Assembly (NCBI GenBank): GCA_947493265.1
Contig: CANLQL010000004.1
Span: 620,001 to 684,000 of the forward strand
Length of the DNA: 64,000 nt
Direction of reading: 5' to 3'
Origin: an uncultured Litoreibacter sp.
GTDB lineage: Bacteria; Pseudomonadota; Alphaproteobacteria; Rhodobacterales; Rhodobacteraceae
A program made the translations under genes and the position numbers. This document shows positions 1-64,000 of the stretch, one piece after another. The stretch's first letter is position 1; each line of letters starts with the position of its first letter. The notes under the pieces were generated by a model. The model saw only the letters and a program-made list of their open reading frames with translations, was not told the origin of the DNA and ran no database searches.

Positions 1-70
1 GCCTGTCAGGTCTATCCCTCGCAGGCGACAGCAACATCGAGACGCCTTGAATTCGAATGGAAACCCAAAA

Positions 71-1006
71 ATGAAAAACAAAGCTGAAGGCAAAGTCATC
101 ATCAGTTGCGCCGTTACCGGAGCCATTCACACACCATCAATGTCACCGCATCTTCCGGTTACCCCTGAAGAGATCATCAGCGACTCTTTGGCTGCCGCCG
201 AGGCTGGGGCTGCGATCCTGCATCTGCACGCCCGTCATCCCGACGGACGCCCTGATCAGAGCCCGGAAGGGTTCGCGGCGTTCCTGCCGAGGATTAAGCA
301 AGGCACAGATGCTGTTATCAACATAACAACAGGCGGCAGCCCGTATATGAGTGTCGAAGAACGCGCAGGTCCCGCGGCGACCTTCCAGCCGGAATTGGCA
401 TCGCTCAACATGGGGTCAATGAATTTCGGACTCTATCCGATGCTGAACCGGTACAAGGAGTTCAAGCACGATTGGGAGCGGGAGCATTTGGAAGGCTCAA
501 AAGACCTCGTCTTTCGCAATTCCTTCAAGGACATCGAGTATGTGCTGGAAACCTGCTACGGGAACGGCACGCGGTTCGAGTTCGAGTGTTACGACACATC
601 GCACCTCTATAACTTGGCGCATTTCGCAGGCCGTGGCTTGGTCAAGGCACCGTTCTTCGTTCAATCGGTTTTCGGATTGCTCGGAGGTATCGGAGGGCAC
701 CACGAAGACGTCTTACATATGAAACGGACAGCGGACCGGTTGTTCGGTGACGATTTCTGCTGGTCGGTACTGGGTGCAGGTGCAAACCAGTTCCGCATTG
801 CAACACAAGCAGCAACACTTGGCGGCAATGTCCGCGTCGGACTTGAAGACAGCCTCTGGGCAGGTCGTGGCGAATTGGCTACATCTAACGCGGTTCAGGT
901 GCGAACAATCCGCACTATTCTCGAAGGCTTGGGGCTTGAGGTAGCGACACCAGATGAAGCGCGCGAAATCCTGAGCCTAAAAGGCGGAGACCAAGTAGCA
1001 TTCTGA
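71..1006 (+). CDS. BKACE family (DUF849) beta-keto acid cleavage enzyme
   Basis: This 311-residue protein belongs to the beta-keto acid cleavage family (3-keto-5-aminohexanoate cleavage enzyme type). These are zinc TIM barrels that condense a beta-keto acid with acetyl-CoA and release acetoacetate plus a CoA ester. Visible hallmarks are the metal-binding HLHARHPDGRP motif near residue 40, a Gly-rich ITTGG motif, and ECYDTSH in the middle. The length is normal for the family. An in-frame TTG exists at 47, but the ATG at 71 has a GGAA ribosome site about 8 bases upstream and gives the usual N-terminus. The substrate cannot be read from sequence. The gene stands alone here, with a tRNA on the other strand downstream, so neighbours do not suggest a pathway. 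The family call is firm; a role in lysine or carnitine breakdown would be a guess. Confidence 0.88.
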   Translation: MKNKAEGKVIISCAVTGAIHTPSMSPHLPVTPEEIISDSLAAAEAGAAILHLHARHPDGRPDQSPEGFAAFLPRIKQGTDAVINITTGGSPYMSVEERAGPAATFQPELASLNMGSMNFGLYPMLNRYKEFKHDWEREHLEGSKDLVFRNSFKDIEYVLETCYGNGTRFEFECYDTSHLYNLAHFAGRGLVKAPFFVQSVFGLLGGIGGHHEDVLHMKRTADRLFGDDFCWSVLGAGANQFRIATQAATLGGNVRVGLEDSLWAGRGELATSNAVQVRTIRTILEGLGLEVATPDEAREILSLKGGDQVAF

Positions 1007-1185
1007 GCGAGCGAAACCTCCAGATGTACCTTACCAAGGACAATCTCGAGACCGAACGATCCGCGCGAACATCCGTTGAAGATATTTCCGGAGCGCAATT
1101 TAGACGGGACAGAATACTGATAGCGCTGTTTCTCCAAAAAGGAACAGGTTGCTTCGGAAACTTGTGACGGCAGTTATGAGGAGGG

Positions 1186-1260
1186 TGGCTGGGATGGTAG
1201 GATTCGAACCTACGATCTACTGTACCAAAAACAGTTGCCCTACCGCTAGGCCACATCCCA
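1186..1260 (-). tRNA. tRNA-Gln (anticodon TTG)
   Basis: The minus strand folds into a full cloverleaf. It has a 7-bp acceptor stem TGGGATG/CATCCCA and a D-arm starting GCCTAGCGGTAGGGC. The anticodon stem ACTGT/ACAGT encloses a loop with TTG at positions 34-36, and the T-loop contains GGTTCGAATCC. Discriminator base G is followed by an encoded CCA at 1186-1188. The T residue opening the acceptor stem (a weak 1-72 pair) is typical of tRNA-Gln. No other tRNA lies next to it. Confidence 0.95.
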
Positions 1261-1351
1261 ATACCGATGCCTGATCTAATACCCCATCGCGCGCACTTCA
1301 AGTCAAAAATCGCTGCTTGTTGTCAGACAGGTGCGAAGCTAAGCCAAACCC

Positions 1352-2527
1352 ATGAACGTTGATGTTGTCATACTAGGAGCAGGAGCCGCAGGACTTTTCT
1401 GTGGGATCGAAGCGGCGCGACGCGGGCGAAAGGTCGTTGTGATTGATCATGCGAAAGCTGCTGGTGAAAAGATACGTATTTCAGGGGGTGGGCGCTGCAA
1501 TTTCACCAATCTCGACATTCAACCTGAGAAATTTCTGTCGCAAAATCCGCGCTTTGCGATCTCTGCGCTCAAGCGCTTCACCCAATGGGATTTCATTGCT
1601 CGCGTCGACGCTGCCGGGATCACATGGCATGAAAAAACGCTTGGCCAGCTGTTTTGCGACGGATCCTCGCGACAGATTGTGGATCTGCTTGTTGATGATC
1701 TTGCCCGTGCCGGGGGCGCACTACAGTTGCAGACGGAAATTACCAACGTGAAGCGGTCGTCAGACGGATTTGAGATTTCCACGACATCCGGCACCTATCA
1801 AAGCAAGGCAGTTGTTGTCGCGACAGGGGGCAAGTCCATCCCAAAGATGGGGGCGACGGGATTTGGCTACACTCTGGCGGCGCAATTTGGGCTGTCGCTG
1901 ACGGAAACGCGTGCTGCTTTGGTTCCGTTGACATTTGCCGAACAGGAGCTTGCAACACTTAAACCCCTGGCGGGGATTTCGGTGCCTGCGAAGGTCGCTT
2001 GCGGGCACACGGAATTTGAGGAAGGTCTGTTGTTTACGCATCGGGGTCTTTCTGGCCCGTCGATCTTGCAAATCTCGTCCTATTGGCGCGAGGGACAGGG
2101 GTTGGAGGTAAACCTCCATGCGACGGAGGATGTCAGCGCCGCTCTGCGGCGGGACCGGCAATCGCAGGGACGCATCTCGGTCAAGAATGCCCTGGCGCGT
2201 TATATCCCGGAAAAACTGGCCGCAGAGGTGATCGCGAGAAGCGGTCTAAGTGGAAACCTCGCAGATCAAAGCAACGACGCTTTGGATGCGCTTGGGCAGG
2301 CCGTTCACAACTGGCAGGTAAAACCGGTCGGGTCAGAAGGCTACAGAACCGCCGAAGTCACATTGGGCGGGGTCGATACAGACGGGCTCGACAGTCGCAC
2401 AATGCAGGCAAAAGCGGTTCCCGGGCTCTACTTTATCGGCGAGGTTGTTGACGTTACAGGCTGGCTTGGAGGCTACAACTTCCAATGGGCCTGGTCATCA
2501 GGCTGGGCCGCAGGACAGGTTGTCTAG
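1352..2527 (+). CDS. HI0933/YhiN-type NAD(P)/FAD-dependent oxidoreductase
   Basis: This is a 391-residue flavoprotein of the HI0933 (YhiN) family. It opens with a Rossmann dinucleotide motif, [19 protein letters not shown], and has the family signature [16 protein letters not shown] near residue 40. A second FAD contact, [19 protein letters not shown], lies near residue 150. It ends with the family C-terminus, [27 protein letters not shown] in broken form ([14 protein letters not shown], then QWAWSSG). The physiological substrate of the family is not established. The gene overlaps the convergent kdsA by 4 bases: the sequence CTAG supplies both stop codons. The ATG at 1352 is the only sensible start because the nucleotide-binding motif follows at once. 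Confidence 0.9.
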
Positions 2528-3357
2528 ACCCGCAAAGGCGAGGCTTTCGCCAGTCGGTCAAACGCCATCAGGTCAGAGATCAGAACACCCATTTGGTCAA
2601 GCGGGATCATGTTTGGCCCATCAGATGGCGCATTGTCAGGATCTTCATGAGTTTCAATGAACACGCCTGCAATCCCAAGCGATACCGCCGCACGGGCCAT
2701 CACAGGTGCAAATTCACGCTGCCCCCCAGTCGAGCCACCCTGCCCGCCCGGTTGTTGCACCGAATGAGTTGCGTCCATGATCACCGGATAGCCAGTCTTT
2801 GCCATTGTCGGCAGGCTGCGCATATCAGCGACAAGTGTATTGTAGCCAAATGACGCACCCCGCTCTGTCAGAAGGATCTTTTCATTCCCGGTGGCTTCGA
2901 CTTTAGAAACGACATTGGGCATGTCCCAAGGTGCCAGAAACTGGCCCTTCTTGATATTGATCACAGCCCCTGTTTCACCGGCAGCCAGCAATAGGTCGGT
3001 CTGTCTGCACAGAAAGGCTGGGATTTGCATGATATCGACAACATCAGCGACGTCGTCACACTGCTCGGGACCGTGAATGTCCGTTAAAACCGGGCATCCG
3101 ATACGGTCACGAACTGCCCCTAAAACTTCTAGCCCGGCGGCCATGCCGAGACCGCGTTTTCCGGACAGCGAGGTTCTGTTTGCTTTGTCGAACGAGCCTT
3201 TGAAAACATAGGACGCACCAGCTTCCGCGCAAATTTGCGCCATCTGCTCGGCAATCATCAGAGCGTGGTCGAGGTTTTCCAGTTGGCATGGGCCAGCGAT
3301 CACCGTTAGCGGCAAGTCGTTTGACGCCTTGATCGGCCCAATCTCTACAGTTTTCAT
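2524..3357 (-). CDS. kdsA: 3-deoxy-8-phosphooctulonate (Kdo-8-P) synthase
   Basis: KdsA condenses phosphoenolpyruvate with arabinose 5-phosphate to make Kdo-8-phosphate, the precursor of Kdo in lipid A-core and in some capsule linkers. The 277-residue protein shows the family motifs VIAGPCQLE near residue 20, [12 protein letters not shown] near residue 53, DIHG at about 95, and [20 protein letters not shown] around 195. An Asn-type metal-free or a Cys-type metal-dependent enzyme cannot be settled with certainty, although GPCQLE carries the Cys found in metal-type enzymes. It is the last gene of a minus-strand block with kpsT and a kpsE-like gene, 8 bases after the latter. This suggests that Kdo supply is co-expressed with capsule export. 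Confidence 0.95.
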
Positions 3358-3365
3358 CCGCTGAC

Positions 3366-4991
3366 CTATACCTGTTCGCGCAGAATTGACGCGGTCAGAG
3401 AGACCATCAGGTAGATGCCCGAAAAGATCAAGAAGGCGAGGATCGTATTCTCAAACGCGCGTGGATAGGACGGCGCGTCGGGTGCGACCGGACTGACCCC
3501 AATTGACAGGTAACGCACCTGCCTGTTGGCTTCCATCCGGGCCACTTCGAATTGTGCTTCCGCTTGAAACAGCAATTCCTGGCGGGTTTCCAAATCGGCC
3601 TGCGCCACCATCAATTCGCCGGTTATCCGGGCAAGTGATCCTGTGTCAGACCCGCTGCTTGTCAGCTCGCTACGCTTTTCGGCAATCAGCTTTTCGATCT
3701 CTTCGATCTTATTTTCAGACGCTGTGACTTTGGCCTGATTGGGCCGTGTATTGTCGAGCGTCGTGCGCAGGGCAAGCCGTTCGGTCAGCAACTCGCCTTC
3801 CAGCGTGCCAATTTGGGCCATGATCCCGGCGATCTCACTTTCCGGGTTCAAAACGCCAAGCTTTTCCTGGATTTCGACGATGCGCTGCTGCGCTGCGATC
3901 ATCTTTTCATCCGCAGTTTTGCGGGTTTGATCCGCCCCATCCATCTGATCTGCGCGCAATCGAGCGGTCAGTTGATCTACTTGCTGCTCTGCGTATTCGA
4001 TGAGCTTTTCCGAAAACAGCGTACTGACCTGTGGATCAGCCGCAATAACGTCCATCTTGATCACACCCTCGGTTGGGTCAAATCCGATTTTCACGTTTTT
4101 CTTGAATAGTTTATACGCCGCCTCATTGGTCGCCCCTTCGGGCAGTCGCTGGATGACATCAATGTTTGGGTCACTGAAATGAGCTTTGAAATCCGTGTCC
4201 GCATCAAGCCGCAACAATGCATCACGGGAATTGAGATACCCTTGAACGGTGATCGAATCTTGCGAATTGGCAAGACTCGTTCCCGCCAGCAATCCGCCGG
4301 CCTTGCTTCCGCCACCCTCAGCTTGTTGGATCACAAATTCCGAATGGGTCGCATACATCGGCGTCGCGATATTGTAATAATAGTAACCCGCAACAGCCGA
4401 CGGTAGGACGACGAAGAAAAGCAGTCTCAGCGTCAGTAATGCCGCACGACGGCGGCGACGGCGCACGATGTCGCGTTGCATCGCCATGATCTGCTGGGCT
4501 TGCTCAGCTTGATCTGTCGGGTCCGCTGTTTGTGTTGACGGGACTTTCGGATCAGCGCCAAGTTTTGCGGGAAGCGCAGACAGGATCTGCTTTGCTTCGG
4601 TCTTGTCGGCTTTGTCCGAGATCACCAGCTCCAGCATATTGGAGCGCTTGAACGGGTCGACACCGCGTTCCCGCAGCATCTTCACGGCGTCATAATCAGA
4701 CGTTGGGCTCAGGCCCTGCTTTTGGGCAACACGACGCGCCATCCGCAATTGTCGGCCGGTCAGACCTTCGGCCTTAATCTCTTCAATGGTGGTTCCACCA
4801 CCGGCGGGCGTTTCCTCGCTGGCCGCGATCGCCGCTGCCACGTCTTCGGTCGGCTCGGGCTGCGTTGATGCCCCAAGGCCGTCATCCGTGTTTTCCGGCC
4901 CATTGGGCAAGGTAGTGGCATCTGCCAGTTCGGTTTCGTCAGACTTGTTCCGACGTACACGATATTTCCGAGCTTTAATCTTGGTAGTCAT
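3366..4991 (-). CDS. Capsule polysaccharide export inner-membrane protein, KpsE/PCP type
   Basis: This polysaccharide co-polymerase-like subunit belongs to a KpsMT-type ABC capsule exporter. From the ATG at 4991 it has 541 residues. Features in order are a hydrophilic charged N-terminal region of about 185 residues, the first membrane segment ([20 protein letters not shown]), and a large periplasmic region. That region starts [15 protein letters not shown] and has long heptad-like helices from about 300 to 450. A second membrane segment ([19 protein letters not shown]) closes the chain. The N-terminal cytoplasmic extension is longer than in E. coli KpsE and contains [15 protein letters not shown]. 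The start overlaps the kpsT stop by 17 bases. A further in-frame ATG at 5021 lies deeper in kpsT and is less likely. kdsA follows directly. Confidence 0.82.
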
Positions 4992-5628
4992 AAAGCGCCT
5001 TCGCCTCTTCCAGTGTGTCAAACATGTAAAGTCTTCCGTGCTTTAACACTGCCGCCGTTTTACAAAACTTTTCGAGCACTTCAGGTTGGTGCGACACGAT
5101 AACGACTGTTGCTTTCTTCAGTCGTTCCCGCAGCATCGAACCTGCTTTACGGTTAAACTCGACATCCGTACTGGCCGGCATGCCTTCGTCTATCAATAGA
5201 ATATCAAATTCCAGCGCAAGCATAAGGGCGAATGTAAATCGCGCCCGCATACCAGAGCTATAGACCCCAATCGGCTGGTCGAAATACTCCTCCAGCCCAC
5301 AAAGATATCTGCAGAATGCCTCAACATAGTCGGGGTCAAGACTGTAGAGTTTTGCGATGTAGCGGCAATTTTCTGTCGCCGTATGTTTGGAGACAACTCC
5401 GCCCATAAACCCAAGCGGGAAAGAGATACGGCTTGTTCTGACGATCTCCCCCTCATCGGGTTTTTCCAGACCCGCCATCATGCTGATCAAGGTTGTCTTG
5501 CCGGTCCCGTTCGGTGCCAGAATTCCCAAAGACGTCCCGAGTTCCACGCGAAAGGACGCTCGATCAAGGATGACCTTGCGCTGAGTGCCCGTCCAGAAGG
5601 ACTTGCTGACTTCCCGAAACTCAATCAT
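4975..5628 (-). CDS. kpsT: Capsule polysaccharide ABC exporter ATP-binding subunit (KpsT type)
   Basis: This 217-residue ATPase energises capsular polysaccharide export across the inner membrane. It has Walker A (LAPNGTGKTT, near residue 40), the degenerate ABC signature YSSGMRARF typical of KpsT/Wzt proteins, Walker B ILLIDE followed by the KpsT-style GMPASTD, and the switch His in VSHQPE. It is the first gene of the minus-strand block kpsT-kpsE-kdsA. The permease KpsM, normally cotranscribed with KpsT, is not adjacent: the next gene upstream is the last antiporter gene, 188 bases away. A promoter is presumably in that gap, but I do not see a convincing one. The 188-base gap otherwise holds nothing I can support. 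Confidence 0.88.
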   Translation of the reverse strand: MIEFREVSKSFWTGTQRKVILDRASFRVELGTSLGILAPNGTGKTTLISMMAGLEKPDEGEIVRTSRISFPLGFMGGVVSKHTATENCRYIAKLYSLDPDYVEAFCRYLCGLEEYFDQPIGVYSSGMRARFTFALMLALEFDILLIDEGMPASTDVEFNRKAGSMLRERLKKATVVIVSHQPEVLEKFCKTAAVLKHGRLYMFDTLEEAKALYDYQD

Positions 5629-5816
5629 TTGGCGTGCTCACCTCGGATACCCGGTATTCTACACAGGTCAGGGCATATTCAATATACCGCGTTGGCCGGA
5701 CTATGTCCCAGACCGTCCCCTCTATACAACGGAATTCAGGTAAAGATGCTATGAACAACAATTTCCTGCGCTATTTTTCGCCCAGACATCCTCTCTCTGT
5801 GGCAAGAAATAACCGG

Positions 5817-7511
5817 CTAGCTGAAGAAATTGACCAGCAAAGTTACTCCCAAAAGAATTGCGATCCAGAGAACCATTGACCCGGTTGGCCAAACCCGCGC
5901 CATCCGCCCCTCAGGGCCATGTGTGCGGTAAAGACCACCCACAATCAGGTTCAGTTTGCGCATCCAGAAACTCGTTTGCTGTTGCCAGATCCGCGAGAGG
6001 CCAAGCGCCACCAAAGTGATCACGCCAGGCATGAACTTGCGGTAAGTGACGTCCGTATCCAGATTGATCGAGCGCAGCTCGGGTGGGTATATCTGAGTGC
6101 GCATCAGCACTGTGAAGGCCAGCGCCGAGAACAACAGCAGCTGAAGCTGGGTAATCACGTGGGTGGTCGTGTAGGGCACATAGACCACGTCATAGGGCAA
6201 CAATGCATATAGCGGCGCGGGGTAGGCCCCGATGAAGATGCACAGAAACGCAGTCAAACCCATCGCCAACAGCATATGTGTCGGCGCTTCCTTGGGGCGC
6301 AACCCGCTATCATGGGCGAAGAAGGCGAAATAGGGGATCTTGATGCCAGAATGGTGGAACACACCGGCCGACGCAAAGAGCAAAATCGCCCAGATATAGT
6401 CGTAGTGTTCCTTGGCAGAGGCCGAGAGGATCAGGGATTTGGAGATGAAACCAGAGAAGAGCGGAAATGCCGAGATCGACGCCGCGCCGACCACGCAGAA
6501 GATCATCGTCAGCGGCATGGTTTTGTAGAGCCCACCAAGCTCTGATCCTTTTGCAGTACCAGTACGGAAGAGGACAGCACCCACGCTCATGAACAGGAGT
6601 GCCTTGTAAAGGATGTGGCTGAAAGCATGTGCAGCGGTGCCGTTCAGCGCCAGCTCGGTGCCGATGCCGATGCCCACCACCATAAAGCCCAGTTGGTTGT
6701 TGAGCGAATAGGCCAGCACGCGACGCAGGTCGTTCTCGATCACTGCGTAGAAGATCGGGAACAGCGTCATGATCGCGCCGATATAGATCAGGATCTCGGT
6801 GCCTGCGAAGCCGCGGGCCAGGGCGTAGATCGCCAATTTCGTCGTGAAGGCCGACAGGATTACGGTGCCGGTCACGGTGGCCGCCGGGTAGGCATCTTGC
6901 AGCCAGTTGTGCAGAAGCGGGAAGGCGGCTTTGATCCCGAAGGCTATGAAAATGCACCAGGTCGCCGGGCTGCCCAGGGTCATTGCCTCGAAAGTCAGAG
7001 AGCCGGTTTCACGCCAGTAAAGCGCCGCTCCGGCAAGCAAGATCACACCAGATGCAATCTGAACGATGAGGTAGCGCATCCCTGTGTGATAAGCACCCTC
7101 GGTGCGACGGGCCCAGATCAGGAAGACGGATGCAATCGCGGTGCCTTCCCAGTATAGGAAAAGCGAGATCAGATCGCCTGCAAAAACCGCGCCTATGGCG
7201 GAGCCAGCATAGAGAAGCGCTGCGACTTGTTGCACCGGGTCGCGCACATGCCAAGCGTATAGGTTGCCCAGGAACGCCGCGAGCGAGAAGATCAGCGCAA
7301 AGATACGGCTGAGCTTGTCGACCCGCATCAGTTCCAGTTCGAGGCCCATGAGGCTCCATATGACAAGCTGACCCTCAGGGATCGTCCAAACCTGCCAGGC
7401 AGCAAGTACCGGGGCGATGAGCAACACAGGTGCCCGCACGGACCGCGGAAGTACCAGGACCAGCGCGGCCGCAGCAAAGAAGATCAACGCGGTGGGCAGG
7501 ACATCAACCAT
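5817..7511 (-). CDS. Mrp/complex I-type antiporter subunit (third MrpD/NuoL-like protein)
   Basis: This 564-residue polytopic membrane protein belongs to the proton-conducting antiporter family shared by MrpA/MrpD and complex I NuoL/M/N. Key family residues are visible: a Glu in the SLFLYWEGTAIASVF segment, the buried Lys in FIAFGIKAAFPLLHNWLQDAYP, and the broken-helix region around AYSLNNQLGFMVVG. A later SHILYKALLFMSVGAVL segment carries another Lys. It is the last of ten genes in the Mrp-like operon. An in-frame ATG lies at 7553, but the ATG at 7511 overlaps the preceding stop by only 8 bases and places the first membrane helix at the N-terminus. I cannot tell sodium from potassium specificity. 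It is the most divergent of the three antiporter-like subunits here. Confidence 0.82.
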   Translation of the reverse strand: MVDVLPTALIFFAAAALVLVLPRSVRAPVLLIAPVLAAWQVWTIPEGQLVIWSLMGLELELMRVDKLSRIFALIFSLAAFLGNLYAWHVRDPVQQVAALLYAGSAIGAVFAGDLISLFLYWEGTAIASVFLIWARRTEGAYHTGMRYLIVQIASGVILLAGAALYWRETGSLTFEAMTLGSPATWCIFIAFGIKAAFPLLHNWLQDAYPAATVTGTVILSAFTTKLAIYALARGFAGTEILIYIGAIMTLFPIFYAVIENDLRRVLAYSLNNQLGFMVVGIGIGTELALNGTAAHAFSHILYKALLFMSVGAVLFRTGTAKGSELGGLYKTMPLTMIFCVVGAASISAFPLFSGFISKSLILSASAKEHYDYIWAILLFASAGVFHHSGIKIPYFAFFAHDSGLRPKEAPTHMLLAMGLTAFLCIFIGAYPAPLYALLPYDVVYVPYTTTHVITQLQLLLFSALAFTVLMRTQIYPPELRSINLDTDVTYRKFMPGVITLVALGLSRIWQQQTSFWMRKLNLIVGGLYRTHGPEGRMARVWPTGSMVLWIAILLGVTLLVNFFS

Positions 7512-7851
7512 TGTGCTCTGTCCTGTCCAGTTGATCTTCGGGAATGGCTTCACTGTCGGTGTCGCGCGGGGCGTAGTAATCTTCGTCGCGCATCAGAAAG
7601 AGGCGCATGCCTTTGGCGCAAATCACCAGGGCAGCACACATGAAGAAGCCGTAAAACGGGTAGAAGCCGGGCACCTTCTCGATCGCGAGATAGACTTTCT
7701 TGGTGTAGAGGAAGTCGACGATTGCCAAGAGCCCGCAGACCGCGTAGAGGCCGTAGACCAGCCGGTTCACCTTGGCCGGGTCGTCGCACCACAAAAATAG
7801 GCGCGCCAGCGGCGAGAAGGTCGAAGGGTCTTCGGTCGGGCGGTCTGTCAT
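7504..7851 (-). CDS. Small two-helix membrane protein embedded in the Mrp operon
   Basis: This 115-residue protein has two predicted membrane segments (LVYGLYAVCGLLAIVDFLY and PFYGFFMCAALVICAKGMRL) and an acidic C-terminal tail (DEDYYAPRDTDSEAIPEDQ). The start at 7851 forms an ATGA overlap with the preceding antiporter gene, and the stop overlaps the following one by 8 bases, so it is translationally embedded in the operon. It does not match any of the canonical MrpA-G subunits that I can recognise. A longer reading frame runs upstream to 8076, but that part is only the shadow of the neighbouring antiporter gene. It is likely an accessory subunit of this antiporter type; no function can be named. 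Confidence 0.75.
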   Translation of the reverse strand: MTDRPTEDPSTFSPLARLFLWCDDPAKVNRLVYGLYAVCGLLAIVDFLYTKKVYLAIEKVPGFYPFYGFFMCAALVICAKGMRLFLMRDEDYYAPRDTDSEAIPEDQLDRTEHNG

Positions 7852-9305
7852 GGGGTCACCAAAGGTGTGAGGAAGACGACGATATCGCCGGCAAAGAAGA
7901 AAATAATCACGCAGCCCAAAGCGGTCAGCGCAGGCGGGGCCCAGCATAAGGCAGGCGCTTCTTTGACCGGACCCACGTTCTCCGGATCGCTCACAAAGAA
8001 GCCTTTGCCGACGATGGGCAACAGATAGGCCACGTTCAATAGCGAACTGGCCATCAGCACGAGGATCATGATCCACTGGCCTGTGTCAGCCGATCCCATG
8101 ATCAGCAGCCACTTGCTCCATGAGCCGCCTAAAGGTGGTAAGCCAATGATCGATAGAGCGCCGATCAGAAACGCACCGAAGGTGATCGGCATCACGCGAC
8201 CAAGGCCCGTCATCTGGCTGATATTGGTTTTGTGTGTCGCGACGTAGATCGACCCCGCGCACATGAACAACGTGATCTTGCCCAGGGCGTGCATTGCGAT
8301 GTGCAGACCGCCCCCCAGGACCCCCATGGATGTGGCCAAAGCCATACCAAGAGTGATGTAGCTCAGTTGTGATATCGTCGAATAAGCAAGCCGGGCCTTT
8401 AGGTTGTCTTTCGTCATCGCAATGACCGACGCACAAATGATGGAGAACGCAGCGAGCCACATCAGCCATTCCGATGCGCCGGTTTCAGCCAGAAAATCGA
8501 TGCCAAAAATATAGATACCGACTTTCAGCATGGTGAATACACCGGCTTTCACAACCGCGACCGCATGCAGCAACGCGGAAACCGGCGTTGGGGCGACCAT
8601 CGCTGCAGGCAGCCAACGGTGGAACGGCATCAACGCGGCTTTGCCGATCCCGAACGCATAAAGCGCGAGCAAGACGGCGACCATAGGCCCGGCAATCTTA
8701 CCTTCGAGGATGCCACCAAGTTCGAAATTCAGTGTGCCCGCAATGGTGAATGTCCAGATCACCGCGACTAGCTGCAGCGCAATCGATGTCCCAAGCAAGA
8801 TCGCCAAATAAGTGCGCGCGCCCGCAATTGCTTCTTTGGTGCCTTTATGGGCGACCAGCGGATAGGTCGATAGGGTCAGAAGTTCATAAAAACCGAACAA
8901 AGTGAACATATTGGCCGAGAAAGCAAGGCCCATCACTGACGCAATCGCGAACGAAAAACTGGAGAAGAAGCGCGCGTGGTGCTTCTCGTTATTTCCACGC
9001 ATGTACCCCATGCCGTAGATATGCGTCACGATCCAAAGACCTGACGCAACAATGGCAAACAGCAGGCCCAAAGGCTCTACATTGAAGGCGATATCAATGC
9101 CGGGGATGATTTCGAAAAGCGCGAAAACCTCAGTTGTGGAATTGCCCACTTCCCAAAGGATCGTCAGCACCGTCAGGAAGGTCGCCCCCGCTGCGTAAAG
9201 CGTCAGCATATCCCGCAAGTTTGGGTTGTTCTTGAAAATAAGGTTGGTCACCGTCGCGATAGACGGGATGACCATGGACACGATGATTGCGGTGTTTACA
9301 TCCAC
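7848..9305 (-). CDS. Mrp/complex I-type antiporter subunit (second MrpD/NuoL-like protein)
   Basis: This 485-residue, about 14-helix protein belongs to the MrpA-N/MrpD/NuoL family. Family landmarks are FTLFGFYELLTLSTYPLVA with the conserved Glu, the Lys in ALYAFGIGKAALMPFHRWLP, and the NuoL-like PTPVSALLHAVAVVKAGVF motif with its Lys. ARLAYSTISQLSYITLG marks the broken helix, and HALGKITLFMCAG has a further Lys. PTPVSALLHA makes it more NuoL/MrpA-like than its upstream neighbour. The start is a GTG one base after the mrpD stop. It may replace the N-terminal antiporter half of the missing MrpA. That assignment is inference from the motif and from the absence of a full-length MrpA. Confidence 0.85.
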   Translation of the reverse strand: MDVNTAIIVSMVIPSIATVTNLIFKNNPNLRDMLTLYAAGATFLTVLTILWEVGNSTTEVFALFEIIPGIDIAFNVEPLGLLFAIVASGLWIVTHIYGMGYMRGNNEKHHARFFSSFSFAIASVMGLAFSANMFTLFGFYELLTLSTYPLVAHKGTKEAIAGARTYLAILLGTSIALQLVAVIWTFTIAGTLNFELGGILEGKIAGPMVAVLLALYAFGIGKAALMPFHRWLPAAMVAPTPVSALLHAVAVVKAGVFTMLKVGIYIFGIDFLAETGASEWLMWLAAFSIICASVIAMTKDNLKARLAYSTISQLSYITLGMALATSMGVLGGGLHIAMHALGKITLFMCAGSIYVATHKTNISQMTGLGRVMPITFGAFLIGALSIIGLPPLGGSWSKWLLIMGSADTGQWIMILVLMASSLLNVAYLLPIVGKGFFVSDPENVGPVKEAPALCWAPPALTALGCVIIFFFAGDIVVFLTPLVTP

Positions 9306-9306
9306 G

Positions 9307-10866
9307 TTAATGTCCCGCCTCTGTGCTCGTCACGCTTTCCAGCATGCCAGTGGTGCCCGCAAGTAATCCGTCTGCTGCAGTGCGCGCTGCGCCTAGCGTG
9401 ATTTCTGTCGCAAAACCGAAATAGATACAGGCCAACGCCATGATCCAAATCGGAACCAGCATGGTAAGCGGTGCCTCGCGGTGATCGGCCCCGTAAGCCG
9501 GTTCATGCAGATAAAGCACTTCGACAAACCGCCAGACATAGATCACGGCCAAAAGTGATGAGGCCGCAATCAGAAACGCGAGCGGCCACCACCCCCGTTC
9601 CAGAGTGGCCTGGACCAATTCCCATTTGCTGATGAAGCCTGCTGTACCGGGCACGCCGATAAGGCTAAGCCCGCCTACCACCATCGCAGCCCCTGTGATT
9701 GGCATGACACGCCCCATGCCACGGATGCGCGAATAGAACGAACTTCCCGATCGCAGCACTAAGGCTCCGACACCCATGAACAACACTGCTTTGGTGATGC
9801 CGTGGTTGAACAGGTGCACAATCGACCCTGTCAGACCGGTTGAGTTCAGAAGCGCAATCCCCAAAAGCATGTAGCCGATTTGGGCGATACTGGAATAGGC
9901 CAACATGCGTTTCAGATCCGATTGGAATACAGCGATGAATGAGGCCGCAAACATCGCCAGAACAGCAAGTGGCAGAATAATGAATTCCAGCGCATAAACC
10001 TCAAACTGGAAGGACGGCTGGAACACTGAAAAGGTGAAGCGCAGGATCACATAGATCGCGGCCTTGGTCGCTGTCGCCGCCAGGAATGCGGTTATCGCGG
10101 AAGGCGCATAGGTGTAGGAATTTGGCAACCAAAGGTGCAGCGGATAAATCGCCACCTTCAAGCCCATACCGACGAGGATAAAGGCAAAGGCTGCTTTGAT
10201 CGTTCGGTTGTTTTCCTGATCGGCGATACGTTCCGCCAGATCCGCCATGTTGAGCGTTCCGGTCGCCATATACAAAAACCCGATGCCGATCACGAAGAAC
10301 GTGGCCCCGATTGTACCCATGACAAGATAGTCATAAGCGGCCGTCAAAGCGCGTTTGTCGCGTTCTGCGCCTGTTGCGATCAGCGCGTAGGTTGACAGTG
10401 AAGAGATTTCCAAGAACACGAATACATTGAACGCATCACCTGTGATCACGACGCCCAAAAGCCCTGTAAAACATAGCAGATAACAGGAATAGAACAGTGT
10501 GTGATGCTTGGCGGAGATCTCGGCCTTAACGCTTTCGTAGGCGAAGGGAAGAACAATTGTGCTGATCCCTGAGATCAGGAAAAGCATAAAGGCGTTCGCG
10601 GCATCTACGCGGTATTCGATCCCAAGCGGTGGAGCCCAACCGCCAATGGCGTAAGAAATGAAGCCGCCGTCAATGACCTCCATGAGAAGGACGATTGAGA
10701 CGATGAACGAGGCAAGGCTTGCAACGAAGGCAATCAACCAGCTTAAGCCGCCACGCGCGCCCATCAAAACGATCAGCGGTGAGGCGATGAACGGGATCAA
10801 AACCTGCAGCATTGGCAGGTGATCGTGCAACGTCATCGCGACGTGATGGCTGGTTTCTGTTGCCAC
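9307..10866 (-). CDS. mrpD: Na+/H+ antiporter subunit D
   Basis: This 519-residue MrpD-type subunit is part of a multisubunit monovalent cation/proton antiporter in the inner membrane. Conserved features are VFVFLEISSLSTYALIATG with the essential Glu, the Lys in MGLKVAIYPLHLWLPNSYTYAPSAI, the segment LKRMLAYSSIAQIGYMLLGIA, and NHGITKAVLFMGVGAL with Lys. It follows mrpC immediately; the proposed GTG start shares a G with the TAG stop of mrpC. A later ATG at 10836 is possible but has no ribosome site. Of the three antiporter-like proteins in the operon this one is the most canonical MrpD, sitting directly after mrpC as in the classic mrpABCDEFG order. Confidence 0.92.
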   Translation of the reverse strand: MATETSHHVAMTLHDHLPMLQVLIPFIASPLIVLMGARGGLSWLIAFVASLASFIVSIVLLMEVIDGGFISYAIGGWAPPLGIEYRVDAANAFMLFLISGISTIVLPFAYESVKAEISAKHHTLFYSCYLLCFTGLLGVVITGDAFNVFVFLEISSLSTYALIATGAERDKRALTAAYDYLVMGTIGATFFVIGIGFLYMATGTLNMADLAERIADQENNRTIKAAFAFILVGMGLKVAIYPLHLWLPNSYTYAPSAITAFLAATATKAAIYVILRFTFSVFQPSFQFEVYALEFIILPLAVLAMFAASFIAVFQSDLKRMLAYSSIAQIGYMLLGIALLNSTGLTGSIVHLFNHGITKAVLFMGVGALVLRSGSSFYSRIRGMGRVMPITGAAMVVGGLSLIGVPGTAGFISKWELVQATLERGWWPLAFLIAASSLLAVIYVWRFVEVLYLHEPAYGADHREAPLTMLVPIWIMALACIYFGFATEITLGAARTAADGLLAGTTGMLESVTSTEAGH

Positions 10867-11291
10867 TATGCGCGCCCACCCATGGCTTCACCGTGCAAAC
10901 GGTTCTCGTCGGATGCGACTTTACGCTCGATGTCGAGGATATCGTCCTCCTCAATCGTTCCATATTCTTCGCGAATACGCACGATCAGGGCCAAGCCCAA
11001 CGCAGTTGTCGCAACGCCCACAACAATCGCTGTCAGGATCAACACATGTGGCAGTGGGTTTGAATAGACGACATCGGGATCAACATTCATGTCCAACGGG
11101 AAGATCGGTGCTGTCCCGCCCGTGATCTTCCCAACGGAAATGTAGAACATGAAGACGGATGTCTGGAAAATGTTGAGACCCACGATCTTTTTGACCAGAT
11201 TGCCCTTGGAAACAACAATATAGAGGCCTGTCATCATCAGAACGATGAACAGCCAATAGTTGATATGCCCGACGATAAATTCGAACGTCAT
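10866..11291 (-). CDS. mrpC: Na+/H+ antiporter subunit C
   Basis: This 141-residue NuoK-like subunit has three membrane helices. They begin at NYWLFIVLMMTGLYIVV, NLVKKIVGLNIFQTSVFMFYI and PLPHVLILTAIVVGVATTALGLALIV. The conserved Asp-Pro segment FPLDMNVDPDVVYSNPLPHVL is a MrpC/MnhC signature (loop, then VDPLPQALVLTAIVIG in classic members). The ATG at 11291 has a clear GAGGAA ribosome site and comes one base after the mrpB stop. The charged C-terminal tail of about 40 residues is longer than usual. Confidence 0.92.
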   Translation of the reverse strand: MTFEFIVGHINYWLFIVLMMTGLYIVVSKGNLVKKIVGLNIFQTSVFMFYISVGKITGGTAPIFPLDMNVDPDVVYSNPLPHVLILTAIVVGVATTALGLALIVRIREEYGTIEEDDILDIERKVASDENRLHGEAMGGRA

Positions 11292-11292
11292 G

Positions 11293-11733
11293 CTACCATT
11301 CCTCATCCGTGATGCGCGGGATGCGGCTGGCAAACGCGTAGTAAATTGTCACCATCACGCCGGTCACTGTGATCCCCACGCCAAGCTCAACGGCGAGAAT
11401 ACCCCAATGCTGGCCATGGGATGGGTGGTGGGGCGAAAAGGCTCCGTAGTCGAGAAACGCATACCCAAGAAAAAGGCTAACGACACCCGTCATTGAATAG
11501 ACCAGCACACCCAGCGCCGCCAGCTTGTGAACGACCCAGGCGGGCAAAACTTTTTGAACAGCGTCCAATCCGAAAACAACGCCATAGGCGATGAACGCTA
11601 CAGCCATGATCACACCGGCCTGAAAGCCGCCACCAGGGGAATAGTCCCCGTGGAACTGCACGTAGAACGCATAAAGGATGATCGCACCGCAAAGCAGTTT
11701 GGTCACAACGCGAAGGATAAGGTGATGCTGCAT
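11293..11733 (-). CDS. mrpB: Na+/H+ antiporter subunit B (MnhB domain)
   Basis: This 146-residue, four-helix protein has the MnhB/MrpB domain. The family signature YVQFHGDYSPGGGFQAGVIMAVAFI is visible near residue 25 in two parts (HGDYSPGGGFQAGVI, then AVAFIAYG). The start ATG overlaps the TGA stop of the preceding DUF4040 gene as TGATG. MrpB interacts with MrpA-C and MrpC in the membrane arm of Mrp complexes. The last helix and the ITVTGVMVTIYYAFASR stretch complete a normal-length subunit. Confidence 0.92.
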   Translation of the reverse strand: MQHHLILRVVTKLLCGAIILYAFYVQFHGDYSPGGGFQAGVIMAVAFIAYGVVFGLDAVQKVLPAWVVHKLAALGVLVYSMTGVVSLFLGYAFLDYGAFSPHHPSHGQHWGILAVELGVGITVTGVMVTIYYAFASRIPRITDEEW

Positions 11734-12341
11734 CAGGTATCCTTCCGCTCTTCTTCATCGTCTTCATCCCGACGGCGGCGCAGGCCTGAAATCAGCAAAA
11801 GAACCGCGATCCCCGCTGTGAAAACAACGGCCGTTTCCCCAAGGGTATCAAACCCGCGGTAGCTTGCCAGGATTGCCGTCACCACGTTCGGGACGTCGAC
11901 GTCATGAACGCTTTGCTGAAGATAGTCTGGTGCAACATGGGTTTGCGCTGGTGCATTCGGATCGCCAAAGTTTGGCATATCAAGCGTGCCGTAGATCAAA
12001 ACCGCCCCGGTCACCGTGACAACGAAAAGCGGGATCGCGGGTGATCGTCTGGACGGCTTTTCCATCCGGGAGGTCAACGCCAATGTCCCAAGCATCAGCA
12101 CTGTCGAGATACCCGCGCCGACTGCGGCTTCTGTAAACGCCACATCGACCGCGTCCATCGACACCAGCAACAGCGCAGATAGCAGGCTGAATACGCCAGA
12201 TAGCATGACAATCGAAAACAGGCTTGAGGTGCGCACAACGGTCAAAGCTGTAGCAACAAGCATGGCAAAAAGCGCTATGTTAATGAAGGTTTCTATCTTG
12301 CACCTATGATTTCTTCGCGGACCGGGGTTCTGCCCCGACAA
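11733..12341 (-). CDS. DUF4040/MrpA C-terminal-like antiporter subunit; start uncertain
   Basis: This protein of about 190 residues carries the domain normally found at the C-terminus of MrpA (MbhD/DUF4040, then an MbhE-like part). Helices include IVMLSGVFSLLSALLLVSMDAVDVAFTEAAVG (split here as FSLLSALLLVSM and DAVDVAFTEAAVGAG) and a final helix before an Arg/Glu-rich tail. In this operon the MrpA C-terminal piece is therefore a separate gene. The start is unclear. In frame there is a TTG at 12341, which overlaps mrpG by 38 bases and would add a hydrophilic out-of-character N-terminus. An ATG occurs only at 12263, inside the first helix. A rare ATA or ATT start just after the mrpG stop would fit the protein best. 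Confidence 0.82.
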   Translation of the reverse strand: MSGQNPGPRRNHRCKIETFINIALFAMLVATALTVVRTSSLFSIVMLSGVFSLLSALLLVSMDAVDVAFTEAAVGAGISTVLMLGTLALTSRMEKPSRRSPAIPLFVVTVTGAVLIYGTLDMPNFGDPNAPAQTHVAPDYLQQSVHDVDVPNVVTAILASYRGFDTLGETAVVFTAGIAVLLLISGLRRRRDEDDEEERKDT

Positions 12342-12648
12342 GGCCCTCAGCCTCTTTCGGGCGCAAGCCGGTCGTCAGGGCCGCGTTGGCGACAGCATGT
12401 GTTGCAGTGGGCCCGGTAATGAACAGGAAAATGCCGATAATCAGTAGCTTGACAGTAACAAGCGTCCAGCCCGCTTGCAGGCACATCCCGACAATCAACA
12501 AAATCATCCCAGCAGATTCCGAAATTGAAGCCGCGTGCAAGCGTGACCAGAAATCGGGAAAACGAACAATGCCAACAGCCCCAACGATCGAGAAGAAGCT
12601 GCCCGCCAGAATAAAGGCCCAGCTTGCGATTTCGACAACCGCGCTCAT
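12304..12648 (-). CDS. mrpG: Na+/H+ antiporter subunit G
   Basis: This 114-residue subunit has three membrane helices. The family motif FFSIVGAVGIVRFPDFWSRLHAASISES is recognisable as GIVRFPDFWSRLHAAS near residue 28. It overlaps the preceding mrpF by an ATGA. MrpG is part of the EFG sub-module needed for assembly and ion transport in Mrp complexes. The C-terminus (about 25 residues, polar) is normal. Confidence 0.93.
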   Translation of the reverse strand: MSAVVEIASWAFILAGSFFSIVGAVGIVRFPDFWSRLHAASISESAGMILLIVGMCLQAGWTLVTVKLLIIGIFLFITGPTATHAVANAALTTGLRPKEAEGLVGAEPRSAKKS

Positions 12649-12941
12649 AGCCCTGTTTCCTCTTTGCGGGCCAGCGGCGACATGTCCCCGATCTTGCGAT
12701 AGCGGAAGTATTTCAAGATCGCGATGGTGCCTACGAAATTGATCAGCGCATAGAGAAGTGCGATATCAAGGAAATCCGGACGCTCGTTCAAAAAGCCCAA
12801 AACCCCGATAAAGAGTACGGTGTAGGTCCCGAAGGAGTTAACGGCCAGCACGCGATCGTAAAGCGTCGGGCCGCCGAACAAGCGGACAAGAACCAAGACC
12901 ATCGAAATGAATAAGGCGATGATAGCGACCGCAAACATCAT
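12645..12941 (-). CDS. mrpF: Na+/H+ antiporter subunit F
   Basis: This 98-residue subunit has three helices. It contains the family motif GPTLYDRVLAVNSFGTYTVLFIG (GGPTLYDRVLAVNS near residue 25) and DIALLYALINFVGTIAILKYF. Its ATG forms an ATGA overlap with the mrpE stop and its own stop overlaps mrpG. The gene order E-F-G at the head of the operon is the reverse arrangement of the classic ABCDEFG order, where EFG come last. Confidence 0.93.
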   Translation of the reverse strand: MMFAVAIIALFISMVLVLVRLFGGPTLYDRVLAVNSFGTYTVLFIGVLGFLNERPDFLDIALLYALINFVGTIAILKYFRYRKIGDMSPLARKEETGL

Positions 12942-13417
12942 GACGGCACCGCTTCTGTGGTGCTGACGCGGCGGTCCATTTCGGCGAGCGCGTCCAGATC
13001 TTCATCGCAGAAATTCACTGCGTGAACCAGAAACTCCCCCTCCTCGACTTCTACTGAAATTGTCCCCGGCGTCAGTGTGATCGAGTTCGCAAAGATTACC
13101 TGGCCAAGGTCTGTTTTTTGCGAATACGAGGTCAAGAATAAGTGCTGACGAAGGGTCATGGTCGGAGACAGGACAATTTTCGTGACCGCCCAATTGGCTT
13201 TGGCGATCTCTCCCAATAGCCAGATGAAATATCCCAAAAACACAAACGGCTTCAAGGCCAGCTGAATTCTGTTGCCATCAACAGCATCCATTCGGCGCGA
13301 GACATAGACCGCGATCAGAACCGAGACGGCACCAAAGCCGATGACCAGAGGTTTGTAGACCCCCGACATCAATAGCCATAGGACTGCCAGCCCGGCTGCC
13401 GCGCCAATTGTTCTCAA
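12938..13417 (-). CDS. mrpE: Na+/H+ antiporter subunit E
   Basis: This 159-residue MrpE has two N-terminal membrane segments (AAGLAVLWLLMSGVYKPLVIGFGAVSVLIAVYV region) followed by the soluble MrpE domain. That domain carries the VIFANSITLTPGTISVEVEEGEFLVHAV signature (seen as ANSITLTPGTISVEV around residue 108). It is the first gene of the operon. The start is a TTG preceded at four bases by a run of six G that can serve as ribosome site; no ATG is available before the first helix. The 190-base gap to the divergent glycosylase gene at 13609 should hold the operon promoter, but I cannot point to convincing boxes. Confidence 0.9.
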   Translation of the reverse strand: MRTIGAAAGLAVLWLLMSGVYKPLVIGFGAVSVLIAVYVSRRMDAVDGNRIQLALKPFVFLGYFIWLLGEIAKANWAVTKIVLSPTMTLRQHLFLTSYSQKTDLGQVIFANSITLTPGTISVEVEEGEFLVHAVNFCDEDLDALAEMDRRVSTTEAVPS

Positions 13418-13608
13418 GATGCCCCCCGGTTTTCGCGCACTCGACGGCGTGCGTGGCTTATCAATTCTCTGGCGAATTATGTTTCAAGCGGCTTGGAAGC
13501 ACAACCCAAAGAAACGCAAATGAAGCGCATCAACATTCGGGCTTGTGATATCTGAAGACCTTCAAAGCCATTGCGACCATGTGCGATCCGGGTCAGATTG
13601 CAAAGCCT

Positions 13609-14208
13609 ATGTCCGAGCTTCAAAATTACACCGCATTTGAAAACCACGTTACCCGGATGCGGGCCTGTAGTTTATGTGACGGCCTTCCGCTTGGACCGCG
13701 TCCTTTGTTCAAACTTGATCCCAGTGCACGGGTTTTAATCGTCGGCCAAGCACCCGGCCGAATTACGCATGAGCGCGGGCGGACATTCGATGACGTATCA
13801 GGTGACAGGCTTCGGGACTGGCTTGGTGTCACCTCAGAGACATTTTACAACGATCCGCGTATCGCCATACTTCCGATGGGGTTTTGCTACCCCGGCACGG
13901 GAAAAGGCGGCGATTTGCCTCCACGGGAAGAATGCGCGCCCGCTTGGCGGAAAACCACGTTGCAGTATCTTGACCAACTGGAACTCACCATTGTGATCGG
14001 GCGCTATGCGATCGATTGGCATATCCCCGAAATGAAGGGCAAATCACTGACAAGGGTGGTCGCTGAGTGGAGGAGCCTTTGGCCAGAACGTCTTGTGCTG
14101 CCGCATCCCAGCCCCCGAAACAATCGCTGGCTGGCGAAGAACCCACATGTCGAAGCTAAAGTGATTCCGGTCCTTCGGGCCAGGGTCAGCGAAATCCTTC
14201 ACGATTGA
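13609..14208 (+). CDS. Uracil-DNA glycosylase superfamily protein with Fe-S type cysteines
   Basis: This 199-residue protein of the uracil-DNA glycosylase superfamily presumably removes uracil from DNA. Motif A reads VGQAPGRITHERG near residue 45, and motif B reads LPHPSPRNNRW near residue 165. Four cysteines, C20-x2-C23 and C93-x15-C109, match the 4Fe-4S ligand spacing of family 4 and related glycosylases. The motif A wording (GQAPG, no acidic residue after it) differs from classical family 4 (GEAPG), so activity is not assured. The ATG at 13609 is preferred over the one at 13579, which only adds ten atypical residues. It is a single gene, divergent from the antiporter operon. Confidence 0.82.
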   Translation: MSELQNYTAFENHVTRMRACSLCDGLPLGPRPLFKLDPSARVLIVGQAPGRITHERGRTFDDVSGDRLRDWLGVTSETFYNDPRIAILPMGFCYPGTGKGGDLPPREECAPAWRKTTLQYLDQLELTIVIGRYAIDWHIPEMKGKSLTRVVAEWRSLWPERLVLPHPSPRNNRWLAKNPHVEAKVIPVLRARVSEILHD

Positions 14209-14271
14209 CCAATGCTTGCCCCTGCTGGGCGCTCGCTATATCGAGGCTCAGTTTTTGACCAGAGGACATAG

Positions 14272-15054
14272 ATGACCCCGATCGATGCTGCACATTCCGC
14301 AATGGAAGCTGATCCGCAAAGCGACACCCTACGCTTGCGGTTCTTTGAAAGGCTGGCGGAATGCGAACTGTTTGTCCTGCTCGAAAAAGAGGCGACAGAA
14401 GGCCAGATAGCCCCGATGGTATTTCCGGTAGAGGGAACGGATTTTGTCCTCGCCTTTGATCTGGAAGATCGATTGGCTGAATTTGCAGGCGCGACCGTCC
14501 CTTTCGTAGCGGTTTCCGGCAGGAACCTTGCAAATATGCTTGCTACGGAAAACCTCGGGCTGGGTCTAAATCTTGACGTGGCACCGTCTTCGATATTGAT
14601 CCCACCTGATGCAATTTCCTGGCTGAACGGCACACTCAGCCAAAAACCATCCGAGGATGAAGCGACCCCTTCGGAGTTCAACGCCCCATCAGGCCTGCCA
14701 GAGGCTTTGCTCACCGCACTTGATAGCAAACTGGCCAGTGCGGCTGGGCTTGCAAAATTCGCCTATCTGGCGGGCGTCACCTACCAAAACGGTGCTTTGG
14801 GGCATCTGCTGGCTTTCATAGATCCGTTGCCCGGTGCCGAACCTGCGCTGGCTGCAGCCGTGAACGAAGCATTGGTTTTCAGCGGAGTTGAAGCAGGGCA
14901 GCTTGACGTCTGTTTCTTTTCCGCTTCTGACCCCAGCGCTGGCAAGTTGGCGCGCGTGGGTTTGCGGTTTGATTTACCGCAACCGGAAAGCAATGATGCT
15001 ATGCTCCGGCCTGCACCTGGATCTGACCCAGATAAACCACCAAAGCTGCGCTAG
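14272..15054 (+). CDS. SseB family protein
   Basis: This 260-residue protein has an N-terminal SseB domain. It shows FFERLAECELFVLLEKEATEGQIAP near residue 24 (seen as ERLAECELFVLLE) and the core EGTDFVLAFDLEDRLAEF. It continues with a C-terminal SseB-like segment, LAAAVNEALVFSGVEAGQLDVCFF. The biochemical role of SseB-domain proteins is not settled: the enterobacterial one enhances serine sensitivity, and relatives act in secretion or immunity contexts. No signal peptide or membrane helix is seen. The gene ends in a CTAG shared with the convergent ghrA stop. Confidence 0.8.
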   Translation: MTPIDAAHSAMEADPQSDTLRLRFFERLAECELFVLLEKEATEGQIAPMVFPVEGTDFVLAFDLEDRLAEFAGATVPFVAVSGRNLANMLATENLGLGLNLDVAPSSILIPPDAISWLNGTLSQKPSEDEATPSEFNAPSGLPEALLTALDSKLASAAGLAKFAYLAGVTYQNGALGHLLAFIDPLPGAEPALAAAVNEALVFSGVEAGQLDVCFFSASDPSAGKLARVGLRFDLPQPESNDAMLRPAPGSDPDKPPKLR

Positions 15055-15983
15055 TACCCGGCCGTTCGATCAACGACATGCGCAAACGGTTCGCCGTTTT
15101 CACCACGCTTCACATTATCCGCAATTACCTGCGCCGCTGTGTCCACCCGCGTCTCGGACGCGATGTGCGGCGTGACAGTGACATTCGGATGGGCCCAGTA
15201 GGGATGTTCCGGCGGCAACGGTTCCGTCGCGAACACATCCAACGTCGCGCGTGAGATCTGCCCGCTGGCCAAAGCATTCAGCAAGGCGTCATCATCTATC
15301 AAGGGACCCCGTCCCGGATTGATTATGACGGCCCCGCGGGGCATCAGTGAAATCGTCTCTGCATTCAAAATATGGGTTGTCGCGTCTGTGAGCGGCAGCA
15401 AAAGAACCAACGTTTGGGACGTTGCCAAAACCGCCCGCAGTCCATCGTCGCCGAAATGGCAGGTGATATCGTGGATATTCTTTTCGCTACGGCTCCAACC
15501 TGAAACGGGGAAATTCAACATGCGAAGGGCCTTACCACAGGCCTGCCCCAGTGCCCCCAATCCCAGAATGCCAATCGGTCGATCACGCGCCAGTGGCGGG
15601 ACGCGGCCTGCGCGCCACACACCGTCTTGACCGTGAATATGAGTATCCATCCCAAGATGATGGCGAAGGACGTGCCCCGTCACCCACTCGGTCATCCCTT
15701 CCGAAAGGCCGTTATCAACCATCCGGCAAAGCGGAACAGTCAGGGTTTCATTGCCCACCACATCTTCAACGCCTGCCCAAAGGTTCAACACCGCCTTGAG
15801 TTTAGTGTAAGGCGTGAAATCCGTGACCGGACCGTTCGGCGCGTAGATGATGTAGTCAACCTCATCTGGTGGCAGGTCTTGGGCGAGTTTCACGTTCAAG
15901 CCATTTTCCAGAAACGCTTTGCGCAAAGGTTCGGCATAGTCGTCCCATTTTTCGTAGCGGGCCGAAAACTGAATATTGAGCAT
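15051..15983 (-). CDS. ghrA: Glyoxylate/hydroxypyruvate reductase A
   Basis: This 310-residue protein belongs to the D-2-hydroxyacid dehydrogenase superfamily, GhrA branch. It reduces glyoxylate to glycolate and hydroxypyruvate to glycerate with NADPH. Visible are the nucleotide-binding motif GILGLGALGQACGKAL followed by SGWSRS (a basic residue that selects NADP), the catalytic Arg in NPGRGPLIDDDAL, and the Glu/His pair at TEPLPPEHPYW and TPHIAS. It lies four bases after rodA on the same strand, so it may be cotranscribed with the elongasome genes by read-through. Its stop is shared with the convergent sseB gene. Confidence 0.9.
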   Translation of the reverse strand: MLNIQFSARYEKWDDYAEPLRKAFLENGLNVKLAQDLPPDEVDYIIYAPNGPVTDFTPYTKLKAVLNLWAGVEDVVGNETLTVPLCRMVDNGLSEGMTEWVTGHVLRHHLGMDTHIHGQDGVWRAGRVPPLARDRPIGILGLGALGQACGKALRMLNFPVSGWSRSEKNIHDITCHFGDDGLRAVLATSQTLVLLLPLTDATTHILNAETISLMPRGAVIINPGRGPLIDDDALLNALASGQISRATLDVFATEPLPPEHPYWAHPNVTVTPHIASETRVDTAAQVIADNVKRGENGEPFAHVVDRTAGY

Positions 15984-15987
15984 TTAT

Positions 15988-17127
15988 CTACCTTGGTCTG
16001 TGAACATGGGCGCTTTGGACCAACCCAAATGCAAGCAACAGGACCAGCATTGCGGAACCGCCATAGCTGACCAACGGCAATGGCACACCGACAACAGGGG
16101 CCAGCCCCATAACCATCGACATGTTTACCGCAAAGAATAAAAAGAAGGTCAACGCAATGCCAAGTGTGAGAAGCGAGGCAAAGCGGTCTTTGTTACTGAT
16201 CGCCGAAACCACGCAGAAGAAGATCACGCCAATATACAGCGCGAGCAGGGAAATTCCGCCCAAAAAGCCGAACTCTTCCGCGAGTGTGGTGAATATGAAA
16301 TCGGTGTGTTTCTCGGGTAGAAAATTCAAACGCGACTGCGTGCCTTGCATATACCCCCGCCCGGTCCATCCTCCGGAGCCCAGCGCAATCTTTGATTGCG
16401 TGATGTGATAACCCGCCCCTAGTGGGTCGCTAGAGGGGTCAAGAAAGGTGTCTATTCGTCGGAACTGGTAGTCCTTGATCAATTGCCAATCCGTGCCGCG
16501 GGACTTGAATACTGCCGATACCATTCCCACGCCTGCCCCGATGACCGCTGCGAAATAGGCCCAGTGAACACCTGCAAGAAACATCAGCCCGCCGCCGCCA
16601 AAAACAAGCAAAAGCGCGGTTCCCAAATCCGGCTGGCGCAAGGTCAGATACACCGGAAAGAGCACAATAATAACCGGGATAATGACCCAGATCGGACGCG
16701 ATACCTTTTTGACGTCTAGCCAGTCGTAGTAGGCCGCAAGGAACATGATCAGCGTTATTTTTGTCAGTTCTGACGGTTGCAAGCGCATGAACCCCAGATT
16801 GATCCAGCGTTGTGCGCCCATCCCGGTCGAGCCGAAAAATTCCACCATGATCAACAGCAAAACGGACAAGCCGTAAGCCAGCCCGGACACATTGCGCAAG
16901 AACCAAGTGGGCACCATCGCCACCATGAACATCAGCACCATGCCCATTGCGAACCGTTTCATCTGCGGTTCTGCCCAAGGGTTCAGGGATCCCCCTGCAA
17001 CGGAATAGAGCATCAGAAAGCCGACGCTGGAAATTGCAGAAAGCAGCAAGATTACAGGCCAGTTCAGGTGCAGGAATTTTGCGAACCCGCTGGGAACGGC
17101 TTTGACGTTGTATTCCAGGTAGCTCAC
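15988..17127 (-). CDS. rodA: Rod shape-determining peptidoglycan glycosyltransferase RodA
   Basis: This 379-residue SEDS-family membrane protein polymerises glycan strands of the lateral wall with PBP2. About ten membrane segments are visible. Family motifs are RWINLGFMRLQPSELTKI (with the Q/E-SE lipid II pocket sequence), RQPDLGTALLLVFGG, and the C-terminal PLVSYGGSAMLVLLLAFGL. The GTG start overlaps the mrdA stop as GTGA, so translation is coupled. It closes the mreBCD-mrdA-rodA operon. Confidence 0.95.
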   Translation of the reverse strand: MSYLEYNVKAVPSGFAKFLHLNWPVILLLSAISSVGFLMLYSVAGGSLNPWAEPQMKRFAMGMVLMFMVAMVPTWFLRNVSGLAYGLSVLLLIMVEFFGSTGMGAQRWINLGFMRLQPSELTKITLIMFLAAYYDWLDVKKVSRPIWVIIPVIIVLFPVYLTLRQPDLGTALLLVFGGGGLMFLAGVHWAYFAAVIGAGVGMVSAVFKSRGTDWQLIKDYQFRRIDTFLDPSSDPLGAGYHITQSKIALGSGGWTGRGYMQGTQSRLNFLPEKHTDFIFTTLAEEFGFLGGISLLALYIGVIFFCVVSAISNKDRFASLLTLGIALTFFLFFAVNMSMVMGLAPVVGVPLPLVSYGGSAMLVLLLAFGLVQSAHVHRPR

Positions 17128-19067
17128 GCCTGTGACCCTTTCTTTGGGGCCGTTTCAAAGTCGCGCAGCTGCAATTCCTCGAACGCGCTTTCAATACGTG
17201 CGCGCTGCGACGCCGGATATGCCGACAATGGTGGCAGGTCATCGGTTTGGGCGGCCAGCATGATGTCGCGCGCGATCGGGGCAGCTGCTTTTGAGCCACC
17301 TCCGCCATGCTCCACCACGACAGCGATTGCGTATTTTGGTTTGTCTGCTGGGGCGAAACCTACAAACAAGGCGTGGTCGCGCCGCTCCCAAGGCAAGTCT
17401 TCATTGCGAAAGACCCCGCGTGCCCGTTCGGCAGCGGTGATGTTTCGCACCTGACTCGTGCCGGTCTTTCCGGACATGCGCATCGTTTCATCTGCGATCC
17501 GGCTGCGATAGGCCGTCCCGCGTTGTTCATTGCCAACCGCGAACATTGCGTCCTGAATTGCTCGCATGCTGCTGGTGCTAATGCCAAGTGGTTCAGGCTC
17601 ATGAACAGGTTCATCGCGGTCATCGACAGACCTGATTAGGCGCGGAATCACCTTTCGGTTGGTCGCAATACGTGCCGTCATCACAGCAAGCTGCAACGGG
17701 GTTGCCAAAACAAACCCCTGCCCGATGGAGGCGTTCAGGCTGTCACCCACCACCCATTCAGCGGCACGGTTTTCCCGCTTCCATTGCTTGGTCGGGGTTA
17801 ATCCTTCCGCGACGGCAGACATTGGTAAATCATCGCGCACACCAAGTCCCAGGATGTTGGCCATCTCGCTAATCTTGTCGATACCAACCCGCTGCGCCAT
17901 GTCGTAGTAATAGAGATCGCAGGATTGCTTGAGCGAGTTTCGCAGGTTCATTTTGCCGTGCCCGCCGCGCTTCCAGCAGTGGAACCGGCGTCCAGCAACT
18001 TTCGTGGCCCCACCACAGTAGACAGTTTCCTCGGGGACAACGTGGCCGTTCTCAAGGGCGGCCAAGGCCGTTACCATTTTGAAGGTAGAGCCGGGGGGAT
18101 ATTGGCCCTGCACTGTTTTGTTGGCCAAAGGCCGGTAAATGTTGTCCGTAAGGTCTTTATAGTCCGCGACCGAAATACCGCGGACAAACTTGTTTGGATC
18201 GAAGGACGGGGCCGACGCCATCGCCAGTAGGTCACCATTCTCCACGTCGATCACGACAGCGGCAGAGCTTTCGCCAATCATCCGAGCTTGCGCAAAATTC
18301 TGCAATTTCGCGTCAATGGTCAAGCGGACGCTGACGCCTTTTTGGCTTTCGTCGCGCCCAAGTTCGCGCATGACACGTCCGGCTGCATTTACCTCAATTC
18401 GTTTGGTTCCAGCTTTGCCGCGCAAGGCGCCTTCCAGCTTGGTTTCAACACCGGATTTGCCGATTTGGAATTTTGGAATTTGCAGAACGGGATCAACAAC
18501 CACGAGCTTGGACAGATCGTAGTCACTGACCGGACCGACGTAACCCAAGATATGGGCGAAATCGCCTTCCTGTGGATAGTAACGGCTTAGCCCGAATTCT
18601 GGTGTGATCCCCGGAAGGGCAGGCGCGTTCACCGCGACTTGGCTCAGATCTTCCCAGCTTAGACGATCTGCAATCGTGACCGGCACCAAGCGGGACCGTT
18701 TGCGCAGTTCTTCACGGGCCTTATCCAGATCTTCATTCGTCAAAGGGATGATTTTGGCCAGATTTTGCAGAACTTGTTCCGGGTCATCAACCTCGTCGCG
18801 GATCATCACCACGCGGTAATTCTGTTCGTTGCCAGCAATCAAGACACCTTTGCGGTCGAAAACCAACCCACGCGCGGGCGGCAGCAGACGAATGTTGATC
18901 CGGTTTTCTTCGGCCAGCAGTCGGAACTGATCCGCCTGGTCGACCTGCAAGTGCCGCATACGCGCACCAAGAATGCCACCGAAAACAAGCATGCCGCCAC
19001 CGAGGATCAAACCACGACGGCTGATCATGCGGGCGCTTTGCTCAATGTCTTTTGGCGTTCTTCTCAT
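17124..19067 (-). CDS. mrdA: Penicillin-binding protein 2
   Basis: This 647-residue class B transpeptidase crosslinks lateral-wall peptidoglycan and partners RodA. An N-terminal anchor (GLILGGGMLVFGGILGARM) is followed by the PBP dimerisation domain. The transpeptidase domain has the SxxK motif in PPGSTFKMVTAL near residue 330, an SxN-type motif at QSCDLYYYD, and KTG in MSGKTGTSQV. The length is usual. The ATG overlaps the mreD stop as ATGA and the gene overlaps rodA in the same way. The order matches the elongasome operon of many proteobacteria. Confidence 0.95.
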   Translation of the reverse strand: MRRTPKDIEQSARMISRRGLILGGGMLVFGGILGARMRHLQVDQADQFRLLAEENRINIRLLPPARGLVFDRKGVLIAGNEQNYRVVMIRDEVDDPEQVLQNLAKIIPLTNEDLDKAREELRKRSRLVPVTIADRLSWEDLSQVAVNAPALPGITPEFGLSRYYPQEGDFAHILGYVGPVSDYDLSKLVVVDPVLQIPKFQIGKSGVETKLEGALRGKAGTKRIEVNAAGRVMRELGRDESQKGVSVRLTIDAKLQNFAQARMIGESSAAVVIDVENGDLLAMASAPSFDPNKFVRGISVADYKDLTDNIYRPLANKTVQGQYPPGSTFKMVTALAALENGHVVPEETVYCGGATKVAGRRFHCWKRGGHGKMNLRNSLKQSCDLYYYDMAQRVGIDKISEMANILGLGVRDDLPMSAVAEGLTPTKQWKRENRAAEWVVGDSLNASIGQGFVLATPLQLAVMTARIATNRKVIPRLIRSVDDRDEPVHEPEPLGISTSSMRAIQDAMFAVGNEQRGTAYRSRIADETMRMSGKTGTSQVRNITAAERARGVFRNEDLPWERRDHALFVGFAPADKPKYAIAVVVEHGGGGSKAAAPIARDIMLAAQTDDLPPLSAYPASQRARIESAFEELQLRDFETAPKKGSQA

Positions 19068-19603
19068 GCGATAGCCTCGTCCGTGTCCAGCTCACCGGGT
19101 TTGGGTTTTCGTACTCCCAAACCATAGCGACACAGTCCGATTGCCAAAGGGTAAAATGCGATTGTCACGACAATATGCATCAGCAAGAACAATGCGCCCG
19201 GTGTACCAACACCAAAGATAAGCAAAATCAGATTGCTTAGCAAAACCATGGTCGCGAATGTTCCTGAAAAGATGACGATTTCCAATAGAATGGGTGTTTC
19301 CTGCTGGCTGGTCGTCTGCCGACGCAGAAATTCTGTGCCAAGAATTGCGGCCGCTGTCCAAAGGCCCGGCGGGCGCAAAAACAAAATGTCCGCCAAAAAG
19401 AAAACTGCGCAGACCAGAATGACGGGGACTTGCCGTGGGCGTCGATAGACCCAAGCTGCCGTAACTGCGAATAGCGCATCTGGCCCTGGAAGACGGTTGG
19501 GAATAGTGGCCATCGGCAGCAGTTGAACAAAGAGAACACAGCCGCATGTCACAAGAAAAAGCGCGCGGTAGAACCACCGGCGGGATGTGGCGGGATCAAC
19601 CAT
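19064..19603 (-). CDS. mreD: Rod shape-determining protein MreD
   Basis: This 179-residue, five- to six-helix membrane protein sits between mreC and mrdA. Sequence conservation in MreD is low. The LPGPDALFAVTAAWVYRRPRQVP segment followed by FLRPPGLWTAAAILGTEFLR resembles alphaproteobacterial MreD, and position supports the name. Its start overlaps the mreC stop by 8 bases. It links MreC with the synthases in the elongasome. Confidence 0.87.
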   Translation of the reverse strand: MVDPATSRRWFYRALFLVTCGCVLFVQLLPMATIPNRLPGPDALFAVTAAWVYRRPRQVPVILVCAVFFLADILFLRPPGLWTAAAILGTEFLRRQTTSQQETPILLEIVIFSGTFATMVLLSNLILLIFGVGTPGALFLLMHIVVTIAFYPLAIGLCRYGLGVRKPKPGELDTDEAIA

Positions 19604-20504
19604 CTGTGTCGGGCTCCTCTTCGGAGATCGACGTCAAAGGTATTTCATCAACCGCGATCAAGCGACCTGTTGATTGGATCTGTTCTGATTGAGGTGTGCG
19701 GAGCACCCGCAGAAATTCCAGCCTGCCGTAATCTGCGGCGAGACGGACGCGGAAGCGGCGATCCGGTCCTTGGGTAATTTGACCAACGAGAATATCCGCC
19801 GGGAACACCTTGCCGTCACCAGAGGTTACGACGCGGTCGCCCGGGCGCACGTCCTCGATGCTTTCGACGATATCAATGGGCGGAGCCAGAGTGTTGTCGC
19901 CAGCCAATAGTGCCTTTTGTCCTGAAGGCTGGATCGTGATCGGAATGCGGCTTGAGGTATCGGTCAGCAGGATTACACGGGATGTCTTGTCACCAACACC
20001 CGCGATCCGCCCGACCAGACCCAAACCATCCATGGTCGCCCATCCATCCTGGATGCCGTCCCGTGCGCCAACGTTTAGCAGGACCGAACGCCGGAACGGT
20101 GATCCGTTATCTGTCAAAACGACGCCTGTGACATAGGTCAGCTGGGCATTCTGGCGGACTTTGTTAAGATCCAAAAGACGCGCGTTTTCCTGCTCCAGCT
20201 GCAGCGCTGCCTCTCGCCAGGACTTCATCTGTTGCAACTCGCGGCGCAATTCCTGGTTCTGCTCGTAAATGCGGGTGTAGCTTTGGAAATCCTCGAACAT
20301 CCGCGACACCCGCGTCACAGGAACGAAGGCCCAGTCAAAACTGGGCACGACACGGTCGACAATTGCAGAGCGAAAGCGTTCCATTCTGGGGTTGTCGACG
20401 CGCCAGACAACAAAAGTTGCCATCAAAACAAGCACCAACAGCCCAATCAGAATGCGTCTGACTGGACGGCCGTATTCTTCTTGTCCTCGGTTGTCACGTG
20501 CCAT
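19596..20504 (-). CDS. mreC: Rod shape-determining protein MreC
   Basis: This 302-residue bitopic periplasmic scaffold protein has one membrane helix (ILIGLLVLVLMATFVVW) near residue 18. A coiled coil of about residues 75-115 (YEQNQELRRELQQMKSWREA region) precedes the double beta-barrel region. The barrel motifs include NVGARDGIQDGWATMDGLGLVGRI and RPGDRVVTSGDGKVFP. The length is normal. It follows mreB after 51 bases, and the downstream mreD overlaps. Confidence 0.94.
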   Translation of the reverse strand: MARDNRGQEEYGRPVRRILIGLLVLVLMATFVVWRVDNPRMERFRSAIVDRVVPSFDWAFVPVTRVSRMFEDFQSYTRIYEQNQELRRELQQMKSWREAALQLEQENARLLDLNKVRQNAQLTYVTGVVLTDNGSPFRRSVLLNVGARDGIQDGWATMDGLGLVGRIAGVGDKTSRVILLTDTSSRIPITIQPSGQKALLAGDNTLAPPIDIVESIEDVRPGDRVVTSGDGKVFPADILVGQITQGPDRRFRVRLAADYGRLEFLRVLRTPQSEQIQSTGRLIAVDEIPLTSISEEEPDTDG

Positions 20505-20555
20505 TCAGCCCACCTGTTTGGCCCAAATTCTGACGTTACCGCACAATAGCGCGGC

Positions 20556-21611
<1,056 letters not shown>

Positions 21612-21693
21612 TCAACCAAAGATGATGCTGCCGACTCAGCTATACAGCAGGCCCGCTTATACGATTGACCCTTTGTAGTGGGAAGGGAGGGCC

Positions 21694-21723
21694 GGGGTCA
21701 AATAAGCACTTATTTGCCGCCCC
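21694..21723. terminator. Hairpin between leuA and mreB, possible terminator
   Basis: There is a perfect 7-bp inverted repeat CAAATAA/TTATTTG with a 4-base loop (21699-21716). Outside a small internal loop it is flanked by GGGG (21694-21697) and CCCC (21720-21723), which can extend the stem. No U-run follows on either strand, so termination without Rho is uncertain. The position, just downstream of the leuA stop and upstream of mreB, favours a boundary element. Confidence 0.4.
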
Positions 21724-21740
21724 AGCCCGTTGCCCGAATG

Positions 21741-23300
21741 CTACGACACGTCTTTGTAGGAAACTTCCGCAACATCAGGGCCTGACTTCTCACGCCGGAT
21801 GACAAGACGGTTCAAAGCGTTGATATACGCTTTGACCGAAGCGACGACGGTATCCACATCAGCCGATTGTCCGGTTGCGATCTTGCCGTGTTCCTCCAGA
21901 CGCACCGACACCGTGGCTTGCGCGTCTGTGCCTTTTGTCACTGCATGCACCTGATAAAGCTGCAATTTCGCTTCATGTGGGAACAGTGATTTGACAGCGA
22001 CAAATGCCGCATCGACTGGACCATCACCGGTCGCGCGGACTGCGTGTTCTTCGCCACCGATCACAAGCGTCATGTCTGCGGATTTTTCCAGATCCATCCC
22101 ACAAGAGACTTTCAAAGCCTTCAATTGGATATGGTCTTCGACATCTTCCCCTGTTTGCATCAATGCGATCAGGTCCTCGTCGTAGATTTCCTTTTTCTGA
22201 TCAGCCAAGGCTTTGAAGCGAACGAAAACGTCTTTGAGCTGATTGTCCCCCAGATCAAACCCCAGATCCGCCAGCTTTGAGCGCAAGGCCGCCCGACCGG
22301 AATGCTTGCCCATAACGATATTTGTTTCGGTCAGGCCCACATCTTCAGGGCGCATGATCTCAAACGTTTCCGCGTTTTTCAGCATACCGTCTTGATGAAT
22401 GCCACTTTCATGGGCAAATGCATTCTTTCCCACGATGGCCTTGTTGAACTGCACCGGGAACCCGGCGACAGAGGCAACGCGCCGGGAAATGTTCATAATT
22501 TTGGTTGCATCGATGCCAGTTTGGTACGGCATGATGTCATTGCGCACTTTCAACGCCATCACGACTTCTTCGAGCGCTGTATTGCCCGCGCGCTCCCCCA
22601 AGCCATTGATTGTACACTCGATTTGGCGTGCACCCGCTTCAACCGCTGCAAGAGAGTTCGCCGTCGCCATGCCCAGATCGTTATGGCAATGGGTTGCAAA
22701 AATAATCTCGTCCGCGCCCGGCACCTTTTCCAACAGCATCGCGATCAGGGCCGCGCTTTCACGGGGGGCCGTGTAGCCGACTGTGTCGGGAATATTGATC
22801 GTCGTGGCACCTGCTTTGATCGCGATTTCGACAACCCGGCACAGGTAGTCATCTTCGGTCCGTGTGGCGTCCATCGGCGACCACTGAACGTTGTCGCACA
22901 GGTTGCGGGCGTGGCTGACCGTCTCGTGAATGCGATCCGCCATTTCGTCCTTGTTCAGGTTCGGGATGGCACGGTGCAAAGGCGATGTGCCGATAAAGGT
23001 ATGAATGCGCGGGGCTTTGGCGTGTTTGACCGCTTCCCAGCAGCGGTCGATATCCTTGAAGTTGGCCCGCGCCAATCCGCAGATCACTGCCGACTTCGCC
23101 TGTTTGGAGATTTCGCTGACCGCTTGAAAATCCCCTTCGGAGGCGATCGGGAAACCGGCTTCGATGATATCGACGCCCATTTCGTCCAGCAGCCCGGCGA
23201 TTTCCAGTTTTTCTGCATGGCTCATCGTTGCGCCCGGAGATTGCTCTCCGTCGCGCAAGGTCGTGTCAAAAATGACGACGCGGTCTTGGTCTTTGGTCAT
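21741..23300 (-). CDS. leuA: 2-isopropylmalate synthase
   Basis: This 519-residue enzyme performs the first committed step of leucine synthesis: acetyl-CoA plus 2-oxoisovalerate to 2-isopropylmalate. The N-terminal TIM barrel has the signature DTTLRDGEQSPGATM near residue 12 and the metal-binding HCHNDLG followed by GLGERAGNTALEEV. A GKHSGRAALRSKL linker motif leads into the C-terminal leucine-binding regulatory domain (residues about 390-510). The full length suggests normal feedback inhibition. The ATG at 23300 has an AGGA site 8 bases upstream. Upstream lies a leucine-rich leader peptide gene with alternative hairpins, indicating transcription attenuation by leucine supply. Confidence 0.96.
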   Translation of the reverse strand: MTKDQDRVVIFDTTLRDGEQSPGATMSHAEKLEIAGLLDEMGVDIIEAGFPIASEGDFQAVSEISKQAKSAVICGLARANFKDIDRCWEAVKHAKAPRIHTFIGTSPLHRAIPNLNKDEMADRIHETVSHARNLCDNVQWSPMDATRTEDDYLCRVVEIAIKAGATTINIPDTVGYTAPRESAALIAMLLEKVPGADEIIFATHCHNDLGMATANSLAAVEAGARQIECTINGLGERAGNTALEEVVMALKVRNDIMPYQTGIDATKIMNISRRVASVAGFPVQFNKAIVGKNAFAHESGIHQDGMLKNAETFEIMRPEDVGLTETNIVMGKHSGRAALRSKLADLGFDLGDNQLKDVFVRFKALADQKKEIYDEDLIALMQTGEDVEDHIQLKALKVSCGMDLEKSADMTLVIGGEEHAVRATGDGPVDAAFVAVKSLFPHEAKLQLYQVHAVTKGTDAQATVSVRLEEHGKIATGQSADVDTVVASVKAYINALNRLVIRREKSGPDVAEVSYKDVS

Positions 23301-23337
23301 TGGTTTGTTCCTGATGTTCTTAGCTTTGCGTTTGGTC

Positions 23338-23382
23338 CGGCGCTGATACCCCCTGAGCGGTCGCGCCGAATGGCACGCTCAG
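23338..23382 (-). promoter_or_regulatory. Putative leuA attenuator: mutually exclusive hairpins
   Basis: Reading the minus strand, hairpin A pairs CTGAGCG (23376-23382, overlapping the leader stop codon) with CGCTCAG (23353-23359). Three further pairs (one G-U) extend it to 10 bp. Hairpin B pairs CGGCGC (23363-23368) with GCGCCG (23338-23343) and uses part of the loop of A, so the two exclude each other. Another copy of CTGAGCG lies at 23405-23411 inside the leader gene. A ribosome stalled at the Leu codons would leave A free to form; one at the stop codon would mask A and permit B. No U-run follows B, so the terminating mechanism is open. The pairing is seen in the sequence; the regulation is inference. 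Confidence 0.6.
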
Positions 23383-23453
23383 AGGCTGCTAAGAAGTAGA
23401 AGCGCGCTCAGGCCCAAAGCCTGACGGGATGCGATATGATTTTGCGCTGTCAT
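23379..23453 (-). CDS. leuA leader peptide
   Basis: This 24-codon ORF starts with ATG, ends in TGA and lies 78 bases upstream of leuA. The peptide ends LGLSALLLLSSL: seven of its last 12 residues are leucine, including four in a row encoded by CTT CTA CTT CTT. This is the hallmark of leucine attenuator peptides. The stop codon lies inside one arm of a hairpin (see the attenuator entry). No ribosome site precedes the ATG. A good -10 box ends only 7 bases upstream, so transcription probably starts at the ATG itself and the leader mRNA would be leaderless, as known for the trp leader of Sinorhizobium. Confidence 0.75.
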   Translation of the reverse strand: MTAQNHIASRQALGLSALLLLSSL

Positions 23454-23460
23454 GGTCGCG

Positions 23461-23466
23461 AATATA
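23461..23466 (-). promoter_or_regulatory. -10 box of the leuA leader promoter
   Basis: The minus strand reads TATATT, five of six matches to TATAAT, and ends 7 bases before the leader peptide ATG at 23453. No good -35 box is found at 16-18 bases, only TTTTCT or CTTTTC. The spacing implies transcription starting at or very near the A of the ATG. Confidence 0.5.
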
Positions 23467-23536
23467 CCGGGCGATTTCGAAAAGAAAAGGCAAAATGCAC
23501 GTTGACCAACAGGTTCCGACGCTTACCTCGTCCTTC

Positions 23537-24193
23537 ATGAAAAGACACCTTATCATCGGAGCCTCTGGCGGTATCGGACGCGCAATCGCCCAGCAATTGT
23601 CCGGCGAGGTTATTGGTTTGTCCCGCAGCGGTGACGGATTGGACATCACTGACGAAGCGTCGGTCGCCCATCACATTGGTCGCCAGACTGGTACATTTGA
23701 CACGATCCTTGTCACCACTGGTGCGTTGGTCGTGGATGGGTTTGAGCCAGAAAAAACGATCAAGGCCGTCGATCCGGAAGCTTTGATGGGGCAGTTCATG
23801 GTAAACGCGATTGGGCCAGCTATGGTCTTGAAACACGCGATCCCTCTTATCCCGCGAGACAGGCGGTGCGTTTTCGCGGCGCTGTCTGCACGGGTTGGAT
23901 CCATCGGCGACAATGCAATCGGAGGCTGGCATTCCTACCGAACAGCGAAAGCCGCCCTAAATCAATTGATCCATACCAGCGCGATAGAATTGGCGCGAAC
24001 ACACAAGAAAGCCATCGCTGTCTGCCTACATCCTGGCACTGTTAAAACCGACTTCACTGCAAAATACGCTGCCCGTCACAAAACTGTTCCCGCCACTGAA
24101 GCCGCCTCAAACTTGATTGGTGTGCTAGAGGGTCTCACCCCTGAGCAGACCGGCCAATTTTTTGACTATTCCGGCGCGCAGGTGCCTTGGTGA
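23537..24193 (+). CDS. Short-chain dehydrogenase/reductase (CsgA-like)
   Basis: This 218-residue SDR starts at the ATG at 23537, right before the Rossmann motif LIIGASGGIGRAIAQQL. Downstream are NAIGPAMVLKHAIPL, the catalytic Ser region FAALSARVGSIGDN, and the YRTAKAALNQL motif (Tyr-x3-Lys). HPGTVKTDFTA follows it. An upstream in-frame ATG at 23495 is possible. The gene overlaps the photolyase gene as GTGA, so the two are translationally coupled, and it is divergent from leuA. The substrate is unknown. Close relatives next to photolyase genes in Rhodobacterales suggest a link to light or oxidative stress, which is inference. Confidence 0.85.
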   Translation: MKRHLIIGASGGIGRAIAQQLSGEVIGLSRSGDGLDITDEASVAHHIGRQTGTFDTILVTTGALVVDGFEPEKTIKAVDPEALMGQFMVNAIGPAMVLKHAIPLIPRDRRCVFAALSARVGSIGDNAIGGWHSYRTAKAALNQLIHTSAIELARTHKKAIAVCLHPGTVKTDFTAKYAARHKTVPATEAASNLIGVLEGLTPEQTGQFFDYSGAQVPW

Positions 24194-25713
24194 GCCGCCT
24201 TGTTCTGGTCCTGGGGGACCAACTTTCGTTGTCCCTGTCGGCTTTGAAAGAAGCGTCCAAGGACGATTTGATCGTTATGGCGGAGGTTGCTGATGAAGCC
24301 TCGTATGTGCCCCACCACCCGAAGAAGATCGCGTTCACGTTCACAGCAATGCGCAAATTTGCAGCCGAATTACGCGATGCAGGATTGCAAGTGGCGTATT
24401 GCAAACTGGACGACCCCAACAATGCAGGATCGATCACAGGTGAACTGTTACGCCAAGCGGAGTTGAATTCCGCCACCGAAATACTGGCGACTGAACCAGG
24501 GGAATGGCGACTGATCTCTGCGCTGGAAGACTTGCCGGTTCCGGTGACGATATTACCCGATACGAGGTTTCTGGCATCGCACAAGGAATTTGAAGATTGG
24601 GCCGAGGGGCGCAAACAGCTGCGCATGGAATATTTCTATCGGGAGATGCGGCGAAAGACGGGCCTGCTGATGGATTGCGACAAGCCCGAAGGTGACAAAT
24701 GGAATTTTGATCACGAAAACCGCAAACCAGCGTCCGAAAAGCTGGATATGGGTGGCCCCCTAAAATTTGAACCAGATGAAACTACGCGAGAGGTTCTGGA
24801 GCTTGTCCGCGACCGGTTCGACGGAAACTTTGGCGATCTTGAACCGTTCTGGTTTGCAACAGATGCCGAGGGCGCGCGTCAAAGCCTCGCACATTTCATC
24901 GAAAATTCGCTGCCACAATTCGGCGATTATCAAGACGCGATGCTGACGGATGAGCCGTTTCTCTTTCACTCGATCTTGTCGTTTTATCTCAATGCCGGTC
25001 TCCTAGACCCGATGGAGATTTGTCGCGCTGCCGAGCAAGCTTACAAAGACGGACACGCGCCAATCAATGCGGTTGAGGGGTTCATTCGACAAATCATCGG
25101 CTGGCGCGAATACATGCGAGGGATCTATTTTCTGGAAGGTCCCGACTACACGACGCGAAACGCGTTGGATCATGGCCGCGACCTGCCTGATTTTTTCTGG
25201 GGTGCAGAGACGAAAATGCACTGCATATCACAGGCTGTGCGCCAAACCCGCGAACACGCCTACGCGCATCATATCCAAAGGCTCATGGTGACCGGAAATT
25301 TCGCACTTCTCGCCGGCATTGATCCCCATAAAGTCCATGAATGGTATTTGGCGGTCTATGCGGATGCCTATGAATGGGTGGAGGCCCCTAACGTCATCGG
25401 AATGAGTCAATTCGCTGATGGCGGCATCGTCGGATCTAAGCCCTATGTCTCAAGCGGCGCATATATCAATCGAATGTCGAACTACTGCAAAGATTGCAGC
25501 TACAAATTTTCGCAAAAATCCGGAGATGAAGCCTGCCCGTTCAATCTGCTTTACTGGGATTTTCTAATTCGACACAGGGACCGTTTTTCCGAAAACCCAA
25601 GAATGGGGAACATGTACCGCACGTGGGACAAGATGGATGAAACGCATCGCGACACGGTGCTAAGCGACGCTGGGAAGCTGTTAGCGAAGCTGGATGCGGG
25701 TGACGTGATTTAG
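24190..25713 (+). CDS. FeS-containing cryptochrome/photolyase (FeS-BCP, PhrB/CryB type)
   Basis: This 507-residue protein belongs to the bacterial FeS cryptochrome and (6-4) photolyase family, which binds FAD, a lumazine chromophore and a 4Fe-4S cluster. The N-terminus (LVLVLGDQLSLSLSALKE) is the family alpha/beta domain. The C-terminal half has the FAD-site stretches IRQIIGWREYMRGIYF and HHIQRLMVTGNFALLAGI with the His of the (6-4) type. Cluster ligands are seen in NYCKDCSYKFSQKSGDEACPF. The GTG start overlaps the SDR stop. Rhodobacter CryB is in this family; whether this one repairs DNA or regulates cannot be told. The stop is shared with the convergent MORN gene in TTAG. Confidence 0.9.
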   Translation: MSRLVLVLGDQLSLSLSALKEASKDDLIVMAEVADEASYVPHHPKKIAFTFTAMRKFAAELRDAGLQVAYCKLDDPNNAGSITGELLRQAELNSATEILATEPGEWRLISALEDLPVPVTILPDTRFLASHKEFEDWAEGRKQLRMEYFYREMRRKTGLLMDCDKPEGDKWNFDHENRKPASEKLDMGGPLKFEPDETTREVLELVRDRFDGNFGDLEPFWFATDAEGARQSLAHFIENSLPQFGDYQDAMLTDEPFLFHSILSFYLNAGLLDPMEICRAAEQAYKDGHAPINAVEGFIRQIIGWREYMRGIYFLEGPDYTTRNALDHGRDLPDFFWGAETKMHCISQAVRQTREHAYAHHIQRLMVTGNFALLAGIDPHKVHEWYLAVYADAYEWVEAPNVIGMSQFADGGIVGSKPYVSSGAYINRMSNYCKDCSYKFSQKSGDEACPFNLLYWDFLIRHRDRFSENPRMGNMYRTWDKMDETHRDTVLSDAGKLLAKLDAGDVI

Positions 25714-27155
25714 TTATCTGTGGCCGTTGCGGCGGGCTCAGTTTCCGGGTCGGGCGCGGTTTGTGAGGCTGGTTTGAGGATACCACCCTCCCACTCGCCG
25801 TCAGCAATCTCTCCGGTGAGGTAGGTCAATTTTCCTTGACCATGACGTTTGCCGTTCAGAAACATCCCTTCGTAGATATCGCCCGACGCATACGTCGCTT
25901 TGCCAAACCCGGTGATTTGTCCGTCTTGCCATTCGCCGGAATAGGTGAAGCCTTCTTCCAGGGTCAAAATACCCTGTCCGTTTCGTTTATCGTCTTTGAA
26001 ATTGCCTTTGTAGACGGTTCCATTGGGATAGGTCGCGACACCTTCGCCATTGCGTTGCCCGTTTGCCCATGTCCCTTCAAAGACCAACCCATCAGGATAG
26101 GTCATTTTTCCCTGCCCGTGGGTTTTCGCATTTTGGAACGCCCCCTCATAGACGAGCCCGTTTGCATAGGTTGCCGTGCCTTTGCCATCAATTACGCCGT
26201 TGACCCATTCACCCTCGTAGGTGGAGGCATCGGGATAGACGATGCGGCCGACACCGTCTGCCAAATCATTTCGGAAGGAACCGACGTATTTCGATCCGTC
26301 TGGGTACGTCACTTCACCTTGGCCCTGAATGCGGCCGTCGACCCAAGCGCCGGAATAGATGAACCCGTCAGCACCGGTAAATTTGCCCTGCCCGTCCCGC
26401 TTGTCGCCTTTGAACTCACCTACATAGACATCGCCATTTACGTAGCTGACTTTGCCTTCGCCCTCGCGAGACCCGCCAACCAGAGTGCCTTCATACACTT
26501 CGCCGTTGGATTGTGTCAGCTTGCCTTCACCTTCGATCTGGCCACGGCTCCAGGTGCCGTCATAGATTAACCCATCAGGCATTTTCAGCGTTCCAACACC
26601 GTCGCGTAAGCCAGCTTTCATATCGCCAGAATATGTCGCGCCATCGGGGTAGGTGATGTTCCCTTTACCTTCTTTTTGGCCACTGACCCACTGGCCCTCA
26701 TAGCGGTAGCCGTTGGGGCTAACCATTATTCCGGTCCCGTTGTGTTGTGCGTCTAGGAATTGGCCCTCATAGCGAACGCCATTGGCATAGGTCGCAATCC
26801 CTCGGCCGGTTATCTTTCCATCTGCCCAGTCGCCTTCATAGGTCGAACCGTCTGCTGAGATTATCTTGCCAAATCCGTTTGGTTTCCCAGCGGAAAACTG
26901 ACCTTCATAAAGGGAGCCATTGGGAAATCTTGCCGTACCCTGGCCGTTGATTTCACCACCAACCCAGCTGCCGGTATATTCGTAACCATTGGGCAGCGTA
27001 AACGTGCCCTGCCCGTGCCGAAGACCATCTTTGAAAGAGCCCGTGTAGACCCCACCATCGTCATATTGCTTGGTGCCGGTTTCCTGGGCATTTGCGGAAA
27101 TAGCTGCAAAGGCGATTGCGACACTCGCAACAGAAACTCTCACAATTCGGCGCAT
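25710..27155 (-). CDS. Secreted MORN-repeat protein (19 repeats)
   Basis: This 481-residue protein has a signal peptide (RRIVRVSVASVAIAFAAISANAQ; probable cleavage after ANA). Nineteen 23-residue MORN units follow, each of the form YxGxF/W...G...GxGxxxYxxG. The last aromatic of the unit alternates F and W for most of the array, giving a 46-residue double repeat. A short Pro/Glu/Thr-rich tail ends the chain. No catalytic domain is present. MORN arrays bind lipid or protein partners; this one would act in the periplasm or envelope. The true start is the ATG at 27155, with GGGAA upstream; a TTG two codons earlier is unlikely. It is convergent with the photolyase gene with a 4-base overlap. Confidence 0.88.
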   Translation of the reverse strand: MRRIVRVSVASVAIAFAAISANAQETGTKQYDDGGVYTGSFKDGLRHGQGTFTLPNGYEYTGSWVGGEINGQGTARFPNGSLYEGQFSAGKPNGFGKIISADGSTYEGDWADGKITGRGIATYANGVRYEGQFLDAQHNGTGIMVSPNGYRYEGQWVSGQKEGKGNITYPDGATYSGDMKAGLRDGVGTLKMPDGLIYDGTWSRGQIEGEGKLTQSNGEVYEGTLVGGSREGEGKVSYVNGDVYVGEFKGDKRDGQGKFTGADGFIYSGAWVDGRIQGQGEVTYPDGSKYVGSFRNDLADGVGRIVYPDASTYEGEWVNGVIDGKGTATYANGLVYEGAFQNAKTHGQGKMTYPDGLVFEGTWANGQRNGEGVATYPNGTVYKGNFKDDKRNGQGILTLEEGFTYSGEWQDGQITGFGKATYASGDIYEGMFLNGKRHGQGKLTYLTGEIADGEWEGGILKPASQTAPDPETEPAATATDN

Positions 27156-27301
27156 AACCAATTCCCGTATTTGACCCGCGTTGGGGCAGTGCTCGGTCGA
27201 AACCTACGTGACGCCGGGACCCATGACAAGCAGCGCGCGCTTCGCGCTTTTCACCGGGCGAAGGTCTGCTAAAAGAAGCAGTAAGATCGAAGGGTTGAAC
27301 A

Positions 27302-28960
27302 ATGACAGATACGTTTCGCGTGACACTGGCGCAGCTGAACCCCGTAGTGGGCGATTTCGAAGGCAACGCTGAAAAAGCGCGCGACGCGTTTGCCCATGCC
27401 AAATCTGCGGGCGCACAGATGCTTGCGCTGCCGGAAATGTTCATCACCGGCTACCAAAGTCAGGATCTGGTTCTGAAACCCGCCTTTACGCGGCACGCGA
27501 TGCGGATGGTGGACGCTTTGGCGGAAGATTGCGCCGACGGCCCCGCAGTTGGTATCGGGCACCCGTTGTTGATCGATGACGCGCTTTATAACGCTTATTC
27601 CATCTTGCAGGACGGCAAGGTGAAATCGCGCATTCTCAAACACATGCTCCCGAACGAGGGCGTGTTCGACGAAAAGCGGCTTTACGAGAAGGGCCAGATC
27701 GCAGGCCCCTACAGCATTGATCCGTTGCGCATCGGATCACCGATTTGCGAAGACGCCTGGCATGAGGATGTGTCTGAGACCCTTGCCGAAACAGGCGCAG
27801 AGATCCTCTTGGTTCCGAACGGTTCCCCCTACTACCGCGGCAAACATGATGTGCGCATGGCCCATATGGTGTCGCGCGTCGTTGAGACTGAATTGCCACT
27901 TGTTTATCTAAACATGGTTGGCGGACAGGATGATCAGGTTTTCGATGGTGGGTCATTTGTCTTGAATCCAGGCGGTGCGCTCGCGGTCCAGCTTCCAGCG
28001 TTTGACGAAGCATTGGTGGAGGTTGATTTCGAAAAAACTGACGCAGGATGGCGTGCGTTGCCCGGCGATGTCGTGTCTCAACCCGACGATTGGGAACAGG
28101 ACTACCGCGTGATGGTCGAAGGCCTGCGCGATTACCTTGGCAAAACCGGGTTCAAGAAGGTTGTTCTGGGACTTTCCGGTGGGATCGATTCCGCGATTGT
28201 TGCGACGATCGCCGCAGATGCGATCGGTCCTGAAAACGTCCACTGTGTTATGTTGCCGTCTGAATATACGTCTCAAAGCTCCTTGGATGATGCCGCAGAA
28301 ATTGCGGGCAACCTTGGCTGTAAATTGGACACGATCCCGATTTCTGGACCTCGTCAGGCCGTCACTGAAGCGCTGGCACCACTTTTTGAAGGGTTGGCCG
28401 AGGACGTCACCGAGGAAAACATTCAATCCCGTTTGCGCGGTTTGCTGTTGATGGCACTGTCCAACAAAACCGGGGAAATGTTGCTGACAACGGGCAACAA
28501 ATCAGAGGTCGCAGTCGGGTATGCAACGATCTACGGGGACATGTCCGGCGGCTATAACCCGATCAAAGACCTTTATAAGATGCGTGTATTTGAAACCTGC
28601 CGGTGGCGAAATGCCAACCACAGGGATTGGATGATGGGTCCGGAAGGCGCAGTGATCCCGGTTGCTATCATCGAGAAGCCACCATCCGCTGAGTTGCGCG
28701 AAGACCAGAAAGACGAAGACAGCCTGCCGCCATATGAAATTCTGGATGATATTCTGGAACGGTTGGTTGATCGCGACCAATCTGTCGCGGACGTCGTGGC
28801 AGCTGGACACCCGCTGGAAACGGTCAAACGGATAGAGCACCTGATCTATATTTCAGAATATAAGCGGTTCCAATCCGCACCTGGCGCGAGACTGACCAAC
28901 AGGGCGTTCTGGCTGGATCGGCGGTATCCGATCGTGAATAGATGGCGCGACCCCGGCTAG
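27302..28960 (+). CDS. nadE: Glutamine-dependent NAD+ synthetase
   Basis: This 552-residue two-domain enzyme makes the last step of NAD synthesis: deamido-NAD plus glutamine and ATP to NAD. The N-terminal nitrilase-type glutaminase has its triad in LPEMFITGYQ (Glu), LKHMLPNEGVFDEKR (Lys) and GSPICEDAWH (Cys). The C-terminal synthetase has the P-loop LGLSGGIDSAIVATIA near residue 290 and TTGNKSEVAVGYATIYGDMSGG. The length fits the family. It is divergent from the MORN gene across 146 bases, which should carry both promoters. Confidence 0.95.
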   Translation: MTDTFRVTLAQLNPVVGDFEGNAEKARDAFAHAKSAGAQMLALPEMFITGYQSQDLVLKPAFTRHAMRMVDALAEDCADGPAVGIGHPLLIDDALYNAYSILQDGKVKSRILKHMLPNEGVFDEKRLYEKGQIAGPYSIDPLRIGSPICEDAWHEDVSETLAETGAEILLVPNGSPYYRGKHDVRMAHMVSRVVETELPLVYLNMVGGQDDQVFDGGSFVLNPGGALAVQLPAFDEALVEVDFEKTDAGWRALPGDVVSQPDDWEQDYRVMVEGLRDYLGKTGFKKVVLGLSGGIDSAIVATIAADAIGPENVHCVMLPSEYTSQSSLDDAAEIAGNLGCKLDTIPISGPRQAVTEALAPLFEGLAEDVTEENIQSRLRGLLLMALSNKTGEMLLTTGNKSEVAVGYATIYGDMSGGYNPIKDLYKMRVFETCRWRNANHRDWMMGPEGAVIPVAIIEKPPSAELREDQKDEDSLPPYEILDDILERLVDRDQSVADVVAAGHPLETVKRIEHLIYISEYKRFQSAPGARLTNRAFWLDRRYPIVNRWRDPG

Positions 28961-28979
28961 GTTTCTGACTGCCTGTCGA

Positions 28980-30110
28980 TCAAGTCACGACATCTTCTAG
29001 CGACGGGGTCACGGAAGGCTCTTCCGTTGTGGTTGGCAAGCTAAAGCTGATCGTCACGGTGCTCGCGTCTTTGTCGACGCTTTGAGAAACTTCGCCGCCC
29101 AAAGACTTGATTAAATTCTGGCAGGCAAAAAGCCCTGCGAGGTTTTCTTCCTTTTCTGTCGCTGGAAGAATTTTCAACCGATCCGCACGGCAGTTGGGCC
29201 ATTCGCTTACACCGTCGTCGGTGATGTGGAATTTCAGAAATCCCGGTTTCGACTGGTTCGGGTCCATATCGATCCGGATCAACGTCTCACAATAATGCGC
29301 GGCGTTTTCGATAAGCTGACGTAGAACGATTTGGGTCACAGCGTTGTCTGACGCAATCACGATATCTGGGTATTCGATCTCCAACTCGCCCTCTGGGTCG
29401 ACTTGGGCAAAGTAGTCCCGGCAGAGATGTCCGAAATTGAATTCTTGAATCGAAACATCATCCCCACCCATTTGTCCCGCTGCTGTAATTATATCGCCAA
29501 TCCTGACAATCGTTTCCTCGGTTTTGGAGATTGCCATTTTCAGCTGAGCAGATTTTTGGTCCCCAAGATCCAAGAAGCCGTCATTGACGATGTTGAGCAA
29601 TGCCAGAATGGTTTCTAGCGGGCCACGTGTATCTTTGGCTGCAATTGACGCAAAAACCTTCAGGTCATTGTTTAAGTTAGAAATTTTTCCCAATCGGGCC
29701 ACTGCGTCGAGCTCTATCCTTTTGTGACGGGTAATGTCTTGCGCTAGTCCGAGGATTTGCGTGACGCAGCCTTGATTGTCTTTGACCGGCGTCAGAGTTG
29801 TGGCCCACCATCTAGGCTGCCCATTAAACTGCAGGTTTTCTTCATACCTAAAAGGTTCACCAGTTGATCTGCAGATTTCGTAGTTTTCGATCAGTGTTTC
29901 AGCCAGGCGGGTCGGAAAGGCCTCCGATATCTCCTTTCCGAAAGACGTGGATAAGTCCCCACCTCCTTGGGCAGCAAAGCAATCGTTGATGCTTCGGAAA
30001 ATGAATGTCTTGGGGCCTTTGACGTCAATGATAAAAAATGGAGCCTGCAAAAGGTTTGCGAATGCCGCAAGCGTCATTTCTGGATTCTCTTCTAGGGTGC
30101 CATCCATCAT
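28980..30110 (-). CDS. PAS-domain histidine-kinase-like protein lacking the phospho-acceptor His
   Basis: This 376-residue cytoplasmic protein has a PAS domain at about residues 15-130 (PFFIIDVKGPKTFIFRSIND; QILGLAQDITRHKRIE). A helical region at 140-200 corresponds to the dimerisation domain. A HATPase_c domain with N-box QLIENAAHYCE and a weak G1 box ITDDGVSEW completes it. The H-box reads FASIAAKDTRGPLETI, where functional kinases of this type have A-S-H-D: the His is Lys159. The protein is therefore probably not an autokinase. No response regulator is adjacent. It could be a pseudokinase or a sensor partner for another kinase. ATG codons at 30110 and 30107 are both possible starts. Confidence 0.8.
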   Translation of the reverse strand: MMDGTLEENPEMTLAAFANLLQAPFFIIDVKGPKTFIFRSINDCFAAQGGGDLSTSFGKEISEAFPTRLAETLIENYEICRSTGEPFRYEENLQFNGQPRWWATTLTPVKDNQGCVTQILGLAQDITRHKRIELDAVARLGKISNLNNDLKVFASIAAKDTRGPLETILALLNIVNDGFLDLGDQKSAQLKMAISKTEETIVRIGDIITAAGQMGGDDVSIQEFNFGHLCRDYFAQVDPEGELEIEYPDIVIASDNAVTQIVLRQLIENAAHYCETLIRIDMDPNQSKPGFLKFHITDDGVSEWPNCRADRLKILPATEKEENLAGLFACQNLIKSLGGEVSQSVDKDASTVTISFSLPTTTEEPSVTPSLEDVVT

Positions 30111-30261
30111 AATTTGTCTTTCGCGCAGGTATAGTTCGCACCTATCAATCAGCCTTTAACAAAGCCTTTAGACATCTTGGCTTCTCTCAAAACCGGGCCT
30201 GCAAAATATGGACAATTGCTCATTGATGTGATTGACGGAGCGCAACATTAAGGATCAACCC

Positions 30262-31584
30262 ATGACAGTCACCCGCTTCGCCCCTTCGCCTACAGGATAT
30301 CTGCATGTCGGCAATCTGCGCACGGCCTTGTTCAATTTCCTGATTGCCCGCAAATCAGGTGGCAAATTCATTCTCCGGCTCGATGATACTGATCCGGAAC
30401 GCTCAAAGCCCGAATATGCAGATGGCATCAAGAAGGACCTGGAATGGTTAGGGCTTGAATGGGATCAGGTTGAAACGCAGTCGTCCCGGTTGGATCGCTA
30501 TCAAGAAGCTGCTGACAGACTAAGGGAGCGTGAGCGGTTTTATGAAGCGTTCGAAACCCCGACAGAACTGGATTTGAAGCGCAAAAAACAGCTCAATATG
30601 GGCAATCCTCCGGTCTATGACCGTGCTGCCCTCCGTCTAAGTGACACTGAGAAAGACGCTTTGCGGTCTGAACGTCCCGGCCATTGGCGCTTCTTGTTGG
30701 ATCAATCCCGGATCAATTGGAACGACGGTATTCTGGGTGACATTTCCATTGATGCTGCCAGCGTATCCGACCCGGTTTTGATCCGCGGTGATGGCCAGAT
30801 ACTCTATACTTTGGCCTCTGTTGTCGATGATACAGACATGGGGATCACCCACGTTGTGCGCGGCTCTGACCATGTCACAAACACCGCAACGCAAATCCAG
30901 ATTATGGAAGCCCTAGGATTTGACGCACCAAACTTTGCGCACCATTCGCTGCTAACAGGTCCACAGGGTGAGGCTCTGTCGAAACGGCTTGGCACTTTGG
31001 CACTGCGCGATCTTCGCGAGCGGGGAGTCGAACCGATGGCGTTGCTGTCACATATGGCCCGTCTCGGAGCGTCCGAACCAGTGGAGCTGTGCACCGAAAT
31101 GCAACAGCTTGTCGACGGGTTCGATCTATCAAATTTTGGTGCGCCACCGACAAAGTTCGATGAACAGGACCTCTTCCCGCTGACAGCAAAGTACCTGCAT
31201 GACTTGCCGGTGTCGGAAGTCAAAGACACACTGAACGAAATCGGGGTTCCGGAAGATCTCCAGGAGCGTTTCTGGAACGTCGCACGGGCGAATATCACCG
31301 TGAAGTCTGATCTTGCCGGTTGGTGGGAGCTATGCACCAAAGGTGCTGATCCGGTCATCGACGACGATGATACGGAATTTGTCGCGGAAGCGTTGAAGCT
31401 TCTGCCGGATATGCCTTTTACACCAGAAAGTTGGTCAACTTGGACCTCTGCGGTGAAAGAGGCGTCTGGGCGCAAAGGTCGCGGGTTGTTTATGCCGTTG
31501 CGAAAGGCGCTGACCGGCATGGAGCATGGACCTGATATGTCTCAGTTGATGCCGCTTCTTCAGGTGGTACGCGCAAAGGGCTAA
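30262..31584 (+). CDS. gltX: Glutamate-tRNA ligase
   Basis: This 440-residue class I aminoacyl-tRNA synthetase has its HIGH-type motif in FAPSPTGYLHVGNLRTALFN and the RLDDTDPERS segment that binds glutamate. The KMSKS-type loop reads GEALSKRLGT, while the usual bacterial sequence is KLSKR. Alphaproteobacteria commonly carry two GltX copies; the A in place of K may mark the second type, but specificity for tRNA-Glu or tRNA-Gln cannot be told. The ATG at 30262 is chosen because it precedes TVTRFAPSPTG directly; an upstream start at 30232 adds unrelated residues. Confidence 0.93.
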   Translation: MTVTRFAPSPTGYLHVGNLRTALFNFLIARKSGGKFILRLDDTDPERSKPEYADGIKKDLEWLGLEWDQVETQSSRLDRYQEAADRLRERERFYEAFETPTELDLKRKKQLNMGNPPVYDRAALRLSDTEKDALRSERPGHWRFLLDQSRINWNDGILGDISIDAASVSDPVLIRGDGQILYTLASVVDDTDMGITHVVRGSDHVTNTATQIQIMEALGFDAPNFAHHSLLTGPQGEALSKRLGTLALRDLRERGVEPMALLSHMARLGASEPVELCTEMQQLVDGFDLSNFGAPPTKFDEQDLFPLTAKYLHDLPVSEVKDTLNEIGVPEDLQERFWNVARANITVKSDLAGWWELCTKGADPVIDDDDTEFVAEALKLLPDMPFTPESWSTWTSAVKEASGRKGRGLFMPLRKALTGMEHGPDMSQLMPLLQVVRAKG

Positions 31585-31621
31585 GCGATCCCTGTTCCAG
31601 CCCGTATGAGGTTAAAGTAGA

Positions 31622-32215
31622 CTAATTGCTTACATTTTCGACGTCATCACCGATCCAAGCTTTGAAAAAGGCGATGGCTTCCGGGCTGTCCCAGACAAGC
31701 TCCCCCGCAACGCGCGCAACTTCCTTACCAGTTGGGTCAATGAGAAGGCTCATCGGGAGACCCAAAGCACCTGCGTCGCGCGCCATAGCCATCTTCGGAT
31801 CAAGAAGGATTGGCAAATCTTCAATCGCATGTTCATCGAAAAACTTGTGGATGGCCGGTAAGGCGTTTCGCCCCGTTGCAATCGTCACAACTTCAAAGCT
31901 GTCACCCCCAAGCTGCGCATCGAGTGCGTTCAGCGCAGGCATTTCTTCGCGGCAGGGCGCGCACCACAACGCCCAGAAGTTCACCAAGACGTATTTTCCC
32001 CGGTAGTTTTCCAGCGTTACTTCCGCGCCGTCCTCGCTTGCAAACCCAACAGCGGTTACTGCTTGCGGTTCGTCATGAAACCGGATTTTCGCCAGCGTAT
32101 CGACAGCAAGTGCTTTGACGTCCTGAGAAGCGGCTGCATGAACGCTATCGTTCGCCGCAGCGATTGCACCACCGGCAAGGGCGGCGTATAGGACGAACGT
32201 TCTTACTATCTGCAT
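31622..32215 (-). CDS. TlpA-like thiol:disulfide (thioredoxin-fold) protein
   Basis: This 197-residue exported thioredoxin-fold protein has an N-terminal signal or anchor ([20 protein letters not shown]). The redox motif [10 protein letters not shown] lies in [19 protein letters not shown] near residue 85, and the cis-Pro region is [19 protein letters not shown]. It probably keeps periplasmic thiols reduced, for example for cytochrome c maturation; the partner is not known. It is divergent from argH with 27 bases between the two starts, so the promoters overlap the 5' ends. The ATG at 32215 is preferred to 32230 because it starts the hydrophobic segment. Confidence 0.88.
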
Positions 32216-32242
32216 CAATTCACCTTCCAAAGAGCCCGTTTC

Positions 32243-33631
32243 ATGGACGACAAGAAATCAAACGCAATGTGGGGCGGCAGGTTCGGTTCCGGCCCTGACG
32301 CGATCATGGAAGCAATCAATGCCTCGATCGGTTTTGACCAGCGTCTTGCCAAACAAGACATTGAAGGATCCCGCGCCCACGCAGCGATGCTCGCGCGTCA
32401 AGGCATCATTACAAATACCGATGCAGACGCGATCCGTGAAGGCCTCCTCACGGTCTTGTCAGAAATAGAGAGCGGTTCATTCGAATTTTCCGCAGCCCTT
32501 GAAGACATTCATATGAATGTCGAGGCGCGGCTAAAGGAAGTTGTCGGCGAAGCTGCGGGGCGTCTGCATACCGGGCGTTCGCGCAACGACCAAGTTGCCT
32601 TGGATTTTCGACTTTGGGTCCGTGACCAGATCGATGCCGCAATAGACGGCATTCACGCTTTGCAAAAAGCCCTGCTTGCGCAGGCAGACGCAGGCGCGGA
32701 TTGGGTAATGCCGGGCTTTACCCATCTGCAAACCGCACAACCCGTGACATGGGGTCACCATATGCTGGCTTACGTCGAGATGTTGGGTCGTGACGCCTCA
32801 CGCTTTGCAGATGCACGAGCTCGGATGAACGAGTCGCCCTTGGGCGCGGCTGCATTGGCTGGCACATCCTTTGACATTGACCGGCATATGACAGCGGAGG
32901 CTTTGGGATTTGACCGGCCATCTGCAAACTCGCTGGACGCTGTCTCGGATAGGGATTTCGCACTGGAGTTTCTTTCGGCGTCCTCGATCTGCGCCATGCA
33001 CTTGTCGCGCTTCGCCGAAGAACTTGTCATTTGGTCGTCAGCGCAGTTTCGGTTCGTGTCGCTCAGTGATCGGTTCTCAACCGGTTCTTCGATTATGCCG
33101 CAGAAGAAAAACCCTGATGCGGCTGAACTGATCCGTGCCAAGATCGCCCGCATTTTTGGCGCGAATGTCGCGTTGATGATGGTGATGAAGGGACTGCCGC
33201 TGACCTATTCGAAGGACATGCAGGAAGACAAAGAGCAGACCTTTGATGCTGCCGACAACCTGATGCTGGCCTTGGCCGCGATGACTGGCATGGTCAGCGA
33301 CATGACCGCAAATCGCGAAAGCTTGGAAGCAGCAGCATCCAGTGGCTTTTCAACCGCGACGGATCTGGCCGACTGGCTTGTACGCAGCTTGAACATGCCA
33401 TTTCGGGACGCCCATCACGTAACCGGCGCTTTGGTCAAGCTTGCCGAAGACAAGGGATGCGATCTGCCAGACTTGAGCCTGGTTGACATGCAATCAGTTC
33501 ATGACAAGATCACCAAAGACGTGTTTGATGTTCTGGGCGTGCACAATTCGGTTGCCAGCCGGACCAGCTATGGTGGCACCGCGCCATCCGAAGTGCGTGC
33601 GCAGGTAAAGCGTTGGAAGGATTTGCTATGA
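32243..33631 (+). CDS. argH: Argininosuccinate lyase
   Basis: This 462-residue enzyme of the fumarase/aspartase superfamily catalyses the last step of arginine synthesis. Family signatures are [11 protein letters not shown] at the start, [18 protein letters not shown] near residue 110, and the signature loop [18 protein letters not shown] with the catalytic Ser near residue 285. The length is normal. The stop overlaps the ATG of a small lipoprotein gene (ATGA), which is a conserved neighbour of argH in proteobacteria. Confidence 0.97.
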
Positions 33632-33771
33632 CCCGTGTTTTTGTTGCATTTGGCCTAATGGGTCTATTGGCAGCCTGTGGTGTAGATGGGGAGCCTTCGA
33701 CTCCGCTGGCTATGACCAAGCTGGACACATCTTACGCCTCGATCGTTCAGCCAAGCGCCCCGATTTTTTAG
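33628..33771 (+). CDS. Small LptM-like lipoprotein downstream of argH
   Basis: This 47-residue protein has a lipoprotein signal with lipobox LLAAC (Cys17), followed by [10 protein letters not shown]. This resembles the short conserved start of LptM/YifL lipoproteins (CG.KG....P). LptM helps LptD folding in E. coli. The ATG overlaps the argH stop, so translation is coupled. In many proteobacteria this gene lies between argH and lysA; here lysA is absent and greA follows after 117 bases. It is easily missed because of its size. The lipoprotein call is firm and the LptM relation is likely. Confidence 0.78.
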
Positions 33772-33797
33772 CGCAAGCAACCCACCGCCGAGTGTTC

Positions 33798-33815
33798 TTG
33801 CAAGCCCGCTTGCAA
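33798..33815. repeat. Perfect inverted repeat upstream of greA
   Basis: TTGCAAG and CTTGCAA are separated by CCCG. This is a 7-bp perfect stem in the 117-base gap between the small lipoprotein gene and greA. No U-run follows. It may end the argH transcript or be an operator for greA; a TATTAT that could be a -10 box lies about 10 bases downstream. Confidence 0.4.
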
Positions 33816-33888
33816 ACTCCCAGATTATTATATGAAGTAAATCTATTGCGTCCGCGACGTGACGCATCAGGAAAAAGTAGAATTGACG

Positions 33889-34359
33889 ATGGAAAAGATC
33901 CCGATGACACCGAAGGGTTTTGCGGCCCTCGATACGGAACTAAAACAGCTCAAGAGCGTCGAGCGTCCGGCAATCATCAAAGCGATTGCGGAAGCCCGCG
34001 AGCATGGCGATCTTTCCGAAAACGCGGAATATCATTCTGCGCGCGAAAAACAGAGTTTCATCGAAGGTCGTATCAAGGAGCTTGAAGGCTCCATCGGATT
34101 GGCCGAAGTGATTGACCCGAAGAAGCTGTCCGGTTCCATCAAATTTGGTGCGACTGTTGATCTTGTTGACGAAGATACAGAGGAAAAAAAAACCTTCCAG
34201 ATCGTCGGTGAAGCTGAAGCTGATATCGAGAAAGGTCTTCTCAATATCAAATCTCCCCTTGCGCGCGCGCTCATCGGGAAGGAAGAAGGCGACAGCGTCG
34301 AGGTGAAGACCCCCGGCGGCACGCGCGACTACGAAATACTGAACGTGAAATACGTCTAG
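33889..34359 (+). CDS. greA: Transcription elongation factor GreA
   Basis: This 156-residue factor stimulates RNA polymerase to cleave transcripts in backtracked complexes. The N-terminal coiled-coil domain has [19 protein letters not shown] and the tip acidic loop [23 protein letters not shown] ([10 protein letters not shown] near residue 42). The C-terminal FKBP-like domain ends [23 protein letters not shown]. The ATG at 33889 gives the usual N-terminus; one at 33859 is too far upstream of the conserved start. Confidence 0.96.
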
Positions 34360-34386
34360 AACCAACACAAGCAGGCGAACGCGGAA

Positions 34387-35418
34387 ATGTCCGATCAGGT
34401 CCCCGATACGAATACCAAACCTGAGATTGAATTGGGCGTCTATCGTCGTACCGCGTTGTTAAACGAACCCGCCGATGTGATCGCAGTTGTCCTGACCTGC
34501 CTGTGGCTGTTGGGTGTGATTGTCTATTTCCTCGCCTTCAAACCAGACAACCAGCAGGTGTCACCTGCGGGCGTTGTTATGTCGGCTTTGGCTATCATAT
34601 TACCTGTTGCGCTGATCTGGATTGCCTCCACGGTTACGAAAACCACGCGGGTCATGCGGGAAGAAGCCGCGCGGCTTCAAGCCGCGATTGATGCAATGCG
34701 AAACGCCTACATTCAGCAAAATCAAGCAGCTGGCTTGGGGATCAAACCTGCTGTTGAGAAGAAACTTGATGAAATCGTCGCAAGCCAAAGGTTGACCGAG
34801 AATGCGATAGCGACTTTCGCCACCTCTCGCGAAGCGCGTGCGCCGTCACCATCGGACCCGCAAGCGATGCTGGTTCGACCAGGCATGCCGGCGGGGGAAA
34901 GCCAGCCAACACTGGCACTTGATACACTCGAAACCCAGCGTAACGATCCCATTTCGATCCAAGACTTCATCGGCGCATTAAATTTCCCTGAGAACGAGAA
35001 TGATCTCGATGGCTTCCGCCAATTGCGCAAAGCGCTGTCTGATCACAACAGCTCCAAACTGGTGCGGGCGTCACAGGACGTTTTAACGCTTCTTTCGCAA
35101 GACGGAATTTACATGGACGACCTGCGCCCAGACAGAGCACGTCCAGAGGTTTGGCGAAAATTTGCGGCAGGTGAACGCGGCAGATCTATTGCGACGCTTG
35201 GCGGCATTCACGATCGTTCCGGCATCGCATTGGCGGCAGGGCGCATGCGATCTGACCCGATTTTTCGCGACTCCGCGCACCACTTCTTGCGCGAATTCGA
35301 CAAAACATTTGTCGATTTCGAAAAGATCGCGACGGATGAAGACATCACCAACCTGTCGGAAACCCGTACAGCGCGTGCCTTCATGCTGCTGGGACGGATC
35401 GCAGGAACGTTTGACTAG
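34387..35418 (+). CDS. Conserved-looking membrane protein of unknown function
   Basis: I do not recognise this family. The 343-residue protein has two membrane helices near the N-terminus (VIAVVLTCLWLLGVIVYFLAF and VVMSALAIILPVALIWIAS). A probable coiled coil follows at 90-140 (REEAARLQAAIDAMRNAY), then a Pro/Ser-rich linker and a mostly helical C-terminal domain from about 200. That domain has VLTLLSQDGIYMDDLRPDRA. The domain after the linker would face the cytoplasm if both termini are inside. It lies 27 bases after greA on the same strand and may be cotranscribed. It ends three bases before the stop of the convergent MoeA fusion gene. Confidence 0.75.
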   Translation: MSDQVPDTNTKPEIELGVYRRTALLNEPADVIAVVLTCLWLLGVIVYFLAFKPDNQQVSPAGVVMSALAIILPVALIWIASTVTKTTRVMREEAARLQAAIDAMRNAYIQQNQAAGLGIKPAVEKKLDEIVASQRLTENAIATFATSREARAPSPSDPQAMLVRPGMPAGESQPTLALDTLETQRNDPISIQDFIGALNFPENENDLDGFRQLRKALSDHNSSKLVRASQDVLTLLSQDGIYMDDLRPDRARPEVWRKFAAGERGRSIATLGGIHDRSGIALAAGRMRSDPIFRDSAHHFLREFDKTFVDFEKIATDEDITNLSETRTARAFMLLGRIAGTFD

Positions 35419-35421
35419 CGC

Positions 35422-37518
35422 CTAAAGTCCGAAATTACCGAACGGGATGTAGCGCACAGGGTCACCTGGGTTGATTTGCAATTCACCATCGGGCAATTCC
35501 ACCAGACCTTCTGCCCAGCTGAGCCCGGATATTCGACCGGACCCTTCAGAGGAAAAAACTTCCACATGTCCCTGATCATTGAGCCGCGCACGCAGGTATT
35601 CGCGACGACCTGGTTTCTTGCGCTTGTTGAACGCAGCCGGAACAGTGAAACCAGTTGGGGCGGTCCAATTCGCACCCGCCAAGACCTGCAAGGCAGGACG
35701 CGCAAAAACCAGTGTGCAAACGAAGGCAGCCACCGGATTCCCGGGCAGCCCGAAAACCGGCACTCCATTCCAAAGCCCCAAGGCAAGCGGGCGACCCGGT
35801 TTGAGGGCGATACGCCAATGGTTCAACGCTCCGGCGTCCTTTAGCAAAGCAGATACATGATCCTCATCGCCCGCAGACGCGCCACCAGATGTCAAAATGA
35901 CATCGCAACCCTTCGCGGCCGCATCAAGTTTCTGCTTCAAAGTCTCGCGGTCATCTGCTGAATAACCAAGATCAACCGCAGCATACCCCCATTTTTCTGC
36001 GACGTTCAGAAGCATTGGACGATTTGCATCGAAGGTTCTTGATGGAGGGACGTTGTGCTCCGGCTCCGTCAGCTCATCCCCGGTGGAAAGAACCCCGACA
36101 CGTAGTTTTTCTCGTACCTGCAATTCGGGCAAGCCTGTTGCGGCAGCAAGTGCGATGTCTTGTGGTCGCAAAACTTGGCCAGCGGGAAGTGCGAGCTCGC
36201 CGGCCTTGATGTCCTCGCCAGCCTTTCGCGCATTCGAAAACGGCTTCAATCCCGCGCTAAAACGAATTTCGGTTTCTGTTACTTCACAGTCTTCCTCCAG
36301 AACGACCGTATCGACGCCGTCCGGCAAAACTGCCCCGGTCAATATGCGAATTGCTGAGCCTTCGGGAACCACGCCCTGAAATGCTTGCCCAGCGGCCGCG
36401 CGACCCTCGATCAATGGCAGTGTCATAGACCCCGGAGATAAACAGGAAGCTGAGAACCCATAGCCATCAACCGCTGAATTCGGAGCTGGTGGGTTTGCAC
36501 GATTGGCAATTGCTGCGTCACTTAAGACCCGCCCACAGGCCTGGGCAAGTGGCACGGTTTGACTGCCAACCATACATCTGAGGCTTGATCTGAGATGCGC
36601 CAAAGCATCGTCAACTGGCGTCCAATGGACACCTTGAGGCAGCGCAAAGCAGTCGTTTTTAAGCTTACCTGCACTCTCTGAATTTTCGGTGGCTGGCGCC
36701 GGGTTTACACCAAATATCCAGCCTTCGCTGGTAAGGTCTTCTCTGTTGAACAAAGCCTCACCCAAAGTGCCGTTTTGGTCCATCTCCCGCATTTTTTCTG
36801 CGACGAATTGCACCTGACGCGCGTCCGTTATGTCATCTGGTTTGGTCGTCTTTGCGATTTCACCCGCCCAAAGCGACGGCCAAATCTCAAGCAGTGTCAA
36901 AGGTGCAAGGGCTGTCTCGAACGGCCAGACCGTACATTCAGCAGCGAATGCTTTGCGCAAGCGCGACAACATGGGAAGTCCCATGATCACTTGCGACCCA
37001 ACCGCACCCGCACCAGATAATTGCCATGTGGAAAACGTGCCTTTTGTGCGTCGTTCGATGGCTCGTTTCTCCGGAAATGGTATATCGCGCCGGTCCAAAC
37101 CCTTGCGTGGAAGGTGATCGATATCCCGCTTCAGAGCGTTACCCCAGAAAGGGCCGACCCCGGGCAAACCCACATTTATCTGGGCCGCAAGATCGAAGCG
37201 ATTGTTGCGATCCGGTGCGTCTTCAACATGGGTTTCAAACCAGTTCCAAACAGCGAAAGGGTCAGGACTTCCAGTCAGATGGTTGGCAAATCCATCTGGG
37301 TAGGCGAACGCAAAGTCGAATCCGGCCAGAACGCGTTTGTCCGCGTCCCGTTCTTGGGAAATTCTTGTATTCAACCAAGCCTCGGCCAAACCCCGGTTGC
37401 GGAAATACCGTGGATCTTCGCCGGCAACACCGATCCAGATGGCGTCTTTTTTAGGCGATGCCCCCCTGTCGTTCCCTCCGGACCAATCAACAGCGATATA
37501 GGTGTTAAATTCTGTCAC
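35422..37518 (-). CDS. moeA: DUF429-like domain fused to molybdopterin molybdotransferase MoeA
   Basis: This is a 698-residue fusion. Residues about 1-270 resemble the DUF429 predicted RNase H-like fold: YIAVDWSGGNDRG with D11, FDFAFAYPDG with D68, and DDITDARQ with D232. Residues about 290-698 are a complete MoeA, which inserts molybdate into adenylated molybdopterin. It has PNSAVDGYGF, RILTGAVLPDGVDTVV, VLSTGDEL, TSGGASAGDEDHV and FGLPGNPVAAFV. The GTG start overlaps the mobB stop. It is the last gene of fdhD-mobA-mobB-moeA. The fusion partner has no known role in Moco synthesis. The MoeA half is certain; the fold of the N-terminal half is inferred from its acidic motifs. Confidence 0.9.
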   Translation of the reverse strand: MTEFNTYIAVDWSGGNDRGASPKKDAIWIGVAGEDPRYFRNRGLAEAWLNTRISQERDADKRVLAGFDFAFAYPDGFANHLTGSPDPFAVWNWFETHVEDAPDRNNRFDLAAQINVGLPGVGPFWGNALKRDIDHLPRKGLDRRDIPFPEKRAIERRTKGTFSTWQLSGAGAVGSQVIMGLPMLSRLRKAFAAECTVWPFETALAPLTLLEIWPSLWAGEIAKTTKPDDITDARQVQFVAEKMREMDQNGTLGEALFNREDLTSEGWIFGVNPAPATENSESAGKLKNDCFALPQGVHWTPVDDALAHLRSSLRCMVGSQTVPLAQACGRVLSDAAIANRANPPAPNSAVDGYGFSASCLSPGSMTLPLIEGRAAAGQAFQGVVPEGSAIRILTGAVLPDGVDTVVLEEDCEVTETEIRFSAGLKPFSNARKAGEDIKAGELALPAGQVLRPQDIALAAATGLPELQVREKLRVGVLSTGDELTEPEHNVPPSRTFDANRPMLLNVAEKWGYAAVDLGYSADDRETLKQKLDAAAKGCDVILTSGGASAGDEDHVSALLKDAGALNHWRIALKPGRPLALGLWNGVPVFGLPGNPVAAFVCTLVFARPALQVLAGANWTAPTGFTVPAAFNKRKKPGRREYLRARLNDQGHVEVFSSEGSGRISGLSWAEGLVELPDGELQINPGDPVRYIPFGNFGL

Positions 37519-38009
37519 AGCCCGACCTGTGACAGAATAAAATCAGCGATCGCTTTCGTATCATCCAGATCAATCACTGGAACGCTTAACCCTTCCAAAG
37601 GTTCATTGCTTGCAACGGCTCTGACGGTATCATCGTCACGTGCCAGCAAGGATTGTCCGGTTTCGGAACGGTGCGCTTCAACTTTTGCGTGGGAGTCGCG
37701 TTTATATCCTTCAATAAGGACCAGATCGACCGGGCTGAGTTGGTTGATTAGCGCGCTTAGGGGCGGTTCCTCTTCGCCGCGCAGCTCACTCATCAACGCC
37801 CACCTGTTTCTGGACGACAGTAGTACTTGGGACGCCCCTGCCACCCTGTGCCGGTGGCTGTCTTTGCCCGGATGATCAACGTCGAAACTGTGGTGGGCGT
37901 GCTTAATCGTCGAGACCGAAAATCCACGCGCGGTAATTTCGGTCACAAGACGCTCCATCAGCCCCGTTTTACCGGAGTTCTTCCACCCGACAATCCCATA
38001 AACTTTCAT
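37515..38009 (-). CDS. mobB: Molybdopterin-guanine dinucleotide biosynthesis protein B
   Basis: This 164-residue GTP-binding accessory protein of MGD synthesis has the P-loop GIVGWKNSGKTGLMERLV at the N-terminus. STIKHAHHSFDVDHPGKDSHRHR follows near residue 38 and VLIEGYKRDSHAKVE near 100. Both its start (ATGA with mobA) and its stop (GTGA with moeA) overlap neighbours. Upstream in-frame codons to 38117 are only the shadow of mobA. Confidence 0.94.
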   Translation of the reverse strand: MKVYGIVGWKNSGKTGLMERLVTEITARGFSVSTIKHAHHSFDVDHPGKDSHRHRVAGASQVLLSSRNRWALMSELRGEEEPPLSALINQLSPVDLVLIEGYKRDSHAKVEAHRSETGQSLLARDDDTVRAVASNEPLEGLSVPVIDLDDTKAIADFILSQVGL

Positions 38010-38605
38010 AGTAAAGCCTCTGCAGCTGCCATGTCTTCTGGCGAATTGACGTTGAAAAAGGGATCGAACGGGTCTGCAGAAAACGTCGCTATCGACGTGC
38101 CGTGGCGATCCGTCCACTGAACAACTTTGCGTACGCCATCGGTCAGGGCGTCGCGAAGGTCATCCCGTAGATCAACCGGCCACAGCCCAAATGTCGGATG
38201 TCGCGACATGCCACGCTCTGGATCGGGGGTTGCTGCCAATACAATCGGCGTATTCGCATTAAGCAGCAATTGCGGGACCAGATCACAGGGAAAAAACGGC
38301 GTATCAGCCGCCGCAGTGACAATATGGGAATGTCCACGCTCTGCGGCCCAATCGAGACCCGCAAGAACACCTGCGAGCGGCCCGACGAAGCCTGAAACTG
38401 AATCTGGCAACACTGGCAAACCAAACGCATCAAATCGTGAAGCATCACCATTTGCGTTCAATGCAACCTCTGCCACTTGGGGTTCCAGCCGGTCTATCAC
38501 GCGCTGCAAGAGCGTTTGCCCCCCGAGTGTCAGTAGCCCTTTGTCGCCACCGCCCATCCGACGCGCTTGCCCGCCTGCGAGAATAACTCCTGCGGGTTGC
38601 TTCAC
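38006..38605 (-). CDS. mobA: Molybdenum cofactor guanylyltransferase
   Basis: This 199-residue nucleotidyltransferase transfers GMP from GTP to Mo-molybdopterin. It has the signature VILAGGQARRMGGGDKGLLTLGG at the N-terminus (Gly-rich loop with Arg and Lys) and VTAAADTPFFPCDLV near residue 95. RHPTFGLWPVDLRDDL and DPFFNVNSPEDM follow. The GTG start overlaps the fdhD stop. The product bis-MGD serves the formate dehydrogenase class that FdhD also serves. Confidence 0.95.
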   Translation of the reverse strand: MKQPAGVILAGGQARRMGGGDKGLLTLGGQTLLQRVIDRLEPQVAEVALNANGDASRFDAFGLPVLPDSVSGFVGPLAGVLAGLDWAAERGHSHIVTAAADTPFFPCDLVPQLLLNANTPIVLAATPDPERGMSRHPTFGLWPVDLRDDLRDALTDGVRKVVQWTDRHGTSIATFSADPFDPFFNVNSPEDMAAAEALL

Positions 38606-39438
38606 GATGCTACATCCCGGATCAAACGATCTTCACCGCTTAGGCACATGAACCGCTGACCGCGCATGCGCCCAATAAGTGTTAATCCAACCTGAGACGC
38701 GATTTCGACACCCCAAGCTGTAAAACCTGATCGTGAGACCAAGACCGGAATACCCATCAGCGCAGTTTTGATGACCATTTCAGAAGTTAGGCGCCCGGTT
38801 GTATAAAGAAGTTTGTCCGCAGCGCTGACACCTTCGAGCGCCATCCAACCTGCAACTTTGTCGACCGCGTTATGTCGCCCGACATCTTCCATGTAGACCA
38901 GCGGGTTTGCGCCCTGACACAGCACAGTCCCGTGAATGGCCCCTGCGGCAAGATAAAGACTTGGCGTGCGGTTGATCAATTCAGCCAGAACATAGAGGTC
39001 AGATTGACGAATTTTCGTATCCGGCAAATGCAACCCGTCCAGACCTTCCATCATATCGCCAAACACAGTGCCTACCGCGCATCCGGATGTTCGGGTTTTC
39101 TTTTGCAGTTTCTCTTCGTGGTTCGTTTCAACTTCTGTACGTACGACGACGACAGAAAGCTCTTCGTCATAGTCAATTCCAGTAACGCGGTCGGTGTCCG
39201 AGATCATACCCTGATTGCGCAGAAACCCCAGCGCCAGATAGTTGGGATGGTCGCCAATGGTCATCGCCGTCACGATCTCACGGGAATTGAGGTAAATCGT
39301 CAACGGACGCTCTTCAACCACCCGAATTTCCTGCGGATTTCCCTCATGATCTACACCTTTGACAGCGCGGGTCAGGCCCTCCCCCTGCGGGGTGGGCGCG
39401 ATTAGATAGTTGTGATCTTCAGGATCACGAATTGCCAT
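38602..39438 (-). CDS. fdhD: Formate dehydrogenase accessory sulfurtransferase FdhD
   Basis: This 278-residue protein transfers sulfur from IscS to the molybdenum cofactor for formate dehydrogenase. Seen are the GDHPNYLALGFLRNQGMI segment, RTSGCAVGTVFGDM with the loop Cys (only one Cys, where E. coli has C-x2-C), and the LYLAAGAIHGTVLC region. EDVGRHNAVDKVAGWM and TTGRLTSEMV complete the motifs. It is the first gene of the Moco operon and is divergent from azlC across 53 bases. The formate dehydrogenase genes themselves are not in the window. Confidence 0.95.
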   Translation of the reverse strand: MAIRDPEDHNYLIAPTPQGEGLTRAVKGVDHEGNPQEIRVVEERPLTIYLNSREIVTAMTIGDHPNYLALGFLRNQGMISDTDRVTGIDYDEELSVVVVRTEVETNHEEKLQKKTRTSGCAVGTVFGDMMEGLDGLHLPDTKIRQSDLYVLAELINRTPSLYLAAGAIHGTVLCQGANPLVYMEDVGRHNAVDKVAGWMALEGVSAADKLLYTTGRLTSEMVIKTALMGIPVLVSRSGFTAWGVEIASQVGLTLIGRMRGQRFMCLSGEDRLIRDVAS

Positions 39439-39491
39439 TTGAACCCTCCTTGCGCGCGCGCTAAGCCTAGGCGGAAATTTAGGACGTCACA

Positions 39492-40190
39492 ATGCCCACT
39501 GCCACCGAGAAATCTGGCTTCTGGCGCGGGTTTCTTGCAGGCCTGCCATTTGTCATCGTCGTGATCCCGTTCGCGATGCTTTTTGGCGTGGTCGCAACCG
39601 AAGCCGGGTTGCCGCTTTACCAGGTCATGGCGTTTTCTTTCCTTGTGATCGCGGGGGCGTCGCAGTTCACCGCCCTTCAATTCATGTCCGAAAATGCGCC
39701 AACGATTGTCGTTCTGGCCTCGGCATTGGCCGTTAATCTTCGGATGGTGATGTATTCGGCAGCGCTGACACCGCATCTGGGTTCGCAGCCCCTTTGGAAA
39801 CGTGTGTTTCTATCTTATTTCCTCGTCGACCAGACATATCTTTTGTCGGCAACAGAATACGAAAACAGGCCCGATCAGACTGCTGCACAAAAAGCTGCGT
39901 TCTTTTTTGGCTGTATGATCCCGATTTGCCCGATGTGGTACTTGTTTACCTGGGTAGGTGCCGCGGTCGGTGAACAGATACCTGCCAGTCTTGGCATTGA
40001 TTTCATTGTTCCAATTGCGTTCTTGGCAATGGTATCGCCAGCATTGCGCACACCTGCCCATATCGCAGCGGCGTTTGTATCCATCGTGTTGGCGCTGGCT
40101 TTATTTTGGATCCCCTTCAACCTTGGCCTTCTGGTCGCAGCGCTTGTTGCAATGATCACCGGTGCCGAGATCGAAAGGCGGATGTCATGA
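39492..40190 (+). CDS. azlC: AzlC-type branched-chain amino acid exporter subunit
   Basis: This 232-residue membrane protein of the AzlC family forms a two-component exporter with AzlD. The family signature GVVATEAGLPLYQVMAFSFLVIAGASQFTALQF appears near residues 30-60 (AGASQFTALQF). NLRMVMYSAALTPHL and a DQTYLLSATEYE segment follow. Further helices continue to the C-terminus. The stop overlaps the azlD start as ATGA. The transported substrate cannot be told beyond the family (branched-chain amino acids or their analogues). Confidence 0.92.
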   Translation: MPTATEKSGFWRGFLAGLPFVIVVIPFAMLFGVVATEAGLPLYQVMAFSFLVIAGASQFTALQFMSENAPTIVVLASALAVNLRMVMYSAALTPHLGSQPLWKRVFLSYFLVDQTYLLSATEYENRPDQTAAQKAAFFFGCMIPICPMWYLFTWVGAAVGEQIPASLGIDFIVPIAFLAMVSPALRTPAHIAAAFVSIVLALALFWIPFNLGLLVAALVAMITGAEIERRMS

Positions 40191-40516
40191 ATTACAGCAC
40201 CGCAGAGATTTGGTGGATCATTGCGATCCTTGGGGTCGGGACGTTTCTAATCCGTTTTTCGTTTTTAGGATTGATCGGATCACGGCCAATGCCCGAATGG
40301 GTGTTGCGCCATTTACGCTATACCGCCGTCGCAATTCTGCCAGGCCTCGTGGCACCTTTGGTACTTTGGCCAACGGCCACAAATGGGGAATTGGATCCTG
40401 CCCGTCTGATGGCAGCGGTTGCTGTGGTTGCAATCGGCTATTGGTTCAAAGCTGTTGTCTGGGCCATGATCACGGGCACTGTCGTTCTGTATTCGATGCA
40501 ATATCTTCTGGGCTAA
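40187..40516 (+). CDS. azlD: AzlD-type membrane protein, partner of AzlC
   Basis: This 109-residue, four-helix protein is the small subunit of the exporter. It contains GTFLIRFSFLGLIG and the family motif MPEWVLRHLRYTAVAILPGLVAPLVL (RYTAVAILPGLVAP). The true start is the ATG at 40187 overlapping the azlC stop; upstream codons in frame are shadows. It ends in CTAA, shared with the TAG stop of the convergent lrp-type gene. Confidence 0.92.
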   Translation: MNYSTAEIWWIIAILGVGTFLIRFSFLGLIGSRPMPEWVLRHLRYTAVAILPGLVAPLVLWPTATNGELDPARLMAAVAVVAIGYWFKAVVWAMITGTVVLYSMQYLLG

Positions 40517-40974
40517 ACGGGCAACGCCGTCGTCTTGAAGACTGTTCGCAGCGCAAAGCTCGACTGCATCTGTGCAACCCCCGGCAAACGAGCAAGCGAC
40601 CTGCGATGGATCAACGCGAAATCTTCGGTATCTGCCGCAACTACCTTCAATAAATAATCCGCAGAGCCTGCCATCAGGTGACATTCCAACACGTCCGGAA
40701 TGCGCGCAACTTCGCGCTCAAATGCATCAAGAACTTCATCGGCCTGACCGCTCAGGGTGATCTCGACGAAAACGGTGGTGGGCCGGTTGACCTTGCGCGG
40801 GTCAAGCATTGCAACGTAGTCGCGGATGATCCCTTCTTTTTCCAAGCGTTGCACGCGTCGATGACACGCAGATGCGCTGAGGTTTACTTTCTCGGCCAGG
40901 TCCGCGTTGGACATTCGACCACTCTTCTGGAGAACTCTCAGAATTCGGGTGTCCGTACGATCAAGTTCGCTCAT
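40513..40974 (-). CDS. Lrp/AsnC family regulator, probably of the divergent ald gene
   Basis: This 153-residue regulator has an N-terminal winged helix (LDRTDTRILRVLQKSGRMSNADLAEKVNLSASACHRRVQRLE) and a C-terminal RAM domain (ECHLMAGSADYLLKVVAADTEDF), where effector amino acids bind. It is divergent from alanine dehydrogenase with a 132-base gap. This is the standard AldR arrangement, so it most likely senses L-alanine or a related amino acid and activates ald. Its own control by autoregulation is probable. The ATG at 40974 gives the usual start; 18 codons upstream in frame are atypical. Confidence 0.9.
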   Translation of the reverse strand: MSELDRTDTRILRVLQKSGRMSNADLAEKVNLSASACHRRVQRLEKEGIIRDYVAMLDPRKVNRPTTVFVEITLSGQADEVLDAFEREVARIPDVLECHLMAGSADYLLKVVAADTEDFALIHRRSLARLPGVAQMQSSFALRTVFKTTALPV

Positions 40975-41106
40975 GCTGCAAGTTCCTTCCAAAATATCGA
41001 AGAAGAGTCGAAGATTCTTTTGAAACATAGAGGAAGCGTAGGCAAGTTTTCAATCCAATTCACTTGACCCCATGCGAAGGTCGAAGCGGGAAACAGGGAG
41101 ACGAAA
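40975..41106. promoter_or_regulatory. Divergent ald/lrp control region
   Basis: The 132-base gap between the lrp-type gene and ald contains A+T-rich tracts and two direct copies of CGAAGA (41001-41006 and 41013-41018 region) 11-12 bases apart. This is the half-turn spacing common for Lrp-type operators. The ald ribosome site is AGGGAG just before 41107. No exact operator can be assigned by eye. Confidence 0.4.
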
Positions 41107-42225
41107 ATGCTTATTGGATGTCCAAAAGAGATTAAGCCGCAAGAATTCAGGGTTGGTCTTACCCCGAATGCTGCGCGTGAAGCTGTTGCACATGGCCATG
41201 AGGTTGTTGTGGAAGCGAACGCGGGAAATGGTGCTGGGTTCAGCGATGCTGACTATGTCGAGGCTGGCGCAAAACTTGTCGACACCGCGGCAGAGGTCTT
41301 TGCCTCTGCAGATATGATCGTGAAGGTGAAAGAACCTCAGCCAGGCGAACGAAAAATGCTGCGCGAAGGGCAATTGTTGTTCACATATCTGCATCTGGCT
41401 CCGGACCCAGAGCAAACGAAAGATTTGCTGGCCTCCGGCTGCACTGCCATCGCCTACGAAACTGTTACGGACTCCGCTGGGGGCTTGCCGCTTCTTGCGC
41501 CTATGTCTGAAGTCGCCGGAAAGCTTGCCCCACAAGTCGGCGCTTGGACCTTGCAAAAAGCCAATGGCGGGCGTGGTGTTTTGATGGGAGGTGTTCCCGG
41601 TGTCGGGCCTGCCAATGTCGTTGTGATCGGTGGCGGTGTCGTCGGCACACATGCGGCACGCGTTGCCGCAGGGATGGGCGCAAACGTAACCGTCTTGGAC
41701 CGATCCTTGGCGCGGATGCGCTACCTTGATGATGTTTTCGCCGGGCAATTCAAAACCAGCTATGCGAGTGCCGGAAATACTGCTGAGCTTGTCATGCAGG
41801 CCGATATGGTCGTTGGGGCGGTTTTGATCCCCGGCGCAGCGGCACCAAAACTTGTGACCCGGGCGCAATTGTCGGACATGAAACCGGGTGCGGCCATCGT
41901 CGATGTCGCGATTGATCAGGGTGGATGTTTTGAGACATCAAAAGCCACAACTCATGAAGACCCGATCTACGACGTCGATGGGATCATGCATTACTGCGTG
42001 GCGAACATGCCCGGCGCGGTCGCGCGGACCTCTACGATTGCGCTTGGGAATGCCACGATGCCATTTATGCTGGCATTGGCAGATAAAGGCTGGCGACAGG
42101 CCTGTGAAGATGATCCGCATCTTCTGAACGGGCTAAACGTCCACGCTGGACAACTGACATATTATGCAGTCGGCAAAGCATTAGGGATCGACGTGATCTC
42201 CCCCTCGTTGGCTTTAAAGTCCTGA
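41107..42225 (+). CDS. ald: Alanine dehydrogenase
   Basis: This 372-residue NAD-dependent enzyme converts L-alanine to pyruvate and ammonia, or the reverse. Family features are the N-terminal GCPKEIKPQEFRVGLTPNAA, VKVKEPQPGE (Lys at the substrate site), and LFTYLHLAPD with His. The Rossmann motif is VVIGGGVVGTHAARVAAGMGANVTVLD, and NMPGAVARTSTIALGNAT follows. The length is exact for the family. Expression is probably controlled by the divergent Lrp-type regulator. It is convergent with mscL; the terminator in between has its U-run on the mscL side. Confidence 0.97.
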   Translation: MLIGCPKEIKPQEFRVGLTPNAAREAVAHGHEVVVEANAGNGAGFSDADYVEAGAKLVDTAAEVFASADMIVKVKEPQPGERKMLREGQLLFTYLHLAPDPEQTKDLLASGCTAIAYETVTDSAGGLPLLAPMSEVAGKLAPQVGAWTLQKANGGRGVLMGGVPGVGPANVVVIGGGVVGTHAARVAAGMGANVTVLDRSLARMRYLDDVFAGQFKTSYASAGNTAELVMQADMVVGAVLIPGAAAPKLVTRAQLSDMKPGAAIVDVAIDQGGCFETSKATTHEDPIYDVDGIMHYCVANMPGAVARTSTIALGNATMPFMLALADKGWRQACEDDPHLLNGLNVHAGQLTYYAVGKALGIDVISPSLALKS

Positions 42226-42228
42226 CAC

Positions 42229-42265
42229 CCAAAAACGAAAAAGGCCCGCTAAAAAAGCGGGCCTT
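42229..42265 (-). terminator. Intrinsic terminator of mscL
   Basis: AAGGCCCGC (42241-42249) pairs with GCGGGCCTT (42257-42265) around a TAAAAAA loop. On the minus strand the stem is followed by TTTTTCGTTTTT, a good U-run, so it ends mscL transcription. On the plus strand (after ald) the stem is followed by AGAACG, so termination there would be weaker. Confidence 0.85.
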
Positions 42266-42285
42266 AGAACGTCAGGTCTTAACGC

Positions 42286-42669
42286 TTACTTCTTTGCAAG
42301 ACCGTCGCGGATTTCCATAAGGATATCCAGCTCAGACGGGCCTGGATCTTCGGCAGGTGCTTCCTCTTCCTCAGCTTTCGCAGCATTCACTGCTTTCACA
42401 AGCATGAAGACGACGAAGGCAATGATAAGGAAGTTGATGATCGCCATGATGAAATTACCATAGGCAAATACAGCGCCATCTTCACCATCAGACAGGCGAA
42501 CGCCCATCGAGGAGAAATCGATACCACCCATAAACAAGCTGATAATCGGATTGATCAGATCCTCAACCAGCGATCCGACGATAGCGGTAAATGCCGCGCC
42601 GATGATGATACCGACGGCCATGTCCATGACATTGCCCTTGGCGATGAAGTCTTTGAATTCTTGAATCAT
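42286..42669 (-). CDS. mscL: Large-conductance mechanosensitive channel
   Basis: This 127-residue MscL opens under membrane tension during hypo-osmotic shock. The N-terminal amphipathic helix and TM1 read [36 protein letters not shown], recognised as [19 protein letters not shown]2 is [22 protein letters not shown], and an acidic helix closes the C-terminus. The length is normal. It is a single gene followed by a clear terminator. Confidence 0.97.
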
Positions 42670-42808
42670 TTCCCAGTCCCTTTGGCTACAGAGGTATTAT
42701 TTTTGTGTGCGTTCGCGCATAGGGAACCATGTTTCCCAATAGAGAAGCAGCGCTTTAATAACCAAATCGAACCCCTACGTTAAGGGGAATATTAATATAG
42801 GATGAACA

Positions 42809-43507
42809 ATGACAGATTTCACACAGTTCGCGATCAACGCAAAGTGGCCAGCACAAGATCCATCTGTGCTGCAACTCTATTCGTTTCCAACCCCAAATGG
42901 GGTGAAAGTCTCCATCGCTTTGGAAGAAATGGAGATCCCATACGAAGCGCATACAGTGACGCTTTCGGACGCTGACGTTAAAAGTCCAGAATTCCTTTCG
43001 CTGAACCCAAACAACAAGATTCCAGCAATTATCGACCCGAACGGACCAGATGGCGCACCGGTGTCGCTTTTCGAATCCGGCGCGATCTTGATTTATCTGG
43101 CGGAAAAATCCGGCAAGCTGTTGGGAAAAACCGCGTCTGAAAAAGCCGTGACGATCCAATGGCTCATGTTCCAGATGGGAGGGCTCGGCCCGATGTTTGG
43201 ACAGCTGGGCTTCTTCTCCAAGTTTGCCGGCTCGGAGTGGGAAGACAAGCGCCCGCAACAGCGCTACATCGACGAAGCGAAACGTCTCATGGCGGTTTTG
43301 GAGAAAGAACTGGACGGAAAAGACTGGATCACAGGTCAATATTCCATCGCAGATATTGCGATCGCACCGTGGCTTCGCGCGTTGGACTTTTATGGCACCA
43401 AGGATCTGCTTGGCTGGGACGATCACAAAAACCTTGTGGCGTATCTAGATAGGTTCCTAGAACGTCCGGCGGTTCAAACAGGTCTGGTCACACCACCGCG
43501 CAGCTAA
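42809..43507 (+). CDS. Glutathione S-transferase (YfcG/YghU-like)
   Basis: This 232-residue GST has an N-terminal thioredoxin-like domain with LYSFPTPNGVKVSIALEEMEIPYE, where Thr/Asn at the helix start is typical of nu-class enzymes. NPNNKIPAIIDPNGPDG holds the cis-Pro and LFESGAILIYLAEKSGKL follows. The C-terminal helical domain has the MGGLGPMFGQLGFF motif of YfcG-type proteins. Likely activity is disulfide-bond reductase or peroxidase with glutathione; the physiological substrate is unknown. It is single, convergent with ytoQ. Confidence 0.9.
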   Translation: MTDFTQFAINAKWPAQDPSVLQLYSFPTPNGVKVSIALEEMEIPYEAHTVTLSDADVKSPEFLSLNPNNKIPAIIDPNGPDGAPVSLFESGAILIYLAEKSGKLLGKTASEKAVTIQWLMFQMGGLGPMFGQLGFFSKFAGSEWEDKRPQQRYIDEAKRLMAVLEKELDGKDWITGQYSIADIAIAPWLRALDFYGTKDLLGWDDHKNLVAYLDRFLERPAVQTGLVTPPRS

Positions 43508-43518
43508 AACCTGAAAGT

Positions 43519-43543
43519 GCGGCCCTGGACAAGCCGGGGCCGC
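43519..43543. terminator. GC-rich hairpin between the convergent GST and ytoQ genes
   Basis: GCGGCCC (43519-43525) pairs with GGGCCGC (43537-43543) with an 11-base loop, in the 45-base gap between two convergent stops. There is no clear U-run on either side. It probably works as a shared, perhaps Rho-assisted, terminator. Confidence 0.45.
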
Positions 43544-43552
43544 CACCTTCGG

Positions 43553-44002
43553 CTAGCCAGGCAGTTTGCTGGTCAGAACGTAGCGCAGAATTTCCACCAC
43601 CTGAGACGGCTTTTCCGCAACCGCAAGTGCGGCTGCATCAACCTCTTTCAAGGGGTGCTGGTGTTCGGGGCCGTGCAAGATGATCAGGGACTTTCCAAGC
43701 GCGGCCGCATAACCTGCGTCAAATGCCGCGTTCCATTGCTTGTATTTCTCACCAAACCGAACGACCACGATGTCAGCATCGGCAATGCCCTTGCGGGTCC
43801 GGATCGCATTGACCATCGCACCTTTGTGGTCATGCCAATATTTTTGATCCTCAGCGCCTAAAATCGCGACCCCACAATCGTCTGAGGCATCATGATCAGT
43901 CACCGGGCTGTTGAAGGTCACATCAAGACCCTTTGCCCCTTCAGTGATCTGCTCCCGCCAATCGGTGTGGATTTCACCGGAAAGATAGACATTCAAGCTC
44001 AT
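43553..44002 (-). CDS. YtoQ family protein
   Basis: This 149-residue protein of the YtoQ family starts with the family signature SLNVYLSGEIHTDWREQI. It contains DHDASDDCGVAILGAEDQKYWHDHKGA (middle) and DIVVVRFGEKYKQWNAAFDAGYAAALGKSLIILH. The fold is of the nucleoside 2-deoxyribosyltransferase type (GEIHTDW, AAFDAGYA), but no activity has been established for this family to my knowledge. It is the gene after pheT on the same strand, 31 bases downstream. Confidence 0.87.
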   Translation of the reverse strand: MSLNVYLSGEIHTDWREQITEGAKGLDVTFNSPVTDHDASDDCGVAILGAEDQKYWHDHKGAMVNAIRTRKGIADADIVVVRFGEKYKQWNAAFDAGYAAALGKSLIILHGPEHQHPLKEVDAAALAVAEKPSQVVEILRYVLTSKLPG

Positions 44003-44033
44003 GGGTTTTCCTCTTCGAATTTACGGTCTCGGC

Positions 44034-46424
44034 CTATCCGCGCAGCGTGCCGCCGGTGGCTTTCGTGACTTTCTCGACAATTTTGGACGATACCGCCTCA
44101 ATCTCTTCATCCGTGAGTGTCTTGTCGACAGGCTGCATCCGAACTGTGATCGCCAGTGACTTTCGACCCTCGCCCAGCGCGCCACCGATAAACTCATCAA
44201 AGACACGTACGTTTTCGATCAAGGCTTTGTCTGATCCGGCGGCTGCATTCACCAGTGTCAGCGCCTCAACATCGGCGTCTACGACGAAGGCGAAGTCACG
44301 CTCCACGGCTTGCAGGTCGCGCATGGCCAGTGCTGGCCGCGTGGCGGTTGCATTTTTCGGGAACGGAATTTCTGCAGGCCAAATTGTGAAGCCCATCGCC
44401 GGGCCTTTCACATCCATTGCCTTGAGGATTTTTGGATGAATCTCACCAAATACGGCCAAAACCTTCTTCGGCCCAAGACAGATTTTCCCGTGACGACCGG
44501 GATGCCACCAATCGTTCGCACCGCGCAAAATCTGCGCTTTCGCAGGGGCCCCGATTGCATTGAGAACAGCTTCAACATCCGCTTTGACGTCATAGACATC
44601 AACCGCACGACGTGCGCCGTGAACATCTTTGGGGCCGGTATGACCGATCAGAAGGCCCGTGGCCAAGTGATGTTGTTCCTGTGGTTCCCCCCCGTGGAAT
44701 GCAGGCCCGACCTCGAAAAGTGCCATGTCAGCGTATCCGCGCGCCTGATTTCTGGCGGCAGCTTGCAGAAGACCAGGCAGCAAAGCCGGGCGCATATGGC
44801 TTAGATCGGATGAGATCGGGTTTTCCAAGCGGGTCGCGTCGGTTCCACCATCAAACAATGCGGCAGAGGCCTGATCGATGAACGAATAGGTGACACATTC
44901 ATTGTACCCAAGTGCCGCGATTGTGCGCCGCGCAATCTGTTCGCGGCGCTGCATGGGTGTCAGTACCGGTTTTGGGATGCCCGGCTGAACACGGGTCATC
45001 GGACGACCTTCTAGCTTCGTCAGCGACGCGATGCGGGCCACTTCTTCGACCAAATCAGCCTCGCCCTGAACATCGGGACGCCAGCTGGGAACGGAGGCCA
45101 TATCGCCATCCATCACAAAACCGAGCTTCTTCAGCGTTTCGCGTTGCGTGGCATCAGGGATTTCCATGCCGACCAGCGATTGAACCCTATCGGTGTCCAG
45201 TTTGTAGGCACGAGAATGATCTGGCATCTCGCCGGCGACAACAACATCGGATGCTTCGCCGCCACACAGATCAAGGATCATCCGGGTGGCATGTTCGATG
45301 CCCACAGGCGTCCATTCCGGATCGATACCGCGTTCAAACCGGTAGCGGGCATCGGAATTGATTTTCAGTTTCCGGCCGGTAAAGGCAGTTCGGATCGGAT
45401 CGAAGAAAGCTGCTTCCACGAAAACATTTGTGGTGTCTTCCGTACAGCCGGACGCCGCGCCCCCCATAACGCCGCCTAAGCTTTCGACGCCGTTATCGTC
45501 GGAAATTACGCACATGCCGTCATCCAGCGTATATTCCTTGTCATCAAGCGCGAGGATCTTCTCCCCGCCCTCAGACAAATGGACACGCAAGTTGCCGTGC
45601 ACTTTGTCGGCGTCAAATACGTGCAGTGGACGGTTGCGGTCATAGGTGAAGAAGTTGGTGATATCGACAAGCGTCGAGATCGGACGCAGCCCAATCGCCT
45701 TCAACGCATCTTGCAACCATTGGGGGCTCGGACCATTTTTCACACCACGGATCACACGACCGTAGAAGACAGGGCAAGCGTCAGGCGCATCAATCGTGAC
45801 GTTGATCGGACACGGGAACGTCCCTTTGATCGGGTCGGTGTCGCGTGGTTTCAACGTGCCGAGCCCCCGCGCCGCAAGGTCACGCGCGATACCACGTACA
45901 CCCAAGGCGTCTGGCCGGTTCGGCGTAATCGCGATTTCAATCACCGTGTCGACTTTGGACGGGTCATTTTCCGCCAGCCAATCGGTGAAGCTTTGACCAA
46001 CTTCGCCGGATGGCAGCTCAATAATGCCGTCATGTTCGTCCGACATCTCCATTTCCCGTTCGGAACACATCATCCCGTAGCTTTCGACGCCCCGGATTTT
46101 CCCAACACCAATCGTTGTATCGATCCCAGGAACATAGGTGCCAGGTTTTGCCACCACGACAGTGATGCCTTCCCGTGCATTGGGCGCACCACAAATGATC
46201 TGCAGTTCCCCTTCGTCAGTCTGCACTTGGCAGACCCGTAGCTTGTCCGCGTCCGGGTGCTTCTCAGCAGAATTCACATAGCCGATTGTAAAGGCGCTCA
46301 ACCGCTCGGTGGGGTTCTCAACGCCTTCAACCTCAAGACCAAGGTCTGTTAGGGCATAGAGAATCTCTTCCAGAGATGATTCCGTCTCGAGATGGTCTTT
46401 TAACCATGAAAGTGTGAACTTCAT
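44034..46424 (-). CDS. pheT: Phenylalanine-tRNA ligase beta subunit
   Basis: This 796-residue beta subunit has an N-terminal tRNA-binding (EMAP-like) domain (about 40-150), seen as VCQVQTDEGELQIICGAPNA. The B3/B4 editing region and the B5 domain follow, then the catalytic-like core, and a C-terminal anticodon-binding FDX domain ends MQPVDKTLTDEEIEAVSSKIVEKV. The length is normal. It is separated from pheS by 482 bases that include a strong terminator, so it must have its own promoter. In most bacteria pheS and pheT are directly adjacent. Confidence 0.97.
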   Translation of the reverse strand: MKFTLSWLKDHLETESSLEEILYALTDLGLEVEGVENPTERLSAFTIGYVNSAEKHPDADKLRVCQVQTDEGELQIICGAPNAREGITVVVAKPGTYVPGIDTTIGVGKIRGVESYGMMCSEREMEMSDEHDGIIELPSGEVGQSFTDWLAENDPSKVDTVIEIAITPNRPDALGVRGIARDLAARGLGTLKPRDTDPIKGTFPCPINVTIDAPDACPVFYGRVIRGVKNGPSPQWLQDALKAIGLRPISTLVDITNFFTYDRNRPLHVFDADKVHGNLRVHLSEGGEKILALDDKEYTLDDGMCVISDDNGVESLGGVMGGAASGCTEDTTNVFVEAAFFDPIRTAFTGRKLKINSDARYRFERGIDPEWTPVGIEHATRMILDLCGGEASDVVVAGEMPDHSRAYKLDTDRVQSLVGMEIPDATQRETLKKLGFVMDGDMASVPSWRPDVQGEADLVEEVARIASLTKLEGRPMTRVQPGIPKPVLTPMQRREQIARRTIAALGYNECVTYSFIDQASAALFDGGTDATRLENPISSDLSHMRPALLPGLLQAAARNQARGYADMALFEVGPAFHGGEPQEQHHLATGLLIGHTGPKDVHGARRAVDVYDVKADVEAVLNAIGAPAKAQILRGANDWWHPGRHGKICLGPKKVLAVFGEIHPKILKAMDVKGPAMGFTIWPAEIPFPKNATATRPALAMRDLQAVERDFAFVVDADVEALTLVNAAAGSDKALIENVRVFDEFIGGALGEGRKSLAITVRMQPVDKTLTDEEIEAVSSKIVEKVTKATGGTLRG

Positions 46425-46574
46425 TTACAAACTGCCTAGGTCGCTGAGATTGTTTCCGGGGTTTCTGCTACCCTATCAAAGACATAAGGGGAAGACCCCC
46501 TTTAAAATAAGGCCGAAACGGCAATTAAGGCAAAGTTGTCCCATTTGCAGATTCTGCCCAATTTCGGCCACATT

Positions 46575-46605
46575 TTGGCAGCATAAAGAACACAAGTGTT
46601 ATGTT
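46575..46605 (+). promoter_or_regulatory. Putative sigma-70 promoter for the small ORF at 46640
   Basis: TTGGCA (46575-46580, five of six matches to the -35 consensus) is followed after 18-19 bases by TTATGT/TATGTT (46599-46605) as a possible -10. Transcription would start about 30 bases before the ATG at 46640. Confidence 0.4.
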
Positions 46606-46639
46606 TCCGAGTGTCCCTGTAAAAGAAAGATGAGTTGTT

Positions 46640-46828
46640 ATGATGCTTATCAATGAAATAGTCCAAAACGTGTTCCGCCCCTCTGTAGCGGCACTTTCCA
46701 TAGCGGTAGCGCTAGCTGTCGTGACGATTGATAAATCTCCAAACACGGTCAGCCGTGGTACAATCAATCTGTCGGAGCTTGGATGTCAGGGGCTTTTGAA
46801 ACCTGTTTGCGGCGGCTCGACCTTCTGA
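46640..46828 (+). CDS. Small single-helix protein between pheT and pheS
   Basis: This 62-residue ORF on the plus strand lies within the 482-base gap between pheT and pheS. It has one hydrophobic helix (VAALSIAVALAVVTI) at about residues 16-30 and a short C-terminal part with two Cys (ELGCQGLLKPVCGG). A plausible promoter precedes it, a strong bidirectional terminator follows 33 bases after its stop, and it does not shadow another gene. The ribosome site is weak (GATGAG). I do not recognise a family. It could be a small membrane or secreted protein; the evidence is positional. Confidence 0.55.
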   Translation: MMLINEIVQNVFRPSVAALSIAVALAVVTIDKSPNTVSRGTINLSELGCQGLLKPVCGGSTF

Positions 46829-46853
46829 TCTGAGCCCGCTTACCGGCGGATAC

Positions 46854-46894
46854 AAAAAAACCGCCGCTCTGTTTGTTCAGAGCGGCGGTTTTTT
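46854..46894. terminator. Bidirectional intrinsic terminator
   Basis: CCGCCGCTCTG (46861-46871) pairs perfectly with CAGAGCGGCGG (46878-46888) around a TTTGTT loop. Seven A precede it and six T follow it, giving U-runs on both strands. It terminates pheS on the minus strand and the small 62-residue ORF on the plus strand. It also shows that pheS and pheT are separate transcripts. Confidence 0.95.
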
Positions 46895-46906
46895 GTTGTC
46901 TGTATG

Positions 46907-47992
46907 CTACGTGCGGCTGAGGCCTGCGTGAATGGCAGGTTGGTCCAGCGCAGCAAACCCATAGTGGCGCAGCCAACGCAGGTCTGAATCGAAGAATGCA
47001 CGCAAATCGGGAATGCCATATTTCAGCATTGCGATGCGGTCGATCCCCATCCCAAATGCGAACCCCTGATATTCGTAAGGATCTACATTGGCCGCTTGCA
47101 GCACTTTCGGATGTACCATGCCGGAGCCTAGAATTTCCATCCAGCCATCGCCTTCACCGATGCGCAATTGCCCATCGACCCAGCTGCATTGCACGTCCAC
47201 CTCAGCGGATGGTTCCGTAAACGGGAAATGCGACGCGCGGAACCGGGTTTTGATCCCTTCAATGCCGAAAAAGATGCTGAAGAATTCTTCCAGAACCCAT
47301 TTCAGGTTCGCCATCGAGATATCTTTGTCGATCGCAAGCCCTTCGATCTGGTGAAACATTGGCGTATGCGTTTGATCATAGTCCGCGCGATAGACACGTC
47401 CGGGGCAAATGATGCGCAGCGGGGCACCCAATGCTTCCATCGACCGAATTTGAACCGGGCTAGTGTGCGTACGCAATACGTTTGGCGGACGATTGTCGCC
47501 TTCTGCGCGCTTCATATAGAACGTGTCCATTTCAGCGCGTGCCGGATGATGGCCGGGAATGTTCAACGCATCAAAATTGTACCAATCGGTTTCAATCTGC
47601 GGGCCTTCCGCAACGGAAAACCCGAGATCGGCGAAAATGGCTGTCACTTCTTCCCAAACTTGAGAGATCGGGTGGATCGTACCCATCGGGCGCGTTCGGG
47701 CGGGCAGCGTTACGTCAAGCCATTCAGATTGCAGACGTTCGTTCAGTGCCGCATCAGCCAAGGCTTCCTTCTTTGCGGCAAGCGCGGAATTGACCTCATT
47801 TTTCAGGGCATTCAAGGCGGGTCCGGCTTCTTGACGCTCTTCCGGGCTCATCTTGCCCATTTCGCGCATCTTCAGGCTGACTTCGCCTTTCTTGCCGACA
47901 GTTGATACACGCACATCTTCCAAAGCGGCTTCGTCGCTCGCCCCTGAAATTGCGTCCATAACTTTTGCGCGCAATGCGTCCAAGCCGTCCAT
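46907..47992 (-). CDS. pheS: Phenylalanine-tRNA ligase alpha subunit
   Basis: This 361-residue alpha subunit has an N-terminal coiled coil (about 1-90) and a class II catalytic core. The core shows [19 protein letters not shown] and [11 protein letters not shown], motif 2 around [23 protein letters not shown], and motif 3 [20 protein letters not shown]. The ATG at 47992 is used; an in-frame TTG two codons earlier is less likely. It follows rplT on the same strand after 162 bases that contain the rplT terminator. Confidence 0.97.
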
Positions 47993-48087
47993 GATCAACT
48001 CCGTCGTTATTCGGCCTTTGTCCTAACATGGCGCGACCTGATTGCAAGGGGCCGCACCGTTGTCACAAGACATCCCAAAAAGCATTC

Positions 48088-48127
48088 GAAAAAAGAAAAC
48101 GCCGCGAGGGGAAACCCTTCGCGGCGT
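48088..48127 (-). terminator. Intrinsic terminator of rpmI-rplT
   Basis: ACGCCGCGA (48099-48107) pairs with TCGCGGCGT (48119-48127), with further GGG/CCC pairs inside. On the minus strand a run TTTTCTTTTTT follows the stem. The position just after the rplT stop shows that the ribosomal protein transcript ends before pheS. Confidence 0.9.
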
Positions 48128-48154
48128 CTTTGTCCCTCAAAGAGGTGCCTGATC

Positions 48155-48517
48155 TTACGCCAGGGCTGCTTTGGCTTTTTCAACAACTGCCGCAAACGCG
48201 TCAGGCTCGTTGACGGCCAGATCGGCCAGAACCTTACGGTCCACTTCGACACCTGCAAGCGTCAGACCATTGATGAAACGCGAATATGTCAATGTCTCGT
48301 CGATGGAGCGGCAGCCTGCGTTGATCCGTTGGATCCACAGCGAACGGAAGTTGCGCTTGCGGGCCTTACGGTCGCGTGTTGCGTATTGGTTCGCCTTGTC
48401 GACGGCCTGTGTGGCGGTCTTGAAGACGTTGGAGCGGCGGCCATAGTAGCCTTTCGCTGCCTTGATTACTTTTTTGTGACGGGCGTGGGTGACTTTCCCG
48501 GATGTAACTCTTGCCAT
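48155..48517 (-). CDS. rplT: 50S ribosomal protein L20
   Basis: This 120-residue L20 has the normal basic N-terminus ([28 protein letters not shown]) and the core [15 protein letters not shown] near residue 55. It binds 23S rRNA and, in several bacteria, represses its own operon. It is 13 bases after rpmI. infC, the usual first gene of this operon, is not present here. Confidence 0.97.
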
Positions 48518-48530
48518 TGTTCAAATCTCC

Positions 48531-48731
48531 TTAGCGCGCGTAGGGCATATATTTTTTCACGATGTTCTCATCTGCTTTGCAGAGGATCGTCGTGCCGCGC
48601 GCATTGCGGATAAACTTGGTAGAGCGTTTGATCATGCCGTGGCGTTTGCCTGCCTGACCTGCTTTGACGCGACCAGAGGCCGTCATCTTGAAGCGCTTCT
48701 TCGCGCCTGATTTCGTCTTCATCTTCGGCAT
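48531..48731 (-). CDS. rpmI: 50S ribosomal protein L35
   Basis: This 66-residue L35 starts [19 protein letters not shown] and ends with the usual Lys/Arg-rich tail. The ATG at 48731 has GAGGAG eight bases upstream. An ATG two codons earlier lies directly on the ribosome site and cannot be used. A perfect palindrome precedes the ribosome site and may matter for control. Confidence 0.96.
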
Positions 48732-48740
48732 TTCCATCTC

Positions 48741-48754
48741 CTCAATATATTGAG
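48741..48754. promoter_or_regulatory. Perfect 14-base palindrome abutting the rpmI ribosome site
   Basis: CTCAATATATTGAG is a perfect 14-base palindrome in the 5' untranslated region of rpmI-rplT. Its 3' end on the minus strand runs directly into the GAGGAG ribosome site. As DNA it could bind a dimeric repressor; as RNA its loop would be very tight. A role in autogenous control is inference. Confidence 0.4.
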
Positions 48755-48854
48755 TGGTTAACCTCGCGACTCGGCATGCCATTCGCCGGCCCAAGAGCAT
48801 TCAGACGCGCCTTTTAGGACGCAGTTGAAACTATTGCAAGCCTTGCTTTCGTGG

Positions 48855-49079
48855 CTAATTGGCGAAAGACGAAAACACGCCGCGAAAGAGCCGCGGGAGA
48901 TCATTTACATCATAGCCCCCGGGGTTGGCGTAGACCGCATAAACGATCAAACCACCAGAAATTACTGCCGAAACGGAGGCCGCCCGAGGCGCGGATCCTT
49001 CCATAACTGCAGAAAGAATAGACGGTACAGTCAAGACCCCGATAACAATACCAATGACAAGAATAAGGTCGGTATTCAT
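48855..49079 (-). CDS. Small two-helix membrane protein
   Basis: This 74-residue hydrophobic protein has two probable helices (LILVIGIVIGVLTVPSILSAV and AASVSAVISGGLIVYAVYA). A short tail contains PGGYDVNDLPRLFRGVF. It sits between pyk and rpmI on the same strand, 36 bases after pyk, so it is likely cotranscribed with pyk. I do not recognise a named family. Reading conserved features such as DVNDLPRLF suggests a small accessory membrane protein; no function can be assigned. The ATG at 49079 is preferred over a TTG one codon earlier. Confidence 0.75.
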   Translation of the reverse strand: MNTDLILVIGIVIGVLTVPSILSAVMEGSAPRAASVSAVISGGLIVYAVYANPGGYDVNDLPRLFRGVFSSFAN

Positions 49080-49115
49080 CAAAATCGTCCCTTCACGCCC
49101 CCACGCGCGAAAAGT

Positions 49116-50561
49116 CTAGCCGGGGTCGGAACTGAAAATCAAACTTTCTTTGCAAGGTGCTACGCGCAGAATGTTGGTTGTTCCGGCGATGTTGAAGGGT
49201 ACGCCAGCCGTGACAACGATCTGGTCCGTTTCTTCTGCAAATTCATCTTCGCGGGCTGCTTTTGCCGCTGCAACCACTGCAGATTTAAAGCGTTCAACCT
49301 TACCGGTGATCACGCAATGCGCGCCCCAGCTTAGCACCAAACGTCGGGCCGTACGCTCTACCGAGGTCAGCGCAATGATCGGCACATGCGGCCGTTCGCG
49401 CGAAACCAGCCAAGCGGTCGTTCCTGATTGCGTGAAACAGCAGATTGCCTTGATATCAGTAGTTTCTGCGATTTCACGAGCCGCGACGACGATGCCATCC
49501 GCAACAGATGTCTTCTTGCCGCCGCGTTGGGCTGCAATAATCTCGCGATAGTTCGGGTCATTTTCGACCTCGATCGCAACGTTGTTCATCGTGGTGACCG
49601 CTTCGATCGGGTAGCTGCCAGCAGCTGATTCCGCTGACAACATGATCGCGTCCGTGCCCTCATAGATAGCCGTCGCGACATCCGAGACCTCTGCCCGCGT
49701 CGGCATTGGGCTGTCGATCATGCTTTCGAGCATCTGCGTTGCAACGATCACAGGTTTTGCCACCGCACGACATTTGCGGATCATGCGTTTTTGAAGCGGC
49801 GGAACGTTCTGGATCGGCAGCTCAACACCCAGATCACCGCGCGCGACCATAATCGCATCTGATGCGGCCAGAATGGCGTCAAATTCCTTGATCGCGGCTG
49901 GTTTCTCAATCTTTGAAAGGATCGCAGCGCGGCCCTTGGCCAGTGCTTTACCTTCTTCCACGTCAGCAGCGCGTTGCACAAAACTTAGTGCCAACCAGTC
50001 AACGCCAAGTTCGCAGACAAATTCCAGGTCTTTGCGGTCTTTGTCTGACAACGCAGCAAGCGGCAATACAACGTCAGGGACATTGACACCCTTGTTGTTG
50101 GAGATTGTCCCGCCTACGACAACTTCGCATTCCGCGAAGTCTTTGCCGCAGTCTTTCACAGTCAGTCGGATCTTGCCGTCATTGACCAGCAAAGACGATC
50201 CCGGCTCCAATGCTTCAAAAATTTCTGTGTGCGGAAGCTGGACGCGTGTTGCGTCCCCAGGTGTGTCATCCAGATCAAGCCGAAACGCCTGACCCTCTTC
50301 CAGATCTTCTGCTTCATTTGCGAATTGGCCGACGCGCAGCTTTGGCCCCTGCAGGTCTGCAAGGATCGCAATCGGGCGACCCGTATCTTTTTCGATCTGG
50401 CGGATGATCGCGTGTCGCGCAGCAATGTCGTCATGCGTGCCGTGGCTCATATTCAGCCGGAAGACATCTGCCCCCGCTTCGTGAAGCGCATAAATCATTT
50501 CGTAGGTGTCTGATGCTGGGCCCAGCGTGGCCACGATTTTTACACTGCGAAGGCGTCTCAT
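49116..50561 (-). CDS. pyk: Pyruvate kinase
   Basis: This 481-residue glycolytic enzyme converts phosphoenolpyruvate and ADP to pyruvate and ATP. Features are RRLRSVKIVATLGPASDTYEMI at the start and FRLNMSHGTHDD. The catalytic Lys stretch is ILSKIEKPAAIKEFDAIL, and MVARGDLGVELP follows. The signature ATQMLESMIDSPMPTRAEVSDVA appears as VATQMLESM, TRAEVSDVA. The C-terminal domain ends with the GVPFNIAGTTN loop. The start at 50561 gives the standard N-terminus; in-frame ATGs at 50588 and 50690 would add atypical residues. Confidence 0.96.
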   Translation of the reverse strand: MRRLRSVKIVATLGPASDTYEMIYALHEAGADVFRLNMSHGTHDDIAARHAIIRQIEKDTGRPIAILADLQGPKLRVGQFANEAEDLEEGQAFRLDLDDTPGDATRVQLPHTEIFEALEPGSSLLVNDGKIRLTVKDCGKDFAECEVVVGGTISNNKGVNVPDVVLPLAALSDKDRKDLEFVCELGVDWLALSFVQRAADVEEGKALAKGRAAILSKIEKPAAIKEFDAILAASDAIMVARGDLGVELPIQNVPPLQKRMIRKCRAVAKPVIVATQMLESMIDSPMPTRAEVSDVATAIYEGTDAIMLSAESAAGSYPIEAVTTMNNVAIEVENDPNYREIIAAQRGGKKTSVADGIVVAAREIAETTDIKAICCFTQSGTTAWLVSRERPHVPIIALTSVERTARRLVLSWGAHCVITGKVERFKSAVVAAAKAAREDEFAEETDQIVVTAGVPFNIAGTTNILRVAPCKESLIFSSDPG

Positions 50562-50717
50562 ACTGCCTGCGTCCTCTTGTTGCTTCATATTTTTTGTTGG
50601 GCCGGGTGCACATATGGCCCAAGAACGCGCTAAGGGCAACTGGCGCTTTGTTAATTTAGTGCCTATCTTTAGGGCAGACGTAACATGCACATGACCACCC
50701 AGCCAGGAGCCTTCTCA

Positions 50718-51017
50718 ATGGATGACCAAACCCGCATCGAACTGGAAGCGGCCGCGTTCCGGACCTTGCGCGACCATTTGCAAAAGCGCACCGATGTCCA
50801 AAACATCGACATGATGAACCTCACTGGGTTTTGCCGCAACTGCCTGAGCCGCTGGTATCAGGAGGCCGCCGCCGAGCGCGATATCGTGATCGACAAAATG
50901 GAGGCCCGGGAGATTTTTTATGGTATGCCATTCGAAGAATGGCGCGAGAAATACCAAACCGACGCATCAGACAGCCAGAAAGCGGCGTTTGAGTTGTCCC
51001 ATAAAGACGCCACTTAG
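50718..51017 (+). CDS. DUF1244 domain protein
   Basis: This 99-residue protein of the DUF1244 family has NLTGFCRNCLSRWYQEAAAER in the first half (with the conserved C-x2-C) and EAREIFYGMPFEEWREKYQT in the second. The ATG at 50718 has a good AGGAG site; 11 more codons upstream are unlikely to be used. The family is helical and of unknown function, widespread in proteobacteria. It is divergent from pyk and followed after 15 bases by two small paralogous genes. Confidence 0.9.
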   Translation: MDDQTRIELEAAAFRTLRDHLQKRTDVQNIDMMNLTGFCRNCLSRWYQEAAAERDIVIDKMEAREIFYGMPFEEWREKYQTDASDSQKAAFELSHKDAT

Positions 51018-51032
51018 ACAGAGGTAGGAAAT

Positions 51033-51296
51033 ATGCAGAAACTCATTGCAACAGCTTTGATTGCTGCTTGTTTGACGACACCGGCTATCGCGCGTGATCA
51101 CTTAAGCTCGGTGAAAACAAATCTTGAACGGGAGTTGCCGAACTACGGTTTCACCGATGTGGACTTGAACACACTAAGCAGCACCCAAATCATGCATATC
51201 AACCACCTGCTTTACAGCAACAAGTCGGTGTCGCAGATCCGAGGAAACATTGGTGCGATTTTGGGAGATTCCCTGATCAAAACCTTGTTCAAGTAG
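51033..51296 (+). CDS. Small exported protein, paralog of the next gene
   Basis: This 87-residue protein has a signal peptide (KLIATALIAACLTTPAIA, cleavage before RD). A 60-residue domain, ELPNYGFTDVDLNTLSSTQI then LLYSNKSVSQIRGNIGAILG, follows. The same domain, with the same spacing, occurs in the next gene, so the two arose by duplication. The ribosome site is AGGTAGGAA. I do not recognise the family; the domain looks helical, with a conserved NYGF-DVD core. It should act in the periplasm or outside the cell. Confidence 0.75.
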   Translation: MQKLIATALIAACLTTPAIARDHLSSVKTNLERELPNYGFTDVDLNTLSSTQIMHINHLLYSNKSVSQIRGNIGAILGDSLIKTLFK

Positions 51297-51304
51297 GCGT
51301 GGAC

Positions 51305-51565
51305 ATGTCGCAGAAAGTTATTCTTATTCTGATCGCGTTTGCGGTCGTTGTGTTCGTGATGAAAAAGTATTCGACCGACGATCTGACCCCGCTACAGCGC
51401 AGCGTGTCCACGGAATTGCAGAATTACGGCTTTGCGGATGTTGATGTCACCACGCTCAGCACCGATCAGATCGCAGAGATTTCCCAACTCTTGCACAGCA
51501 ACAAAGGTACGGCGCAAATCACCGGAACGATCGGCGCAATTCTTGGGCGAGACCCCGCGAATTAG
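51305..51565 (+). CDS. Small membrane-anchored protein, paralog of the preceding gene
   Basis: This 86-residue protein has an uncleaved-looking membrane anchor (VILILIAFAVVVFVM) followed by KKYSTDD. The domain ELQNYGFADVDVTTLSTDQI...LLHSNKGTAQITGTIGAILG comes next. About half of the domain residues match the preceding gene. One paralog is thus exported and the other tethered. It begins 8 bases after the first gene, so the two are cotranscribed. Its stop overlaps the convergent D-amino-acid transaminase stop in TTAG. Function is unknown. Confidence 0.75.
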   Translation: MSQKVILILIAFAVVVFVMKKYSTDDLTPLQRSVSTELQNYGFADVDVTTLSTDQIAEISQLLHSNKGTAQITGTIGAILGRDPAN

Positions 51566-52419
51566 ACGGCCGCTTTTTGCATCTCATCAAGGTAAATCTC
51601 GCGCAACCGCAAGGCGACTGACCCGGGCGTTCCAGTTCCGACAGGCGTGTCGTCAATTTGAACAACAGGCATCACAAAGGTTGAGGCCGAGGTGACAAAT
51701 GCTTCGTCAGCCTCTTTCGCTTCTTCCAACGTAAACGCCCGCTCTTCAACTTCCATCTGCGCTGATTTCGCGAACCGAAGCACCGCAGCACGCGTGATCC
51801 CGTGCAGGATTTCATTGCCTAGATGGCGGGTAATAATTTTGCCGCCCTTCACGATATAGGCATTGTTAGACGACCCTTCGGTCACCGCACCATCTTCGAC
51901 CATCCAAGCATCATCTGCCCCAGCGGCTTTCGCGGCCATTTTTGCTAGTGACGGATACAACAGCTGAACGGTTTTGATGTCGCGCCGTGCCCAGCGCTGG
52001 TCTTCGACAGAAACCACCTTCATCCCTTGATCAACCTTTGGGTTGTGCAAGAGGTTTGCTGTTTGGGTGAACAAAACAATCGTTGGTTTGGTATCACTAG
52101 GTGGAAACGCAAAGTCGCGGTCGCCTGGATTGCCGCGGGTGATCTGCAGATAAATCATCCCTTCTTCGATGTTGTTCTCAGCGACCAGCTTGCGGTGAAT
52201 TTCCAGAAGCTCTTCTGTCGTCACAGGCGATGCCATTTGCAACTCGCCTAGGCTACGCTCCAGCCGTTTTGCATGACCATCAAAATCGATCAACTTGCCG
52301 TTCAGGACCGACGTCACTTCGTAGACACCATCCGCAAACAAAAATCCCCGATCGAAAATGGAGACTTTCGCATCCTCTTCAGGAAGAAACTCTCCGTTAC
52401 AATAGACTGTGCGGCTCAT
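51562..52419 (-). CDS. dat: D-amino-acid transaminase
   Basis: This 285-residue fold-type IV PLP enzyme interconverts D-alanine and D-glutamate using pyruvate/2-oxoglutarate. Characteristic stretches are VSIFDRGFLFADGVYEVT near residue 20, the catalytic Lys region KTVQLLYPSLAKMAAKAAG near residue 145, and the PLP-phosphate segment EGSSNNAYIV near 178. Branched-chain transaminases share the fold; the DRGFLFADGVYE sequence favours D-specific enzymes. It is the last gene after dgcN and dgcA on the same strand, four bases from dgcA, which supports a D-amino-acid role. The start is the ATG at 52419. Confidence 0.88.
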   Translation of the reverse strand: MSRTVYCNGEFLPEEDAKVSIFDRGFLFADGVYEVTSVLNGKLIDFDGHAKRLERSLGELQMASPVTTEELLEIHRKLVAENNIEEGMIYLQITRGNPGDRDFAFPPSDTKPTIVLFTQTANLLHNPKVDQGMKVVSVEDQRWARRDIKTVQLLYPSLAKMAAKAAGADDAWMVEDGAVTEGSSNNAYIVKGGKIITRHLGNEILHGITRAAVLRFAKSAQMEVEERAFTLEEAKEADEAFVTSASTFVMPVVQIDDTPVGTGTPGSVALRLREIYLDEMQKAAV

Positions 52420-52423
52420 GGCG

Positions 52424-53386
52424 TTATCCCCAAAGTTTTGCGCTAGGTGCGTGAACACCTGCGTCATCGAAAATCAAAGGCTCGTCCCGGTCTTCGGCCA
52501 GAAGGAGCGGTCCGTCAAGGTCGGTAAATGCTACACCCTGGGCCAAAATTGTTGCCGGTGCCATCGCCAGGGACGATCCGACCATGCAGCCGACCATTAC
52601 ACCGTACCCTTCTGCAAGGGCTTGCGTTTTCAATGCCAGCGCCTCTGTCAGACCCCCGGTCTTGTCGAGTTTGATATTCACAACATCGTATTTGCCCTTA
52701 AGGCCCAGCAAGCTCGCCCGGTCATGACAGGCTTCATCTGCACATACCGGCAAAGGCCGCTCAATCTCGGCGAGCATGTCATCGTTGCCCGCTGGCAAGG
52801 GCTGCTCAACCAATTTGACGCCTAGACGCACCAGATGCGGCGCAAGATCCGAATAGACCTCCGCAGACCAGCCTTCGTTTGCGTCTATGATGATGGGCGT
52901 CTGAGGCGCTCCGCGTCGCACCGCTTCCAACCGTCCCATATCGTCTGGGGTTCCCAGTTTTATCTTCAACAAAGGTCTGTGGCTGTGCTTTCGCGCGCTT
53001 GCTTCCATCTCATCTGGCGTTGCAAGCGACAATGTGAACGCTGTTATCTCCGGCGCGGGTCTTGGCAAGTTCAAAAGGTCCCAAACCCGCTTTCCGGCAA
53101 CCTTGGCCTCCAGATCCCAAAGGGCACAATCAACTGCATTTCGGGCCGCACCGGCAGGCAAGGCGTCCTGCAACTGCGCGCGGTCGATCCCATTTGGCAA
53201 AGCCTCTATCTCAGCTGTGACGCTCTCCAGGCTTTCATCATAGCGCGCATATGGAACGCATTCGCCCCAGCCCGAAATTCCGTCCCGCGAAATGCGCGCG
53301 CTTAATACCTTTGCTTCCGTGCGCGATCCCCGCGAGATCGTAAACACTTCCGCCAGTCGGAATACATCCTGCGAAACAGAAATCAC
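52424..53386 (-). CDS. dgcA: N-acetyl-D-glutamate racemase DgcA (enolase superfamily)
   Basis: This 320-residue enolase-superfamily racemase/epimerase has the Lys acid/base in LLKIKLGT (about residue 155). Metal ligands are in IIDANEGW (Asp), LVEQPLPAGND (Glu) and ADEACHD (Asp), and the second Lys is in VNIKLDKTGGL. Relatives are L-Ala-D/L-Glu epimerases. Next to DgcN (DUF1611), however, this type is DgcA, which converts N-acetyl-D-glutamate to N-acetyl-L-glutamate in the D-glutamate catabolic route known from marine bacteria. The GTG start is preferred by position. The function assignment rests on the dgcN neighbour. Confidence 0.88.
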   Translation of the reverse strand: MISVSQDVFRLAEVFTISRGSRTEAKVLSARISRDGISGWGECVPYARYDESLESVTAEIEALPNGIDRAQLQDALPAGAARNAVDCALWDLEAKVAGKRVWDLLNLPRPAPEITAFTLSLATPDEMEASARKHSHRPLLKIKLGTPDDMGRLEAVRRGAPQTPIIIDANEGWSAEVYSDLAPHLVRLGVKLVEQPLPAGNDDMLAEIERPLPVCADEACHDRASLLGLKGKYDVVNIKLDKTGGLTEALALKTQALAEGYGVMVGCMVGSSLAMAPATILAQGVAFTDLDGPLLLAEDRDEPLIFDDAGVHAPSAKLWG

Positions 53387-53442
53387 GGCGCACCTCCCCG
53401 GCTTCTTCTTGCCAACAATACTCGCCCCGCAGGGCCGGTCAC

Positions 53443-54444
53443 TTAAAGCGCTTCCAGCGCATCAACAAGCCGTTCCGCCCCAAACCGGAACGGATCGGTT
53501 GTCGGAAGACCCATACGCTCCTCAACTTCCGCCAGATAGGCCTTGGCGTCTTCTTCGCTGAGGTGCTGCGTGTTGACCGAAATCCCGATGACCTTGCAGT
53601 CAGAATTGACGATTTGCGCCATGCGCAATGCAACATCCCGCAAATCCTCCAGCGAAGGTTGTTGATAGTCCGGCAATCCGCGCATGTGCTTGCGGGTTGG
53701 CTCGTGGCACAGGACCAGCGCGTCGGGCTGGCCGCCATGCACCAAAGCCATCGTCACACCGGAATAGGACGCATGAAACAAGCTGCCTTGGCCTTCGATG
53801 TGATCCCAGTGATCCGCTTCATTGTCCGGTGTCAGATATTCAACAGCGCCCGCCATGAAGTCTGCAATTACCGCATCAAGTGGAACGCCTCCACCAGTGA
53901 TCAAAATACCGGTTTGGCCTGTTGGGCGGAACGTCGACTTCAAACCCCGCTTGCGCATTTCCGCGTCCATGCAAAGGCCGGTATACATCTTCCCAACCGA
54001 ACAGTCGGTTCCAACAGCAAGACACCGTTTGCCTGTGCGTTTTTTCCCGTTGGCAATTGGATAGGCTACAGACGGAATGCGAACATCGTGCAAGGTCCGA
54101 CCATGAACCTTTGCAGCCCGCTGCAGCTCGTCCTCGTCTCGCAACAGATTGTGCAGGCCAGACGCGATGTCGTAGCCCATCTCGAGCGCTTCAACGAGCA
54201 CCTTTTTCCAGGCGTCTGAAATCACCCCACCACGATTTGCAACCCCGATGACCAGCGTTTTTGCGCCTGCATCCAAGCCGTCTTGCAACGTCATGTCATT
54301 CAACCCAACCGTCGTTCCGCACCCAGGCAAGCGGAATTGTCCAACTGCGTTTTCGGGACGCCAGTCCTTGATGCCTTGTGCTACTTTTGCAGCCAGCGCG
54401 TCAGGCGCGTCACCCAGAAAAAGAAGATACGGAGTTTGGATCAT
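53443..54444 (-). CDS. dgcN: D-glutamate N-acetyltransferase DgcN (DUF1611)
   Basis: This 333-residue DUF1611 protein has an N-terminal domain with VIGVANRGGVISDAWKKV. A P-loop-like region, AVGTDCSVGKMYTGLCMDAEMRKRG, lies at about residue 145-170 (GTDCSVGKMYT). FRPTGQTGILITGGGVPLDAV follows, then HIEGQGSLFHASYSGVT. It acetylates D-glutamate with acetyl-CoA as the first step before DgcA in the described pathway. It is the first gene of the block dgcN-dgcA-dat, with 56 bases before dgcA. No deacetylase that would finish the path is adjacent. Confidence 0.9.
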   Translation of the reverse strand: MIQTPYLLFLGDAPDALAAKVAQGIKDWRPENAVGQFRLPGCGTTVGLNDMTLQDGLDAGAKTLVIGVANRGGVISDAWKKVLVEALEMGYDIASGLHNLLRDEDELQRAAKVHGRTLHDVRIPSVAYPIANGKKRTGKRCLAVGTDCSVGKMYTGLCMDAEMRKRGLKSTFRPTGQTGILITGGGVPLDAVIADFMAGAVEYLTPDNEADHWDHIEGQGSLFHASYSGVTMALVHGGQPDALVLCHEPTRKHMRGLPDYQQPSLEDLRDVALRMAQIVNSDCKVIGISVNTQHLSEEDAKAYLAEVEERMGLPTTDPFRFGAERLVDALEAL

Positions 54445-54589
54445 GGCGAGCTCCCCTTTGGCACGATTCTCTCAATTTCGGGCAACCTAACAGAGCTTTC
54501 GCCGTAAAATCGGCGAAAAGAACGGCGTGGATGACGAATTGCAGGACAATCTTCGAATAAACCTCGAAAATTTGGAAGATTATTATCGA

Positions 54590-55435
54590 CTAGCTCTCCG
54601 ACTGCTCCAGGTCTTCCCAAATACCTTCGACCCAGGACTTGATCTGTAAAGCTTCCTGCCAGCGGTCCGACATTTCCCGGCCATCTGGCCCCGTCATGGC
54701 GTATTCCGGCGGCCCAAGTTCGCACAGAAAAATGCAATCGCCAGTCGCATTTCGCTGCCGCCAAGATGCCAATCCTTCACGCCACCATTCCTTGAACAAC
54801 TCAACCCATTTCTGGTTCTGCGGGAAATCCAGTTGAAGCTGGATTTGCTGACGCGATGCAACCCTGCCCTGAAAGCTATCTGCCCGTTCCAATACCCGCG
54901 AAATCAATCCTCGATCATGATCAGATAACGGGAACCAAAACTCGCGATCGACAACATAGTGTGACAGATCTGCACAGACCCGCATCTGCGGTATCCGATC
55001 CAGCAGTTGCAGCATCGTGTAAAGATCGTTGGTGATACAATTTCTGTGGCTTTCAAACTGAATTGGCATGCCCAGCCGGTTTGACATCTCTTGCCAGGTC
55101 TCGATGACGCGGACCATGTCATCTAACTCAATTGGCATCACCTGACCGATCACATCGACAAATGGCGCGCCAAAGTCCTTCGCCATGATAAGCGTATCTT
55201 CCAGGCTTTCGATGGTCTTGGGAAATGCCACGATCAGCGGCGTCAGGCCATTTGCTTCCAGATGCGGGCGCACGGCATGTGCCGTAGAGACATCCGACGC
55301 ACCAAGGTCGATCGCCATCCCGTCATATCCGGCAGCGGCCACCATTTCGCAAACCTGATCATGGGGAAGTTTCACCCCGGTTTGGTCATGTGGCTGCATC
55401 GCCCAAAGCGATGTATAAATTTTTAGGTTCTTCAT
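54590..55435 (-). CDS. TIM-barrel sugar phosphate isomerase/epimerase-like protein
   Basis: This 281-residue protein of the xylose isomerase-like TIM barrel (AP endonuclease family 2) superfamily begins NLKIYTSLWAMQP. GYDGMAIDLGASDVS, IQFESHRNCITNDLYTMLQL (metal-site Glu and His) and RVCADLSHYVVDREFW (Asp and His) follow. Substrate is unknown. It is coupled to the preceding desaturase-like gene by an ATGA overlap, so both probably act in one path. The start is the ATG at 55435; upstream codons to 55483 are within the desaturase gene. Confidence 0.85.
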   Translation of the reverse strand: MKNLKIYTSLWAMQPHDQTGVKLPHDQVCEMVAAAGYDGMAIDLGASDVSTAHAVRPHLEANGLTPLIVAFPKTIESLEDTLIMAKDFGAPFVDVIGQVMPIELDDMVRVIETWQEMSNRLGMPIQFESHRNCITNDLYTMLQLLDRIPQMRVCADLSHYVVDREFWFPLSDHDRGLISRVLERADSFQGRVASRQQIQLQLDFPQNQKWVELFKEWWREGLASWRQRNATGDCIFLCELGPPEYAMTGPDGREMSDRWQEALQIKSWVEGIWEDLEQSES

Positions 55436-56415
55436 TCCGCAGGAACGCGCATGGACCGGCCGCCGGACGCAGGCACAACCCAAACCTCGTTCATCGGATA
55501 TTGGCTTTCATCCTTGGCACGCAATTTCCCGATCACCTCGATCTGGAATTCGATCCAACCCATGCGGTGAACCTCACCTGCAGAGGCCTCTATCTTGTCG
55601 TTGAGCTGCCTAAGCTTCCAGAAGGGCACCGCAGGAAACGTATGATGGGCCGTGTGATAGGGCATCTGCCAGCAGAGCCACCGGATCAACGCGTTTGTCC
55701 GGGTGGAGCGGGTGTTTTCCAAGATATCGTCTTCGTGGCTGAGACCCAGATGCTCGATGGTGTTTTGAAGTTGGTGAACTGGCTTGGTCAGCACCATTGG
55801 CAACAGCCAAAATGTCAGAAGATACATGCTTCCTGCGATCATCTCAGCAACGACTAGGACCGCATACAAAAGAACGTGTATGCGGGATTCCCGGATGATT
55901 TTGGCCTCTTCATTTTTCTTGATGTAAGGCTCGATAATAATACCCCGCGCCCTGCGGAACAGGCCCACAACCCGGTTGCGCCAATAGGTTATTCCAGACA
56001 ACCAAAGCAGATAGGTGGTCAGAGTATAGGGTTCGCGCACAAGTTCGCCGTCGCGTTCCCAATCCTGCGTGTATTGATGGTGGGCGAAATGCATGACCTG
56101 ATCGAAATCTCGCGGAAAAATCTGCACAAATCCTATGATACGCCCAAATACCTCATTCAGTTTTCGTGTCTTGAAGACGGTTGCATGGCTCAATTCGTGC
56201 TGCGCTGCATAAAGAAAGTTGAGCAATATGCCCAAACCCGCCCCGGTAAGAAGCACCCAAGCACTTCCCATCGCGTAGTAGTGGGCAATTCCGAACAGGG
56301 CGATTGCACCCCAATGGCTGGCCATTTGGGCCCATCCATGGGCGTCTGAGCGTTCGGTCAGCGCCCTGAGTTCGGTCGGTGTCAGCAACTTGCGGCGTGA
56401 AAAACTGGCGTCCAT
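55432..56415 (-). CDS. Fatty acid desaturase family protein
   Basis: This 327-residue di-iron membrane enzyme of the desaturase/hydroxylase family has three His boxes. They are HELSH (about residue 73), HFAHHQYTQD (about 110) and HTAHHTFP (about 253). Membrane segments flank the first box, as expected (WGAIALFGIAHYYAMGSAWVLLTGAG). The substrate may be a fatty acid or another lipid-like or small molecule. Coupling with a TIM-barrel isomerase gene is unusual for a plain fatty acid desaturase. It is a two-gene unit on the minus strand. Confidence 0.87.
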   Translation of the reverse strand: MDASFSRRKLLTPTELRALTERSDAHGWAQMASHWGAIALFGIAHYYAMGSAWVLLTGAGLGILLNFLYAAQHELSHATVFKTRKLNEVFGRIIGFVQIFPRDFDQVMHFAHHQYTQDWERDGELVREPYTLTTYLLWLSGITYWRNRVVGLFRRARGIIIEPYIKKNEEAKIIRESRIHVLLYAVLVVAEMIAGSMYLLTFWLLPMVLTKPVHQLQNTIEHLGLSHEDDILENTRSTRTNALIRWLCWQMPYHTAHHTFPAVPFWKLRQLNDKIEASAGEVHRMGWIEFQIEVIGKLRAKDESQYPMNEVWVVPASGGRSMRVPAE

Positions 56416-56503
56416 GATCCTCTCCTTGCGAAGAACAGACTAGGCAGACCGCCACAAGACGCAATGATTTTCGATCAAAGTATCAGAAACTCAGAAGGTG
56501 CCG

Positions 56504-56854
56504 TTAAAAAGCTGGCAAAAGACCCGCAGGTGCGAACTCGTTCCGCTCAAAATCAACAGCTGGACCATCTGTGGTCAGCGTGTTGCGTTTAAAGTCAAAC
56601 CGCATTTCAGGGCCGTCCACTTCAGAGGCCACGATAAGCGCTTGGTACAAATGCCGCGAGCCGTCGAAAATATCGACAAGACCACGCAATTGCGGGGCTT
56701 CGTCAATATCGACAGCAAAAGAGGTCTCCTGAAACCGTAAAATCGGGATCATCTTTTCACCGGCCTGAACGCGCAAACGCGACCGCTTTTTCCGGCTGGC
56801 TTTTTGGGCTTGTTCCAGTCCTTCACGGACTTCTTTACTCAGAAACATCGACAT
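56504..56854 (-). CDS. Hypothetical protein
   Basis: I do not recognise this 116-residue soluble protein. The N-terminus is basic and helical (SKEVREGLEQAQKASRKKRSRLRVQ). The rest looks like beta strands (MIPILRFQETSFAVD, LRGLVDIFDGSRHLYQALIVAS, MRFDFKRNTLTTDGPAVDFER). No signal, helix or motif was found. Its DIFDGSRHLYQALIV pattern recalls small single-domain proteins of Rhodobacterales of unknown role. The start could also be the ATG at 56848. It stands alone between the desaturase pair and the cobalamin operon. Confidence 0.7.
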   Translation of the reverse strand: MSMFLSKEVREGLEQAQKASRKKRSRLRVQAGEKMIPILRFQETSFAVDIDEAPQLRGLVDIFDGSRHLYQALIVASEVDGPEMRFDFKRNTLTTDGPAVDFERNEFAPAGLLPAF

Positions 56855-56959
56855 GGGGCAGATCCAGTCTGTTAACACTCACTCAACCATCATGGCGAGC
56901 TTTGTCCGCAAATCAACAGATTCGTTGTAAACAGTCTGTAAAGTTTATGGATTTTCTGC

Positions 56960-57727
56960 CTACGATTTGACCTTTGGTCTTAATACATGGGGTGTTTGCG
57001 GGTCATAAAGTGCAGAGTCGCGGAAGTCTTTTATGTCCGCCAATGCCGGGCCGACAAGGATCAGAGCCGTGCGGGTAATCTTTTCCGCGCGAACTTTTTC
57101 GCGGATATCGGACAATGTTCCGCGCAAGAACAATTGATCCGGCCATGACGCGCGGTAGGCCACTACAACCGGACAGTCTGCGCCATAGTAGGGGATCAAC
57201 TGCCGCTCAATTTCACGGAGGGCACGAATGCCAAGGTGGATAGCGAGGGTCGCACCGGTTTTGGCGAAATTTTCGAGCGTTTCACCTGCCGGCATCGACG
57301 TTGATTTCATCGACATCCGCGTCAGAACGATAGACTGCGCTATTTCCGGGACGGTCAATTCCTGGCCCAAAGCAGCGGCGGCGGCGGCATAAGCGGGCAC
57401 GCCCGGCACAATCTCATAGTCGATGCCATCCGCCTTCAAGCGTCTGATTTGTTCGGCAATTGCGCCGTAGAGCGACGGATCACCTGAATGGACACGGGCA
57501 ACATCCTGTCCGTTCTCCCGCGCGGATAGGATTTCTGCGTGGGTGTCGTCCAAGGTCATCGGTGCCGTGTCCATGACCTTTGCCCCGTCAGGCGCGCAGT
57601 CGACAACCTCTGGCGGGACAAGTGACCCCGCATAAAGACAGACGGGGCATTGGGAAATAATGCGTTGCGCTTTGAGGGTCAGAAGCTCCGGATCGCCGGG
57701 ACCTGCGCCGATAAAGTAGACTTTCAT
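56960..57727 (-). CDS. cobM: Precorrin-4 C11-methyltransferase
   Basis: This 255-residue SAM-dependent methyltransferase of the tetrapyrrole methylase family methylates C11 of the corrin precursor. It has the N-terminal VYFIGAGPGDPELLTLKAQRII and VARVHSGDPSLYGAIAEQI, with the SAM-site DPS motif. PGVPAYAAAAAALGQELTVP and LAIHLGIRALREIE follow. It is the last gene of the cobalamin operon, with its ATG overlapping the preceding stop (ATGA). Confidence 0.95.
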   Translation of the reverse strand: MKVYFIGAGPGDPELLTLKAQRIISQCPVCLYAGSLVPPEVVDCAPDGAKVMDTAPMTLDDTHAEILSARENGQDVARVHSGDPSLYGAIAEQIRRLKADGIDYEIVPGVPAYAAAAAALGQELTVPEIAQSIVLTRMSMKSTSMPAGETLENFAKTGATLAIHLGIRALREIERQLIPYYGADCPVVVAYRASWPDQLFLRGTLSDIREKVRAEKITRTALILVGPALADIKDFRDSALYDPQTPHVLRPKVKS

Positions 57728-59529
57728 TCTGCCGCCAAATCCCCATCAATTTTTCGCGCATATCCGCGTGGTGTGTACATCCGAGGCCCCTCGCCCAAAT
57801 GCGCGAGCTTTGAATGGCTGGACCCCACCAAAACCACTGTGAGCATGTCGACCTCATCGACATCCAGTTCGCTGAGCTTGCGGTAACGGACATATTCCTC
57901 CGGCCGCCCCAAAGAACTGGCAAGCATGACCGGCGTATCGGCCGGGCGGTGGGCAAGAAGAATGTCCCGCGCTTCCGCAAGCAGTGTTCTGCGGCGTTTT
58001 GAAACCGGATTGTAGAAGGCAATCACGAAATCCCCTTCCGCAGCGGCTTTCAGTCGCTTGAGAATATCCTCGCGTGGGGTCAGTAGATCGCTGAGCGAAA
58101 TCGCGCAGAAATCATGACCGAGCGGGGCCCCTGCCCGCGCTGCGGCACCCTGCAAAGCTGACACGCCGGGGGTTGAAACGACCTCGACCCGGCGCGCGGC
58201 GTCGCTGACACCGAGCGCTTCAGGACCCCGGTCAAGAAGCTCAAACACCAATGCGCCCATCGCGTAGATCCCTGCATCGCCAGAACAGATCAGAGCGACA
58301 TTCTTGCCTTTTCCTGCCTGCTCAAGCGCGTAGCGGCACCGATCCTCTTCACCACCCAGTGGAAAATCTGAGCGAGTTTTACCATGCGCAAGGGGGCCCA
58401 GAAGGTCGATGTAAAGGCCATACCCCACAAGCTCTTCGGCATCGGCGACCAGTTTCGATGCTTCCGGTGTTCGCCAGCTTGATTGACCAGGACCAATGCC
58501 AATGATCGACAGATTACCACGTGATCTTCCTGTAAATTCGGTGATCGGCTCTTTGGATTGTGCAATCGCGCAGGTTGCGTTGCCAGTTTTGGTTTTCGCG
58601 ACCGCCAACGTCCCATCCGGTCCGGCAAGCGCAAGCGCTGCGGCTTCACTGACACCGTGGCAACCGACCTCTTGAAAAACAATGTCAGACGGGTTCGCAA
58701 GCCTGTTAGTCAGGGCCTCCAACTCATCCGCTGCAAACACCCGAAACGGAACACCCAGACGCGCGGCCACTTCGATCATCGCAGGTTCGTCCGCCTTCAG
58801 GTCCAACGACCCGACGCAGGAGATAACCTCTGATGCCAGTCCCGCTTTCTGCAGTGTCGATTGGACGAGTGTCCACATTTCCTCGACATCGCAGCCGCGC
58901 GCGCACCCAAGACCCAACGCGAAAGTCTGCGGGTGATAGGACAGGATATGCGAGCCAGTCTCAACCGGTGCGGTTCCAGTTTTCAGGATCACCGGACCTT
59001 CGCCTGCATCAATATCCCAGATATTTTCACCTTCGATGATCGGCGCTCCGGAATTCAGCATTGTTGCCATGGCACCTTTTGCGTCTTCCGGGTTTGCCAA
59101 ACGCCAACCGAGCGGCGGTTCATCCAAAGCCACCCCTATCGCGACATCACCTGCAGTCGTGACCGCAGCTTTCGAATTTAACATTTTGGCAATCTGTGTT
59201 GCCAAACGGTTCGCGCCGCGATGCCCACCTAGAAGCGGAATAACAACTGCCCCGACATCAGATACCGACAGAACCGGAGGCTCGGTCAGTTTGTCGTTCA
59301 ATAGCGGGGCCACAGCACGGATCAGAATACCGGATGCACAGACCCCGATAACCGGCACACCTGCAGCAAATAGATCGCGGGTGTGATCCAGCGCATTGGT
59401 AAAATATGCATCAGCGCTGTCGACACGGTCTTGGCGGCCGTGAACTCGGCAACCCAACTGCTTTGCAATGCGATGTGCAATCGGTTCACCAGCTTTGTTC
59501 AAGCACAACACAATGGGGTCTAGAGCCAT
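57724..59529 (-). CDS. cobJ: Fused cobalt-precorrin-5A hydrolase-like (CbiG) and precorrin-3B C17-methyltransferase (CobJ)
   Basis: This 601-residue fusion has a CbiG-like half at residues about 1-332: VCASGILIRAVAPLL near 63, LLGGHRGANRLATQIA near 99, and GLGCARGCDVEEM near 206. CobJ/CbiH, the ring-contracting C17-methyltransferase, occupies about 339-601 (SIIGIGPGQSSWRTPEA, ICSGDAGIYAMGALVFE, GAPLGHDFCAISLSDLLTP, FYNPVSKRR). CbiG opens the lactone in the cobalt-early (anaerobic) route. Its presence suggests a CbiG-type path or a hybrid. The end overlaps cobM by 4 bases and the start overlaps cobI by 10. Confidence 0.93.
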   Translation of the reverse strand: MALDPIVLCLNKAGEPIAHRIAKQLGCRVHGRQDRVDSADAYFTNALDHTRDLFAAGVPVIGVCASGILIRAVAPLLNDKLTEPPVLSVSDVGAVVIPLLGGHRGANRLATQIAKMLNSKAAVTTAGDVAIGVALDEPPLGWRLANPEDAKGAMATMLNSGAPIIEGENIWDIDAGEGPVILKTGTAPVETGSHILSYHPQTFALGLGCARGCDVEEMWTLVQSTLQKAGLASEVISCVGSLDLKADEPAMIEVAARLGVPFRVFAADELEALTNRLANPSDIVFQEVGCHGVSEAAALALAGPDGTLAVAKTKTGNATCAIAQSKEPITEFTGRSRGNLSIIGIGPGQSSWRTPEASKLVADAEELVGYGLYIDLLGPLAHGKTRSDFPLGGEEDRCRYALEQAGKGKNVALICSGDAGIYAMGALVFELLDRGPEALGVSDAARRVEVVSTPGVSALQGAAARAGAPLGHDFCAISLSDLLTPREDILKRLKAAAEGDFVIAFYNPVSKRRRTLLAEARDILLAHRPADTPVMLASSLGRPEEYVRYRKLSELDVDEVDMLTVVLVGSSHSKLAHLGEGPRMYTPRGYARKIDGDLAAE

Positions 59530-60221
59530 GGGTCAGCTCCTTTCGTGAGCAAGATCATCGAAAAATACGGTGCTTTTTCAGGCGCTTGCGCGAGTGGCAG
59601 CACAACTTCTTCAGGAAGGGATGCGCGTTCGATATACATTGCTTGGTCCGTCAGGTTTAGTTGATCAAGCACCGATCGGATTTTCGGCAAGTGTCGCCCG
59701 ACCTTCATGATCGCAACGCTTTCAGCGCCTTCTATGCGTGTTTTCAGCTCTGCTTCCGGCAAAGGACCTGGAAGGATCGTCAGCCGTTCATTCCGCGCTG
59801 CAAGTGGCATCTGCGCCTGCGCAGCACAGGCGGTGACTGATGTGACACCAGGAATGATCTGGACATCAAAATCAGGCGTTAACCGAGCGTAGAGATACAT
59901 GAAAGATCCGTAAAAGAACGGATCGCCCTCACAAAGGCAGACAACGTTCTGGCCGCTTTTCAGGACCTCACCTATTTCTGCTGCGCCAATGTCATAGGCC
60001 GCTTGTGCGGGCGCGCGATCGGTTGTCATCGGCACGTCCATACGTATTTCTCGCGCACCGATCTTGATCAGGTCTGCGGCGATGGATCTGGCAAAACTGT
60101 CCCCGCCTGCAAGGGTCGGGTAGGCAATCACGTCTGCCTCTTCTATCAATCGCGCGGCTTTGCGCGTGATCAAATCTGGGTCACCTGGGCCCAGTCCAAC
60201 GCCAAAAAGTGTCCCGCTCAT
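59520..60221 (-). CDS. cobI: Precorrin-2 C20-methyltransferase
   Basis: This 233-residue tetrapyrrole methylase acts early on precorrin-2. It has GTLFGVGLGPGDPDLITRKAARLIEEAD, then VCLCEGDPFFYGSFMYLYARL and PGVTSVTACAAQAQMPLA. The ATG at 60221 overlaps the cobL stop as ATGA. An ATG six codons earlier, at 60239, is possible but lies inside cobL without a reason to be used. Cobalt-dependent CbiL and cobalt-free CobI cannot be separated by eye. Confidence 0.94.
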   Translation of the reverse strand: MSGTLFGVGLGPGDPDLITRKAARLIEEADVIAYPTLAGGDSFARSIAADLIKIGAREIRMDVPMTTDRAPAQAAYDIGAAEIGEVLKSGQNVVCLCEGDPFFYGSFMYLYARLTPDFDVQIIPGVTSVTACAAQAQMPLAARNERLTILPGPLPEAELKTRIEGAESVAIMKVGRHLPKIRSVLDQLNLTDQAMYIERASLPEEVVLPLAQAPEKAPYFSMILLTKGADPWL

Positions 60222-61420
60222 CGTTTCACAAGGTTCCATTGGGTCACTGTCATGAAAGGCCGCCAGCCAGTGAGTTTTCCGACAGGTTCCGCCCGCTGAA
60301 CGCTGATTTTTGCCAATTGACCACCATGTTTGCGATGCAGATCAATCAACATGGCTTCACTTTCAAGCGTGACTGCATTCGCAACAAGACGACCGAGGGG
60401 ACGCAGTTTGTCCCACGCTATTTCAAATGTTTCTTCGCTTAACCCACCGCCAATGAAGATCGCATCTGGGGCGTCCAGGCCATCAAGCGCTGCGGGCGTT
60501 TCGCCGTCTATCAGCTCCAATTTTGGTGAGCCTAGGGCCAACGCATTTGCGGCTGCCATGGCCCGTCTGTCAGCGCGTGGTTCGATCCCAACAGCACGCG
60601 CGTATCTTGCCGCTCGCATCCATTCGATCGCGACGGAGCCTGACCCAGTTCCGATATCCCACAACAATGCCCCCCGCATCGGCATAAGCTTGGCGAGGGT
60701 TGCGGCCCGAACCTCTTGCTTTGTCATGGTGCCGTCGGATTGGAACAAGGAATCGTCAAGACCTGGAACGCGAGGAAGCAGGGCTGCGTTCGGTGCCGCG
60801 ATACAGTCAATCGCGAGCGTATTGAACGCAGGAACAGAGTGGTTCCACGTATCAGCAACCCCATCAAACCGCTGCTCGTTCTCGCCACCCATCGCGGCAA
60901 GAACCGTCATTTTGGAATTTCCAAACCCTCGGTCACTCAGGAATTTGGCGATCTTTTCAGGGGTTTCTGCCCCAGTGGTCAGGATAATCAGTTTTTGGTC
61001 TGGCTGGATAAATGCAACCATCTGCTCAACCGGACGTCCGTGAACTGTGAGCGTTTCGACATCGGCAAGGCTCCATCCCATTCGTGCGGATGCCAGCTGG
61101 AAAGCGGACAATTGTGGGTGGAAGACGATCTGCGTTGAATCAATCGCCCGACCAATGCGCGCACCGACCGAAAACCACAGTGGGTCGCCTGTTGCCAATA
61201 CGACGACGCGTTTGCCTTTGAATTCCAAGAGCTGGTCAATCAGTGCGTCAAAGGGAGATGGCCATGCAACGCGGGTCGCGTTGATCGCGCCGGACAGGTC
61301 GTGATGACGATCGCCACCAACGATGATCTCCGCCGCTTCAACAACTGCCCGTGTCGCAGGTGTAAGACCGTCGAGACCATCTTCCCCGATACCAACGATA
61401 TGCAGCCATGGCGCGCTCAT
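60218..61420 (-). CDS. cobL: Precorrin-6Y methylase/decarboxylase (CbiE-CbiT fusion)
   Basis: This 400-residue bifunctional enzyme methylates C5 and C15 and decarboxylates the C12 acetate. The N-terminal half (about 1-200) is CbiE-type: GIGEDGLDGLTPATRAVVEAAEIIVGGDRH and ATGDPLWFSVGARIG. The C-terminal half (about 215-400) is CbiT-type: LRGALLWDIGTGSGSVAIEWMRA read as LLWDIGTGSGSVAIEW, then FIGGGLSEE. The ATG at 61420 is chosen; another four codons upstream is possible. It lies 39 bases after cobH. Confidence 0.94.
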   Translation of the reverse strand: MSAPWLHIVGIGEDGLDGLTPATRAVVEAAEIIVGGDRHHDLSGAINATRVAWPSPFDALIDQLLEFKGKRVVVLATGDPLWFSVGARIGRAIDSTQIVFHPQLSAFQLASARMGWSLADVETLTVHGRPVEQMVAFIQPDQKLIILTTGAETPEKIAKFLSDRGFGNSKMTVLAAMGGENEQRFDGVADTWNHSVPAFNTLAIDCIAAPNAALLPRVPGLDDSLFQSDGTMTKQEVRAATLAKLMPMRGALLWDIGTGSGSVAIEWMRAARYARAVGIEPRADRRAMAAANALALGSPKLELIDGETPAALDGLDAPDAIFIGGGLSEETFEIAWDKLRPLGRLVANAVTLESEAMLIDLHRKHGGQLAKISVQRAEPVGKLTGWRPFMTVTQWNLVKR

Positions 61421-61459
61421 AGGGCCGCCCATGATCCGTATTGGGATTTTACGTGGTGC

Positions 61460-62104
61460 TCAGTCATTGCGTTCATCCTCAGGCAGTCCGGCCGCCAATG
61501 CGTTTACCGCAGCAGATGCCAAAGCTGAACCACCCCGACGGCCCCGCAAGGCTATAAAGTCGCAGCCGCGTGAATTGCTGGCCAGTTCCGCTTTGCTTTC
61601 AGCCGCACCGACAAAGCCCACAGGAAATCCAAGAATAACCGCTGGTTTCGGCCAGCCTTGATCCAGAAGGTCAAGCAAATGAAACAGCGCGGTTGGTGCG
61701 TTCCCGATGGCAACGACCGCCCCTTCGATATGGTCGCGCCACAATTCCACTGCCGCAGCGGAGCGGGTATTGCCGATTTTTTCCGCATGCTCAGGAACTG
61801 CCGGATCATTCAGCGTCACGATCACCTGATTATCTGCAGGCAAGTATCGCCGGATGATACCAGCGCCGACCATTTCACAATCGCATAAGATGGGCGCGCC
61901 TTTCGTTAGCGCAAGCGCACCAACCTCATAGGCGGCGTCTGAAAATGCCAGCCTGTCAGCCGTTTCAACCATACCGCAAGCATGTATGACCCGCGTTGCA
62001 AGCTGCGCCATACCCTTCGGGAAACGCGCCAGATTGGCTTCGCTGCGCACCGTGGCAAAGCTTTGTGCGTAGATTGCCTTTGGGTCTTTCTCGTAAGGTC
62101 TCAA
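61460..62104 (-). CDS. cobH: Precorrin-8X methylmutase
   Basis: This 214-residue enzyme moves the C11 methyl group to C12. Seen are AIYAQSFATVRSEANLARFP, RVIHACGMVETADRLAFSD (with the catalytic His), ILCDCEMVGAGIIRRYL, and GFPVGFVGAAESKAEL near the C-terminus. The start appears to be a TTG, because no ATG or GTG fits before the conserved N-terminus and it has no clear ribosome site. It follows cbiX after 61 bases on the same strand. Confidence 0.94.
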   Translation of the reverse strand: MRPYEKDPKAIYAQSFATVRSEANLARFPKGMAQLATRVIHACGMVETADRLAFSDAAYEVGALALTKGAPILCDCEMVGAGIIRRYLPADNQVIVTLNDPAVPEHAEKIGNTRSAAAVELWRDHIEGAVVAIGNAPTALFHLLDLLDQGWPKPAVILGFPVGFVGAAESKAELASNSRGCDFIALRGRRGGSALASAAVNALAAGLPEDERND

Positions 62105-62165
62105 CGTTTGTCTTTCGATCTGTTGGCGGAGCCTCCGGCGGGAGGTATTTTAGCAAGAATAAGTT

Positions 62166-63392
62166 TCAGGATTTGCGCGCACTTTCTGGCCCAAGCGGAT
62201 GCTTGGCGTGTGGGTATTCCGGATGCGCGTGATCGTGATGATGGTCGTGGTGGTGATGGTCATGATCACCATGGTGATGATGGTGGTGGTGATCCGCGGC
62301 TTCGAGACGGCACATGCCTGTGCAGAAGGTATCACAAAGCACGCAGTCTGCGACGTTTGATCCAGGCGCGTTTGCGCCTTGTCCTTCAACATGGTGATGA
62401 TGGGATTCCTGAACCGCGCCAACTTCGGCCTCAAAGCCAAGGACTTGGGTACGGTATTTGCACAGAACACAGGTCGGAGGGGGCACTTCGGCAAAGGCAG
62501 GGTGATCCCGGCCCTTTTCGGCGGCAATTGCCGCGCGCTGTGCAGGTGTGATTGACTGGGTGCCTTCTCCTTCGATTGCCAGAACCTGTGTGCGGTACTG
62601 GCAAATGCCGCAGTTCGGTGGCGGGGTCGCGCTTAGCTGTTCAGTGATGCGTTCCGCGAAGGTCTCCAGCACCTTTTCATGGTCATTGAGGTAACCTGCT
62701 TTTACGAATTGAGTTTCCGGATGTTCGGCCGCGACCTGGTCAGTGAAACCGTAGATCCGGTCGATAAGAATACCCGTGAACAGAAAATAGGGGAACACGA
62801 CAACACGCTTGTAGCCCAGCTTGGCGACGTGCTGCAGGCAAGGCTCCACCAAGGGAAACGTAACGCCGGAATAGCCGGTTTCGACCCATCCTGTACCGAG
62901 GCCTTCATGAAGCATCCGGGCAATTTTGGCGACATTGCCATTTGCATCAGGATCAGAGGCCCCGCGCCCGATCACAACCAGGCACACGTCTTCATTGGGA
63001 AGCGGCCCGAGGTCTGCGTTTGCTTTGTCCAGTGCATCTTGAATTCGGGCTCCGGCCGCGGCGATCATTTTTGGGTCCACGCCCAATTCGCGGCCATAGC
63101 TGACTTCCAACCCATGTTTTGCTGCGTATGTGTTCAAAACCGTCGGAATGTCATTCTTTGCGTGCATCGCGGCAAAAAGCATGCCCGGAACAGCAAGGAT
63201 TTTATCGCAGCCCTGCTCGCGAAGTTTGTCCAGACCGTCGCGGATGACTGGGTTTGCAAATTCAAGATAGCCGTATTCGACCGGCCAATCGGGCAAAAGA
63301 GCAGGCAGTTTTTCGGCCAGTACCGAGAATTCGTCCACGGCAGCCTGGCTTCGGGACCCGTGGCCACAAATCATGACACCGATTTTGCTCAT
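62166..63392 (-). CDS. cbiX: Sirohydrochlorin cobaltochelatase CbiX with Cys-rich and His-rich C-terminus
   Basis: This 408-residue chelatase has two CbiX-type domains (about 1-125 and 135-255). H11 in MICGHGSRSQAAVDEF is the likely metal ligand. The C-terminal 150 residues are a metal-binding tail. It has two copies of C-x2-C-x-YRTQVL (C261/C264 and C308/C311), then C350-x2-C353-x3-C357-x3-C361, then a His/Asp stretch (about 368-390) with more than 15 His. Long CbiX enzymes of Bacillus type carry an Fe-S motif and a His tract. The pattern here is more elaborate. It opens the corrin path after the DUF6732-like gene. Confidence 0.92.
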   Translation of the reverse strand: MSKIGVMICGHGSRSQAAVDEFSVLAEKLPALLPDWPVEYGYLEFANPVIRDGLDKLREQGCDKILAVPGMLFAAMHAKNDIPTVLNTYAAKHGLEVSYGRELGVDPKMIAAAGARIQDALDKANADLGPLPNEDVCLVVIGRGASDPDANGNVAKIARMLHEGLGTGWVETGYSGVTFPLVEPCLQHVAKLGYKRVVVFPYFLFTGILIDRIYGFTDQVAAEHPETQFVKAGYLNDHEKVLETFAERITEQLSATPPPNCGICQYRTQVLAIEGEGTQSITPAQRAAIAAEKGRDHPAFAEVPPPTCVLCKYRTQVLGFEAEVGAVQESHHHHVEGQGANAPGSNVADCVLCDTFCTGMCRLEAADHHHHHHHGDHDHHHHDHHHDHAHPEYPHAKHPLGPESARKS

Positions 63393-63607
63393 GCGGATTC
63401 CTCCTCAGGCTCCACCTCGTCTGTTGTGTCTTCCTCAGTTTTCGGTTTTCCCTTGATCGCGCCCCAAATTGAAATGGCAGCCGCGACACCGATTGCAGCT
63501 CCGGCAACCCAATGATCATGGCCTGCGAGCTCCCCGAGATGTCCGACATGGGCTTGGACCATTGTCGGGCCGAAACAGATAACGCTGAGTGTTGCCAGGA
63601 ATTTCAT
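63389..63607 (-). CDS. Small exported membrane protein (DUF6732-like)
   Basis: This 72-residue protein has a signal peptide (KFLATLSVICFGPTMVQAH), then a short stretch HVGHLGELAGHDHWVAGAAIG with five His residues. One helix and an acidic tail (EEDTTDEVEPEEESA) follow. The His-rich start after cleavage could bind cobalt. The name follows my memory of a Rhodobacterales family with the HVGHLGELAGHDHWVAG sequence and should be checked. It is the first gene of the cobalamin operon with a good GGAGAAGG ribosome site, and overlaps cbiX by ATGA. Confidence 0.75.
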   Translation of the reverse strand: MKFLATLSVICFGPTMVQAHVGHLGELAGHDHWVAGAAIGVAAAISIWGAIKGKPKTEEDTTDEVEPEEESA

Positions 63608-63915
63608 ATCGGTGCCTTCTCCATCTTAGTGCAAGAGAAGTCGGGCAAGCCAAGCCTGCCATCGCATGACGATGCCGTGGTACAACCCCCTGATTGGGTC
63701 GATTGCGTTCGCGGCCAACCTCTCTGGCCCGCTGGGCGGGCCTCGTCTGGGATGGGTATATTCCTTGGGCGAATAAGCCGCAATGGGGGAAGCGAAGCGC
63801 ATGCTGCCAAAAACGACACGCACTTATTTGTGCACAGCTTCTGCGCGTTGGCTTTCGTGTCGGGTCAGCTACATCTTGGTTGAACGGCACTGACGCACAG
63901 GATGGAGTAGCACGA
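63608..63915. other. Intergenic region between the cobalamin operon and the yqjG-like gene
   Basis: These 308 bases are divergent space, so they should carry both promoters. The only structure I see is a hairpin GGCCCGC/GCGGGCC with a three-base loop (63726-63742). No cobalamin riboswitch consensus could be found on either strand. A minus-strand reading frame here (63516-63986) looks like noise. The yqjG-like ribosome site is weak. Confidence 0.5.
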
Positions 63916-64000
63916 ATGGGACTATTGGTAGACGGCAAATGGCAGGACAAATGGTACGATACATCCTCCAACGACGGCGCGTTCAAACGCAGCGAGGCCA
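63916..64000 (+). CDS. Glutathionyl-hydroquinone reductase YqjG-like (5' end only)
   Basis: The 28 visible codons read GLLVDGKWQDKWYDTSSNDG then AFKRSEA. They match the start of the YqjG/ECM4 family (GxLxDGxWxDxWYDT.....G.F.R). These are omega-like glutathione transferases that reduce glutathionyl-hydroquinones. The window ends before the active-site Cys (CPWAHR in the family), so only the N-terminus supports the call. Confidence 0.75.
   Translation, partial: MGLLVDGKWQDKWYDTSSNDGAFKRSEA

Follow-up and report, generated by a model that had tools for sequence, protein, structure and literature searches.

The enterobacterial leader leuL (Rfam RF00512) is a Leu-rich leader before leuA, where the position of the ribosome selects the RNA fold and the terminator carries a U-run. 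Mycobacteria possess leaderless poly-cysteine uORFs, which contain codons of the regulated amino acid and lack a clear terminator; to our knowledge neither a pseudoknot nor a stem between codons and the Shine-Dalgarno sequence (SD) of the kind reported below has been described for them.

For Actinobacteria a LEU element has been predicted without settling how it works (Seliverstov et al. 2005, PMC1262725). According to that paper the leader contains a run of Leu codons, which form a base stem with the SD of leuA, and the RNA further has a pseudoknot and an alternative hairpin; a regulatory protein is favoured as the effector. The paper also relates that codon mutations in the leuA leader of Streptomyces coelicolor were without effect or had an effect inconsistent with classical attenuation. 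In Sinorhizobium meliloti rnTrpL/trpL has a leaderless leader and its mRNA begins with AUG, according to the part of PMC10117765 available. A literature search by title and beginning of the abstract, with subscription papers (e.g. Vitreschak et al. 2004) outside its reach, yielded no description of the element in Alphaproteobacteria, and the available parts of PMC4833913, PMC3766115, PMC2573895 and PMC2864571 contained no passage on leuA that we could find.

We analysed a leuA locus in a stretch of 64,000 nucleotides, called the window throughout. The gene and the region behind it comprise:

21741..23300, minus strand: leuA, 2-isopropylmalate synthase (NCBIfam NF002087 and TIGR00973 above cut-off; Pfam HMGL-like, LeuA_dimer and HCS_D2)
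21694-21723, minus strand: inverted repeat GGGGCGGCAAATAAGTGCTTATTTGACCCC without a U-run, between leuA and the next downstream gene

Apart from the LeuA of the window itself (100% match), the genome had no close copy, the next match being at 33%. The inverted repeat is possibly the end of the leuA transcript, and the ORF downstream of leuA is one that we take to resemble mreB. Upstream of leuA the following features were noted:

23379..23453, minus strand: leader ORF of 24 codons, MTAQNHIASRQALGLSALLLLSSL, from the sequence and the ORF list, with Leu run and stop kept in relatives; probably leaderless
23461..23466, minus strand: -10 box TATATT, which ends 7 nt upstream of the leader ATG
23484..23489, minus strand: -35-like CTTTTC, 17 nt upstream of the -10 box
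23433..23438, minus strand: CATATC, at nt 16-21 of the predicted mRNA; the motif recurs in many leaders at this spacing from the 5' end

The leader ORF lies 78 nt from leuA on the minus strand. A sequence-only reading of this DNA had claimed seven Leu among its last 12 residues and a TATATT ending 7 nt before its ATG; sequence and ORF list confirmed the former, and the latter is present at 23466-23461. The C-terminal end reads LGLSALLLLSSL, and the seven Leu codons in order are TTG, CTG, CTT, CTA, CTT, CTT and CTC. CUU or CUA accounted for 49% of the leader Leu codons and for 10% of those in leuA, an enrichment that fits a sensitive sensor. The same reading had the leader overlap the 5' region of the divergent SDR gene, whose longest ORF starts at ATG 23429 (plus strand). 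This start is apparently not common to relatives: residue 37 is Met (ATG 23537) in 21 of the 22 non-self matches listed, the 22nd begins at residue 39, and the residues ahead of residue 37 look unconserved. The longest ORF of the SDR gene therefore probably begins too far upstream, with 23429-23536 (plus strand) as the surplus part. An overlap of the leader with the SDR gene is thus most likely wrong, and we rejected it.

leuA was found in 21 of 21 genomes of the genus and in 197 of 199 of the family. We read the 90 family genomes at the top of these 197 by similarity of LeuA to that of the window, and 88 of them contained the element by fixed criteria (Leu-rich ORF, stop TGAGC and the 3' arm of hairpin A, A3); the two misses showed a weaker form by eye. 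All 20 genus loci with a readable 5' region had the element. Among the named loci, i.e. the best 80 of the genome collection, it was present in 48 of the 51 loci L053-L103 (one was cut, one a variant, one without), while 4 of the 29 loci L104-L132, mostly from outside Rhodobacterales, passed the fixed anchors. Altogether 192 loci were gathered. A leuA-like 5' end was present in 190, three of them paralogues; 179 had a Leu-rich ORF plus hairpin, 158 passed the stop and A3 anchors, and 154 were distinct. Alignment A1 comprised 67 of 133 non-redundant elements, chosen for similar length, and a covariance model, R1, was built from 67 family sequences with the flanks included. In a phylum sample not chosen by LeuA, R1 matched 35 family genomes, with one family genome lacking a match. 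The genome of the window had one copy of the element; a second copy was rejected, as R1 gave a single match at E up to 10. The conserved RNA element upstream of leuA is real and widespread in the family, and the Leu codons and hairpins of the sequence-only reading recur in relatives.

The -10-like box was defined as TANNNT with at least 4 of 6 positions matching. Such a box was present 3-15 nt upstream of an in-frame start in 111 of the 154 distinct elements. Its end was located 6-8 nt upstream of the start in 92 of these 111 (7 nt in 54, 8 nt in 30 and 6 nt in 8), while every other distance occurred in at most 6 loci. In the 91 loci aligned on the -10 box the -35 hexamer was C67 T100 T95 T71 T45 C74 (per cent). 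A consensus scan of 22900-24000 detected no promoter-like site. With the same rule the fixed spacing was absent in leaders of other alphaproteobacterial groups, where a box at 3-15 nt was seen in 8 of 24. Because the boxes sit at a fixed distance from the leader start, leaderless initiation is well supported by the comparison of loci and transcription most likely starts at the leader AUG, as had been surmised from the window alone.

The CATATC-like sequence kept its position relative to the 5' end and not to the Leu run. Codon 6 of the leader was His in 50 of 91 and codon 7 Ile in 55 of 91 loci. At codon 6 His was encoded by CAT in 45 and by CAC in 5 cases, while elsewhere CAC was at least equally common. 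CATAT was found in 43 of 91 leaders, about half being without the motif. The pattern suggests that CATATC is a nucleotide motif.

Downstream of the Leu run two helices had been claimed, hairpin A from CGCTCAG and CTGAGCG, and helix B from CGGCGC and GCGCCG with use of the loop of A. Both are present:

23376..23385, minus strand: 5' arm of hairpin A, CCUCUGAGCG, which holds the leader stop UGA (23381-23379)
23350..23359, minus strand: 3' arm of hairpin A, CGCUCAGGGG, based on pair counts in relatives
23363..23368, minus strand: 5' arm of helix B, CGGCGC, in the loop of A; its GGCGC alternatively pairs GUGCC (23376-23372)
23338..23343, minus strand: 3' arm of helix B, GCGCCG, based on conservation, pair counts and a shuffle test

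Hairpin A is longer than claimed, with 10 pairs including one G-U between CCTCTGAGCG (23385-23376) and CGCTCAGGGG (23359-23350) in DNA letters. In relatives its 5' arm pairs with CGCUCAGRGG, and the loop of A pairs with a downstream GCGCC to give B. In the alignment of relatives both helices were kept with covariation; 98.8% of the cells of A and 93.5% of those of B were paired (67 sequences). When the downstream stretch in the window was shuffled with its dinucleotides preserved, a helix as good as B arose in 2 of 300 cases. GCGCCC occurred downstream of GGGCGC in 17 of 21 loci vs 10 of 129 others, and over all six-base classes 74 of 150 loci had a perfect partner vs 23.2 expected. A 7-mer test gave 60 of 150 in the own stretch vs 26.6 expected, a comparison partly spoiled by picking GCGCGC/GCGTGC as the 5' arm. 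The duplex energy of B in the own stretch beat the mean of the others in 117 of 154 loci.

The upper stem of A, GUGCC/GGCGC, was paired in 99.4% of cells with zero double changes. RNAalifold, unprompted, returned solely A with this upper stem and neither B nor helix C introduced below. The sequence-only reading had A and B as competitors. It was right that B uses the loop of A, yet the two need not compete, because B pairs that loop with a downstream segment; by their base pairing A and B can form together as a pseudoknot. The competitor of B is the upper part of hairpin A, GUGCC/GGCGC, which uses the same bases. UGCC at 23372-23375 (minus strand), directly after the leader stop, is nearly invariant beyond what the three helices need; it can pair GGCG in the upper stem of A.

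The hairpin logic of A and B was incomplete, in that it missed a helix C, in which the Leu codons pair with sequence ahead of leuA:

23388..23395, minus strand: 5' arm of helix C, UUCUUAGC, Leu codons into the following Ser codon; covaries with the 3' arm
23317..23324, minus strand: 3' arm of helix C, GCUAAGAA, which ends 16 nt upstream of the leuA ATG
23308..23312, minus strand: SD-like AGGAA of leuA, of which AGGA can pair UUCU (23401-23398) by duplex prediction

This UUCU lies in the upstream Leu codons, and its predicted pairing with AGGA would extend helix C. In relatives the 3' arm reads GCUAAG(AA/GA) and lies close to where the next gene begins. In the window C was equalled in 5 of 300 dinucleotide shuffles of the downstream stretch. 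We assayed C independently of the alignment by comparing the own downstream stretch with the stretches of loci that have another core. GCUAAG was found downstream in 59 of 92 loci with core CUUAGC vs 3 of 62 with other cores, GCUUAG in 5 of 12 with core CUAAGC vs 2 of 142 others, and CGUAAG in 3 of 6 with core CUUACG vs 0 of 148 others; the 7-mer UACUAAG occurred in 4 of 5 of its own class vs 0 of 149 others. With G-U allowed, six-base pairing of C was present in 83 of 154 loci vs 15.8 expected from the sequences of other classes. Several small core classes had few or no six-pair helices (CUUACC 0 of 4, CUAACA 0 of 3, CUAAUC 1 of 6), and core CUUAGU paired with the own stretch in 2 of 6 vs 76 of 148 with stretches of others, through G-U. 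The duplex energy of C in the own stretch beat the mean of the others in 121 of 154 loci.

In the 67 sequences 75.9% of the cells of C were paired; its outermost pair (columns 22-129) formed in 13 of 67 only. A, B and C together reached 89.5% in alignment A1 vs 36-47% for slid versions. Cells with double changes numbered 68 for A, B and C vs a shuffled mean of 21.8, and 0 of 500 shuffles were as high; these counts were made without a family tree, and kinship of sequences inflates such counts. Pairs with any double change amounted to 8 vs a shuffled mean of 6.0 (44 of 500), which is not clearly above the shuffles or one slid version. In columns 22-27, which are mostly two Leu codons, 33 of 33 double changes were in third positions. 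The codons thus continue to specify leucine, and their wobble bases change together with the bases that they pair with upstream of leuA; the sequence comparison shows a double constraint on the Leu codons by coding and pairing.

Where C lies relative to the next gene differed between loci. With leuA as the first gene the 3' arm usually ended 16-22 nt upstream of the start, just before the SD (60 of 110 placed loci), and a second group had it 8-9 nt upstream (15 of 110). C overlapped the SD in 34 of the 110 and otherwise ended upstream of it, the window included. In 15 of 154 loci (L006, L008, L012, L023, L039, L142 and others) the distance from the leader stop to leuA exceeded 200 nt. Where a different gene came first and both C and a start could be assigned, C overlapped the SD in 12 of 12 and the arm ended 5-9 nt before the start, which was taken as the first ATG/GTG within 25 nt after C, a rule that narrows these distances. 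The 3' arm of C goes with the ribosome-binding site of the first gene, as judged from these positions. A similar small protein was encoded between element and leuA in 6 of the 7 distant loci listed; the single one tested was Cupin_2.

We folded the leaders with and without a stalled ribosome, in calculations that take in neither pseudoknot nor kinetics. In 127 leuA-first loci C formed in the nested ensemble of the ribosome-free state with a mean of 9.7 expected pairs. Placing a ribosome on the last Leu codon removed C and A. The SD then became more open in 63 and less open in 34 loci, and the wider site more open in 93 and less open in 14. The SD opened by more than 0.1 in 11 of 12 another-gene-first loci (mean unpaired 0.23 to 0.56 in constrained folding) and did likewise in 22 of 25 leuA-first loci whose C ends at most 12 nt from the start (0.34 to 0.64), so that release of the SD is predicted for 33 of these 37 loci, all with C near the start. 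For the placement of C and for this constrained folding the 3' arm was located by complementarity, which partly presets the low accessibility of that arm in the ribosome-free state. In 75 loci of the type of the window the C arm opened with the stalled ribosome, and the SD barely changed (mean 0.62 to 0.64; opened by more than 0.1 in 22, closed in 13). SD opening was not predicted for the window itself (0.59 to 0.63). In such loci control would act on the region upstream of the SD under the 30S subunit, or on another step such as Rho.

Taken together we consider it probable that the element is a leucine-responsive attenuator of leuA, has the layout of the LEU element and acts mainly on translation. 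The leader, the promoter distance, helices A, B and C and the double constraint on the Leu codons emerge from the sequence comparison; we infer leucine as the signal, C as the repressor and initiation at leuA as the controlled step. The mRNA would begin at the AUG of the leader ORF. When leucine is plentiful, ribosomes would pass the Leu codons, terminate at the UGA inside hairpin A and depart. On the vacated leader A would fold and its loop would pair downstream to B, and the emptied Leu codons would pair with GCUAAG, which lies immediately upstream of the ribosome-binding site of the next gene or covers it. This pairing (C) would lower initiation. When leucyl-tRNA is short, a ribosome waiting on the Leu codons would block C, and leuA would be translated. 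The operons with an inserted gene and C over the SD of that gene point to control of translation. We know of no experiment for this organism.

Where transcription might be stopped was searched for separately. A scan of 22900-24000 found no terminator-like site, and no U-run follows helix B in the window, as the sequence-only reading had remarked. At least 5 T within the 8 nt right after hairpin A were present in 1 of 154 loci; the following 70 nt ahead of the gene contained such a run in 10 of 154, and T made up 13% of that stretch. We rejected an intrinsic terminator; the sequence-only reading had likewise named action on translation or by Rho as possibilities. In a Rho-based control of elongation, which we rate as rather unlikely, formation of C with leuA untranslated, or formation of the A/B pseudoknot, would let Rho stop transcription before or within leuA, and a stalled ribosome would prevent this. 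The lack of an intrinsic terminator in the scan and the 154 loci would suit it, as would the SD of the window, which is not predicted to open and suggests that another step may be the target; moreover, the available text of PMC1262725 raises Rho-dependent termination for terminator-less cysteine leaders. On the other hand, control of initiation would lead one to expect C at or close to the ribosome-binding site, and that is where it is found, operons with a different first gene included.

By analogy with the proposal for the LEU element, the pseudoknot might be the binding site of a regulatory protein and the leader ORF incidental, which we regard as improbable. The compact fold of A, B and C, the near-invariant UGCC after the stop and the preference for a protein in the seen portion of PMC1262725 speak for this explanation. 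Yet the codons stay leucine where wobble bases change with C, CUU and CUA are enriched in the leader and uncommon in leuA, and the start lies at a fixed distance from the promoter; all three suggest that the leader is translated.

Classical attenuation of transcription by a terminator and an antiterminator hairpin, on the leuL model, is very improbable. The Leu-rich leader before leuA and hairpins with common bases would fit, but the scarcity of U-rich stretches after A and in the next 70 nt does not, and the Rfam Leu leader was not matched. Rfam at gathering scores identified only tRNA in the whole window, and around the leader no family matched at E up to 2, RF00512 included, so that a known Rfam leader was rejected. 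The claim of a Leu attenuator of leuA stands as to an attenuator-type leader, while its classic hairpin logic is changed by the pseudoknot and C. That leader translation merely raises leuA expression, e.g. by reinitiation (proposed for leader genes in PMC4833913) or RNA protection, and senses no leucine is highly unlikely, as the Leu run sits in a constant position with respect to A and C across the 154 loci.

What began as an isolated hairpin sighting has become a widely conserved RNA element without an Rfam match. The Leu wobble bases are tied to bases before leuA, and synonymous changes can separate codon identity from RNA pairing. The operons with a gene inserted ahead of leuA and C over the SD of that gene are a natural experiment.

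Beyond the family a looser rule (Leu-rich ORF with the stop region in a hairpin) identified 25 of 57 loci, mostly of other alphaproteobacterial groups. Nineteen of the 25 ended in Pro-stop with arms like CCCCUGAG/CUCAGGGG; L107 and L230 look spurious, L126 and L240 duplicate each other, and two more, L118 and L109, belong to the Rhodobacterales type. R1 at E 0.01 matched 24 of 387 genomes of the class, 6 in the home family and 18 outside. Of the latter, 16 matches were directly before leuA on its strand and two were partial hairpin matches without leuA. Outside the class two R1 matches at E of about 0.008 among 397 phylum genomes equal the chance expectation.

Three actinobacterial leuA loci were taken from plasmid records, L247 (Microbacterium), L249 (Nonomuraea) and L250 (Streptomyces plasmid). 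In L247 and L249 the Leu codons are followed by CUUAGCUGCC; both loci further show a 12-pair hairpin A, a stem of Leu codons on the SD and, by eye, a poor -10-like hexamer (3 of 6) that precedes the ATG by 6-7 nt. The Leu-codon/SD stem has 10 pairs in L247 (1 of 300 shuffles as good) and, corresponding to C, 7 pairs in L249 (76 of 300 as good); helix B of L247 was equalled in 93 of 300 shuffles. Within 330 nt upstream of the match L250 lacked a leader containing LLL. The R1 match to L249 (E 5.5e-5) keeps register as far as the leuA AUG; L250 was not matched by R1. With L247 it gave E 0.24 in a 22-kb search of seven plasmid-record loci, where a chance-like match in L253 (E 0.074) ranked ahead. 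Judged from these sequences, the rhodobacterial and actinobacterial elements may well descend from a common ancestor. Tentatively, and as a possibility that we would not yet call probable, Actinobacteria and Alphaproteobacteria may have in common an old leucine sensor, coupled to distant leuA genes, in which pyrimidine-rich CUU/CUC Leu codons of a leaderless mRNA without a terminator serve as a repressing internal anti-Shine-Dalgarno that a hungry ribosome displaces.

Compared with known systems, the element shares with leuL the Leu-rich leader before leuA and, on the proposed mechanism, a choice of RNA fold set by where the ribosome sits. Unlike leuL it has no terminator or U-run and no RF00512 match, and it has C near the ribosome-binding site and a pseudoknot. 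Like the mycobacterial poly-cysteine uORFs, it is probably leaderless, carries codons of the regulated amino acid and has no clear terminator, with leucine in the place of cysteine. The S. meliloti trpL is likewise a leaderless alphaproteobacterial amino-acid leader but concerns tryptophan and trpE, where transcription attenuation yields an sRNA (PMC10117765). The closest likeness in layout is to the LEU element, with the same position upstream of leuA, a Leu-run leader, a pseudoknot and an alternative hairpin. The phyla differ, and the LeuA proteins of the window and Microbacterium are only 28% identical. The base stem of the LEU element is on the SD, while the rhodobacterial C ends upstream of the SD in most leuA-first loci; the leader stop is in the 5' arm of A in Rhodobacterales and in the loop of A in L247 and L249. 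The leaderless promoter spacing is seen in Rhodobacterales and is unmentioned for the LEU element in the available portion of PMC1262725. We would classify the element as the alphaproteobacterial form of the LEU element, which extends to a second phylum a layout predicted in 2005.
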